From: Pseudomonadota bacterium
GTDB taxonomy: Bacteria > Pseudomonadota > Gammaproteobacteria > Competibacterales > Competibacteraceae
DNA length: 43,861 nucleotides
Direction: 5' to 3'
NCBI GenBank assembly: GCA_030917925.1
Contig: JAUPTV010000181.1
Coordinates: 1-43,861, forward strand
Part shown: one piece after another, positions 1 through 43,861 of the stretch
Layout of the letters: each line of letters starts with the position of its first letter
How positions within the stretch are numbered: the first letter of the stretch is position 1
Translations under genes and position numbers: made by a program
The notes under the pieces: generated by a model
The model's database searches: none
What the model was told of the DNA's origin: nothing
Seen by the model: the letters and a program-made list of their open reading frames with translations, nothing else

Positions 1-155
1 CGGGGAATGCGCGGGTCGTCATCGTCCATCAGAATACGATGGGCTGGCCCTTCCAGATCGTCAAACTGCCCGTTGCGCACGGCCCAAAGAAACGCCCACA
101 ACGCCACGCCGACCACCCCAAGGGCCATAGGAATCAGCAGGTACAGGATGCGCAT
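1..155 (-). CDS. ccoS: cbb3 oxidase maturation protein CcoS (partial)
   Basis: CcoS is a small membrane protein needed to load heme and copper into cbb3 cytochrome oxidase. About 51 codons are visible and the gene runs off the left edge. The N-terminus starts MRILYLLIPMALG, forms one membrane helix, and continues WAVRNGQFDDLEGPAHRIL and an acidic DDDD run, which is typical of the family. A GGGAGA ribosome site lies just upstream of the ATG. It follows ccoI by 32 bases, the standard last place in ccoGHIS clusters. The family call is firm; the C-terminus is not visible. Confidence 0.9.
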   Translation of the reverse strand, partial: MRILYLLIPMALGVVGVALWAFLWAVRNGQFDDLEGPAHRILMDDDDPRIP

Positions 156-187
156 GGCGCTGATCTCCCGGTAAACGGCGTTGAGTT

Positions 188-2662
188 TCAGCTTTTCCGA
201 AGCCGCAGCGCGTTGACCACGACCAGCAACGAACTGAAGGACATGCCAATCGCCGACATCCACGGAGTGAGCCAACCTCCAGCCGCCAGTGGTAACGCGA
301 GTAGATTGTAACCGATTGCCCAGGCAAAATTCTCACGCATGATCACTAAAGTCCGTCGGGCCATATCGACGCCTGCGGCCAGGTGTTCCAGCTTCTCGGA
401 CAGCAGAATCATGTCCGCTGTAGCATGAGCCAACTGGGTTCCGCTCCCCATCGCCAGCGACACCTGGGCGGCTGCCAACACCGGCGCATCGTTCACCCCG
501 TCGCCGACCATCGCCACGATAGCGCCCTGCGCCTGCAAAACCCGCAAGCGATCCAGCTTGTCCTGGGGCGACATGCCGCCCTGAAAGGCAGCTATCCCGA
601 CTTGACCGGCGACATGCTCGACCGCATCAACCCGGTCGCCGCTGAGCAGTTCCACGGCCAAACCCCGCGCCTGCAAGGCGGCGACCGCTTCCACTGCGCC
701 GGGCCGCAAGGCGTCGCTTAATTGAAACCAGGCCAGCAGCCCCTGCTCGTCGCCCAGTGCGACCCAGGTGCTTGCAGAATCCAGGTCATCGCGATCCAGC
801 GCCCTCACCCCCTCTCCCATGTCACTCTTCAACGCCGTGACAAATTCCGGTTGGCCGATTCGATAACGACGACCATCAATCCAGCCTTCGATGCCACTGC
901 CTGGCGTATTGTGCAATTCCATTGCTGACATCGCTCCCCCCCTTTGAAAAAGTGGGGTCAGGGGGGATTTCTCCGCCGCTTCCACCAGCGCCCGACCCAC
1001 TGGATGTTCAGAACCCCGCTCCAGCGCTGCCGCTAATGCTAAACATCGTTGCGGCTCCAGCCCGCTAACGGGTTCGACCGCCGTCACCTGTGGCCGACCG
1101 TAAGTCAGGGTGCCGGTCTTGTCGAAAATCACATGGGTGGCCCGCGCCAGGGTTTCCAGCGCATGGCCGCGTGTGGTCAATAAGCCCATACGGGTCAAGG
1201 TTCCAGTTGCAGCGACAATCGCTGTGGGGGTCGCCAGCGACAACGCACAGGGACAGGTCACGACCAGCACCGACAGCGTAATGCGCAGCGCCGTATCGAA
1301 ATCACTGAGCGACCACCACGCGGTAAAGACCACCGCCGCTACCGCCAGCACCACTGCGATAAACCAGCCGGCGATGCGGTCAGCCAGTAACGCCAGTTGG
1401 GGTTTCTCGCCCTGGGCGCGATCCAGCAACCGGACAATCGCCGACAACACTGTATCAACGCCGACCTTCTCAATGCGCATCACCAGCGGACTATCCACAT
1501 TGACCGATCCGCCAATCACGGTTTCGCCCATCCGCTTCGCCAGCGGCAGGCTTTCCCCGGTCAACAGCGACTCATCCACGCTGCTGGCACCCTCCTCCAC
1601 CCGGCCATCGGCAGGAATGGTTTCGCCCGGACGCACCAGCGCCCGATCACCCGGCACCAGTTCGGCAATCGGCACGATGGTTTCCACATTCTCCGCATCC
1701 AGCCGGGTCGCAGTCGCCGGCAACATGCGTACCAGCGCCTCGGAAATCTGCCCAGCCCGATGCCGGGCGTTCATTTCCAGAAAGCGCCCGGTCAGCAGAA
1801 AGAACACGAACATCGTCACCGAGTCGTAATAAACCTCGCCGCTGCTGATCCAGGTATGCCAGATGCTGGCGGCGAAAGCGGCCAGAATAGCCAACGATAC
1901 CGGGGTATCCATCCCCAGTTGCCGGTTGCGCAAATCCCGCCAGGCGGCGATGTAGAAGGGCTGGGCGGAGTAAGCGACGACCGGCACCGTCAAAATCAGG
2001 CAAATCCAGCGTAGAAATTCCCAAATCCACTCGTCCATACCCTGGTATTCGCCGACATACAGCCCGACCGCCAGCATCATCACCTGCATCGATCCCAGCC
2101 CGGCGACCGCCAACCGGCGCAACGCTACGGCTCGTTCGCGCTTTTGCAGGGCTTCCTGACGACTGGGATCAAAGGGATGGGCGATGTAACCAATTGCCGC
2201 CACCGCGCCCAGAATCTCGCTCAACTTGATCTGCTGCTCATCCCAGCGCACCCGAGCACGGTGGGTCGAATAGTTGACCCGGAATTCCAGCACGCCGGGC
2301 AGTGCGTTGACATGCCGCTCACTGAGCCACACGCAGGCGGCGCAGACGATACCTTCCAGAATCAGCGCAGCTTCCCGCGTATGCTCATTCTCGATCCGAA
2401 CAAAGCTCTTCTGTAAATCTGGCCGGTCATACAATTCCAGCCCGCGCAATTGTTCAGGAATCAGATCTTCAGCGCGGCGGGAGGGCGCAGTGCGATGGTG
2501 GTAAAAGTTAGTCAGTCCAGCGGCGACGATGGCTTCCGCGACTGCCTCGCAGCCATGGCAACACATCGGCTGGCGCTGGCCGTCGATGACCGTGGCGAAG
2601 CGAGCACCGGAGGGGACGGGCAGGCCGCAGTGAAAACACTCCTCAGCAGACGTTTTATCCAC
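188..2662 (-). CDS. ccoI: Copper-translocating P1B ATPase CcoI/FixI
   Basis: This inner-membrane ATPase supplies copper for cbb3 oxidase assembly. The 824-residue product begins with a Cys-rich segment (CFHCG, CCHGC) and a heavy-metal-associated domain with CAAC. Membrane helices follow, then the CPC ion motif near residue 469, the DKTGTLT phosphorylation motif near 513, an SEHP nucleotide-binding motif, and GDGVND near 719. The start is a GTG with no clear ribosome site; the next in-frame Met falls inside the Cys-rich part, so I keep the GTG. It lies 33 bases after ccoH. A palindromic repeat is inserted in frame at about residues 565-576 ([12 protein letters not shown]) in the nucleotide-binding domain, before the conserved NTPGSG loop. 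The gene otherwise looks intact. Confidence 0.95.
935..970 (-). repeat. Palindromic repeat inserted in frame inside ccoI
   Basis: A C-rich run, an A/T core and a G-rich run form an imperfect hairpin in which CCCCCC can pair with GGGGGG. In the ccoI frame it encodes [12 protein letters not shown], which interrupts the nucleotide-binding domain. The same pattern (AAATC, C-run, T-run, CAA, G-run) appears in the opposite orientation relative to the gene in bioH at 11136-11178. The open frame is kept. Confidence 0.7.
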
Positions 2663-2695
2663 GGCAGGTACGCACGGTTTGAAAAACGGCGAAAG

Positions 2696-3502
2696 TCAGC
2701 GGATCACCGGTTTGTCCGGCATCTCGGTATTAGCCCGGACTTCGTGCAATTCCGCCTCCTTGCGGATTTGCAGCACCAGATTCCAGCGACCCGCCACCGG
2801 CAACGTCACTGGGGACTCATAAGCGCCCGGCGCGGTTTCGTTCAGGGTAAAATCGACATCCAACTTGCTGGTCGAAGTGCGGAGGAAGCGGCCAGCAACC
2901 GTTGCACCATTCAACGGTTCCCCTTCGCGAGTTTTCACCGCCACGCGAAACAGTGCCGGTTCGCCCGCCACGGCTTCACCAACCCAGCCCTTCTGAACCT
3001 GCCAACCGCGCTGGCGCTGCTGCTCCACCTGCTGGAGATACTGGTTATACAGCGCCTCCTTCTTGTGGAAATCATGCGAAATCACCCCGGGAAACATCGA
3101 CACGGTTTCGCGTTGGCTGGCCGGTTCAGGCAACAGCCCATCGCGCACCCACGGCGGTACGCCATGTTCCGCGACCGCAATGAACACCGCGCCCGATACG
3201 GCTACAAAGATGAAAAAACCGATGAGTACTGCCGGTCCCCAGTGCAGTCCCTGGCCGCTGGACCGAATACTGAGCAACATCCCGCAAGCCAGCGCCGCCA
3301 ATAGATAGATCGCCAGATGAATGGCGAAAATATCGCCGCCCGGCCAGCGCAAAATAGCGTAAGGCACATACAGGCCGACGGTGGTTAGCGCGGTAACGGT
3401 CGCCGCCCATTTGGCGCTGACTTTGGCAAAACGGATCAAGCCCAGATTGGCCAGCACGATCAGCGCCGCGCCAATGCCCAGGCCGAGCAGCAAATCAGTC
3501 AT
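2696..3502 (-). CDS. ccoH: CcoH/FixH-family cbb3 assembly protein with extra N-terminal membrane region
   Basis: FixH/CcoH is a membrane-anchored factor that stays with cbb3 oxidase and stabilises its assembly. The product is 268 residues, against roughly 150-180 in most FixH proteins. About 90 extra residues at the N-terminus hold around three hydrophobic helices. The FixH-like part begins near HWGPAVLIGFF, has one helix, a periplasmic SHDFHKKEALYNQYL segment and a beta-rich end. The ATG at 3502 overlaps the ccoG stop as TGATG and has a GAAGGTGA ribosome site; a TTG one codon earlier is less likely. Its position between ccoG and ccoI supports the assignment, although the C-terminal sequence itself is weakly conserved. 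Confidence 0.8.
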   Translation of the reverse strand: MTDLLLGLGIGAALIVLANLGLIRFAKVSAKWAATVTALTTVGLYVPYAILRWPGGDIFAIHLAIYLLAALACGMLLSIRSSGQGLHWGPAVLIGFFIFVAVSGAVFIAVAEHGVPPWVRDGLLPEPASQRETVSMFPGVISHDFHKKEALYNQYLQQVEQQRQRGWQVQKGWVGEAVAGEPALFRVAVKTREGEPLNGATVAGRFLRTSTSKLDVDFTLNETAPGAYESPVTLPVAGRWNLVLQIRKEAELHEVRANTEMPDKPVIR

Positions 3503-4965
3503 CAATCACCTTCCGGAACGTAGAACGGGACTTCACGACGAATCGGCTCGGCGGTGGTTCCAGCCAGCGCCTCGATGATAAAGGTCACCTCGTCACGATC
3601 ATTCTTACCTTCGTGATCCTCTTTCTCTTCGTGATCCTCTTTCCCTTCGTGATCCTCTTGAATCGGCGGAATCTGCACTCGTGCCAGCAGCTTGATCCGC
3701 TGCTGCGGGGCCAGATCGATGTGATCCATGCCGTCCATATCCAGCACTGCGCCCGGCAGTCCCTGGATACGAATACCCACCGTCATGGGCGCAGTCAGCT
3801 TGTTATTTAACTTGATCTCATAGGTATTGCGGATGCTGCCGTCGGACATCTGGGTATACAACGGTTGGCGAATCTGCTCGACCGTGCCGGTATAGGGTGA
3901 ACGGGTCACGATACTCCAGATGAGTAGCCCGGTCGCTGCGGTCAAAATCACTCCATAACCGAACGTTTTGGGTTTCAACAGCGTTGTCTTGTGGCCCTGG
4001 AGCGCATGTTCCGAGGTGTAGGAAATCAAGCCACGCGGCCATTTCTGGTTATCCATGATGATGTCGCAGGCGTCAATGCACAGCGCACAGGAAATGCACT
4101 GATATTGCAACCCGTCGCGGATATCAATGCCGACCGGGCAGACCTGGACGCAGTAGCCGCAGTCGATGCAATCGCCGACGCCCGCTTTCTGTCGCTCTTC
4201 ATAAGTCTTCAGACCCTTGCCCAGTTTGGCCCGTCCTTTCGTGCCTTCACCCCGTTTGGGATCGTAGGAAATAATCAGGGTGTCATGATCAAACATCGCG
4301 CTCTGGAAACGGGCGTAGGGGCACATGTAGGTGCAGACCTGCTCCCGCGCTAATCCGGCCATCACGAAGGTGGTGGTGGTCAGAAAGAGCGTCGTGAAAT
4401 AGGCGGCATACGGGGCGCGGCCCAGCAGGAAATCCACCACCAGCGTCGGCGCATCGACCCAGTACATGGTGAAGGTCAGGCCACTCCAGAAAGCGATGAA
4501 CAGCCAGGCGGCGTAGGTTCCCCCCCGTTTCATCAACTTCTCGCGGTTCCACGAACTTTTATCCAGCCGCATCCGCGCTGGACGATCACCCTGAATCCAC
4601 TGTTCGACCATCATATAAAGGTCCGTCCACAGCGTCTGGAAACAGAAATAGCCGCACCAGACCCGTCCGGCCAGGCCCGTGACGAAAAACAGCAGAATCG
4701 CGAAAATAATCAGCACGCCAGCCAGCCAGAAAATATCCTGCACCTGGATCGTCAGGCCGAAAATGTAGAAATGGCGTCCAGGCAGATCGTATAACACCGC
4801 CTGATCCGGGGCGTTGGGCCGATCCCAGCGCAGCCACGGCAACAGGAAAAATACGATATACGCCAGAGCCAGAATGCCGGTTTTAAGATTGCGAAAGCGG
4901 CCCTTGACCGACCGGGGATGAATGTGAATACGCTTCTGATAAAGCTCAGGGGTTTGTTCAGACAT
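3502..4965 (-). CDS. ccoG: cbb3 oxidase accessory ferredoxin-like protein CcoG
   Basis: CcoG is a polytopic membrane iron-sulfur protein thought to act as a cupric reductase in cbb3 copper delivery. The 487-residue product has an early helix (LAYIVFFLLPWLRW), the NapH-like segment VWCGYFCFQTLW, and two ferredoxin cluster motifs, CIDCGYCVQVCPVG and CISCALCIDACD. A C-terminal Ig-like CcoG domain follows. Within that domain, residues about 435-458 are a short repeat of EDHEGK-type units, described separately. The start at 4965 has GGGTGA upstream. It lies after ccoP, separated by a strong hairpin, and overlaps ccoH. Confidence 0.95.
   Translation of the reverse strand: MSEQTPELYQKRIHIHPRSVKGRFRNLKTGILALAYIVFFLLPWLRWDRPNAPDQAVLYDLPGRHFYIFGLTIQVQDIFWLAGVLIIFAILLFFVTGLAGRVWCGYFCFQTLWTDLYMMVEQWIQGDRPARMRLDKSSWNREKLMKRGGTYAAWLFIAFWSGLTFTMYWVDAPTLVVDFLLGRAPYAAYFTTLFLTTTTFVMAGLAREQVCTYMCPYARFQSAMFDHDTLIISYDPKRGEGTKGRAKLGKGLKTYEERQKAGVGDCIDCGYCVQVCPVGIDIRDGLQYQCISCALCIDACDIIMDNQKWPRGLISYTSEHALQGHKTTLLKPKTFGYGVILTAATGLLIWSIVTRSPYTGTVEQIRQPLYTQMSDGSIRNTYEIKLNNKLTAPMTVGIRIQGLPGAVLDMDGMDHIDLAPQQRIKLLARVQIPPIQEDHEGKEDHEEKEDHEGKNDRDEVTFIIEALAGTTAEPIRREVPFYVPEGD
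3592..3663 (-). repeat. 18-bp tandem repeat within ccoG
   Basis: Three nearly identical 18-base units begin at 3610, 3628 and 3646, and a decayed fourth copy lies at 3592-3609. In the ccoG frame they encode EDHEGK, EDHEEK, EDHEGK and a diverged NDRDE-like unit. The tract is highly charged and sits in the C-terminal domain. Because the unit is a multiple of three, copy-number change would keep the frame. Confidence 0.85.
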
Positions 4966-5083
4966 GATTCACCCGATTTTCGGTGAGGAGATAACAAAAT
5001 AATAAGTTTGACCGCGATAGACGTTCCCTGTCATTGCGATTCATCAAGATTTTCGTGAACGACAAGATGCGGATTTCCTAAAC

Positions 5084-5111
5084 GTTTCACCCCCCTTCCG
5101 GGGGGTGAAAC
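5084..5111 (-). terminator. Strong hairpin between ccoP and ccoG
   Basis: A perfect 12-bp inverted repeat (GTTTCACCCCCC and its complement) encloses a 4-base loop, 27 bases after the ccoP stop. No long T tract follows on the minus strand. It may be a partial terminator or an mRNA-stabilising 3-prime hairpin that uncouples ccoNOQP expression from ccoGHIS. Confidence 0.6.
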
Positions 5112-5137
5112 AATGAACCGGAGCAGTTCCCGGATGT

Positions 5138-6109
5138 TTACTTGGTGCCGCCCAACTGATGAACGTAGACCGCCAGCAGTTTGATGTCAGTGGGGGACAG
5201 GCGATCTTTCCAGGCCGGCATTACGCGGGTATTGTTGACGCCATTGGTGATAAAGGTCTTGAGCGCCGCCTGTTTCTCCGGCGGGGTCTTCAAGGCGGGG
5301 ATATCCACAATCGCCCAGATCTTATCGGTCAAATTGGCCGCGCCCTGCGAGGGAAGACCTTTCGCGTCAGCGCCATGGCAGTAGAAGCAACCCCCGACCG
5401 CCCCGTGGAAAATGTCCTTGCCACGCGCTGAAGCTTCACCGGGTTGCGCTTCATTGGACAGCGTCAGCACATACTGGGCCACATCATCGAGTTGCTCGGG
5501 CTTGAGCACCAGACCGAAGGCGGGCATGAAGCCCTTGCGACCCTGCACCAGGGTCTCATGGATCTTGTCCATGGCACCGCCCCACAGCCAGTCATCATCG
5601 GTCAGATTCGGATACATGCCGATCACGCCCTGACCACCACGACCATGACAGGCCGCGCAGTTGTCGCCAAACAGACCCTTGCCTACCGAGCGCACGAACT
5701 CCATCATCTTGGGATCTTTAGCGATCTGGGCGTAGTCGGACGTTTCGACCTTGGCCAGCATCGCCTTGCGCTGCGGATCAGTCGCCGCCGCGCCGAGGTC
5801 TTCCAGCAGCAGGGAACGGGTATTCCAGCGGAACTCTTTGGATTGCTCCTTGCCGGTCGCCTTATCCACGACGGTGTAATCGACCGTTCCCGTCCCTTTC
5901 AGCCAGGTATCCCCGACCGGCCAGGAGGGATAAACGATCCAGTAGAGGATCGAGAATACGATAGTGCCGTAGAAACACCACAGCCACCAACGCGGCAGTG
6001 GATTGGTGTACTCCTGCAGATCGCCATCCCAGGCGTGGCCGGTGGTCTGAACCGTACCGGCAGGTTGTTGGGTATTTGCCGTATTGTCACTCATTGTCTT
6101 ATTGTCCAT
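5138..6109 (-). CDS. ccoP: cbb3 oxidase diheme cytochrome c subunit CcoP
   Basis: CcoP is the membrane-anchored diheme subunit that passes electrons to CcoO and the catalytic subunit. Two heme c sites are visible, CAACH and CFYCH. The N-terminal part has the conserved DGDLQEYTNPLPRWW stretch next to a membrane helix (WLWCFYGTIVFSILYWIVY). The open frame extends much further upstream, but the likely start is MDNKTMSDN at 6109 (323 residues), which overlaps ccoQ by 11 bases and follows AAGG. A second possible start is the ATG at 6094. The downstream Met residues of distal heme ligation fit the family. Confidence 0.95.
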   Translation of the reverse strand: MDNKTMSDNTANTQQPAGTVQTTGHAWDGDLQEYTNPLPRWWLWCFYGTIVFSILYWIVYPSWPVGDTWLKGTGTVDYTVVDKATGKEQSKEFRWNTRSLLLEDLGAAATDPQRKAMLAKVETSDYAQIAKDPKMMEFVRSVGKGLFGDNCAACHGRGGQGVIGMYPNLTDDDWLWGGAMDKIHETLVQGRKGFMPAFGLVLKPEQLDDVAQYVLTLSNEAQPGEASARGKDIFHGAVGGCFYCHGADAKGLPSQGAANLTDKIWAIVDIPALKTPPEKQAALKTFITNGVNNTRVMPAWKDRLSPTDIKLLAVYVHQLGGTK

Positions 6110-6356
6110 CACCTTGCGGGATTCGGTTGGTTTCAATCCGCGCCCGCGAATTACCGGGGGCAAAACCATGAAGTCCCGGCGACTGCGGCCCCGCCTCATC
6201 GTCAAACGGCATGTACTTGTAGGATTCGAGCCGCCGAGTGCGGTTTTTGCCCGTGAACACATAAAGCAGAATGCCGCAAAACGCGCTGAAGAACAGCACC
6301 AGCGCCAGAGGTTTGGAATGCTCCATACTGGTAAACCACAGTAGCCAGTCAAACAT
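6099..6356 (-). CDS. ccoQ: cbb3 oxidase subunit CcoQ
   Basis: CcoQ is a small single-helix subunit that stabilises the cbb3 complex. From MFDWLLWF the product is 85 residues, with one helix (LALVLFFSAFCGILLYVFTG) and a basic cytoplasmic tail containing the family-like YKYMPFDDE. I chose the ATG at 6356 because GGAG lies six bases upstream; an ATG four codons earlier (6368) is also possible. The tail is longer than in most CcoQ proteins. It sits between ccoO and ccoP as usual. Confidence 0.88.
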   Translation of the reverse strand: MFDWLLWFTSMEHSKPLALVLFFSAFCGILLYVFTGKNRTRRLESYKYMPFDDEAGPQSPGLHGFAPGNSRARIETNRIPQGDGQ

Positions 6357-6400
6357 CGTGGACTCCATCCCCCTCCCCGGCCGGAGAGCGGGATTCTGGT

Positions 6401-7135
6401 TTAACGGAACGTCGCGAAGTAGCCTTCGTCGTACTTGGTGAAATCCACCATCGTGCCCATCACCTGCAGGTACGCGACCAGGGCTTCCATCTCGCTGATC
6501 TGACTGGGCAGACCGTCGAAATCCCGCTCACGCGCCTGATTGAACAGACTCTCCCGGGCCTTGCTCACATCCAGTTGATCGGCGATGGTTTGGCCGAACT
6601 TCTTGACGTTGGCTTCATACTCGGCCTGAGTGACGGAATAGGGAACGCCGGTCGCCCGCAAAGCGCGCATCCGATCCGCCACATCTGTCGTGTCCAGTTC
6701 CGTGTTCAGCAACCACGGGTAGTTGGGCATAATCGATTGCGGCACCACCGAACGCGGCGCGACCAGATGCTGGACGTGCCATTGGTTGGAATATTTGCCG
6801 CCCACCCGCGCCAGATCGGGACCGGTGCGCTTGGAACCCCACTGGAAGGGGTGGTCATACTGCGATTCTGCCGCCAGCGAGTAGTGACCATAGCGCAGCC
6901 ACTCATCGCGGAACGGACGAATCTGCTGGGAATGGCACAGGTAGCAACCCTCGCGGACATAGAGATCGCGTCCACGCAATTCCAGCGGCGTATAGGGCCG
7001 CACCCCGTCCACTTTCTCAATGGTCTCGTTGATGTAGAACAGCGGGACGATTTCCACCAGGCCGCCGATGCTGATCACAAACAGGATCAACAAGAGCATC
7101 AGGCCGGAATTGGTTTCAATGTGTTCATGTCGCAT
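6401..7135 (-). CDS. ccoO: cbb3 oxidase monoheme cytochrome c subunit CcoO
   Basis: CcoO is the membrane-anchored monoheme cytochrome c that receives electrons from CcoP and delivers them to CcoN. The 244-residue product has an N-terminal signal anchor ([20 protein letters not shown]), the heme motif CYLCH in the characteristic [15 protein letters not shown] context, and later Met residues for axial ligation (SIMPNYPWL). The length and the C-terminal [12 protein letters not shown] segment are typical. The stop of ccoN lies 17 bases upstream. Confidence 0.97.
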
Positions 7136-7152
7136 GTTGGCTTACTCTCCGC

Positions 7153-8604
7153 TCAGGCCTTGGCCAGGTTGGCGGCTAAACGAGCCGACTCGTCCGCCGA
7201 GGCTTCGCTGCCTGCCGTCCGCAGTGTCATGACCATGTTGTACACCATGACCAGTACGCCTGCGACGAAGAACGCGCCGCCCAGCGCCCGCCAGACATAC
7301 GGCGTGTGCATGAACTCAACGGTCTCGATGAACGTATAGGCCAGATTGCCGTAGTCGTCGAAGCTGCGCAGCATCAGGCCCTGGCCAATGCCGGCGACCC
7401 ACATGGAGGTGATGTACAGGACGATGCCGATGGTAGCCAGCCAGAAGTGGACATAGATCAGCGTTTGGCTAAACATCTTCGTTTCCCACAACCGGGGAAT
7501 CAGATGATAGAAGGAGCCGAAGCTGACCAGCGCCACCCAGCCCAGTGCGCCGGAATGCACATGACCGACGGTCCAGTCGGTGTAGTGCGACAGGGCGTTA
7601 ACGCTCTTAAGCGACATCAGCGGGCCTTCAAACGTTGACATGCCGTAGAACGACAGCGAGGTGATCAGGAACAACATGATCGGGTCGGAACGCAGCTTAT
7701 CCCACGCGCCGGACAGGGTCATGATGCCGTTGATCATACCGCCCCAGGAAGGCATGAGCAGGATGATCGAGAACGTGGCCGCCAGGCTGGAAACCCAGTC
7801 CGGCAACGAGGTCCAGTGCAGGTGATGGCCGCCGGCCCACATGTACAGGAAGATCAGCGCCCAGAAGTGGATGATCGACAGCCGGTAGGAATAGACCGGG
7901 CGACCCGCCTGCTTGGGAACGAAGTAGTACATCATGCCGAGGAAGGCGGCAGTCAGGAAGAAGCCCACTGCATTGTGGCCATACCACCACTGGGTCATGG
8001 CGTCCTGTACGCCAGAGAACAGGCTGTAGGATTTGGTCAGGCTGACCGGCACCGCCAGATTGTTGAAGATGTGCAACAGGGCAACCGCCAGAATGAACGC
8101 CAGATAGAACCAGTTGGCCACATAAATATGAGGCTGGCTGCGGCGGCGGATGGTTTCCACATACACCAGCAGGTAGGACACCCACACCAGCGTAATCGCG
8201 ATGTCCAGCGGCCATTCAAATTCGGCGTATTCGCGGCCCTGGGTGATGCCCATGGTGTAGCTCAGTGCGCCCAGCGCCACGCCGCCGGTCCAGCCCCAGA
8301 AGGTGAACTCGGCCAGCCAGCGAAAGGCCAGTCGCGCCTGACAGGTGCGTTGCACGATGTAGTAGGAGGTAGCGAATAGTGCGCTGCCGCCGAAACCGAA
8401 GATGACCAGGGTAGTATGAACCGGGCGCAGTCGCCCAAAGGTCAGTTGCGGAATATCGAAATTCAGGAAGGGCCAAGCCAATTCGCTGGCGATATAGACG
8501 CCAACGGACATACCGAGTACTGCCCACACCATCGCCATAATTGTAAATTTGCGGACGATGTCGTAGTTGTATTGCTCGGCTGGCAACGCTGAGCTTTGGG
8601 CCAT
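7153..8604 (-). CDS. ccoN: cbb3 oxidase catalytic subunit CcoN
   Basis: CcoN is the heme-copper catalytic subunit, where oxygen is reduced and protons are pumped. The product is about 483 residues with roughly twelve hydrophobic helices. Conserved segments include [28 protein letters not shown] with a metal-ligand His, and [14 protein letters not shown]-like text ([14 protein letters not shown]) near the C-terminus. I place the start at the ATG at 8602-8604, because AAGGAG lies seven bases upstream; a TTG at 8610 would be too close to it. It is first in the cco operon. I looked for an FNR/Anr box upstream and did not find a convincing one. Confidence 0.97.
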
Positions 8605-8611
8605 ATCCAAG

Positions 8612-8619
8612 TCTCCTTA
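8612..8619 (-). promoter_or_regulatory. Ribosome binding site of ccoN
   Basis: AAGGAGAC on the minus strand lies seven bases before the ATG at 8604. It favours this ATG over the upstream TTG at 8610, which would leave only one base of spacing. Confidence 0.7.
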
Positions 8620-8759
8620 GCAAGCCATGTTGAGATTTTTTTAGCGTTTTCTAATAGTTGTAATCAGAATTGGAAAACGCGCCGGGGTGAAACTGGGTAA
8701 CGGGCTATTCTACTAATATTTGCAGGGTTTTCTCAATCAGCGCCGACAAATAGAAGCGG

Positions 8760-8778
8760 AAAAACCGGAGGTCTCCGG
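8760..8778 (-). terminator. Probable terminator after the EncFtn gene
   Basis: On the minus strand the palindrome CCGGAGACCTCCGG is followed directly by TTTTT. The stem is short (five to six pairs). It lies about 52 bases after the ferritin-like gene and upstream of ccoN, so it would separate the two units. Confidence 0.5.
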
Positions 8779-8829
8779 GAACTTTTCGTCGACGCTGCAT
8801 AACATGCGGCTGTGGATGAGATGTGCGGT

Positions 8830-9117
8830 CTAGCCGTGGGCGATGGGCTTGTCGGTGAACAGGTAATCCTTCAGTTCGTGATCGAACGCTGGATCGTTGC
8901 GGCGAATCCACTCCAGCACCATCGCCGCGTGCTCTTTCTCCTCATCGCGGTTATGCGCCAAGACCGCTTTCAGTTCCGGGTCCTTGCAGGCGTCAACCCG
9001 CTGGTTGTACCAGTCAACGGCTTCCAGTTCCTCCATCAGTGAGATAATGGCCCGGTGCATATCCCGTGTCGCATCAGACAGTTCGGTAATTGGCTCATGA
9101 TAGCTTTCATTTGCCAT
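8830..9117 (-). CDS. Encapsulated-ferritin-like protein (EncFtn family)
   Basis: EncFtn proteins form ring-shaped decamers with ferroxidase sites and normally work inside an encapsulin shell that stores iron. The 95-residue product carries the diagnostic segments MEELEAVDWYNQRVDA and HNRDEEKEHAAMVLEW. Expected ferroxidase and entry residues are present (Glu30, Trp36, Tyr37, Glu60, His63, by comparison with the family as I remember it). It ends in TDKPIAHG and lacks the usual C-terminal tail with a shell-targeting peptide. No encapsulin gene is next to it: bioC is upstream and ccoN downstream. A GAGGAG site precedes the ATG. It may serve an encapsulin encoded elsewhere or act without a shell. 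Confidence 0.88.
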   Translation of the reverse strand: MANESYHEPITELSDATRDMHRAIISLMEELEAVDWYNQRVDACKDPELKAVLAHNRDEEKEHAAMVLEWIRRNDPAFDHELKDYLFTDKPIAHG

Positions 9118-9174
9118 GATCGTTTGCTCCTCGATAGCGCGCCCGTTAGCGGACGCTGTTTGTGGATGAGGTGA

Positions 9175-10059
9175 TTATGAACCGCGCCGACGCAGTTGCG
9201 ATAGCGGGAAAAACGCCGGACCTTCATTATGGGAACGCGCCTGATTCGGCAACGCTCCCCAAGCGTGACCATAGACCACTTCGCAACTGACTGGCAGCAG
9301 ACCGTCCGGACGGCGATAGCGCTCGTAAGCGTCTCGCATCGCCTGCCAGCGTCCCTTGCCGGTGAGTGCCGCGGAACGTCCCAGGGTCACATTGCGGGTG
9401 CCCAACTGGCGGAGATCGTGCGCCAGGCGCTCGACATGCGGGTAGGTGAGGGTCAGCCGTTCCACATCCATCACCGGTTCAGCCAGACCCGCCCGAAGCA
9501 GCGCATCGCCGATGTCGTGCATATCGAGAAAGGCGTTGACGTGGTTATCGCGATCCCCCACCGCGGCCCAACTGCGCCGCAACTCGGTCAGGGTATCGGG
9601 ACCCAAAGTGCTGAACAGCAGTGCGCCGCCCGGTTTAAGCAGTCGGCGAAATTCGGCCAGCGTCCGATCCAGATCGACGGCCCAGGGCAGGGCCAGATTG
9701 GAGAAGATGAGATCGAAACGGGCGTCGGCCAAGGGCAGGGCTTCGGGTTCGGCGCACAGTCCATGCAGGGTACGGAACCAGGGGGCGCGTTTTTGGGCTT
9801 TTTTGACCATCGCCGGTGCCCGTTCCAGACCGAAGACCCGCGCCTTGCGATATTTTTTCATCAACCGGGCGGTAATCAGGCCGGTTCCACAGCCGACATC
9901 AAGAATCATCTCCGGCTGGAAGTTCATGTAGTCCAGCCGCTCTAGCAGCCGACTGCCAACTTCACGCAGCAGAAATGCCGCGTCGTCATCATGGCCTGCC
10001 GCCCGCTCGAACGCCTGACGCAGCCAGTAAGGGTCGGGTTGCCAACAACTGTCGTCCAT
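9175..10059 (-). CDS. bioC: Malonyl-ACP O-methyltransferase BioC
   Basis: BioC methylates malonyl-ACP with S-adenosylmethionine so that fatty-acid synthesis enzymes can build the pimelate chain of biotin. The 294-residue product has the SAM-binding motif ILDVGCGTGLITARL near residues 52-66, the post-motif DLIFSNLALPWAVD, and LLKPGGALLFSTLGPDTL, all close to known BioC. The C-terminal RAYERYR-like segment (AYERYRRPDGLLPVS) and VVYGHAW are also typical. bioH lies upstream on the same strand, separated only by a small toxin-antitoxin-like pair. Confidence 0.93.
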   Translation of the reverse strand: MDDSCWQPDPYWLRQAFERAAGHDDDAAFLLREVGSRLLERLDYMNFQPEMILDVGCGTGLITARLMKKYRKARVFGLERAPAMVKKAQKRAPWFRTLHGLCAEPEALPLADARFDLIFSNLALPWAVDLDRTLAEFRRLLKPGGALLFSTLGPDTLTELRRSWAAVGDRDNHVNAFLDMHDIGDALLRAGLAEPVMDVERLTLTYPHVERLAHDLRQLGTRNVTLGRSAALTGKGRWQAMRDAYERYRRPDGLLPVSCEVVYGHAWGALPNQARSHNEGPAFFPLSQLRRRGS

Positions 10060-10064
10060 GGTGT

Positions 10065-10274
10065 CTAGGCCGCTTCTTTCAACTGGTGTCTGGCAATGAG
10101 TTCACGCACTACCGGTGCTAATTCATTCGGCACAATCATCACGCTTTGGGAATGCGCTTTAAATCCGATCTCGTCCTCAGCTACAGCCTCGTCTTCAGTT
10201 TGTCCTTCATAGTGGGCAATGACGCGCTGCACTCGCGCCTCATCCCAGTCCGGTGGAAAGTCAATTTTTTTCAT
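10065..10274 (-). CDS. Putative antitoxin of a small toxin-antitoxin pair
   Basis: This 69-residue acidic protein begins MKKIDFPPDWDEARVQRVIAHYE and contains EDEAVAEDE. It has no domain I can name with certainty. It follows the toxin-like gene by 12 bases and ends five bases before bioC, so the three are probably co-transcribed. The size, charge and partner suggest an antitoxin; the toxin-first order also occurs in BrnT/BrnA-type systems. The role is inferred from context. Confidence 0.55.
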   Translation of the reverse strand: MKKIDFPPDWDEARVQRVIAHYEGQTEDEAVAEDEIGFKAHSQSVMIVPNELAPVVRELIARHQLKEAA

Positions 10275-10286
10275 AAAGCATTACCC

Positions 10287-10559
10287 TCATCGCTGACGAC
10301 GCCGATAAGCCGCCAATGGTTTACCTTGTAGTTTATACGCAGTGATTACGAACACACTTTCTGGTTCAGGATCGGGGATATAGATAACACGCAGATAGCG
10401 ACCTGCACTGGTTTGACCGATTGCCACTCGGGAACCTTCGCGACCCGGACGATCCTCGCCAGAACGCATCAACACTTCCTCAACTTCGTTCTCAGTGACG
10501 TCATGATTGTAGATATGAGGTAATTCTGTAACAGGATCAAGGTAAAAACGAACTCTCAT
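10287..10559 (-). CDS. Putative toxin, DUF4258/BrnT-like
   Basis: The 90-residue basic protein contains an N-terminal HIYNHDVTENEVEEVL helix, then RVAIGQTSAGRYLRVIY and VFVITAYKL. This order of a helix with His and Glu, then GR-containing strands and a TAY strand, resembles small DUF4258/BrnT RelE-fold toxins. The ATG at 10559 is preferred over a TTG one codon earlier. It overlaps the 3-prime end of bioH by 23 bases, which couples the pair to the biotin genes. It could also be a housekeeping protein of the same fold. Confidence 0.55.
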   Translation of the reverse strand: MRVRFYLDPVTELPHIYNHDVTENEVEEVLMRSGEDRPGREGSRVAIGQTSAGRYLRVIYIPDPEPESVFVITAYKLQGKPLAAYRRRQR

Positions 10560-11349
10560 CAAGAAAAGCTCTCAGTTCCGCCAGAAATTCCGGCAAGTGG
10601 GAGAAAAACGGCGCATGGCCAGCACGGGGGAAGACGTGCAGACGAGCGTTCGGCAACGACGGCAACATCGCTTCACCCGCCCCAGATGGCACCAGTTGAT
10701 CGCGCTGCCCCATCATCATCAACACGGGACATTGAATCTGTGGCCACTGAGTCCGCAAATCGGCGGTTTCCAGAATCGCCAGCCCCTCCTGTAACGCAGC
10801 CACTGCCGGTTCGCCGTGCTGAAACAGCATCGCTTTCAACTGCTTTAACTGGGCGCTGGCGTGTTCGCTGCCATGCACTTCCAAGGCGATAAAGCGCTTG
10901 AGTACCGCCCGATAGTCCTGGCGCAACTCCTCGGCAAAGCGGCGCAGCACCGCGAGTGCCTGGCCATACGGCCAGTCGGGACGCTGGACAAAGCACGGCG
11001 TGCTGTTGACCAGCACCAACCGACTAACCCGTTCCGGCATAGTCAGGGCGACCTGCTGCGCGACCAGTCCGCCCAGTGACCAGCCAATCCAGGTGGCCGG
11101 GGCCGGAGTCGCCGCCAGTGCGGCTGTTGCCCAGCGGGAAATCTCCCCGGCCCCCTTTTTTTCAAGGGGGGAAACCTCCGCAACCGGTAGCGGGGCGCTG
11201 TAGCCATGGCCGGGCAAATCCAGCACTGTCACCCGGTAATGATCGACCAGACCCTCCACGACATCTTCCCAGACGCCGGAGTGCATCCCCCAGCCGTGCG
11301 CCAGCACCACATCCGGTCCCTCACCAACCGTGTAGGTATAGAGCGACAT
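10537..11349 (-). CDS. bioH: Pimeloyl-ACP methyl ester carboxylesterase BioH
   Basis: BioH is a cytoplasmic alpha/beta hydrolase that removes the methyl group added by BioC and so ends pimelate synthesis. The catalytic Ser91 lies in GWSLGG. The Asp is in MGQRDQLVP and the His in AGHAPFF. The N-terminal LAHGWGMHSGVW oxyanion region is typical. The 270-residue length is slightly above average, partly because of an in-frame palindromic insertion at residues 58-71 (EVSPLEKKGAGEIS) between LPGHGYS and the nucleophile elbow. Its last bases overlap the toxin-like gene. It starts directly after the diguanylate cyclase stop. Confidence 0.93.
   Translation of the reverse strand: MSLYTYTVGEGPDVVLAHGWGMHSGVWEDVVEGLVDHYRVTVLDLPGHGYSAPLPVAEVSPLEKKGAGEISRWATAALAATPAPATWIGWSLGGLVAQQVALTMPERVSRLVLVNSTPCFVQRPDWPYGQALAVLRRFAEELRQDYRAVLKRFIALEVHGSEHASAQLKQLKAMLFQHGEPAVAALQEGLAILETADLRTQWPQIQCPVLMMMGQRDQLVPSGAGEAMLPSLPNARLHVFPRAGHAPFFSHLPEFLAELRAFLDESSFLP
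11136..11178 (+). repeat. Palindromic repeat inserted in frame inside bioH
   Basis: The plus strand reads AAATC, two C-runs, an eight-T run, CAA and a six-G run, forming a hairpin between the C-run and the G-run. It matches the ccoI copy at 935-970 in layout but is antisense to its host gene, encoding about EVSPLEKKGAGEIS. The reading frame is intact. Confidence 0.7.
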
Positions 11350-12351
11350 TTAGCAGCACCCCGTATCCGGCGCGGCATTTTGTCCCGGCGCAATGGATTG
11401 GGTCACCCGATTGCGACCTTCCTTTTTGGAGCGGTACAGCGCCTGATCGGCCCGCCGCAACAAACCGCCGCCTTCTTCATCCATAGTCAGCATCGCCACG
11501 CCGAAGCTCGCGGTAATCCGGTTGACCTGCGGCGTCAGTGGTTGGGATTCCAGATGGCGGCGAATCCGCTCCGCGCAGGCCACCGCACTGGTCAAATCTG
11601 TATCAGGCAGCAGCAACACGAACTCCTCGCCACCAAAGCGGGTGACCAGATCGCTCTGCCGACAATGCTCACGCAGGAGCGCCGCAAACTGTTTCAGCAC
11701 TTCGTCGCCGACCGAGTGACCGTAGCGGTCATTGACTTCCTTGAAGTGATCCAGATCAGTGATCAACAGGCAAAAGGCATCGCCATACCGCCGTCCCCGC
11801 TCCACTTCGGACGCCAGTGCCTCGTCCAGTCGCCGCCGATTGCCGACTCTGGTGAGCGTGTCCGTGTGCATCAACTCCCGGATAGTGGCTTCATTACGCT
11901 TTAATTCCCGATTGGCGCGCAACAATTGCCGCTGAGTCTCGGCCAACTCTTCATTGAGTTGCATCACGGTCGCGCCCAGCATCTCCAAACCTTCGACATC
12001 ATATTCCGCCGCCACCAGTAACCGCCCCTGCTGCCAGCGGTAGATATGCCCCTGCAAGGAGCGGCAGGGTTGATCGTCGTGGGCGACGTTCAAAATCCCC
12101 CGATACAACAGCAGCGCCCCGCCATGGTACGGCACCAGCGCCTGCACATCTTCGAGGCGGGGATTGACGAACAGCGAACGCACATCCCAGGGTTCGCTGG
12201 TGACTTCCGGCGGCGGGGCCATGCGCAGAAAACCCCGGTTTGCGGCCAGAACATGACCGTTCTCATCGAGCAAGGCAATGACGACGCTGCTCAATTCCTG
12301 CAGGAATGGCGGCAATCCCAAGTCTTCGAGAGAACGGACCAACGGGTTCAT
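11350..12351 (-). CDS. PAS-GGDEF diguanylate cyclase
   Basis: This cytoplasmic enzyme should make cyclic di-GMP. The 333-residue product has an N-terminal PAS-like segment (VVIALLDENGHVLAANRGFL), a short coiled coil (LNEELAETQRQLLRANREL) and a GGDEF domain. The active site is GGEEF near residues 238-242. An RxxD inhibitory site (RQSD) lies five residues before it, so product feedback is expected. DTLTRVGNRRRLDE and DLDHFKEVND are typical. Its start overlaps the upstream cobalamin-binding gene by four bases, implying translational coupling. The tail ends in GCC. No membrane segment is seen. Confidence 0.9.
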   Translation of the reverse strand: MNPLVRSLEDLGLPPFLQELSSVVIALLDENGHVLAANRGFLRMAPPPEVTSEPWDVRSLFVNPRLEDVQALVPYHGGALLLYRGILNVAHDDQPCRSLQGHIYRWQQGRLLVAAEYDVEGLEMLGATVMQLNEELAETQRQLLRANRELKRNEATIRELMHTDTLTRVGNRRRLDEALASEVERGRRYGDAFCLLITDLDHFKEVNDRYGHSVGDEVLKQFAALLREHCRQSDLVTRFGGEEFVLLLPDTDLTSAVACAERIRRHLESQPLTPQVNRITASFGVAMLTMDEEGGGLLRRADQALYRSKKEGRNRVTQSIAPGQNAAPDTGCC

Positions 12352-13073
12352 AAAGCCTCGCGCTGGGCAGACCGCGCGTCAGGATACCAGACGTCAGCCT
12401 CGACGCGCCGCCAGAGATCATCGACACTGTTCATCGCCAGTCCGCCCACCATGAAGGGAGGGCACTGTGCGCCTAGTTCAATCCGGCACATGCGGATCAA
12501 TTCGCGTATCTTCAGCACCTGCTGCGGCAGGGAAACCGATAGCCCCACGACATCCGGACGGGTAGACGCGATCTGCTCAAGCAGCGCCGGGTTCGGGACA
12601 TCGGCACCCAGATAGGCGCTCTCCCAACCGGCCAGTTCAAAGGCGTCAGCCACCATGCGCAACCCCAGGGCGTGAAAGTTGCCTTCCACACAGGCAAACA
12701 GCGCCCGCTGACCACAGAACGGCGCGGGTTCAACCCGTAGCAGCGCGCCAGCCAATACCGTTTGGCAAATTGCCGTCGCCAGATGTTCCTGCGCGACCGA
12801 AATCCGGTTATTTTGCCAACGCTGACCCACTTCATACAGCGCCGGTTGCATCACAGCCACGTCCACTTCGATCAGATCAATGCCGGCGTCGAGTTTGCCA
12901 TTCACGATGTTTCGCGCCACGCATTGATTTCCGGCCAATAACGCCTCGGCGAAAGCAGGGCTTTCCAGATCAGGAGTCGGCATCCGGCGATAGAACGCCG
13001 GTAAATCCGCCTCGATGCTCAGATCGGGCCGACCACCGACACCTTGGGCAAATCGTGGATCATGCGCGTTCAT
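12348..13073 (-). CDS. Cobalamin-binding regulatory protein (CarH/MetH-type B12 fold)
   Basis: The 241-residue product has a helical cap domain followed by a Rossmann-like cobalamin-binding domain. The cap shows the W-x9-EH motif (Trp86, Glu96, His97) found in adenosylcobalamin photoreceptors such as CarH. The B12 domain has His134 in NFHALG, matching the HxxG lower-ligand motif, then GWESAYLGADVP and VVGLSVSLPQQ. The residue two before His134 is Asn rather than the usual Asp/Glu. There is no DNA-binding domain. The four-base overlap with the diguanylate cyclase suggests that it senses cobalamin, light or redox and controls that enzyme. That link is inference. Confidence 0.82.
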   Translation of the reverse strand: MNAHDPRFAQGVGGRPDLSIEADLPAFYRRMPTPDLESPAFAEALLAGNQCVARNIVNGKLDAGIDLIEVDVAVMQPALYEVGQRWQNNRISVAQEHLATAICQTVLAGALLRVEPAPFCGQRALFACVEGNFHALGLRMVADAFELAGWESAYLGADVPNPALLEQIASTRPDVVGLSVSLPQQVLKIRELIRMCRIELGAQCPPFMVGGLAMNSVDDLWRRVEADVWYPDARSAQREAL

Positions 13074-13079
13074 CAGGCT

Positions 13080-13508
13080 CTATCGGCTAGTTAGGGGATG
13101 ACCCTGGTCATCCAGTGGGATATCCATCCATTCATCCTGGTAAATGCGCCGCAGATCGATAATCGACCAGGGAATCAGGATCAGCGCTGCCAGTATCCAG
13201 GCGAACAGATGCCAGATCCAGCCGCCACCGGGGATGAAGGTCGCGGCCACGATAAAGAAGCCGGTAATTCCGTAGAAACGGTAAGCTGCCTGTTGCGTAT
13301 AATGCCCTACTTTGGGATTGGGATGGTGGCGGTTCAGGGCGTACACCAGCATCGATGCGCCAAACCAGAAGATGAGCAGCGGAAAGGGAATCAGGATCGC
13401 AATCATATTGCCATAATTCATCAGAGCAGAGGCCCGTTTGGCGGAGGAGCCGCGCGCCATCTTGCCAATGATGGTATCTTCGCTGGATTCAAGAATATTC
13501 ATCTGCAT
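13080..13508 (-). CDS. Small membrane protein of unknown function
   Basis: The 142-residue product has a polar N-terminus and about three hydrophobic helices: MIAILIPFPLLIFWFGASML, FYGITGFFIVAATFI and LFAWILAALILIPWSI. A basic loop with NRHHPNPKVGHY lies between the first two. I do not recognise a named family. It ends six bases before the cobalamin-binding gene, so it is probably the first gene of that operon. A start two codons later (MNIL) is possible; neither has a strong ribosome site. Confidence 0.7.
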   Translation of the reverse strand: MQMNILESSEDTIIGKMARGSSAKRASALMNYGNMIAILIPFPLLIFWFGASMLVYALNRHHPNPKVGHYTQQAAYRFYGITGFFIVAATFIPGGGWIWHLFAWILAALILIPWSIIDLRRIYQDEWMDIPLDDQGHPLTSR

Positions 13509-13604
13509 GATTTTTATACCTTAAATTATGAAAATAAGCCCAGTATCCACGTTCATCGGTTATCTTCGGAAACCGCTCTAGCCTTGTCAATAATCAGGTA
13601 CTCC

Positions 13605-14315
13605 ATGGTTGCCGCATGGCTGAAGCGATTCCACGACATGCTACTGCCTCCCACCTGTTTGTTGTGCGGGGCGGCGGGCTACAACGGACGCGACCTGTGC
13701 ACCGGGTGCGCCGCCGACCTGCCGCGTAACATCTCGGCCTGCTCGCACTGCGCCCTGCCGATGTCATCTGATTCATCCAGTCGGTGCGCATCGTGCCGAA
13801 CCCAGTCTCCTCTTTATGACCGCACCTTTGCGCCCTTTCGCTATCGACCGCCGCTGGATTTTCTGATTCGCCGGTTGAAATTCAATGGCCGGCTGAGCCA
13901 CGCCCGGTTGCTGGGCGATTTGTTCGCGGACGCCCTGGCCGAACGTGGCGGTCCCTGGCCGGATGGCGTGATTCCCGTTCCTCTGCATCCCCGGCGTCTG
14001 CGCGAACGCGGTTTCAATCAGGCGCTGGAATTAGCCAGGCCCGCCGCTCGCCGCTTACAAATTCCCCTACTCACCGACGGCCTGCGCCGGGTGCGCTACA
14101 CTACACCACAAACCCGACTGGACGCCCGCGCCCGCCAGATCAATCCACTGGGAGCCTTCGCCCTTGGGGAATCCCTGTCCGGGGCGCGGATCGCCCTCCT
14201 CGATGACGTGATGACCACCTCAAGCACCGTCGGCGAATGCGCCCGGGTGCTGCGCGCCGGCGGCGCAGCCGACATTGAAATCTGGATTGTGGGCCGCGCC
14301 GGCGGCGATGATTGA
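13605..14315 (+). CDS. comF: ComF-family phosphoribosyltransferase-like protein
   Basis: ComF proteins take part in natural-transformation DNA handling in some bacteria; the exact reaction is uncertain. The 236-residue product begins with a zinc-finger-like region with four CxxC pairs (CLLC, CTGC, CSHC, CASC). It then has LIRRLKFNG, VIPVPLHPRRLRERGFNQ and the PRPP-binding loop LLDDVMTTSST, in the usual ComF order. The open frame extends far upstream, but I choose the ATG at 13605 because MVAAWLKRFHDMLLPPTCLLCG aligns with family N-termini. It is divergent from the minus-strand genes to the left. Confidence 0.9.
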   Translation: MVAAWLKRFHDMLLPPTCLLCGAAGYNGRDLCTGCAADLPRNISACSHCALPMSSDSSSRCASCRTQSPLYDRTFAPFRYRPPLDFLIRRLKFNGRLSHARLLGDLFADALAERGGPWPDGVIPVPLHPRRLRERGFNQALELARPAARRLQIPLLTDGLRRVRYTTPQTRLDARARQINPLGAFALGESLSGARIALLDDVMTTSSTVGECARVLRAGGAADIEIWIVGRAGGDD

Positions 14316-14371
14316 ATTCCGGTCCCGGTTCTACCCGGCAACTCGTAACCAGCGCATAATACCCTCAATAA

Positions 14372-16036
<1,665 letters not shown>

Positions 16037-16056
16037 TCCACCCGTAAGTGTTCACT

Positions 16057-16082
16057 CCCCTCTCCCGCCTGCGGGAGAGGGG
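16057..16082. repeat. Strong palindrome between convergent pgm and nitroreductase genes
   Basis: CCCCTCTCCCGC and its exact complement are separated by two bases, a 12-bp stem, followed by CTGGGGGTGAGGG. This is a widely dispersed REP-like palindrome in proteobacteria. Placed between convergent genes, it could end transcription in both directions. Confidence 0.75.
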
Positions 16083-16111
16083 CTGGGGGTGAGGGCTGTT
16101 TCAAACCGGAC

Positions 16112-16633
16112 TCAACGCCACGTTACGACCTCATCCAGTCGCCGCCGGGAACTCGATTCAGGCAGTTCCGCCGGATAGCCCAGACTCAACAGCGCCAGCG
16201 GCGTCAATCCCGGTTCCAGTTGCAATACCTCACGCACCTGGTCCTCGTCGAAATAGCCGACCCAGGTCGATCCCATACCTGCCGCAACGATGGCCAGTTG
16301 CGCGTAGGCGGCGGCAATCGTGGTGTCTTGCAACGCATACAGCTTGGCACCGCGTTCGCCAAACGCCGTGGCCGAGCGGGCCGGATCAGCGCAGAACACC
16401 AGACAGACGGGCGCTTCAGCGATGAAAGCCTGCTCGTGCGCGACGTGGACCAACGCCAGTCGCTCCTCCGGTTCGCGCACGACGATAATGCGGTAGGACT
16501 GCAAATCCCCCGCCGAGGGCGCGGCGCAGGCCATTTCCAGAATGGCGTGCAGTTTCTCGGACTCAACCGGCATATCCGGCTGGTATTTGCGGATCGAGTG
16601 ACGGTGGCGGACAGTTTCAAAGAAGTCCCACAT
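16112..16633 (-). CDS. Nitroreductase-family FMN oxidoreductase
   Basis: The 173-residue product has the nitroreductase fold: the N-terminal RHRHSIRKYQPDMPVE FMN-binding loop, ACAAPSAGDLQSYRIIVV, a dimer-helix region AAYAQLAIVAAGMGSTWVGY, and LLSLGYPAE near the end. Such enzymes reduce nitro compounds, quinones or flavins with NAD(P)H; the substrate cannot be told from sequence. A GAGGG site lies upstream of the ATG. It is convergent with pgm and co-directional with bamD. Confidence 0.88.
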   Translation of the reverse strand: MWDFFETVRHRHSIRKYQPDMPVESEKLHAILEMACAAPSAGDLQSYRIIVVREPEERLALVHVAHEQAFIAEAPVCLVFCADPARSATAFGERGAKLYALQDTTIAAAYAQLAIVAAGMGSTWVGYFDEDQVREVLQLEPGLTPLALLSLGYPAELPESSSRRRLDEVVTWR

Positions 16634-16690
16634 AGCGCAGCCCTCGCGGTTATTCGGTAGTGTTCAGGATTTTGGGAGAGTTAAGCGGTT

Positions 16691-17494
16691 TCAGCCTGCG
16701 CCTTTCACCAGCGCATTCAGCTTGGGCAGTTCGGGCGATTGCGGATAGTTGCGCTCCAGCACCCGCAGGCTATCCGCTGCAAGTTGGGGCATTTCCATCC
16801 TGATATAGGCCTCGGTCATGATACTCAGCGCGCCTTCGGTCGCCGGGGTGCGGGCGTAGTTCTCCAGCACATACTTGACGCGGTTGACCGCCGCGACATA
16901 AGCGCCCCGCCGCAGGTAATAACCGGCCACATTCACTTCGTACTGGGCCAGATTGTTGTGCAGGAACACGATGCGTTGACGGGCATCTTCAGCATATTTG
17001 CTGTTGGGGAATTTCCGCACCAATTCGGAAAAGTCGTTATAGGACTGCCGGGCGGTGTTCGTGTCAGTCTTATCACGATCCGTCGGGGCCAGCCGTTCAA
17101 AAATCGTGTTGGTGCGCTGGAAGTTCACCAACCCCTTCATGTAATAGGCATAATCCACATAAGGATGCCGGGGGTTGGCCTTGATGAACCGGTCAGCCGC
17201 AGCGATGGCGCCATCCGGTTCATTGTCCTTGTACTGACAGAAGATGGTGTCGAACTGGGCCTGCTGGGCGTAGCGGCCAAACGGGTAACGAGCCTGAATC
17301 TTGTCCAGGTACTCAATAGCCGTCCGGTAGTTGCCCTCGTTCATGGAATCCCGGGCTTCGCTGTACAGTTGCTGGACGGACCAGCCTTTGGTTTCGTCGA
17401 TTTTATCCGGCAGCAGCGAGCAGCCGGTCAGCAGCACGGCCGCCAGCAGGGCGGTGAATAACAGGTTCAGGGTATGGCGCATGAGAAATAACAT
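16691..17494 (-). CDS. bamD: Outer membrane assembly lipoprotein BamD
   Basis: BamD is an essential lipoprotein of the BAM complex that inserts beta-barrel proteins into the outer membrane. A signal sequence (LNLLFTALLAAVLLTGC) ends in the lipobox LTGC. Tetratricopeptide-like repeats follow, with the conserved segments LYSEARDSMNEGNYRTAIEY, RYPFGRYAQQAQFD and RFIKANPRHPYVDYAYYMKG. I start at MLFLMRH (17494), 267 residues; MRH at 17482 also gives a good signal peptide. The longer frame to 17566 is unlikely because it would overlap rluD. Confidence 0.95.
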   Translation of the reverse strand: MLFLMRHTLNLLFTALLAAVLLTGCSLLPDKIDETKGWSVQQLYSEARDSMNEGNYRTAIEYLDKIQARYPFGRYAQQAQFDTIFCQYKDNEPDGAIAAADRFIKANPRHPYVDYAYYMKGLVNFQRTNTIFERLAPTDRDKTDTNTARQSYNDFSELVRKFPNSKYAEDARQRIVFLHNNLAQYEVNVAGYYLRRGAYVAAVNRVKYVLENYARTPATEGALSIMTEAYIRMEMPQLAADSLRVLERNYPQSPELPKLNALVKGAG

Positions 17495-17564
17495 GGGATG
17501 ATCGCGGTCGGAAGTAGAATGCCTAATGAAAATCAGTATAACGCCCGGACCGCTAAAAACCATC

Positions 17565-18518
17565 ATGCCGATTGAACGAATTGATTGCCAAATCCCGCCT
17601 GATTACACCGGAATGCGTCTGGATCAGGCGCTGGCGGAGCTATTACCCGCCTATTCCCGCAGCCGCCTGCAACAGGGCCTCAAATCCGGCCAGTTGCGAG
17701 TAGATGATGCGCTGCGCCGGCCCCGCGATCCGGTCAGCGGCGGTGAGATCGTCTGCGGGAATCTGGAGTGGGTCGCGGAAACCGTCGCCGTGGCTCAGGA
17801 TCTACCGTTGACCGTGGTTTACGAAGACACCGAACTACTCATCATTAATAAACCAGCGGGTCTGGTCGCGCATCCTGCCGCCGGAAACCGCGATGGCACT
17901 CTGGTGAATGCGCTGCTGCATCATGCCCCGGAGTTGGCCGGATTGCCTCGCGCCGGGCTGGTGCATCGCCTGGACAAGGACACTACCGGCCTGCTGGTCG
18001 TGGCGCGCAACCTGCGGGCGCATACCGCACTGGTCGAGCAATTACAGGCGCGAACCATTGAGCGGGAATATCTGGCGGTCGTCAATGGAATGCCGGTGGC
18101 GGGCGGTACGGTGGATGCGTCCATGGGTCGGCATTCGATGGATCGGCAGCGCATGGCCGTGACCCCTGGCGGCAAACCGGCGATCACCCATTACCGGGTG
18201 CTGCGCCGGTTCCGCGCTCATGCGCTGTTGCGGGTGAAACTGGAAACCGGACGCACCCATCAAATTCGCGTCCACATGGCCCATATCCGTCTGCCACTGC
18301 TGGGCGATCCCGTGTATGGCGGACGGCCCCGACTCCCGCCAGGCGCATCGCCAGCGTGCATCACGGCTATTCAGCAATTCCGCCGTCAGGCCCTGCACGC
18401 CGAACGGCTGGCGTTGATTCATCCGGCCACTGGCGAACGGCAGGAATGGCAAGCGGAGATGCCAGCAGATTTGACCGGGTTGCTGGCGGTGTTGGCGGAA
18501 GATGCGGAGAATCGATGA
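17565..18518 (+). CDS. rluD: 23S rRNA pseudouridine synthase RluD
   Basis: RluD converts U1911, U1915 and U1917 in helix 69 of 23S rRNA to pseudouridine. An S4-like RNA-binding domain at the N-terminus (MRLDQALAELLPAYSRSRLQQ) is followed by the synthase domain with the catalytic motif HRLDKDTTGLLVVA and RTHQIRVHMAHIRLPLLGDP. The 317-residue length matches RluD. I choose MPIERIDCQ at 17565 over an upstream ATG at 17526, since family proteins start near here. bamD is divergent, the arrangement seen in many Gammaproteobacteria, and pgeF follows with overlap. Confidence 0.95.
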   Translation: MPIERIDCQIPPDYTGMRLDQALAELLPAYSRSRLQQGLKSGQLRVDDALRRPRDPVSGGEIVCGNLEWVAETVAVAQDLPLTVVYEDTELLIINKPAGLVAHPAAGNRDGTLVNALLHHAPELAGLPRAGLVHRLDKDTTGLLVVARNLRAHTALVEQLQARTIEREYLAVVNGMPVAGGTVDASMGRHSMDRQRMAVTPGGKPAITHYRVLRRFRAHALLRVKLETGRTHQIRVHMAHIRLPLLGDPVYGGRPRLPPGASPACITAIQQFRRQALHAERLALIHPATGERQEWQAEMPADLTGLLAVLAEDAENR

Positions 18519-19264
18519 TGAATAAGCTGGACACTGAACCTTTGATGATCCCCGACTGGCCCGCGCCGAACCGGGTTCACGCGGTGAACACCACCCGGCA
18601 AGGCGGAATCAGCCCACCACCCTGGGCCAGTCTGAACCTGGCCAGGCATGTCGGCGATGACCCCGCGCATGTCGCCGAAAACCGCCGACGCCTGGCCGAG
18701 ATGGCGGGTTTTCCCACCGAACCGGCCTGGCTGGAACAGGTTCACGGCATAACCGTGGTCGCGGCGGAAACGGTGTCTACGCCGGTCGCCGCTGACGCCG
18801 CCTTTACCCGCGAACCGGGTCGGCCCTGTGTGGTGATGACGGCAGATTGCCTGCCCGTTCTACTCTGCGACCGGGCGGGAACGGTCGTTGCCGCTGCTCA
18901 TGCCGGCTGGCGGGGACTGGCAGGCGGCGTGATCGCGGCAACCGTTGCCCGAATGGCGACGACGCCTGGGGAATTACTGGCCTGGCTGGGACCGGCGATT
19001 GGTCCCGAAGCGTTTGAAGTGGGGGATGAAGTACGCGCCGCCTTTCTGGCGCGGGATGCCGGCCATATCGACAGTTTCCGCCCCTCGCCGACCGGCCGCT
19101 GGCTGGCGGATTTGTATGAACTGGCGCGGCGGCAGTTGACTGGACTGGGCATATCGGCAATTTATGGCGGGGAATTTTGCACGTTCAGCGAACCAGAACG
19201 CTTTTTCTCCTATCGCCGCGAGAACTGTACCGGGCGCATGGCCTCGCTGATTTGGCTGGAGTAA
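18515..19264 (+). CDS. pgeF: Peptidoglycan editing factor PgeF (YfiH, multicopper-oxidase-fold)
   Basis: PgeF is a cytoplasmic zinc-dependent enzyme family. Members hydrolyse wrongly made UDP-MurNAc-L-Ser and some act on purine nucleosides. The 249-residue product has the zinc-site text MTADCLPVLLCD and AAAHAGWRGLAGG, then WLGPAIGPEAFEVGDEV, all diagnostic. It starts with overlapping ATGATG codons at 18515/18518, sharing ATGA with the rluD stop, so the two are translationally coupled as in many Gammaproteobacteria. It is convergent with the HD-GYP gene, with only four bases between stops. Confidence 0.94.
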   Translation: MMNKLDTEPLMIPDWPAPNRVHAVNTTRQGGISPPPWASLNLARHVGDDPAHVAENRRRLAEMAGFPTEPAWLEQVHGITVVAAETVSTPVAADAAFTREPGRPCVVMTADCLPVLLCDRAGTVVAAAHAGWRGLAGGVIAATVARMATTPGELLAWLGPAIGPEAFEVGDEVRAAFLARDAGHIDSFRPSPTGRWLADLYELARRQLTGLGISAIYGGEFCTFSEPERFFSYRRENCTGRMASLIWLE

Positions 19265-19268
19265 CCTT

Positions 19269-20456
19269 TCACCCGCCAGCTTCCCCGCCCACCACGATCC
19301 GTTCCTCAACAATGGCCATTTCCAGCCGCTTCACCTGTTCCTGCAACACCTGATGACCATCCACAAAGCGGGTGGCAATCGCCTGACACTCTTCGGCAAT
19401 CGCCAGAAAGGCGTCAACGATGTCCGGGTCGAAATGCCCACCCCGCCCCTCGCGGATCAACTCGACCGCCTGTTCATGCGGCATCGCTTCCTTGTAAACC
19501 CGCCGACTGATCAGCGCGTCATACACATCCGCCACCGCCATCAGCCGGGCGGAAATCGGGATGTCGTCGCCGGACCGGCCTTCGGGATAGCCGCTGCCGT
19601 CCCATTTTTCCTGGTGGGAATAGGCAATTTCCCGGGCGAAGCGCAGGAAGGAATTAGGCGTCTCCAGATGCTGCTCGGCGGCCAGAATCGCGTCCCGCCC
19701 CAGGGTGGTGTGGGTTTTCATGATCTCGAATTCTTCCGGAGTAAACCGCCCCGGTTTGAGCAGAATCCGGTCAGGAATGCCGACCTTGCCAATGTCATGC
19801 AAGGGGGCTGATTTGAACAGCAGTTCGATGGTCTCGTCGGTAAGAAACGCCGCAAAGCGTGGATGACATTGCAGTTTCCTGGCCAGCGCTTGAACGTAAT
19901 ACTGAGTGCGGCGAATGTGGTTGCCGGTTTCGTTATCGCGGGTTTCCGCCAGCGAAGCCATGGCCAGGATGGTCACGTCCTGAATCGCTACGACCTCGCG
20001 GGTGCGACGCCGTACCTCTTCCTCCAGGTAAGCATTCCGGTCTTTGAGAAACTGCCGGGCGTTTTTAAGCGTCAGGTGTGTCTCCACCCGAGCCAGCACA
20101 ATCGGTGGACTGATCGGCTTGGTGATGTAGTCCACCGCGCCGAGTTTAAGACCTTTTTCCTCGTCTTCCACCTGCACCTTGGCGGTCAGGAAGATGATGG
20201 GAATATCGCTGGTTTGGGGATCCGCTTTCAGACGTTGACAGACTTCGTAGCCATCCATACCCGGCATCATAATGTCCAGCAGGATCAAATCCGGCGGCGG
20301 CGCGGTCAGTGCAATTTTCAGGGCGCGTTCGCCGTGGGTAGCCACCTTGACCCGATAACGATCCTTGAGAAGGGCGCTCAACAACGTAATGTTGTCAGGC
20401 GTGTCATCTACAATCAGCAACGTTTGCTGTTGGGCGAAATCGCTGGCGGCGTTCAT
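19269..20456 (-). CDS. Response regulator with HD-GYP cyclic di-GMP phosphodiesterase domain
   Basis: This RpfG-like protein should degrade cyclic di-GMP when phosphorylated. The receiver domain occupies about residues 10-130, with the phospho-acceptor Asp61 in LLDIMMPGMDGYE. A linking coiled coil (LEEEVRRRTREV) follows, then the HD-GYP domain with HDIGKVGIPDRIL and HQEKWDGSGYPEG. All hallmark residues are present. A good GGAGA site precedes the ATG. It lies 30 bases after the hybrid sensor kinase on the same strand; the kinase Hpt domain is the probable phosphate donor. Confidence 0.94.
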   Translation of the reverse strand: MNAASDFAQQQTLLIVDDTPDNITLLSALLKDRYRVKVATHGERALKIALTAPPPDLILLDIMMPGMDGYEVCQRLKADPQTSDIPIIFLTAKVQVEDEEKGLKLGAVDYITKPISPPIVLARVETHLTLKNARQFLKDRNAYLEEEVRRRTREVVAIQDVTILAMASLAETRDNETGNHIRRTQYYVQALARKLQCHPRFAAFLTDETIELLFKSAPLHDIGKVGIPDRILLKPGRFTPEEFEIMKTHTTLGRDAILAAEQHLETPNSFLRFAREIAYSHQEKWDGSGYPEGRSGDDIPISARLMAVADVYDALISRRVYKEAMPHEQAVELIREGRGGHFDPDIVDAFLAIAEECQAIATRFVDGHQVLQEQVKRLEMAIVEERIVVGGEAGG

Positions 20457-20486
20457 GGCTGGCTTATCTCCATTGTCTCATCCCCG

Positions 20487-23400
20487 TCATTTAATCGACT
20501 TGACCATTGTATGCAGTTTTTTCAGGGCCTCTTCAAAATCATAATTGGCAATAGCTTTTTCGAGCGCCAGCAAGGGTTGGGCGGGCAGTGCGCCAGTCAG
20601 TTGTGAACGATGCTCGGCCAGGTAGTCAGCAGCATCGGCGTCATCATCGCTGAGCAGTTGTTCCAGCCGGGTCAGGATGGGTTCCAGCGCCGTCCAGTCC
20701 AGGGTTGACGTCAGCGCCGCTGAAACCGGGGATTCGGGAGCCGCCAGCGCCGGGCGCAAACCCATCGTCAGCGTCTCCAGCGCCGCAGCGATTTGCGCTA
20801 ACAACGGTTCAACCTGCGCCCTTTCGACCGGTGGCCCGAGCGCCTGCTCCAATACCTCAGCCAGTGATTGAATCGCGGTTGCGCCGATATTACCCGACAC
20901 ACCTTTCAGGGTATGCGCCAATCGCTCGGCGGTGGCCCGGTCACCGGCATCCAGCGCTTCGTGAATGTGCGCTGGCGCTTTGGCCTGGCCAGCAACGTAT
21001 TTGCCCAGCAGTTCCCGATACAACCTGTGGTTGCCGGCAACCCGCCGCAACCCGCCCGCCGTATCGAGACCGGGTAACTCGGGCAGAGCCAGCGTATCGT
21101 TAGCTGCCGGTAAACCCGGCGACCGCTGAACCAGATCGACCTTGAGCCATTGCTGCAAGGTTTGGAACAGCGCTTCGGGATCGATTGGTTTGGCGATATG
21201 ATCATTCATGCCGACTTCGAGGCAGTGCTGCCGTTCCTCAACCATCGCGTGGGCGGTCATGGCGATGATCGGTAAATCCTTGAACTGGACATCGTTGCGA
21301 ATCAGGCGGGTCGCTTCAAAACCATCCATTTCCGGCATCTGCAAATCCATTAACACCAGATCAACCGGTTCGTCGTTCAGACTGGCCAGCAAGCGTTCAA
21401 CGGCTTCTCGGCCGTTGCTGGCTACGGCAACCCGCACCCCCGCCGATTCCAGCAACTCCACAGCGATTTGCTGATTGACTTCATTATCTTCAGCCAGCAG
21501 CACCCCTATACCCTCCAGGCGCACGACCGGGGTTTCCGGGTGAAGGCGCACTGACGCCTGGGCTTCACCATTCCCCGGCGGGAACAAGGCCACCAGGATA
21601 TCCAGCAACAGCGAGTTACTGATCGGTTTGACCAGGAATCCATCGATGCCTGCCGCTTCAGCGCGGGCGCGCACTTCCTCGCGCCCGAACGCCGTCACCA
21701 TCACGATCCGGGGTATGGTCTTCAGCGTACTGCTATATTTAAGGCGTTCCGTCGTCTCGATGCCATCCATCCCGGTCATTTTCCAGTCCATGAACACGAT
21801 CTGATACGGGTCTTCGCTATCCGCCGCTTCAACTTCCGCCAAGGCTTCGCGTCCTGAAGCGACCGCCGTCACCCGCAACATGACGGCTTCCAGCGCCTCG
21901 CCGAGAATGTCCCGCGCTGCTGCATTATCGTCCACTACCAGTGCGCGTAATCCGTTCAGCGTCGTCGGCAGAATGAACCGCCGCGAGGGTCGTTCCTCGC
22001 TCAGGCCCAACCAGGCGGTAAAGTGAAACGTACTGCCCTGGCCCAGCGTTGACTCCACCCAGATCGCCCCCCCCATCATCTCCACCAGTCGCTTGCTGAT
22101 GGTCAGCCCCAGCCCGGTACCGCCGTACTTGCGGGTCGTTGAACCATCCGCCTGGGTGAACGCCTGGAACAGGCGGCCCTGTTGTTCCTCGTTCATGCCG
22201 ATCCCGGTATCGCTGACGGTGAACTCCAGCTTGACCCGCCCGCCGATCTGCTCCACTTGCCGGGTCTCGACGGTGATCTGGCCCTGTTCGGTAAATTTGA
22301 TGGCGTTGTTAATCAGATTGACCAGCACTTGCCCGAGACGCAGCGGATCGCCAACTAAATACTGATGAAGCGCCGGCGGGGTGTGGAACAGCAGTTCCAG
22401 TCCCTTATCATGGGCTTTCTGGCTGACCATGGTTGAGAGGTTGCCCAGGACATCGTCGAATCGGAAATCGGTCTGCTCCATGTCCAGTTTGCCCGCCTCG
22501 ATCTTGGAGAAATCAAGAATGTCATTGATAACGCCCAGCAGGGCAACTCCGGCATCGTGGATTTTCTGAACATAGTCGCGCTGCCTGGGCGTCAATTCGG
22601 TGCGCAACGCCAGATGCGCCATGCCGATGACTGCGTTCATCGGGGTCCGGATTTCGTGAGACATATTCGCCAGGAACAGGCTCTTGGCACGGGTCGCTTC
22701 TTCAGCCCGCTGTTTGGCTGCGACCAGTTCCAGCGTTCGTTCTTCCACCTTGCGCTCAAGGTCGGCGTTAACCTGCTGCCAGTCGCAGTGATTGGCCAGC
22801 AGCATTTGCCGCATTCGTTCCTGGGCGGTGGCCAACGCGTTCATTTCCTGCCAGGAAGGCGGCAACGCCACCGGCGCTTCCAACTCCATCCGCCCGATGC
22901 GCTGGCTGTCGATGACCAGCGCCTCAAGCGGCTGCGCCACCTGTCGGGCGAACCGGTTTGCCATGAAGAAGGCCAAGGCCAGCACCCAGGCCAATACATC
23001 AAAAAACACCAGAGCATCCCACGGCGTCATCGGGACAAAATCGTTGCGCGGCGCAAGCACCACAATCATGAGTTGCAGGTTATACAGATTCACTGGCAAA
23101 AAATGACTGACCCAGCGTTCGCCATTGACCGTGAAGAACAGCACCTGATTGGTCGGCTTGCCCGCCTGACGCCAGTTGTCGATGCCCGCCGCCAGATCGA
23201 CAAAGCCATTTTCCGTGGCAGTTTTCAACACGGCAGATTTAATATCGGCATCGGTTTGAAGTTGGGGGCGCCGGGGCAGACCCAGCAACCGGTGATCGGC
23301 GGCAAGCATCACCGCCACTCCGCCCTGAGTCCCAATGGCCATATCGTGGGTGAATCGGGAAAGATCGCGTAACTTCAAATCCAGAGCCACGACGTAGTGA

Positions 23401-24065
23401 CGCTGGTCGATGACGCTGCGCCAGCGGGCGGCAGCCGTTATGCCAGGCTCCTGATCGGTCGCGAACAGATAGGGATCGGTCCAGTACAAATCGCCTTCCT
23501 GTTTCAGGTCCATCGCCCCCTGATACCACGGACGGTGGCGCGGATCGTCATCGCTGTTCCGCCATTCCTCAGCCAGCAGAACGTAATCCTTGCTCCAGGT
23601 CTGCCAGTATTGCCGTTGTTTCCAGCGTTCCTTATCCACGGATCGGCTTAGCCACTGCCCCCCGGGCGTTTTCTGCAACCAGGCCTCACGACCTTGATCA
23701 TCAGCGAACGTTAGCGAAGCCATCCGGGGACGGCGATCCAGCATCGGCATGAACAGGCGATTGAAAGGGTCCAGACTATCGAAGCTGAACAGGCGGTTGC
23801 GCCCCCAGTCGCGAGCATCCTGAACGTCCCGGTCCATCTCGCTGAACAGTGCGTCAATCCGTTCGCTCACGACATGCGAACCCTTCTGTATGGCGCTGAC
23901 CGCCAGTTCGTCAATCATTCGCGAGAACACCATAAAATAGGCGGCAACGGCAAAGACGACCATCGTCAGGCTGACCAGCAGCCAGGTCCGCCAAAACAGC
24001 GCCTGACGCAGGCTCTGGCTATCCCGGAGGGGGGCTTTGGCAATAATGGCGGCATCGTGGTTCAT
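20487..24065 (-). CDS. Hybrid sensor histidine kinase with two receivers and an Hpt domain
   Basis: This inner-membrane phosphorelay kinase has 1192 residues. A helix near 28-50 and one near 345-366 flank a large periplasmic sensor of Cache-like character. A HAMP-like stretch and coiled coil precede HisKA, with the His near 470 in [12 protein letters not shown]. The ATPase boxes are [16 protein letters not shown] and [10 protein letters not shown]. Receiver one has Asp near 759 ([11 protein letters not shown]), receiver two Asp near 905 ([11 protein letters not shown]). The C-terminal Hpt has His near 1051 in AHTLKG. The periplasmic ligand is unknown. It is paired with the downstream HD-GYP regulator, so the output is likely lower cyclic di-GMP. 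Confidence 0.94.
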
Positions 24066-24246
24066 CAGCGGCGTCCGTGTTTTAGAGGGAGTCTGCTGTT
24101 GACCCTGGTCACCTCTGGCAAATGGGTCAAACTATCGAACGGAAACCCTTATCAGTCGGGGTTAATCTGGATATTATGATGAACCCGCTTTGCCAGTAAA
24201 CGCTTATTCACAGATTTTTCTTCGTTGTTGCTATAAGGTTCCCGAC

Positions 24247-25410
24247 ATGACCGATGCTTCCCACGTCCTGGGGTTTGCGACCCGCACGGTTCACGCGGGC
24301 CAGACGCCCGATCCGAGCACTGGCGCGGTAGTGACGCCCATTTACGCCACCTCGACCTATGTGCAATCCAGTCCCGGCGTCCATCAGGGCTTTGAATATT
24401 CGCGCAGCCAGAACCCGACCCGTTTCGCTTATGAGCGCTGCATGGCTGACCTGGAAGGTGGCGTAGCCGGCTTTGCTTTCGCCTCCGGCCTGGCCGCGAC
24501 TTCGACGGTTCTTGAATTATTGGACAGCAACGATCACGTTGTCGCGCTGGATGACTTATATGGCGGCAGTCGGCGGTTGTTTGAACAAGTGCGGCGACGC
24601 AGCGCCGGATTGAGCTTCTCTTATTCGGATTTGCGGGACCGGGCGGTGCTGGAAGCGGTTTTAACCCCGAAAACCCGGATGATCTGGGTGGAGACGCCCA
24701 GCAATCCGCTATTGCGGCTGGTTGATCTGGCGATGGTGGCGGAAGTCGCCAGTGAGCGCGGAATTCTGACCGTAGCCGATAACACGTTTGCGACGCCCTG
24801 GGCGCAGCGGCCCCTGGAATACGGTTTCGACATCGTGGTGCATTCCGCAACCAAGTATTTGAACGGCCATTCCGACATGATTGGCGGAATCGCGGTCTGC
24901 CGGAACGCGGAGCTGGCCGAACGGTTGGGCTATCTGCAAAACGCGATTGGTGCCATCGCCAGTCCCTTTGACAGCTTCCTGGCTTTGCGGGGTTTGAAAA
25001 CCCTGGTGCTGCGCATGGAGCGGCATAGCCAGAACGCGCTACAGATCGCCACCTGGCTGGAAACGCATCCGCAGGTGGAACGGGTCATCTATCCCGGCCT
25101 GCCCAGCCATCCCCGGCATGAACTGGCCCGGCGGCAAATGCGCAACGGCTTTGGCGGGATGATCGGCGTGGTGTTGCGCGGCGATCTGGCCAAAGTCACC
25201 CGATTCCTGACCCGTTGCCGGGTGTTCACTCTGGCGGAGAGCCTGGGCGGTGTGGAAAGCCTGATCGAACATCCGGCGATTATGACCCATGCTTCAGTGC
25301 CCCCGGAGGTGCGGTGGGAACTGGGGATTGCCGATGGACTGGTGCGGCTGTCGGTGGGCATTGAAGACGTGGGTGATCTGGTCGCTGATCTGGCGCAGGC
25401 TTTGACCTGA
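24247..25410 (+). CDS. Cys/Met metabolism PLP-dependent enzyme (cystathionine gamma-synthase/lyase type)
   Basis: The 387-residue product belongs to the trans-sulfuration PLP enzyme family. The PLP lysine is in HSATKYLNGHSD, the cofactor aspartate in VADNTFATP, and the substrate-binding text includes EYSRSQNPTR, FASGLAATS and ESLGGVESLIEHPA. It could be cystathionine gamma-synthase, cystathionine lyase or O-succinylhomoserine sulfhydrylase; sequence alone does not separate these. I start at MTDASHVLGFATRTVHAG (24247) with AAGG upstream, not the longer frame. It is divergent from the hybrid kinase across a 181-base spacer that must hold both promoters, and lies upstream of purC. Confidence 0.88.
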   Translation: MTDASHVLGFATRTVHAGQTPDPSTGAVVTPIYATSTYVQSSPGVHQGFEYSRSQNPTRFAYERCMADLEGGVAGFAFASGLAATSTVLELLDSNDHVVALDDLYGGSRRLFEQVRRRSAGLSFSYSDLRDRAVLEAVLTPKTRMIWVETPSNPLLRLVDLAMVAEVASERGILTVADNTFATPWAQRPLEYGFDIVVHSATKYLNGHSDMIGGIAVCRNAELAERLGYLQNAIGAIASPFDSFLALRGLKTLVLRMERHSQNALQIATWLETHPQVERVIYPGLPSHPRHELARRQMRNGFGGMIGVVLRGDLAKVTRFLTRCRVFTLAESLGGVESLIEHPAIMTHASVPPEVRWELGIADGLVRLSVGIEDVGDLVADLAQALT

Positions 25411-25437
25411 ATTTTTTAACCCGGAAATAATCATCAT

Positions 25438-25464
25438 CCGCAGATAGCGCAGATTTTCGCAGAT
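25438..25464. repeat. Short CGCAGAT iterated repeat
   Basis: CGCAGAT occurs three times at 25439, 25448 and 25458, spaced nine and ten bases, inside an AATCATC...GATGATT inverted pair. It lies in the 102-base spacer before purC. It could be a dispersed intergenic repeat or a regulator site; nothing in the window decides which. Confidence 0.5.
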
Positions 25465-25512
25465 GATTTTTATTGATGGGCTTCTCTCAAATCTCCAAGG
25501 AGTCGTCTGTCC

Positions 25513-26409
25513 ATGCCTGTTTCTGCTGTGGCCTCACCCGAAATTACCCGTTTGCCGCTGATTTATCGCGGCAAGGTCCGTGACCTGTATGCCGTCGATG
25601 ACCGGCATTTGCTGATGGTCGCCAGTGACCGGTTGTCGGCGTTTGATGTCATCCTGCCGACCGCACTGCCCGGCAAGGGTGCCGTGTTAACCGCAGTTGC
25701 AAATTTCTGGTTCGACCGCACCCGCCATATTGTCCCGAATCATTTGCAATTGGCTGAAAAGACCCTGGAGCAAGTATTACCTGATCCGGTGGAACGGGCG
25801 CGGGTTGCGGGGCGGGCAGTGGTGGCGCGGCGGTTGAAGGGTCTGCCGGTGGAAGCCATCGTGCGCGGTTATCTGATCGGTTCGGGCTGGAAGGATTACC
25901 AGCAGACCGGGACCGTTTGCGGAATTCGCTTGCCGACGGGTCTGCGGCTGGGGGAGCGGTTGCCGGAACCGATTTTTACCCCGTCCACCAAAGCCGCGCT
26001 GGGTACGCACGATGAGAATGTGAGTTTCGCGCAGATCGCCGCAGCTATCGGCGAGACGCTGGCCGAGCAGGTGCGGAATATCAGTCTGCAGTTGTACCGG
26101 GAGGCCGCCGAATATGCGCTGGAGCGGGGCATCATTATCGCTGACACCAAGTTCGAGTTCGGCCTCGATGAAGACCGGTTGCTGGTGCTGATGGACGAGG
26201 CGCTGACTCCGGATTCCTCCCGGTTCTGGCCGGTGGATGGTTATCAACCCGGCGTCAATCCGCCGAGTTTTGATAAGCAGTTCGTGCGGGATTATCTGGA
26301 GACGCTGGACTGGAACAAGCAACCGCCCGGCCCGGAATTGCCACCAGAGATTGTGCAGAAGACCCTGGCCAAATACCGCGAGGCGCTGGAGCGGCTCACC
26401 AGCCGGTAG
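25513..26409 (+). CDS. purC: SAICAR synthase PurC
   Basis: PurC joins aspartate to CAIR with ATP in purine synthesis. The 298-residue product is of the longer type (compare about 237 in E. coli). It has [28 protein letters not shown], the substrate region [20 protein letters not shown], and [10 protein letters not shown] near the active site, followed by DSSRFWP and [19 protein letters not shown] lies ten bases before the ATG. It appears monocistronic. Confidence 0.95.
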
Positions 26410-26552
26410 GAACTACTGGTAATACCGCCACTTGAATCGCAAAGTTGAATGCCTAACAAGCGTTCTGGATAAGGAAGCAGGTGGCTCTGGGAGTGAAACC
26501 TGCTAAAATTCCGGGTTGTTACCTCACTACCCAAGAGCCACGGTCATCCGCC

Positions 26553-29462
26553 ATGCCTGACACCATTCGACTGGGTTTGATGACCCCCTTGACGGGCTTG
26601 GTCAAGATTTACGGCCCGGAGATTGTCTGGGCGGCCCGTATCGCCTGTGAGGAAATCAACGAACGTGGCGGTGTTCTTGGTCGTCACCTAGAACTGATTA
26701 TCGAAGATGACGGCAGTCTCCCGGCGACCGCCGTTCCAGTAGCCAGACGTCTGGTCGATGAACAGGGTTGCGTGGCGATGATCGGCAATCTGCTTTCCAA
26801 CTCCCGAATTGCGGTGGTTACACAGGTTGCCGAACCTGGGCGAATCCCTTTACTGAATTTTTCATTCTACGAAGGCAGCATTTCCAGTCGATATTTTTTT
26901 CATTTTGCCGCCCTGCCCAATCAGCAGATCGACAAGATGATTCCCTACATGGCCAAACACTATGGCACGAAGATGTTTTTCGCCGGCAATAACTACGAGT
27001 GGCCTCGCGGATCGATTGACGCCGCCAAGCGTGCCTTGACCCGACTGAATGGCGACATTGTCGGTGAGGAATATCTCGATATTGGCGCAAAACCTGCCGA
27101 CATTGATCGCCTGCTCGATCAAGTCATCCGTTCGGGCGCCGATGTCTTTGTGCCCTATTTCGCCGGTAGCGACCAAATTACCTTGCTGACACGCTTTACC
27201 GAAAGGGGTTTAAAGCAGCACATGGCCGTAGTCATGGGGCACTACGACGAGATGATGGTGAGCCAACTGCTGCCTCATGTCCGCGAAGGGTTCTATTCCA
27301 GTAACACCTATTTCATGTCGTTAGGAACGCCAGAGAACCAAAAATACTTTGATCGCCTCCTTTGCCAGCCGGGGGTTACAGGAATATGGCCCCACGGCAA
27401 TGGCATACTGACGAACTTTGGTGAGGGCACCTACCTCTGCGTACATGCCTTTGCGCAAGCCGCGGAGACCGCTAAAACGACCGAAGCGGAAGCACTGGTC
27501 GAGGCGCTGGAGCAGGTTCGCATCCATGGGCCACAAGGCATCGTTGAAATAGATATCGAGACCCATCACGCCAAGGTGAATACCTATCTGTCGCGCTGCA
27601 ATAAAGACGGTGTATTCAATATTGTTGAAAGCTTTGGCCAAAATCCGCCTCTTATCCCTGAGCGGTATCGACAGCAAGCCCAGTCGGTGCGATTGCATGA
27701 GTCACCGGCGTCCCCCGAGGTAGCGGCTAAACTGGCCGCAGCGGTTGGGGTGGCAAGGCGCAAGATCGGGACCGCGCAGCAAATCCTGTCTATCGTCGAC
27801 ATGGCGATCCTGGCAACCAACTCTCAGGGAGTGATTACCGAATCCAACCCAAGCGCAAACCTGATGTTCGGCTATACCGAAGAGGAACTGCTCGGACTGT
27901 CGGTACACCTTCTGCTACCCCCGCATTTCCGCCAGAGACATGCCCAACTGTTGAAAGGCTTTGTCGATGGGGAGGAAACCGAGCGCCGAATGTCAGGTCG
28001 TAACGAGGTCACCGGGTATCGCAAAGACGGTAGTTTTTTCCCCGTCGAGGCCTCCATCGCCAAGTTCCGTAGCGATGACGAGTGGTTGCTGGTCGTCACC
28101 ATGCGGGATATTACGGAGCGCAAGAAGGCGGAAGAAGAACTGACCAAACGGGCGACCCATGATGCGCTCACCGGCCTCCCTAATCGTGTACTGATCCGCG
28201 AGCGCTTGGTCAATGCCTTGCAACGCTCGCGCCGCGATGGCTTGAGCCTAGCGCTGCTGTTTGTCGATCTTGACGGCTTTAAGGGCATCAATGACACCCA
28301 TGGTCATGAGGCCGGCGACATGATTCTTAAGACAGTGGCCACCCGGCTGATTGAGCAGGTGCGGGCCGGTGATACTGTTTCGAGATTGGCCGGCGACGAG
28401 TTTGTCATCCTCTGTGAACGGCTTGAACAACCCAGTACCATGTCCGGTTTAGCCGAACGGATCAACGATGCACTGCGTCTGCCGTTCGATTTAGATGGGA
28501 TGCATTTGTTCGTTACGGCCAGTATTGGTATTGCCATCGGTACCGGCAGCACGCACTCGCCTGATGATTTGTTGCGAGCCGCCGATACGGCCATGTACGC
28601 CGTCAAAGAAAGTGGGCACGATAATTGGCAGTTCTTTAGCGAAAGCTTGAACGAACAGGCCAAGCGACGACTGTCCATCACCAATAGCTTGAAAGGGGCT
28701 ATCGAGCGTAATGAAATGTCCCTCCGTTTCCAGCCTATCGTTGTCGCGAAAGGAGGCCGAATCCTCGGTGCCGAAGCACTATTGCGTTGGCATGGAGCGG
28801 AGGGAGACATTTCCCCGGCAGCCTTTATCCCGATTGCCGAGATGACCGGAGCCATCGTTGATATTGGCTCTTGGGTTTTTCGTGAAAGCTGCCGGGCGCA
28901 AGCGGAGTGGCAGAATCGTTGGGGCGAGGGTGCGCCCTACGTTTCCGTCAACGTGTCGACGCGCCAGTTAAGTGAGGACTTCCTACCGAATGATTTTGCG
29001 AGAATTATTCGTGAAACAGGGGCCGATCCCGAAAAGATTTTGCTGGAAATCACCGAAACATCACTCATGGCCGATGTCGAAACCAATCTTCGCGTATTGC
29101 ACCATTTGGCTGAACTGGGCTTGCGCGTTGCGGTAGACGATTTTGGTACGGGTTATTCATCACTGGCGCAACTGACGCGACTGCCGGTCAATGTATTGAA
29201 AATCGACAAGGCTTTTGTCGATGGCATCGAGAAAAGTGAGGAAAGCCGCACCGTCATTCGTGCCATCATCGGTCTCGGGCGGGCGCTTGGCCTTAAATTG
29301 GTGGCTGAAGGCGTGGAAAACGAGGAGCAGGTGAACGCGTTGTGTGCCTACGGATGCGATTTTATTCAGGGATATTTTTTTCACCGGCCTCTGGAGGCAA
29401 AAGTCTTTTTTGAAGTGATGAATCGACAAATTTCTGCGGACAAATGCAGTAGTATTGTCTAG
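26553..29462 (+). CDS. Substrate-binding-fold-PAS-GGDEF-EAL fusion, cyclic di-GMP signalling protein
   Basis: The 969-residue product begins with a type I periplasmic-binding fold like AmiC/UrtA (TIRLGLMTPLTG, then ACEEINERGGVLGR). I see no signal peptide or membrane helix, so it should be cytoplasmic. A PAS domain (MAILATNSQGVITESNPSAN to VTMRDITERKKAEEEL), GGDEF and EAL domains follow. The cyclase site reads AGDEF near residue 612, with an RxxD site five residues before. The EAL domain has EALLRW, NVSTRQL, EITETSLM and DDFGTGYSSL, so it looks active. The ATG at 26553 starts the conserved fold; a GTG at 26481 with AAGGA at good spacing is an alternative. It probably senses an amide, urea or amino-acid-like ligand. 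Confidence 0.88.
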   Translation: MPDTIRLGLMTPLTGLVKIYGPEIVWAARIACEEINERGGVLGRHLELIIEDDGSLPATAVPVARRLVDEQGCVAMIGNLLSNSRIAVVTQVAEPGRIPLLNFSFYEGSISSRYFFHFAALPNQQIDKMIPYMAKHYGTKMFFAGNNYEWPRGSIDAAKRALTRLNGDIVGEEYLDIGAKPADIDRLLDQVIRSGADVFVPYFAGSDQITLLTRFTERGLKQHMAVVMGHYDEMMVSQLLPHVREGFYSSNTYFMSLGTPENQKYFDRLLCQPGVTGIWPHGNGILTNFGEGTYLCVHAFAQAAETAKTTEAEALVEALEQVRIHGPQGIVEIDIETHHAKVNTYLSRCNKDGVFNIVESFGQNPPLIPERYRQQAQSVRLHESPASPEVAAKLAAAVGVARRKIGTAQQILSIVDMAILATNSQGVITESNPSANLMFGYTEEELLGLSVHLLLPPHFRQRHAQLLKGFVDGEETERRMSGRNEVTGYRKDGSFFPVEASIAKFRSDDEWLLVVTMRDITERKKAEEELTKRATHDALTGLPNRVLIRERLVNALQRSRRDGLSLALLFVDLDGFKGINDTHGHEAGDMILKTVATRLIEQVRAGDTVSRLAGDEFVILCERLEQPSTMSGLAERINDALRLPFDLDGMHLFVTASIGIAIGTGSTHSPDDLLRAADTAMYAVKESGHDNWQFFSESLNEQAKRRLSITNSLKGAIERNEMSLRFQPIVVAKGGRILGAEALLRWHGAEGDISPAAFIPIAEMTGAIVDIGSWVFRESCRAQAEWQNRWGEGAPYVSVNVSTRQLSEDFLPNDFARIIRETGADPEKILLEITETSLMADVETNLRVLHHLAELGLRVAVDDFGTGYSSLAQLTRLPVNVLKIDKAFVDGIEKSEESRTVIRAIIGLGRALGLKLVAEGVENEEQVNALCAYGCDFIQGYFFHRPLEAKVFFEVMNRQISADKCSSIV

Positions 29463-29490
29463 GGGAAACTTGGGACCGATATCGAAGGGC

Positions 29491-29973
29491 TTAGGTATCG
29501 TGCGACATCTCGGCGAGCCAGTTGATGGGATTGAACGCAAAGTCGAGGAGCTGGCCTAGCGCCGGGATCACCCAATCCTCCAGCAACCGCTGCTCTTGCC
29601 CGGCGAGTCGCTGAAAGTACAGATTCAGTTCCTCGATATAAAACTGTTTGGACTCGGCGAAAGGATTGAGCGGTACTTCGATCAGCATTTCGAAATCCGG
29701 TCCCAGTCGGGCCGCCAACGCGTCCTGATCGACACCGCGAAACCGGGCTGGCCACGCTGAATGTCGGCTGGCGTCACCCTCCAGATCGAGAATAAAGGTC
29801 AGCGTCAGATAGCCGCCCCCATCGGAACGAGTGAAAGCCGCTATCTTGAGCACGCCCTCAATGCCTTCCATCGCCGCTAGGTCGGAGGCATTAAAACCCA
29901 CGAAGGCGAGCATGTTCTCGCTGGCCTTGGTCGAAAACAGGCTCTGAGTAATATCGTAGGATTCTTCCATCAT
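29491..29973 (-). CDS. Uncharacterised protein
   Basis: The 160-residue acidic protein starts MMEESYDITQSLFSTKASENM and has no signal peptide or clear membrane helix. A central beta-rich stretch (GYLTLTFILDLEGD) and a helical C-terminus (EELNLYFQRLAGQEQRLLED) are visible. I do not recognise the family. A GAGGAG ribosome site supports the start, and the codon pattern looks like a real gene. It is convergent with the substrate-binding-GGDEF-EAL gene, 28 bases away, and lies downstream of the AEC permease on the same strand. Confidence 0.7.
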   Translation of the reverse strand: MMEESYDITQSLFSTKASENMLAFVGFNASDLAAMEGIEGVLKIAAFTRSDGGGYLTLTFILDLEGDASRHSAWPARFRGVDQDALAARLGPDFEMLIEVPLNPFAESKQFYIEELNLYFQRLAGQEQRLLEDWVIPALGQLLDFAFNPINWLAEMSHDT

Positions 29974-30052
29974 GACACTCCTCGACCGCGCCAGGCGGTG
30001 CTTGCTGATTGATTATAGTGAGCGCCAGACTGGAAACCCAACCCGTAGCGCT

Positions 30053-30970
30053 TCACACCACCCACATCAACACGGCGGGCAACGTCACCAGCGCCAGCGC
30101 CGTTTCCACCGTGACAATCGCCGCCATTAACGGTGCATCGCCCCCCATTTGCCGCGCCAGAATATAGGACGCGGTGGCGCCGGGTAATGCGGCAAAGGTA
30201 ATCAACACCGCCGTTTCTATCTGCCCTGGTTGCACGATGGCACACAACAGCGCCGCCAGCGCCGGTAAAACCAGCAATTTCAAACCACTGGCGGCGACCA
30301 CCAAGCCGGGACGCGCCAGTCCATCCAGCCGTAAACCTGCGCCCACCGCTAACAGTCCTAACGGCAACGCCGCCCGCGCCAGAATCTCCAGCACCGCCGC
30401 CGAACCCCACGGCAACCCGATCCCGCTCACACTCAAGCCAATCCCGATGCAACAGCCCAAAATCAGCGGATTCATTGCCAACCCGCGCAGTACGACACTG
30501 ACCGTAACGGCTCGATGTGCATGGACGCTCAACACCAACACGCACAGCACGTTAATGCAGGGAATCATAATCGCCATCACCAGCGCCGCCACCGTGCCGC
30601 CTTCCGCGTGAAACACCGCCAGCACGACCGGCAGTCCCACATAGGTATTGAAGCGAATCACGCCCTGATAAACCGAGGTAAAAGCCGGTCCCGCCACTTT
30701 CAGCCAGGGCCGCAATGCATAGGCCAGCGCGGTCATGGTCAGTAACAGTACGACAATAATCAACGCCACCGGTAACACCGCGTAATCGCCCAGTCGGGAT
30801 AGCGCCAGCCGATGCACCAGCAGCGCCGGGAATAGAATGAAATAGGTGAAACGCTCCACGGTCGGCCAGAACGCCTCGCCGGGAAAGCCGAACCGCCGCA
30901 AGCCCAGCCCTAGTAAAATCAGCGCGAAAATCGGTCCCAGTGCGCTGAGAATCAGCGGCAAATTGCTCAT
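30053..30970 (-). CDS. AEC-family (auxin efflux carrier-like) permease
   Basis: The 305-residue product has about ten hydrophobic helices with the AEC pattern: FALILLGLGLRRFGFP near the N-terminus, RFNTYVGLPVVLAVF in the middle, and FAALPGATASYILARQMGGD near the C-terminus. Such proteins export or import small organic anions; the substrate is unknown. The start ATG overlaps the iscB stop as TGATG, and a terminal hairpin of the IscB element lies 18 bases upstream. The original promoter may therefore have been displaced, and expression may depend on read-through from argE or iscB. Confidence 0.9.
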   Translation of the reverse strand: MSNLPLILSALGPIFALILLGLGLRRFGFPGEAFWPTVERFTYFILFPALLVHRLALSRLGDYAVLPVALIIVVLLLTMTALAYALRPWLKVAGPAFTSVYQGVIRFNTYVGLPVVLAVFHAEGGTVAALVMAIMIPCINVLCVLVLSVHAHRAVTVSVVLRGLAMNPLILGCCIGIGLSVSGIGLPWGSAAVLEILARAALPLGLLAVGAGLRLDGLARPGLVVAASGLKLLVLPALAALLCAIVQPGQIETAVLITFAALPGATASYILARQMGGDAPLMAAIVTVETALALVTLPAVLMWVV

Positions 30971-32367
30971 CAGATTTTCCGCGAGAGACCCCGGCCTTCA
31001 GGCCGGGGAGGGATAGCGGGCCGAACGAAGTTCGGCGTCTTTTCAGGCGTGCCGAGTTGCGAATAGCCGTAACCGTCGGCGCGTTGCAGTACTTGGCAAT
31101 AGCGATGGCCGATACCCTGAATCACGCCGTGTGCCGCTTGAAGATTGAAACTGCCCGAGGCGCGAACCGCCACCCGTCCGCTATAGACGCCGACTTTTTT
31201 CCCTTTTGTCACGTCGGCTTTAATCAGGTCGCCGGTCTGGAAGCCTTTAATCCGTTTCTGTCGAGTCAGGTAACCCCGTGGAAAGCCATAGGCATTTAAG
31301 CGGGTCCGCTGGTAACTACCGCGCCCGGTGGCCTTAATCGCTAATGTGGGTTTCTTCCAAGCGCTCAGCGCGTCAAGAGACCCGACACAGGCGGCATCCA
31401 GCGCATGGGTCTTCGGAATCCCTAACCGCATCCGGTTAAACTTGGTCAATCCCCCAGAACCCGTGGTCACGGGTAATCCAGTGGCGTGTAGCGCCTGGAA
31501 TAGCGCCCAGCGGGTTGAATTCACGGCAGCGGCGTCTTTTAAGGGCTTTTTCACCTGCGCCTGAATCCGCGCTAATCGTTTTGGGTCTTTCGCTAAAAAG
31601 ACGTTCAGGTCTTGAGCGCCTTTCTGCTGATTACACGGTCGGCAGGCCAGCGTCAGGTTAGAAACCCGGTCACTGCCGCCTTGGGCTTTGGGGTGAATAT
31701 GGTCAATCTGCAACGGCGTATTCCTGGCTCCACAATAGGCGCATTCCCGGCTCCATTTGTTCAGCAAATACTCACGGGTTTCGTAGCCCGCGAGCGTGCC
31801 TTGTTGATACTCAATACCCGAAATTTCCGGGTTGTCCATCTGCTGTAAATCAAACCGCACGAGTTCTTGCACGATGCCGGTGATCGGCGCTAACCCCGTC
31901 AAGCGCTTCACCCACGCCCAGGTCGTATCCACCCGATGTTGCAAACTCGGCGCAAGCCAGCCGGTCGGTTTCGCCCGATTCAAAAACCGGGGTTTCCGGT
32001 AGCGTAAATTCCCACGCCGCCGCCGACGCCTTTGCCGACGCACGGTCAACCCTTCGCTGATTTGACGACCCCGATGGTTCAGTTCAAACAAACTCAGAAC
32101 ATGAACTGTCGTTCGGACGTCCCCAGTGTCTTCGTCGACCGCTGCGGATTCGCGAACTAAAGCAATTCCCGTGGTTTTACTCCCCGGATCGAGCTTGATC
32201 TTGAGCGGTTGTAAGACGGAATCGTTCACGCAACGGTCGACGAGTCGAATCGAAAAGGGCATCCGCCGATGCACCCGCGCCCGACGTTTTTCCAGCAGTT
32301 TCCGGGCGCGTTTCTCGCTACACGGCATGAGCGGTTTTTTGTTTCGGTCCAGGACAAAAACAGCCAT
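30970..32367 (-). CDS. iscB: RNA-guided nuclease IscB (RRXRR/RuvC-HNH)
   Basis: IscB is the Cas9 ancestor, a nickase/nuclease guided by an omega RNA. The 465-residue product has the PLMP motif at residues 12-15 and the KRRARVHRRMPF RRXRR region. RuvC-I holds Asp60 in KLDPGSKTTGIAL. An arginine-rich bridge helix spans about 100-128 (RRQRRRRRRGN). RuvC-II has Glu168. The HNH domain spans 209-250, with CAYC, DHIHP (Asp222, His223), Asn237 and CRPC. RuvC-III has His321 and Asp324 in HALDA. All catalytic residues I would expect are present, so it looks active. The last residues (RPEGRGLSRKI) read through the right-end hairpin into the permease start. Confidence 0.93.
   Translation of the reverse strand: MAVFVLDRNKKPLMPCSEKRARKLLEKRRARVHRRMPFSIRLVDRCVNDSVLQPLKIKLDPGSKTTGIALVRESAAVDEDTGDVRTTVHVLSLFELNHRGRQISEGLTVRRQRRRRRRGNLRYRKPRFLNRAKPTGWLAPSLQHRVDTTWAWVKRLTGLAPITGIVQELVRFDLQQMDNPEISGIEYQQGTLAGYETREYLLNKWSRECAYCGARNTPLQIDHIHPKAQGGSDRVSNLTLACRPCNQQKGAQDLNVFLAKDPKRLARIQAQVKKPLKDAAAVNSTRWALFQALHATGLPVTTGSGGLTKFNRMRLGIPKTHALDAACVGSLDALSAWKKPTLAIKATGRGSYQRTRLNAYGFPRGYLTRQKRIKGFQTGDLIKADVTKGKKVGVYSGRVAVRASGSFNLQAAHGVIQGIGHRYCQVLQRADGYGYSQLGTPEKTPNFVRPAIPPRPEGRGLSRKI
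30989..31008. repeat. Right-end hairpin of the IscB element
   Basis: CCCCGGCC-TTCA-GGCCGGGG is a perfect eight-pair hairpin with the same TTCA loop as the left end. It lies inside the last codons of iscB. Confidence 0.8.
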
Positions 32368-32640
32368 TTTACTTTTCCAACAATGCGCTTACGCGCCTGG
32401 TGACGGAAGCCTTGCGGCTTCGCTCCCCTCCACAAAGTGGCGTACCGGCATCGCGTCCCGATCCGTTTCGTGCTGACCCTCAGCGTGTCTGCAACCGGGA
32501 CTTTCAGAGCCTGGAACTGAGGAAGCATTCCAGGGTGAGTCTTTAACCTGTACACAACATAGCCCGATGTTCTGGGTTGAGTCTGGTCAATCCAGACTTG
32601 CGGTTTTAGCCACCACAAGCCTCGCCCTTCAGGGTGGGGT
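32368..32640 (-). ncRNA. Predicted omega RNA of the IscB element
   Basis: The 273 bases upstream of iscB contain a series of stem-loops on the minus strand. In order these are the left-end hairpin (32620-32639), a seven-pair stem at 32580-32598, AACAT/ATGTT at 32556-32571, a seven-pair stem at 32510-32534, GAAGCC-GCAA-GGCTTC at 32406-32421, and GCGC-GTAA-GCGC at 32385-32396. The last two have GNRA tetraloops. Position and structure match known omega RNAs. The guide should lie at the 5-prime end, beyond the left-end hairpin, in argE sequence near 32641-32656. An overlapping 149-residue open frame is not a gene. Confidence 0.75.
32620..32639. repeat. Left-end hairpin of the IscB element
   Basis: CCTCGCCC-TTCA-GGGTGGGG folds with eight pairs, two of them G-T. 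The loop and stem length match the right-end hairpin. It contains the argE stop codon on the minus strand. Confidence 0.75.
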
Positions 32641-33798
32641 GATTGACGAAGCCGGCTCGACGCAGAAACACTCAATCAGTCCCTGCAAAATCTCCAGCGT
32701 CGGTGCAATCGCCGCCAGCGGCAGAAACTCATCCGGTTGATGGGCGCAATCCACGCTACCAGGACCCAGAATCACCGTCTCCATCCCCAGCGCGTTCAAA
32801 TACGGCCCTTCAGTGCCAAACCCGACCACGCCCGCCGCTACGCCGGTCAGCGCCTCGGTCGCCCGGACAATGTCCGCCGAAGCGGGGGTTTCCATCGCAT
32901 TGATGCCGGGAAACAGCGGACGGAAACTCAACTGCAACTCACGGTCCGCGACCAGGCGCTGCAACCGCCCCTGCAACTCTTCGCGCAATCCATCCAGCGT
33001 CATCCCCGGCAACGGCCGGATGTCGATATGCAATTCGCAATCGGCGCAAATCCGGTTGGGATTGTCGCCGCCGTGAATATGGCCCAGATTAAGCGTCGGA
33101 AACTCAACTTCAAACAGCGGATTGCGATAACGCGCCTGCAATTCCATCCGCCAGCGCAACAACTCGCCAATGACGTCATGCATCCCCTCCAGCGCATTCA
33201 CCCCCAGCGCCGGATTGCTGGAATGGCCGGAACGCCCCTCCAGCCGAATCGCCTCCATCAGAATGCCCTTGTGCATCCGCACTGGCTTTAACCCGGTCGG
33301 CTCGCCAATCACCGCATGGCGGCCCAGCGGTCCCGTCAGCGCCTGTGCGCCGCACATACTGCTTTCTTCATCCGCTGTCGCCAGAATCACCAGGGGTTGG
33401 CGGAAATCGCTGGCGTTAAAGGCTTGGGCGGCTGCCAGCGCCAGCGCCAGAAACGACTTCATATCCGCCGAACCCAGCCCATACAGCCGTTCATTAGCAA
33501 TCACACCGCCAAAGGGATCAAACTGCCAGCGGCCAGCATCGAACGGCACCGTATCGGTATGACCGGCCAACACCAGCCCCCCCGACCCGCTGCCCAGCGT
33601 CGCAATCAGGTTGGCCTTGCCGGGATAACCGGGTAATGGCTCAATGCGCACCGCGAATCCGGCGTCATCCAGCCAGTTGGCCAGTAAATCAATGACCGGC
33701 CGATTACTCTGATCAAATTGCGGCGATACGCTGCTGACCGAAGGGGTGGCGATGAGTTGGCGAAGGCGTTCCAAAAGCAGGGGCGAAAGGGTCGGCAT
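32629..33798 (-). CDS. argE: Acetylornithine deacetylase ArgE (M20 family)
   Basis: ArgE removes the acetyl group from N-acetylornithine in arginine synthesis. The 389-residue metallo-hydrolase has AGHTDTVPFD (metal His/Asp), YGLGSADMKSF, ATADEESSMCGA (catalytic and metal Glu), and the dimerisation region IRLEGRSGHSSNPALGVNAL. A GTEGPYLNALGMETVILGPG segment supports ArgE over other M20 enzymes. I use the ATG at 33798, not the TTG at 33816. The last codons (ASSITPP) and the stop run into the left-end hairpin of the IscB element, so the native C-terminus may have been altered by a few residues. argA is also nearby, at 39.6 kb. Confidence 0.9.
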   Translation of the reverse strand: MPTLSPLLLERLRQLIATPSVSSVSPQFDQSNRPVIDLLANWLDDAGFAVRIEPLPGYPGKANLIATLGSGSGGLVLAGHTDTVPFDAGRWQFDPFGGVIANERLYGLGSADMKSFLALALAAAQAFNASDFRQPLVILATADEESSMCGAQALTGPLGRHAVIGEPTGLKPVRMHKGILMEAIRLEGRSGHSSNPALGVNALEGMHDVIGELLRWRMELQARYRNPLFEVEFPTLNLGHIHGGDNPNRICADCELHIDIRPLPGMTLDGLREELQGRLQRLVADRELQLSFRPLFPGINAMETPASADIVRATEALTGVAAGVVGFGTEGPYLNALGMETVILGPGSVDCAHQPDEFLPLAAIAPTLEILQGLIECFCVEPASSITPP

Positions 33799-33958
33799 AA
33801 TGATTTTCACTGGCAATAGAGGTTGATACGGGCGATAATAGCAAGATTCAGCGATTGGTACCCCGCGCTTGTCTTTGCCCCCGTTCCCAAGCCGTTTCGC
33901 CTGTCCCCGCTGGTTTCACCGCCTCTGTTTCCCGCCTGTGGAATTGCCGTTAATCGCC

Positions 33959-35086
33959 ATGCTGCGCCAAGCTCTTCTCGATGATCTGCCTGCTCTGCTG
34001 GCGATTGAATTGCACTGTTTCAACACCGACCGCCTCTCCCGCCGCAGCTTTCGCCACTTGTTGACCCGTGGCAACGCCATCACCCTGCTTGAAGAAGAGA
34101 GTGAGCGGATTCGCGGTTATGTGCTGCTGCTTTTCTCCAGCGGTACGTCCATGGCCCGGCTGTATTCCATCGCCGTGCATCCCGACTTTGCCCGTTGCCG
34201 AATCGGCGACCGGCTGCTGGAGGCGGCGGAACAGGCCGCGCTGGAACGCGATTGTGTATCCATGCGCCTGGAAGTGCGGCGGGATAATCCCCGGTCGCTG
34301 AACCTGTTCCACCGCCACGGCTACCGGCAGTTCAAGGAAGTGCTGGGCTATTACCAAGACCAGATGACCGCGCTGCGTTTTGAAAAACGCCTGGCACCGC
34401 AACTCGATCTGGATCTGGTCAAGGTCCCGTATTATCAGCAAACGCTGGATTTCACCTGTGGCCCGGCGGCGCTGATGATGGCGATGAAAGCGCTGGACCC
34501 TACTCTGGAATTGGACCGCAAGCTGGAACTGCGGCTCTGGCGCGAAGCCACCACCATCTTTATGACCTCCGGCCACGGCGGCTGTGGTCCCTATGGACTG
34601 GCGTTATCCGCTTACCGGCGCGGCTTTGATCTGGAAATCCATGTCAACGAAGACGGAACGTTCCTGGTCGATTCGGTGCGCAACCCGGAAAAAAAGGAAG
34701 TGATGCGGCTGGTGCAAGAAGACTGGATTGAGGAACTCGGCCAACTACCCATCCTCTTCCGGCGCGGCAGTCTGAGCGTGGACGAATTGCGGCAAAAGTT
34801 CGAGACCGGCGGCATTCCCCTGGTTCTCATCAGTTCCTGGCGCATCTACGGCGAACGCTTCCCGCACTGGGTCGTCGTCACCGGCTTTGATGAGCATTAC
34901 ATCTACGTCCACGATCCACTGGTCGAAATCGGGAAAGGCCAAACCCTCACCGACTCAGTGAACATGCCCATCCCGCATCGCGAATTTCAGCGCATGGCCC
35001 GCTACGGCAAGGCCGCACAAAAAGCCGTACTCATTCTCTACCGTTCCCTTCCCCGTTCGGAACCTCTAACCCTCCCGTTGTCGTAA
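33959..35086 (+). CDS. GNAT acetyltransferase-C39-like peptidase fusion
   Basis: The 375-residue product joins two domains. Residues about 1-140 are a RimI-like GNAT domain, with LYSIAVHPDFARCRIGDRLL and NPRSLNLFHRHGY. Residues about 150-365 are a papain-like C39 peptidase domain, with the catalytic Cys167 in QTLDFTCGPAALMM and a His/Asp pair in PHWVVVTGF and YVHDPLV. I start at MLRQALLDDLPALLAIE (33959); the longer frame adds no homologous sequence. The RimK-like ATP-grasp gene follows 33 bases later. The pairing suggests peptide ligation, acetylation and cleavage in one pathway. The substrate is unknown. Confidence 0.85.
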   Translation: MLRQALLDDLPALLAIELHCFNTDRLSRRSFRHLLTRGNAITLLEEESERIRGYVLLLFSSGTSMARLYSIAVHPDFARCRIGDRLLEAAEQAALERDCVSMRLEVRRDNPRSLNLFHRHGYRQFKEVLGYYQDQMTALRFEKRLAPQLDLDLVKVPYYQQTLDFTCGPAALMMAMKALDPTLELDRKLELRLWREATTIFMTSGHGGCGPYGLALSAYRRGFDLEIHVNEDGTFLVDSVRNPEKKEVMRLVQEDWIEELGQLPILFRRGSLSVDELRQKFETGGIPLVLISSWRIYGERFPHWVVVTGFDEHYIYVHDPLVEIGKGQTLTDSVNMPIPHREFQRMARYGKAAQKAVLILYRSLPRSEPLTLPLS

Positions 35087-35119
35087 TGGCCTTTCCGCTT
35101 GTCAGGACGCTTTAAACCG

Positions 35120-36601
35120 ATGGCTGATCACCTCATTCTGGTGGAAAACCCCACCGACTGGAAAACCCATTTTCCCAAATTGCCCGTCGTCACCGCCAAG
35201 GATTATCTGGCCAAGCCTGAATATTCCTCGGCAGGCCGCAGCCTGCGGGTACTAAACCTGTGCCGCAGTTACCGCTACCTGAGCGTCGGTTATTACTGCT
35301 CGCTGCTGGCCGAAGCCCGTCACCACCGGGTCATCCCCAGTGTGCGCACCCTGAACGATCTCAGCCGCAAGTCGATTTACAGCCTCGACATTGAAGATCT
35401 CGATGACCACGTTCAGCAGGTGCTGGGCAAGCCCCGGCCCGGCTTCAACGCCACCGCGTTTGAACTGGACATTTTCTTCGGGCAATGCGCGGTCAAGGAA
35501 TTGCAGGAACTGGCCCGGCAACTGTTCGACGCTTTCCGCTCGCCCATGCTGCGCGTGGAATTCCGGCTTCAGGGCAAATGGCGCATCGCTACCCTCAAGG
35601 CCCTGCATCTGCACTCGCTGTCTGTCGAACAGGAAGAGCTGTTTATGGGGGCACTGGCGACCTATCTGAGCCGACGCTGGCGGCAACCCCGGGCGCGTAA
35701 TAATTACCGTTACGACCTGGCGATTCTGCACAATCCCAAGGAAGCGATGCCGCCTTCCAATACCAAAGCGCTGCAACAATTCGTCAAAGCCGGGCGGGAA
35801 GGCGGAGTCAATGTCGAACTGATCGAGAAGAAGGATTACGGGCGACTGGCGGAATTTGATGCGCTGTTGATCCGCGAAACGACCGGGATTGACCACTACA
35901 CCTATCAGTTCGCTAAAAAGGCCGAGAGCGAAGGGATGGTAGTGATCGATGATCCCAACTCCATCCTGAAATGCACCAATAAGGTCTATTTGGACGAGTT
36001 GCTGCGGCAACACCGGATTCGCACACCGAAAACGGTCATCGTGCGCCGCGATAATCTCGACCGGGTTGATGGAGAAATCCCCTACCCGATTGTCCTGAAA
36101 ATTCCCGATGGCTCGTTCTCACGCGGCGTTTTCAAAGTCAGCGACCGTGCTGAACTGCTGGATATGGCCAGCAAGTTGTTCAAATCGTCGGATCTATTGC
36201 TGGCGCAGGAATTTCTCTACACCGAATTCGACTGGCGGGTTGGGATGCTCAACCGCACGCCACTGTTTGTTTGCCAATACTTCATGTCCGGGGAACACTG
36301 GCAAATCTACCAGCATGAACCTGGTCAGGGGCGCGGTGTCCGCGAAGGCGACGCCAAGACCTTTCGGATTGAGGATGCGCCGGAAATCGTGGTCAAAACC
36401 GCCGCCAAAGCCGCTAATCTGATCGGCAACGGTTTTTACGGCGTTGATTTAAAACAGACCGCCAAAGGCGTTGTGGTCATCGAGATCAACGACAATCCCA
36501 ATGTTGATAGCGGCGTTGAAGATGCGGTACTCAAGGAAACGCTTTACCAGAAGATCATTGAAGATTTCGTCTGGCGACTGGATCGAAAGCGGGGGAAGTG
36601 A
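35120..36601 (+). CDS. RimK-like ATP-grasp ligase
   Basis: The 493-residue product has an N-terminal domain of about 190 residues (LILVENPTDWKTHFPKLPVV to YRYDLAILHNP) and a C-terminal RimK-type ATP-grasp domain. Motifs seen are DDPNSILKCTNKVYLDELL, VLKIPDGSFSRGVFKV for the P-loop-like lysine, LLAQEFLYTEFDWRVGML, and the metal site VVIEINDNPNVDSG. ATP-grasp enzymes of this group join an amino acid or amine to a carboxylate. The gene probably forms an operon with the GNAT-C39 gene. The start at MADHLIL (35120) is favoured over a TTG at 35099. Confidence 0.87.
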   Translation: MADHLILVENPTDWKTHFPKLPVVTAKDYLAKPEYSSAGRSLRVLNLCRSYRYLSVGYYCSLLAEARHHRVIPSVRTLNDLSRKSIYSLDIEDLDDHVQQVLGKPRPGFNATAFELDIFFGQCAVKELQELARQLFDAFRSPMLRVEFRLQGKWRIATLKALHLHSLSVEQEELFMGALATYLSRRWRQPRARNNYRYDLAILHNPKEAMPPSNTKALQQFVKAGREGGVNVELIEKKDYGRLAEFDALLIRETTGIDHYTYQFAKKAESEGMVVIDDPNSILKCTNKVYLDELLRQHRIRTPKTVIVRRDNLDRVDGEIPYPIVLKIPDGSFSRGVFKVSDRAELLDMASKLFKSSDLLLAQEFLYTEFDWRVGMLNRTPLFVCQYFMSGEHWQIYQHEPGQGRGVREGDAKTFRIEDAPEIVVKTAAKAANLIGNGFYGVDLKQTAKGVVVIEINDNPNVDSGVEDAVLKETLYQKIIEDFVWRLDRKRGK

Positions 36602-36605
36602 GGGT

Positions 36606-36686
36606 GTAGCGAGTTAGCGAAGTAGCGAAGTAGCGAAAAAACAAGTTCGTACATGCCACTCGCTATTCTCTACTCGCTACTCGCTA
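36606..36686. repeat. Inverted array of GTAGCGA-type repeats
   Basis: The left arm (36606-36636) repeats TAGCGA four times with seven- to eight-base spacing. The right arm (36658-36686) repeats the complement CTCGCTA. The two arms can fold into a long imperfect hairpin between the convergent ATP-grasp and HiPIP genes. It may act as a bidirectional terminator or be a dispersed repeat. Confidence 0.7.
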
Positions 36687-36690
36687 AAAA

Positions 36691-37014
36691 TCATGCAGGC
36701 TTCTTGGCCCAGGCGGTACACCAGCCATTAGCCGCAACCAGCTTGCCCTGGAACAGTGCGCAAGGACCACTGGCTTCGCCCGCTTTACCCGTATAGAAAT
36801 TGCAGTTGCTGCACAACGCCGTCGTATCCTTGCGCTCTGGCGCCTTGGTCGCATCAGCCTTGTACTTCATCGCAGCGGCGACCGGATCAGACTCGCTAAT
36901 CAGATCGGCGGCGCTGGCGGTTCCACTGAGCAGCACATTGGCGAATGGCACCGCCGCTAGACCCATGGCGGTCAGTTTGATGAAACGACGACGGCTGTTG
37001 TCATGATGATCCAT
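36691..37014 (-). CDS. hip: High-potential iron-sulfur protein (HiPIP)
   Basis: HiPIP is a small periplasmic [4Fe-4S] electron carrier between the bc1 complex and a reaction centre or terminal oxidase. The 107-residue precursor has a twin-arginine signal (NSRRRFIKLTAMGLAAVPF) with a cleavage site after TASA. The mature part has the four cluster cysteines in CSNCNFYTGK, GPCALF and GWCTAW, the family pattern. A GAGGAAG site precedes the ATG at 37014. It could feed the cbb3 oxidase encoded in this window; that is inference. Confidence 0.93.
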   Translation of the reverse strand: MDHHDNSRRRFIKLTAMGLAAVPFANVLLSGTASAADLISESDPVAAAMKYKADATKAPERKDTTALCSNCNFYTGKAGEASGPCALFQGKLVAANGWCTAWAKKPA

Positions 37015-37118
37015 AGCGGCTTCCTCAAAGTTGTTATCAGGATGGGTGTCCGCAAGTTGAATAGAAGCGAACGGTGAAATTATACCATGCACTGTTAACT
37101 GACCATTGAGATTCCACA

Positions 37119-39596
37119 ATGACCATAAGGGAAAATGTCTGCCGGCGTCGCCGGATTCGCCGGATACAATGGGGCGCTGGCTTATTGCTGGCGCTGCTGG
37201 TCAGCACGGCGATTGGACTGTATGTCGCGTTGCAAGGGAGTTTACCGCAACTGGATGGCGTCGCCGCGCTGCCCGGCCTGAATGCGCCGGTCGCCATTGA
37301 GCGTGATGGACTGGGCATTCCGACGATTCGCGGTGAAACCCGCGTCGATATTGCCCGCGCCTTGGGCGTTATCCACGCCCAGGAGCGCTTTTTCCAGATG
37401 GACCTGACCCGCCGCCGGGCCGCCGGCGAACTGGCAGAACTGTTTGGCGCAAAGGCGCTGGGACTGGATCGGGCCAATCGTCTGCACCGTTTCCGGCAAC
37501 GTGCCCAACACCTTCTGCCAACCCTGTCCGCTGCGGAACAGGCGCTGATTGCCGCCTACACCGAAGGCGTCAATGCCGGACTCGCCGCCCTGTCCACATC
37601 GCCGTTTGAGTATCTGCTGCTGCGGGCGACGCCCCAGCCCTGGCGACCGGAAGATACTGCACTGGTCGTCTATGCCATGTATCTGGATCTTCAGGATCGG
37701 CAATGGCTGACTGAATCAGCGCGTGGTCTATTGCGCGACCGGTTGCCATTGGCGCTTGCGGACTTTCTCGATCCGGTCGGGGGTGATTGGGATGCGCCAC
37801 TGCAAGGTGAACCCTTCGCTGCTCTCTCTCCGCCTGGCCCAGAGGTTTTCAATACGGCGACGGCAATTTCGGAAGCTGATCGGGTCGGGCTGTCAAACCA
37901 CCCCGGCGCTACGCGCCACCCCTCCTTATCCAAGGAGGGGAATTCGTACCCGGTTAATAGGTGGGCATTGACCGGGGAAACCGATTCGCCGCGCGGCAGC
38001 AATAACTGGGCGGTGGCGGGGCGTTTGACCGCGCATGGCGGAGCGATGCTGGCCAATGACATGCATTTGACGCTGCGCATCCCGAATATCTGGTATCGGG
38101 CGACTTTCATGTATCGCGATGCGCAGGGCCAGGAACGCCGCATTTCTGGCGTCACGTTGCCCGGTGCGCCCGCGATGGTGGCTGGTAGCAACGGTTATCT
38201 CGCCTGGGGCTATACGAATAGTGAAGGCGACTGGGCGGATCTGGTGTTGCTGGAACCTGGCGATAGTGCGGCGACCTACCGCACACCCGACGGTCCCCGC
38301 CCTTTCCAGACTTTCCGGGAAATCATCCGGGTCAAGGATGGCCCTGCTGAAACGCTGGAGATTCTGGAAACGATCTGGGGGCCGGTGCTGGATCACGATC
38401 ATCAGGGTCACCAGCGCGTCTTGCGCTGGGTGGCGCATGATCTCCGGGCGGTGAATTTGAAATTGATGGAACTGGAGCAGGCGGAAACGCTGGAAGCTGC
38501 GCTCGACATTGCCCATCGAACCGGAGCGCCAGCGCAGAACTTCCTGCTGGCCGGTGCCGATGGCCGTATCGCCTGGACGCTCACCGGCACAATTCCCCGC
38601 CGCTTTGGCCATACCGGCCGCCTGCCCACTGCCTGGGCGGAGGGTCAACGCGGCTGGAATGGCTGGCTGGAACCGGCGGAGTATCCGCAAATCGTCGATC
38701 CGCCCAGTGGCCGACTCTGGACCGCAAATGGTCGAGTGGTTGCCAACGCCTGGCTGGATGTGGTGGGTGATGGCGGCTATGCATTGGGCGCTCGCGCCCG
38801 GCAAATCCGCGATGCGCTGCTGACCCGTGAACAGTTCGCCGAAGCCGATTTTCTGACCCTGCAACTCGATGACCGAGCGCTGTTGCTGGAACGCTGGCGC
38901 GAGGTGCTGTTGACGACGTTGGCACGGCTGACCGCTGATCCACGCTATGAAGAATTGCGAAAGTTCGTCACGGACTGGGGACAGCGGGCCGCGCCGGATT
39001 CCGTCGGCTACCGGGCCGTGCGCACTTTCCGCTTGGCCGTGCGGGAACGAGTATTTGCCCCGTTGATCGCCGCCTGCCAGGACGTTGATCCCGATTTCGA
39101 TTACAGCGCCTTCCGGCAACACGAAGGCCCGTTGTGGCAACTGGTCGCCCAACAACCGCCGCATCTGCTCGACCCGCGCTACCGTGATTGGCCCGCGCTG
39201 TTGCAGGACGCCGCTGATGCGGTGCTAACGGAACTGACCGCTGATGGTCGGCCACTGGCGACTAAGACCTGGGGCGATGCGCAACCGGTGCATATCCGGC
39301 ATCCCTTTAGCCGTATCCTGCCGTGGTTGAGCGGTTGGCTGGATATTCCAATGCAACGCTTGCCGGGCGATTTGTATATGCCCCGCTTGCAGACGGCAAC
39401 CAATGGCGCTTCGCAACGGCTGGTGGTTGCGCCGGGCCGGGAAGCTTCAGCGATTCTGCACAGTCCCGGCGGGCAAAGCGGCCATCCACTGTCACCGTAC
39501 TATCGCGCCGGGCACGATGCCTGGGCTGCGGGACGGCCGACGCCGCTGGAACCGGGACCACCACAACATCGGCTGATGCTCCAATCACAACCCTGA
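37119..39596 (+). CDS. Penicillin/acyl-homoserine-lactone acylase-family Ntn hydrolase
   Basis: The 825-residue precursor has an N-terminal hydrophobic signal (WGAGLLLALLVSTAIGLYVAL) for export. Family text includes VAIERDGLGIPTIRGETRVD, ALGVIHAQERFFQMDLTRR and AGELAELFG. Self-cleavage should expose Ser294 as the beta-chain nucleophile in PRGSNNWAVAG; AMLANDMHLTLRIPNIWYR follows as usual. The substrate could be a penicillin, an acyl-homoserine lactone or another amide; sequence alone does not say. A palindromic repeat is read through at residues 260-276, in the spacer just before the beta chain, which is cut out on maturation in this family. argA starts 19 bases later. Confidence 0.9.
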   Translation: MTIRENVCRRRRIRRIQWGAGLLLALLVSTAIGLYVALQGSLPQLDGVAALPGLNAPVAIERDGLGIPTIRGETRVDIARALGVIHAQERFFQMDLTRRRAAGELAELFGAKALGLDRANRLHRFRQRAQHLLPTLSAAEQALIAAYTEGVNAGLAALSTSPFEYLLLRATPQPWRPEDTALVVYAMYLDLQDRQWLTESARGLLRDRLPLALADFLDPVGGDWDAPLQGEPFAALSPPGPEVFNTATAISEADRVGLSNHPGATRHPSLSKEGNSYPVNRWALTGETDSPRGSNNWAVAGRLTAHGGAMLANDMHLTLRIPNIWYRATFMYRDAQGQERRISGVTLPGAPAMVAGSNGYLAWGYTNSEGDWADLVLLEPGDSAATYRTPDGPRPFQTFREIIRVKDGPAETLEILETIWGPVLDHDHQGHQRVLRWVAHDLRAVNLKLMELEQAETLEAALDIAHRTGAPAQNFLLAGADGRIAWTLTGTIPRRFGHTGRLPTAWAEGQRGWNGWLEPAEYPQIVDPPSGRLWTANGRVVANAWLDVVGDGGYALGARARQIRDALLTREQFAEADFLTLQLDDRALLLERWREVLLTTLARLTADPRYEELRKFVTDWGQRAAPDSVGYRAVRTFRLAVRERVFAPLIAACQDVDPDFDYSAFRQHEGPLWQLVAQQPPHLLDPRYRDWPALLQDAADAVLTELTADGRPLATKTWGDAQPVHIRHPFSRILPWLSGWLDIPMQRLPGDLYMPRLQTATNGASQRLVVAPGREASAILHSPGGQSGHPLSPYYRAGHDAWAAGRPTPLEPGPPQHRLMLQSQP
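37896..37945 (+). repeat. Two-hairpin palindromic repeat inside the acylase spacer
   Basis: The 50-base unit holds two stems, GGCGC-TAC-GCGCC and CCCCTCCTT-ATCC-AAGGAGGGG. A close copy lies at 42471-42520. In the acylase frame it encodes about HPGATRHPSLSKEGNS and keeps the frame open. Confidence 0.85.
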
Positions 39597-39615
39597 CCTC
39601 TGACCAGTCCCCTTC

Positions 39616-40929
39616 ATGCACTCTGACCCCTTTGTTCAATGGTTCCGCCAGGCCGGACCGTACATCAACACCCATCGCGGCAAAACTTTTGTCGTGTCGT
39701 TCGGCGGCGCTGCGGTTGAGGCCGACAGTTTTTCCAGCCTGATTCACGATCTCGCCCTGCTACACAGTCTCGGTATTCGCTTGGTGCTTATCCACGGCGC
39801 ACGGAATCAGATTGAGGCGCGGTTGCAGGAAGCCGGTCGGGAACCGCGCTATGCCCAGGGTCTGCGCATCACGGACGCTGAGGATTTACCGCTGATTAAA
39901 CAGGCGGTGGGGCGACTGCGCATTCGGATTGAATCGCGTCTGTCCATGGGCGTCGCTAATTCGCCGATGCAGGGCGCTCGTTTGCGCGTGGTGTCCGGGA
40001 ATTTGATTACCGCCCGCCCGCTCGGGGTGCGCGATGGTGTGGATTTCGGTTTCACTGGCGAAGTGCGGAGGATTGATGACCGGGCGATTCGCCTGTGGCT
40101 GGATCAGGACGCGATTGTGTTGCTGTCGCCGCTGGGTTATTCGCCGACTGGGGAAATTTTCAACGTCAGCGCCGAAGACGTGGCCACTGCCGCCGCCATG
40201 GCGTTGCGGGCGGATAAGCTATTGGTACTCAGTGAAAGCGCGACGCTTTGCGATGCTGCTACCGGGCGACCGATCCGCGAACTCAGTCCCAGCGATGCCC
40301 AACACTTACTGGCCGAACGCCGCGATCTCACCGAAGAAATCACCCGCCATCTCCAGCAGGCGTTACGCGCCTGCCAGGCCGGGGTGCGTCGCGTCCATCT
40401 TCTGAGTCGGCAGGTCAATGGCGCTTTGCTGCTGGAACTGTTTACCCGCGATGGGGTGGGGACGCTGATTACTGCTGATATTTACGAAGGGCTGCGGTCG
40501 GCGGCCATTGACGATATTGGCGGTCTGCTGGAGTTGATCCGGCCACTGGAGGAAGACGGGACGCTGGTGCGTCGGTCACGCGAACGGCTGGAAATGGAAA
40601 TTGACCGGTTCAGCCTGCTGGAACGTGACGGCACCATTATTGGTTGTTCGGCGCTCTACCCTTTCCCGGAGGAACGGTTGGGCGAACTGGCCTGTGTCGC
40701 GGTGCATCCGGGCTATCGTAATAGTGGTCGCGCCGATGCGTTGCTGCGATTTATTGAGCGCCAGGCCCGGAATCAGGGTCTGAACCGGTTGTTCGTGCTG
40801 ACGACCCGCACCGCGCACTGGTTCCGCGAACGCGGCTTTGAACCGGCGGAAGTAGCTGATCTGCCGGTGCGTAAACAGACGATGTATAACTGGCAGCGCC
40901 GTTCCAAAGTGTTTATTAAAACGCTGTAA
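39616..40929 (+). CDS. argA: N-acetylglutamate synthase ArgA
   Basis: ArgA transfers acetyl from acetyl-CoA to glutamate, the first step of arginine synthesis, and is normally feedback-inhibited by arginine. The 437-residue product has an N-terminal amino-acid-kinase-like domain (FVVSFGGAAVEAD, LVLIHGARNQIEARL) and a C-terminal GNAT domain (IIGCSALYPFPEERLGELA, VAVHPGYRNSGRADALL, VLTTRTAHWFRERGFEPA). The length and both domains match the classical ArgA. It ends at a small hairpin. It follows the acylase by 19 bases and may be co-transcribed. Confidence 0.95.
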   Translation: MHSDPFVQWFRQAGPYINTHRGKTFVVSFGGAAVEADSFSSLIHDLALLHSLGIRLVLIHGARNQIEARLQEAGREPRYAQGLRITDAEDLPLIKQAVGRLRIRIESRLSMGVANSPMQGARLRVVSGNLITARPLGVRDGVDFGFTGEVRRIDDRAIRLWLDQDAIVLLSPLGYSPTGEIFNVSAEDVATAAAMALRADKLLVLSESATLCDAATGRPIRELSPSDAQHLLAERRDLTEEITRHLQQALRACQAGVRRVHLLSRQVNGALLLELFTRDGVGTLITADIYEGLRSAAIDDIGGLLELIRPLEEDGTLVRRSRERLEMEIDRFSLLERDGTIIGCSALYPFPEERLGELACVAVHPGYRNSGRADALLRFIERQARNQGLNRLFVLTTRTAHWFRERGFEPAEVADLPVRKQTMYNWQRRSKVFIKTL

Positions 40930-40947
40930 TTCCATTTCTCATGGAAT
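40929..40947 (+). terminator. Hairpin at the end of argA
   Basis: ATTCCAT-TTCTC-ATGGAAT is a perfect seven-pair hairpin that begins at the last base of the argA stop codon. Only a short T-rich stretch (ATTTTGTG) follows, so termination may be weak. Confidence 0.5.
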
Positions 40948-40984
40948 CGCCAATTTTGTGATTAAGTGGCATCGGTGGAAGAGT

Positions 40985-41326
40985 ATGGGGGATGTGGGGC
41001 AAGATGGGCTGATGACAGCAACAAAGGCCGGGGGCGATGTGTCCAATGCGTATGAGGTAGCGAAAGCGGGCGGGCGACATGAGGGCGTGTATACTCGATA
41101 CCGCAATCAGCGAACGCCAGAAATAGAAAAATCAATCCGGTCGTTTACAAAAAGAATCAAGGAGCATCAAGATAAAATTGATAATCCAATGCGATATGTG
41201 CGACCTGATATTACTGAGCAGCATTTAGCTCATCTGGTATCCACGTTATGGCCAGAGGAAATTATGGATTTCGGGATGAAGATTGAGATTATGAAAGGCA
41301 TTCTGCGGGAGAGAAATAATGGGTAA
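40985..41326 (+). CDS. Uncharacterised protein, possibly phage-derived
   Basis: The 113-residue product starts MGDVGQDGLMTATKAGGDVS after a GGAAG site; a GTG at 40958 and an ATG at 41012 are alternatives. It is basic and mostly helical, with YRNQRTPEIEKSIRSFTKRI and ending MKIEIMKGILRERNNG. No family is recognised. Base composition is visibly richer in A/T than the surrounding genes. Its end overlaps the next gene by eight bases, the compact packing typical of phage or plasmid modules. Confidence 0.6.
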   Translation: MGDVGQDGLMTATKAGGDVSNAYEVAKAGGRHEGVYTRYRNQRTPEIEKSIRSFTKRIKEHQDKIDNPMRYVRPDITEQHLAHLVSTLWPEEIMDFGMKIEIMKGILRERNNG

Positions 41327-41546
41327 ACAAGCCGATTATCGTTATCTGTTGCAAGAGGCGATTGCGACCCTTGCGGATCGGGCACAGCGGATTAACCAAA
41401 CTACTGTTTATGATCAAGGGCGAGCCATGGCGTATTACGAGATATTTTCACAGTTGGCCAGCTTGGCGAACGAAACCGGCATCGATCCAAAAGAAATAGG
41501 TCTTGAAGACATGGGGGATTTAGTGGGGATGAAAAAAGCCGCATGA
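41319..41546 (+). CDS. Small uncharacterised helical protein
   Basis: The 75-residue product (MGKQADYRYLLQEAIATLAD to MGDLVGMKKAA) is acidic-to-neutral and helical, without membrane segments or known motifs. The GGGAGAG upstream of its ATG lies inside the previous gene. It overlaps the previous gene by eight bases and the methyltransferase stub by four, so the three were probably one mobile-derived operon. The composition is lower in G+C than in neighbours. Confidence 0.6.
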   Translation: MGKQADYRYLLQEAIATLADRAQRINQTTVYDQGRAMAYYEIFSQLASLANETGIDPKEIGLEDMGDLVGMKKAA

Positions 41547-41638
41547 ATAACCCCACCATCATCGGCAACGCCACGCTGTACTGTGGGGATTGCTTGGAGA
41601 TTTTGCCGAGTCTGAAGCACGATACCGCATCCGTGTGA
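41543..41638 (+). pseudogene. N-terminal remnant of a DNA methyltransferase
   Basis: The 31-codon frame starts MNNPTIIGNATLYCGDCLEI and ends LKHDTASV before a stop. The N-termini of phage-type N4/N6 DNA methyltransferases look like this, with the GDCLEILP substrate-binding helix just before the DPPY catalytic motif. The frame stops where DPPY should follow, and the next sequence leads into the cpdA leader. It is too short to be functional and looks like a deletion scar. Confidence 0.65.
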
Positions 41639-41688
41639 TACCGATACCCTCCGCAATCGCTTGGCTCCGCTTTCACAGGAATACCGCT

Positions 41689-42459
41689 ATGTCTACCGCC
41701 GCCCCGTTGCGGGTTATCCAGATCAGTGATCTGCATCTTAAATCTCAATCCGGTACGCGACTATGGGGCGTCGATGTGGACGTTAGCCTGAACGCCGTGC
41801 TGGAGTGCATCCAAAACCGGCATCCTCAACCGGATTTCCTGCTGATGACCGGTGATCTGGTCGGCGATGACCCGGATGCCTACCACCGCGTGCGTGAGAT
41901 GCTGAAACCGCTGGGAATTCCGGCCTACTGTCTGCCCGGCAATCACGATTTTCCGGCAGTGATGAGTCGGACGCTACGCGGGGACGTGATAGGGCGGAAG
42001 CAGCACTTCGTGGTGGGCAACTGGCAATTTGTGCTGCTGGATTCGAGTTTTCCGGGAACGCCAGACGGGCATCTGGGCTATGCGGAATTGGCGTTGCTGG
42101 ATACGATCCTGGCGCTGCGGCCCGATCTGCATACCGTGGTCTGTCTACACCATAACCCGGTGCCAAGCCGGACATCCTGGCTGGATACGATGATGGTGAG
42201 TAATCACGCGGCGCTGTTTGCGGTGCTGGACAATTATCCGCAGGTGCGGGCGGTGGTCTGGGGCCATATTCACGCGGAATTCGCTGATGTGCGGAATTCG
42301 GTTCATCTGCTGGCGGCTCCGGCGACTTCGGTGCAGTTCAAACCCGGTGCGCCGGGACCGCAGGTTGATGACGTGCCGCCCGGTTATCGCTGGTTTGAAT
42401 TTCATGCTGATGGGACGCTGCGCACCAGCGTGGAACGTATTAAACCGGTCAATGCGTAG
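41689..42459 (+). CDS. cpdA: 3',5'-cyclic AMP phosphodiesterase CpdA
   Basis: CpdA hydrolyses cyclic AMP in the cytoplasm with a dinuclear metal centre. The 256-residue product has the calcineurin-like motifs VIQISDLHLK, LLMTGDLVGDD, CLPGNHDFP, VVCLHHNPVP and VWGHIHAEF in the right order. WLDTMMVSNHAALF also fits CpdA. AGGA lies eight bases before the ATG at 41689; the longer frame upstream belongs to the mobile-remnant leader. It regulates cyclic AMP level and so CRP-type control. Confidence 0.9.
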   Translation: MSTAAPLRVIQISDLHLKSQSGTRLWGVDVDVSLNAVLECIQNRHPQPDFLLMTGDLVGDDPDAYHRVREMLKPLGIPAYCLPGNHDFPAVMSRTLRGDVIGRKQHFVVGNWQFVLLDSSFPGTPDGHLGYAELALLDTILALRPDLHTVVCLHHNPVPSRTSWLDTMMVSNHAALFAVLDNYPQVRAVVWGHIHAEFADVRNSVHLLAAPATSVQFKPGAPGPQVDDVPPGYRWFEFHADGTLRTSVERIKPVNA

Positions 42460-42470
42460 CCGACATCCCG

Positions 42471-42562
42471 AACCACCCCGGCCCTACGGGCCACCCCTCC
42501 TTAGCCACGGAGGGGAATCCGGAAATCCGGCTTTCACCGGGAAAGGCGATAAAGGGGGGAAT
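42471..42562 (+). repeat. Long palindromic repeat between cpdA and the Uma2 gene
   Basis: The first 50 bases match the acylase copy at 37896-37945, with stems GGCCC-TAC-GGGCC and CCCCTCC/GGAGGGG. The upper stem differs from the acylase copy by compensating changes. A second part (42521-42562) adds AATCCGG...TTCACCGGG and a GGGGGG end like that in the ccoI and bioH insertions. Confidence 0.8.
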
Positions 42563-42581
42563 TTCATTTGAGGAAATCACC

Positions 42582-43148
42582 TTAAACCGGTGCGCTCAAA
42601 TCCTCGTAGAGAGCCTCTATCGGGAAGTCCAGATCAACGCTTTCGAGATGTAACTGACTACCCGGCCCCATCGTTTCGGCTTGCCATTGTCCACTCTGTC
42701 GCCGGTAGATCTGGACCCGGATGCGTTTCTGATCGACCAGCACATATTCCCGCAGGCTGTCCAGTTGCTGGTAATACGCAAATTTGTCTCCCTGGTCAAA
42801 CGCAGCAGTGGAGTCGGAAAGCACTTCCACCACTAATACCGGGGAACGCTTGGCGTAGCGGTCGGCCAGATCGCTCTGGGCGCAGGTCACCTGAACATCG
42901 GGATAGAAACAGCAATCCGCCGTTTCCACCCGCGCTTTGACATCGGCCATATACACCCGACAGGGCGTACCGCGCAGGTGCTGGCGGAGTAAGGTATAGA
43001 AATTCAATGAGATTTCATTATGCAGGTCGGACGTCTCGGACATGGCGAATACTTCACCACGGATATATTCATGACGCAGCATCAGGTGGTGTTCCCATTC
43101 CAGATAGTCGTCATAGGTAAATGCCAGACGGGTTGCCGGGTAGGACAT
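42582..43148 (-). CDS. Uma2-family (DUF820) putative endonuclease
   Basis: The 188-residue product belongs to the PD-(D/E)XK-like DUF820/Uma2 family, abundant in mobile and cyanobacterial genomes. Conserved text includes FTYDDYLEWEHHLMLRHEYI, GEVFAMSETSDLHNEISLN, CCFYPDVQVTC (catalytic Asp), SPVLVVEVLSDSTAAFDQGD (Glu with following core) and EYVLVDQKRIRVQIYRR. Its cellular role is not established; nuclease function is inferred from the fold. It is divergent from the type ISP-like gene. Confidence 0.88.
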   Translation of the reverse strand: MSYPATRLAFTYDDYLEWEHHLMLRHEYIRGEVFAMSETSDLHNEISLNFYTLLRQHLRGTPCRVYMADVKARVETADCCFYPDVQVTCAQSDLADRYAKRSPVLVVEVLSDSTAAFDQGDKFAYYQQLDSLREYVLVDQKRIRVQIYRRQSGQWQAETMGPGSQLHLESVDLDFPIEALYEDLSAPV

Positions 43149-43226
43149 GCGCGATTACCTCTGCATTGTTTCGGGCTAGACTACACTGGATTCCGCTTGA
43201 ATTCGACTCATTCCAGGGACTACTCC

Positions 43227-43861
43227 ATGCTCCACTATATTGATCACTACCGCCGCCGTTTGGATGATTTGCGCCGCATTGCCGGGGCCGATAATGAAGG
43301 CACGTTGTCGCCGGCGTTTGCCGGGTTGTTGGAGGATTATGGGCGCGATCATCAGTTGATTCTGGCGCGGGAGTGGCCGTTCCGGGGGCGTGAGGGGACG
43401 ATGTTGCGGGCGGATGGCGTGTTGCTGGATCGCTTGCGGTTGGCGCATGGCTGGTGGGAGGCGAAGGATTCCAAGGATCATCTGGATCGGGAGATTGAGG
43501 CCAAGCTGCGCAAGGGTTATCCGAGCGACAACATGCTGTTTGAGGATACGGTGCAGGCGGTGTTGTTGCAGAACGGGCAGGAAGTGCAGCGGGTGTTGCT
43601 GGCGAATGATCAGGCGCTGGCCGGGTTGTTGACTCGGTTTTTTGCGTTTCGCCCGCCGGAAGTGGAACAGTTTGAGCAGGCAGCGGCGCAGTTTCGCCGG
43701 GATTTGCCAACGGTGATTGAGCGGCTGGCGGCGCTGATTACCGAGCAGGAGGCGGGCAATGCGACGTTTCAGGCGCGGTTGAGTGCGTTTCATGGTTTAT
43801 GTGTACGGGCGATTGGTGAGCGGGTGACGCTGGGCCATGTGCGGGAGATGTTGATTCAGCA
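43227..43861 (+). CDS. N-terminus of a probable type ISP restriction-modification enzyme (partial)
   Basis: About 211 codons are visible before the right edge. The product starts MLHYIDHYRRRLDDLRRIAG and has an early nuclease-like stretch GWWEAKDSKDHLDREIEAKL, where ExK follows an upstream ADGVLLD, consistent with a PD-(D/E)XK domain. It continues MLFEDTVQAVLLQNGQEV, FFAFRPPEVEQFEQA and HVREMLIQ, text I recall from single-chain type ISP restriction enzymes, which would then carry helicase and methyltransferase domains. The AGGGA ribosome site is good. The downstream domains are outside the window, so the call is tentative. Confidence 0.65.
   Translation, partial: MLHYIDHYRRRLDDLRRIAGADNEGTLSPAFAGLLEDYGRDHQLILAREWPFRGREGTMLRADGVLLDRLRLAHGWWEAKDSKDHLDREIEAKLRKGYPSDNMLFEDTVQAVLLQNGQEVQRVLLANDQALAGLLTRFFAFRPPEVEQFEQAAAQFRRDLPTVIERLAALITEQEAGNATFQARLSAFHGLCVRAIGERVTLGHVREMLIQ

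What the first reader, a model, noticed from the sequence alone, without database searches (positions are those of the whole stretch)
30970..32645. Apparently complete IscB-omega-RNA locus in a non-autonomous element
A 465-residue IscB with all RuvC and HNH residues in place is preceded by a 270-base region full of stem-loops, including two GNRA tetraloop hairpins, and both ends carry matching TTCA-loop hairpins. This is the full layout of an IS200/IS605-type IscB unit with no transposase. Nothing in the protein looks decayed, so it may be an active RNA-guided nuclease.
Basis: partly seen in the sequence, partly recalled or inferred. Interest (0 to 1): 0.85.

Follow-up and report, generated by a model that had tools for sequence, protein, structure and literature searches.

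The report
IscB transposon seated at start codons
This is a real gene for an RNA-guided DNA-cutting enzyme (IscB) with its guide RNA, in a small mobile element; the element has many gene-less relatives in the same genome, and it and its kin usually sit exactly in front of the start codon of ordinary genes.

Summary
The IscB is full length and meets NCBI's IscB model (449.6 bits, cut-off 175). All RuvC/HNH residues are present, and dN/dS against its sister copy is about 0.09. The upstream region matches Rfam's HEARO/omega-RNA family (94.3 bits, cut-off 83). An uninterrupted relative puts the element at 30971-32647 (minus strand, 1677 bp), inserted without target duplication before ATGA. "Nothing decayed" is slightly too strong: the last ~20 residues are frameshifted against the sisters, and two near-invariant omega-RNA pairs are broken.

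The genome holds 3 IscB copies, 15 HEARO RNAs (mostly in gene-less 364-422 bp MITEs), intact tnpA and tnpB elements with related ends, and a TnpB-type MITE family with the same end. Less expected is where they sit: the ATGA is usually the true start codon of the flanking gene (bioD, sucC, mdh, leuB, gltX, corC), in 16 of 20 IscB-type copies here and 44 of 56 ends in relatives, against about 33% for non-coding ATGA sites. The guide flank often keeps the gene's stranded Shine-Dalgarno sequence. Most likely: a non-autonomous IS200/IS605-type element moved in trans by TnpA, with IscB re-cutting guide+ATGA donor joints. Cleavage, mobility and expression are untested.

The parts
30971..32647 (-). 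Whole element (1677 bp), GTCAATCACCCC...GCGGAAAATCTG
   Evidence: Limits from the empty orthologous site in G005 and from alignment of sister copies
32648..32663 (-). Predicted guide: 16 nt of host sequence left of the element, GCGTCGAGCCGGCTTC
   Evidence: Position by analogy with characterised IscB omega-RNAs; guide + ATGA contiguous in the empty site; guide length is inferred
32417..32647 (-). HEARO / omega-RNA
   Evidence: Rfam RF02033, 94.3 bits, full model; compensatory changes in 25 of 34 consensus pairs
32625..32634 (.). End hairpin (CCC-TGAA-GGG; TTCA loop on the + strand) at the omega-RNA side
   Evidence: Sequence
32406..32421 (-). GNRA (GCAA) hairpin
   Evidence: Sequence
32385..32396 (-). 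GNRA (GUAA) hairpin
   Evidence: Sequence
30970..32367 (-). iscB gene, 465 aa; stop codon completed by the flanking A
   Evidence: NF040563 449.6 bits, catalytic residues, dN/dS 0.085 against the C207 copy
30989..31008 (.). End hairpin CCCCGGCC-TGAA-GGCCGGGG (TTCA loop on the + strand) at the target-motif side
   Evidence: Sequence; shared by about 38 ends in the genome
30971..30982 (-). Element end GCGGAAAATCTG, weak SD-like stretch before ATG
   Evidence: Anti-SD -3.5 kcal/mol, not above shuffles for this copy; ends as a group are above shuffles
30967..30970 (-). Target motif / predicted TAM ATGA, also the start codon (ATG) of the downstream gene
   Evidence: Empty site in G005 and ATGA next to sister copies
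30053..30970 (-). Downstream host gene: AEC-type membrane transport protein
   Evidence: PF03547, 48.9 bits
32629..33816 (-). Upstream host gene: M20 peptidase family; its last codons now come from the element
   Evidence: PF01546, 101.9 bits; ancestral end rebuilt from the flanks ends EPAS*, present end EPASSITPP*

Best explanation
A non-autonomous IS200/IS605-type IscB transposon, probably moved in trans by a Y1 TnpA encoded by an IS605 cousin in the same genome. It inserts without target duplication so that the target ATGA (TCAT on the other strand) lies directly at the IscB 3' end. The host sequence left of the element becomes the roughly 16-nt guide of the omega-RNA. After excision the donor joint is guide+ATGA, which IscB would cut so that repair restores the element; the same IscB could use the omega-RNAs of the MITEs in trans. 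Because ATGA occurs at start codons and stop/start overlaps, most surviving copies sit exactly between a gene's Shine-Dalgarno sequence and its start codon. There the element end often carries a replacement SD (GGAG, 6-7 nt before ATG), so the gene can still be translated. Shown: element limits, family, seamless insertion, start-codon placement, conservation of protein and RNA. Inferred: mobilisation by TnpA, RNA expression, cleavage, restoration, the RBS role, and survivorship as the cause of the start-codon bias.
For: IscB and HEARO models over their curated cut-offs; dN/dS 0.06-0.15 among relatives; compensatory RNA changes. Seamless empty sites at five loci in relatives: AEC, corC, sucC, bioD, mdh, and G005 has no match to this end at all. 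3 IscB, 15 HEARO, about 38 ends and 3 Y1 tnpA genes in the genome. ATGA opens an ORF of at least 100 aa in 16 of 20 IscB-type copies (p 2e-5 against 33% for ATGA sites outside predicted genes) and in 44 of 56 ends in relatives (p 3e-12). HMMs align from the first residues for sucC, mdh, bioD, leuB, gltX and others. Left flanks bind anti-SD better than all 200 shuffle means. ATGA fits the NWRR core of published IscB TAMs (PMC13180657). Donor-joint restoration is proposed for TnpB in PMC8612924.
Against: No expression, cleavage or mobility data. The window copy has a C-terminal frameshift and two broken omega-RNA pairs. No tnpA shares both ends with the IscB element; end similarity to the C38, C69 and C180 elements is suggestive only. 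The SD in the element end is weak in the window copy and absent in some lineages.
Confidence: 0.75

Rival explanations
1. A fossil: an IscB element that spread long ago; the window copy is no longer active and the RNA-only copies are relics.
For: C-terminal frameshift and two broken omega-RNA pairs in the window copy; IscB-type copies in the genome are only about 76-88% alike over the compared stretches.
Against: Open reading frame, all catalytic residues, dN/dS 0.085 against the C207 copy; other HEARO copies score up to 126 bits; G005 lacks the elements, so insertions postdate that split.
Confidence: 0.2
2. The start-codon placement is due to targeting, not survival: TnpA or an accessory factor prefers start-codon regions beyond the ATGA motif.
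For: The excess stays large even against non-coding ATGA sites only.
Against: TnpB-type copies with the same end and motif, which look younger and more alike, are less biased (7 of 15 against 16 of 20; Fisher p 0.07); known IS200/IS605 targets are 4-5 nt only (PMC8612924).
Confidence: 0.25
3. A domesticated IscB that regulates or protects host genes, with the MITE RNAs as its guides.
For: Many trans omega-RNAs with guides that cover translation starts, and a constrained protein.
Against: Guides match the flank they sit next to, as expected of any insertion; the catalytic residues are kept; the iscB locus is not shared in place by the G005 relative.
Confidence: 0.05

Closest known systems
IscB OMEGA nucleases (OgeuIscB and relatives)
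   Same: PLMP, split RuvC, arginine-rich stretch, HNH, 5' omega-RNA; ATGA fits the NWRR TAM core reported for other IscBs.
   Different: Sequence is distant from OgeuIscB (phmmer 94 bits); TAM not measured; many RNA-only copies in the genome.
HEARO RNA (RF02033), Weinberg et al. 2009
   Same: Full-length match over the gathering score. From memory, HEARO elements were described next to ATGA or GTGA; the paper is not held, so this is unverified.
   Different: Here the ATGA is shown to be the host start codon at most sites, with empty sites and stranded SD sequences.
ISDra2 / IS608-type TnpA-TnpB elements (peel, paste and copy)
   Same: Seamless insertion next to a short motif, end hairpins, guide taken from the flank, donor joint = motif + guide (PMC8612924).
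   Different: The nuclease is IscB with the guide at the 5' side and the motif 3' of the target; no tnpA in the element.
Stand-alone trans-acting omega-RNAs of IscB systems (from memory, Altae-Tran et al. 2021; not held)
   Same: RNA-only loci beside few iscB genes.
   Different: Here they are bounded MITEs with the same end and target motif as the iscB element, seated on start codons.

Membership tests
IscB nuclease | Match to the IscB family model | tested here: met
   NF040563 449.6 bits, cut-off 175
IscB nuclease | PLMP, RuvC-I/II/III and HNH catalytic residues | tested here: met
IscB nuclease | Omega-RNA encoded directly upstream | tested here: met
   RF02033 at 32647-32417
IscB nuclease | RNA-guided DNA cleavage next to a TAM | not testable with these tools
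   Needs protein; only the motif ATGA is predicted
HEARO / omega-RNA | Score over the Rfam gathering threshold, full model | tested here: met
   94.3 against 83 bits, positions 1-211
HEARO / omega-RNA | Conserved structure with compensatory changes | tested here: met
   25 of 34 pairs in 23 RNAs; two pairs broken in this copy
IS200/IS605-type element | Insertion without target duplication next to a fixed 4-5 nt motif | tested here: met
   Five empty sites, motif ATGA
IS200/IS605-type element | Imperfect palindromes near both ends | tested here: met
IS200/IS605-type element | Y1 transposase in the element | tested here: not met
   None in the element; three elsewhere in the genome. Filed as a non-autonomous derivative only.
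IS200/IS605-type element | Mobilised by TnpA | not testable with these tools
   Needs an excision assay

The most novel reading that the evidence does not exclude
IscB/omega-RNA elements and their RNA-only derivatives are adapted to a 'start-codon niche': they insert between Shine-Dalgarno sequence and start codon, take the host gene's SD region as guide, replace the SD with their own end, and are carried as 5' leaders of housekeeping genes, whose transcription supplies the guide RNA.
Probability: 0.45. Interest if true: 0.7.

Novelty: new member of a known kind. Interest (0 to 1): 0.5.

Why it matters
The locus is a ready natural system for testing IscB biology: one genome with constrained IscB genes, more than a dozen natural guides, a candidate TnpA and empty sites in close relatives. 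Its start-codon placement would explain how a selfish element can sit in front of essential genes without killing the host, and gives a direct prediction (ATGA) for the TAM.

Tried and rejected
Chance similarity: rejected by curated cut-offs for protein and RNA. Single-sequence folding of the 280-nt leader is not significant (z -1.39) and was not used as evidence. A general RBS role of the element end: rejected as universal, because some lineages lack any SD there, although ends on average bind anti-SD better than shuffles. A clear difference between IscB-type and TnpB-type copies in start-codon bias: only suggestive (p 0.07). Literature search for start-codon insertion of IscB elements in the held library found nothing; several key papers (Weinberg 2009, Altae-Tran 2021) are not held. 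Three cmscan calls on relatives' ends were meant to sort element types and sorted few, because many fetched stretches were too short or held other element types.

Full report
WHAT IS THERE. The ORF at 30970-32367 (minus strand, 465 aa) is an IscB: NCBIfam NF040563 'RNA-guided endonuclease IscB' at 449.6 bits (cut-off 175), Pfam RRXRR 230.8 bits and HNH 51.3 bits, with solved IscBs as its closest structures by sequence. D60, E168, D222/H223 and H321/D324 sit where RuvC-I, RuvC-II, HNH and RuvC-III residues are expected. Upstream, 32647-32417 matches Rfam HEARO (the omega-RNA of IscB) over the whole model at 94.3 bits (gathering score 83). The two GNRA hairpins lie at its end and just after it, and TTCA-loop hairpins lie at both ends. 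The folding energy of the leader alone is not unusual (z -1.39), but among 23 related RNAs 25 of 34 consensus pairs show compensatory changes.

LIMITS OF THE ELEMENT. In a same-genus genome (G005) the two neighbouring genes, an M20 peptidase and an AEC-type transporter, adjoin directly with an ATGA stop/start overlap. Comparison puts the element at 30971-32647 (1677 bp), inserted between ...CCGGCTTC and ATGAGC, with no target duplication. The ancestral junction of the window genome would also have been an ATGA overlap (...EPAS*). Now the element gives the upstream gene a new end (...EPASSITPP*), and the last A of IscB's stop codon comes from the flank.

STATE OF THE COPY. Against its sister on contig C207, dN/dS is 0.085, and 0.06-0.15 among all relatives compared, so the protein has been under strong constraint. 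The window copy is not pristine. Its last 20 or so residues are out of frame relative to the sisters by one base. Pairs 94/279 and 138/271 of the omega-RNA alignment are broken in it although nearly all others keep them. Its HEARO score is the second lowest of the 13 copies above threshold.

THE FAMILY IN THE GENOME. The genome (4.2 Mb, 299 contigs) holds three IscB copies, one cut by a contig end, 15 HEARO RNAs (13 above threshold) and about 38 copies of the motif-side end. Most HEARO copies with both ends are MITEs of 364-422 bp without a gene. A second MITE family of roughly 330-350 bp shares the motif-side end; one longer copy (L018, C47) carries what reads as tnpB on the other strand, and the family model PF07282 finds tnpB on that same contig and several more in the genome. 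Three intact Y1 tnpA genes are present; those on C69 and C180 lie beside divergent tnpB genes, with related ends. On C38 an omega-RNA MITE lies in what remains of a tnpB next to tnpA. So 'no transposase' is right for the element but not for the genome.

START CODONS. The four bases after the element are ATGA in nearly every copy (that figure is partly selected for, since the query ended in ATGA). What is not selected for is where this ATGA lies. In 16 of 20 IscB-type copies it opens an ORF of at least 100 aa. The background, from 435 kb of the same genome, is 22% for all ATGA sites and 33% for those not inside predicted genes, giving p = 4e-8 and 2e-5. The genes include sucC, mdh, bioD, leuB, gltX, an NAD+ synthase and corC, and profile HMMs align from the first residues, so the ATG is the true start. 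In relatives of the family 44 of 56 ends do the same (p 3e-12 against 33%). More distant IscB loci in Thiomicrospira, Methyloprofundus, an Anaerolineae bacterium and a deltaproteobacterium end in the same way. The left flanks, which would be the guides, often keep a Shine-Dalgarno sequence at the right distance for the displaced ATG (AAAGGAG before mdh, GAGGGAG before bioD, GAGGGGG before sucC); their mean anti-SD energy in this genome beats all 200 shuffle means. Empty sites at AEC, corC, sucC, bioD and mdh show leader and ATGA contiguous. G005, which supplied an empty site for all five, has no match to the end at all, so these are probably original, not excised, sites.

HOW IT MOST LIKELY WORKS. 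By analogy with TnpB elements (PMC8612924), TnpA excises the element as a single strand, the donor joint is guide+ATGA, and the nuclease cuts it so that repair restores the element. ATGA fits the NWRR core of published IscB TAMs (PMC13180657). IscB could serve the RNA-only copies in trans. I think most insertions elsewhere are lost, while those at start codons survive because the element end can replace the SD: ends bind anti-SD better than shuffles, GGAG lies 6-7 nt before ATG where present, and strong SDs are commoner in copies on start codons (28 of 66 against 5 of 25, p 0.054). This is not universal: one group of ends reads GCGCAACATCTG, with no SD.

LIMITS. ORF length is a proxy for genes, and the null rests on a crude gene finder; IscB-type and TnpB-type copies were partly sorted by eye; copies are not fully independent; some Competibacteraceae loci occur in both sets of relatives. 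From memory, HEARO was first described with ATGA/GTGA next to it, which I could not verify, so the motif may be known even if the start-codon argument is not in the library searched. For the same reason the novelty is rated as a new member of a known kind.

Noticed in passing
L019, L029, L064, L069 (G000 contigs C219, C24, C105, C137): A second MITE family of roughly 330-350 bp, apparently derived from TnpB elements, shares the IscB element's motif-side end and the ATGA/TCAT target but has a different far end (TTGACNTCC...).
   Followed up: partly
L061 1-1100 (G000 C38): An omega-RNA MITE inserted in what remains of a tnpB gene, directly beside an intact Y1 tnpA; its predicted guide comes from the tnpA upstream region.
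   Followed up: partly
L032 and L033 (G000 C69, C180): Two tnpA elements with a similar end are followed by ATAA instead of ATGA.
   Followed up: no
L210 and L238 (G034 C22, G036 C127): Ends of this kind sit in front of what looks like the same gene (both proteins share ...VALALAEDVGSGDLTAALIPE...) in two genomes of different genera.
   Followed up: no
L117-L128: Methanosarcina and Methanobrevibacter genomes hold distant IscBs (28-34% identity), at least eight contigs in one Methanosarcina MAG; not analysed for insertion sites.
   Followed up: no
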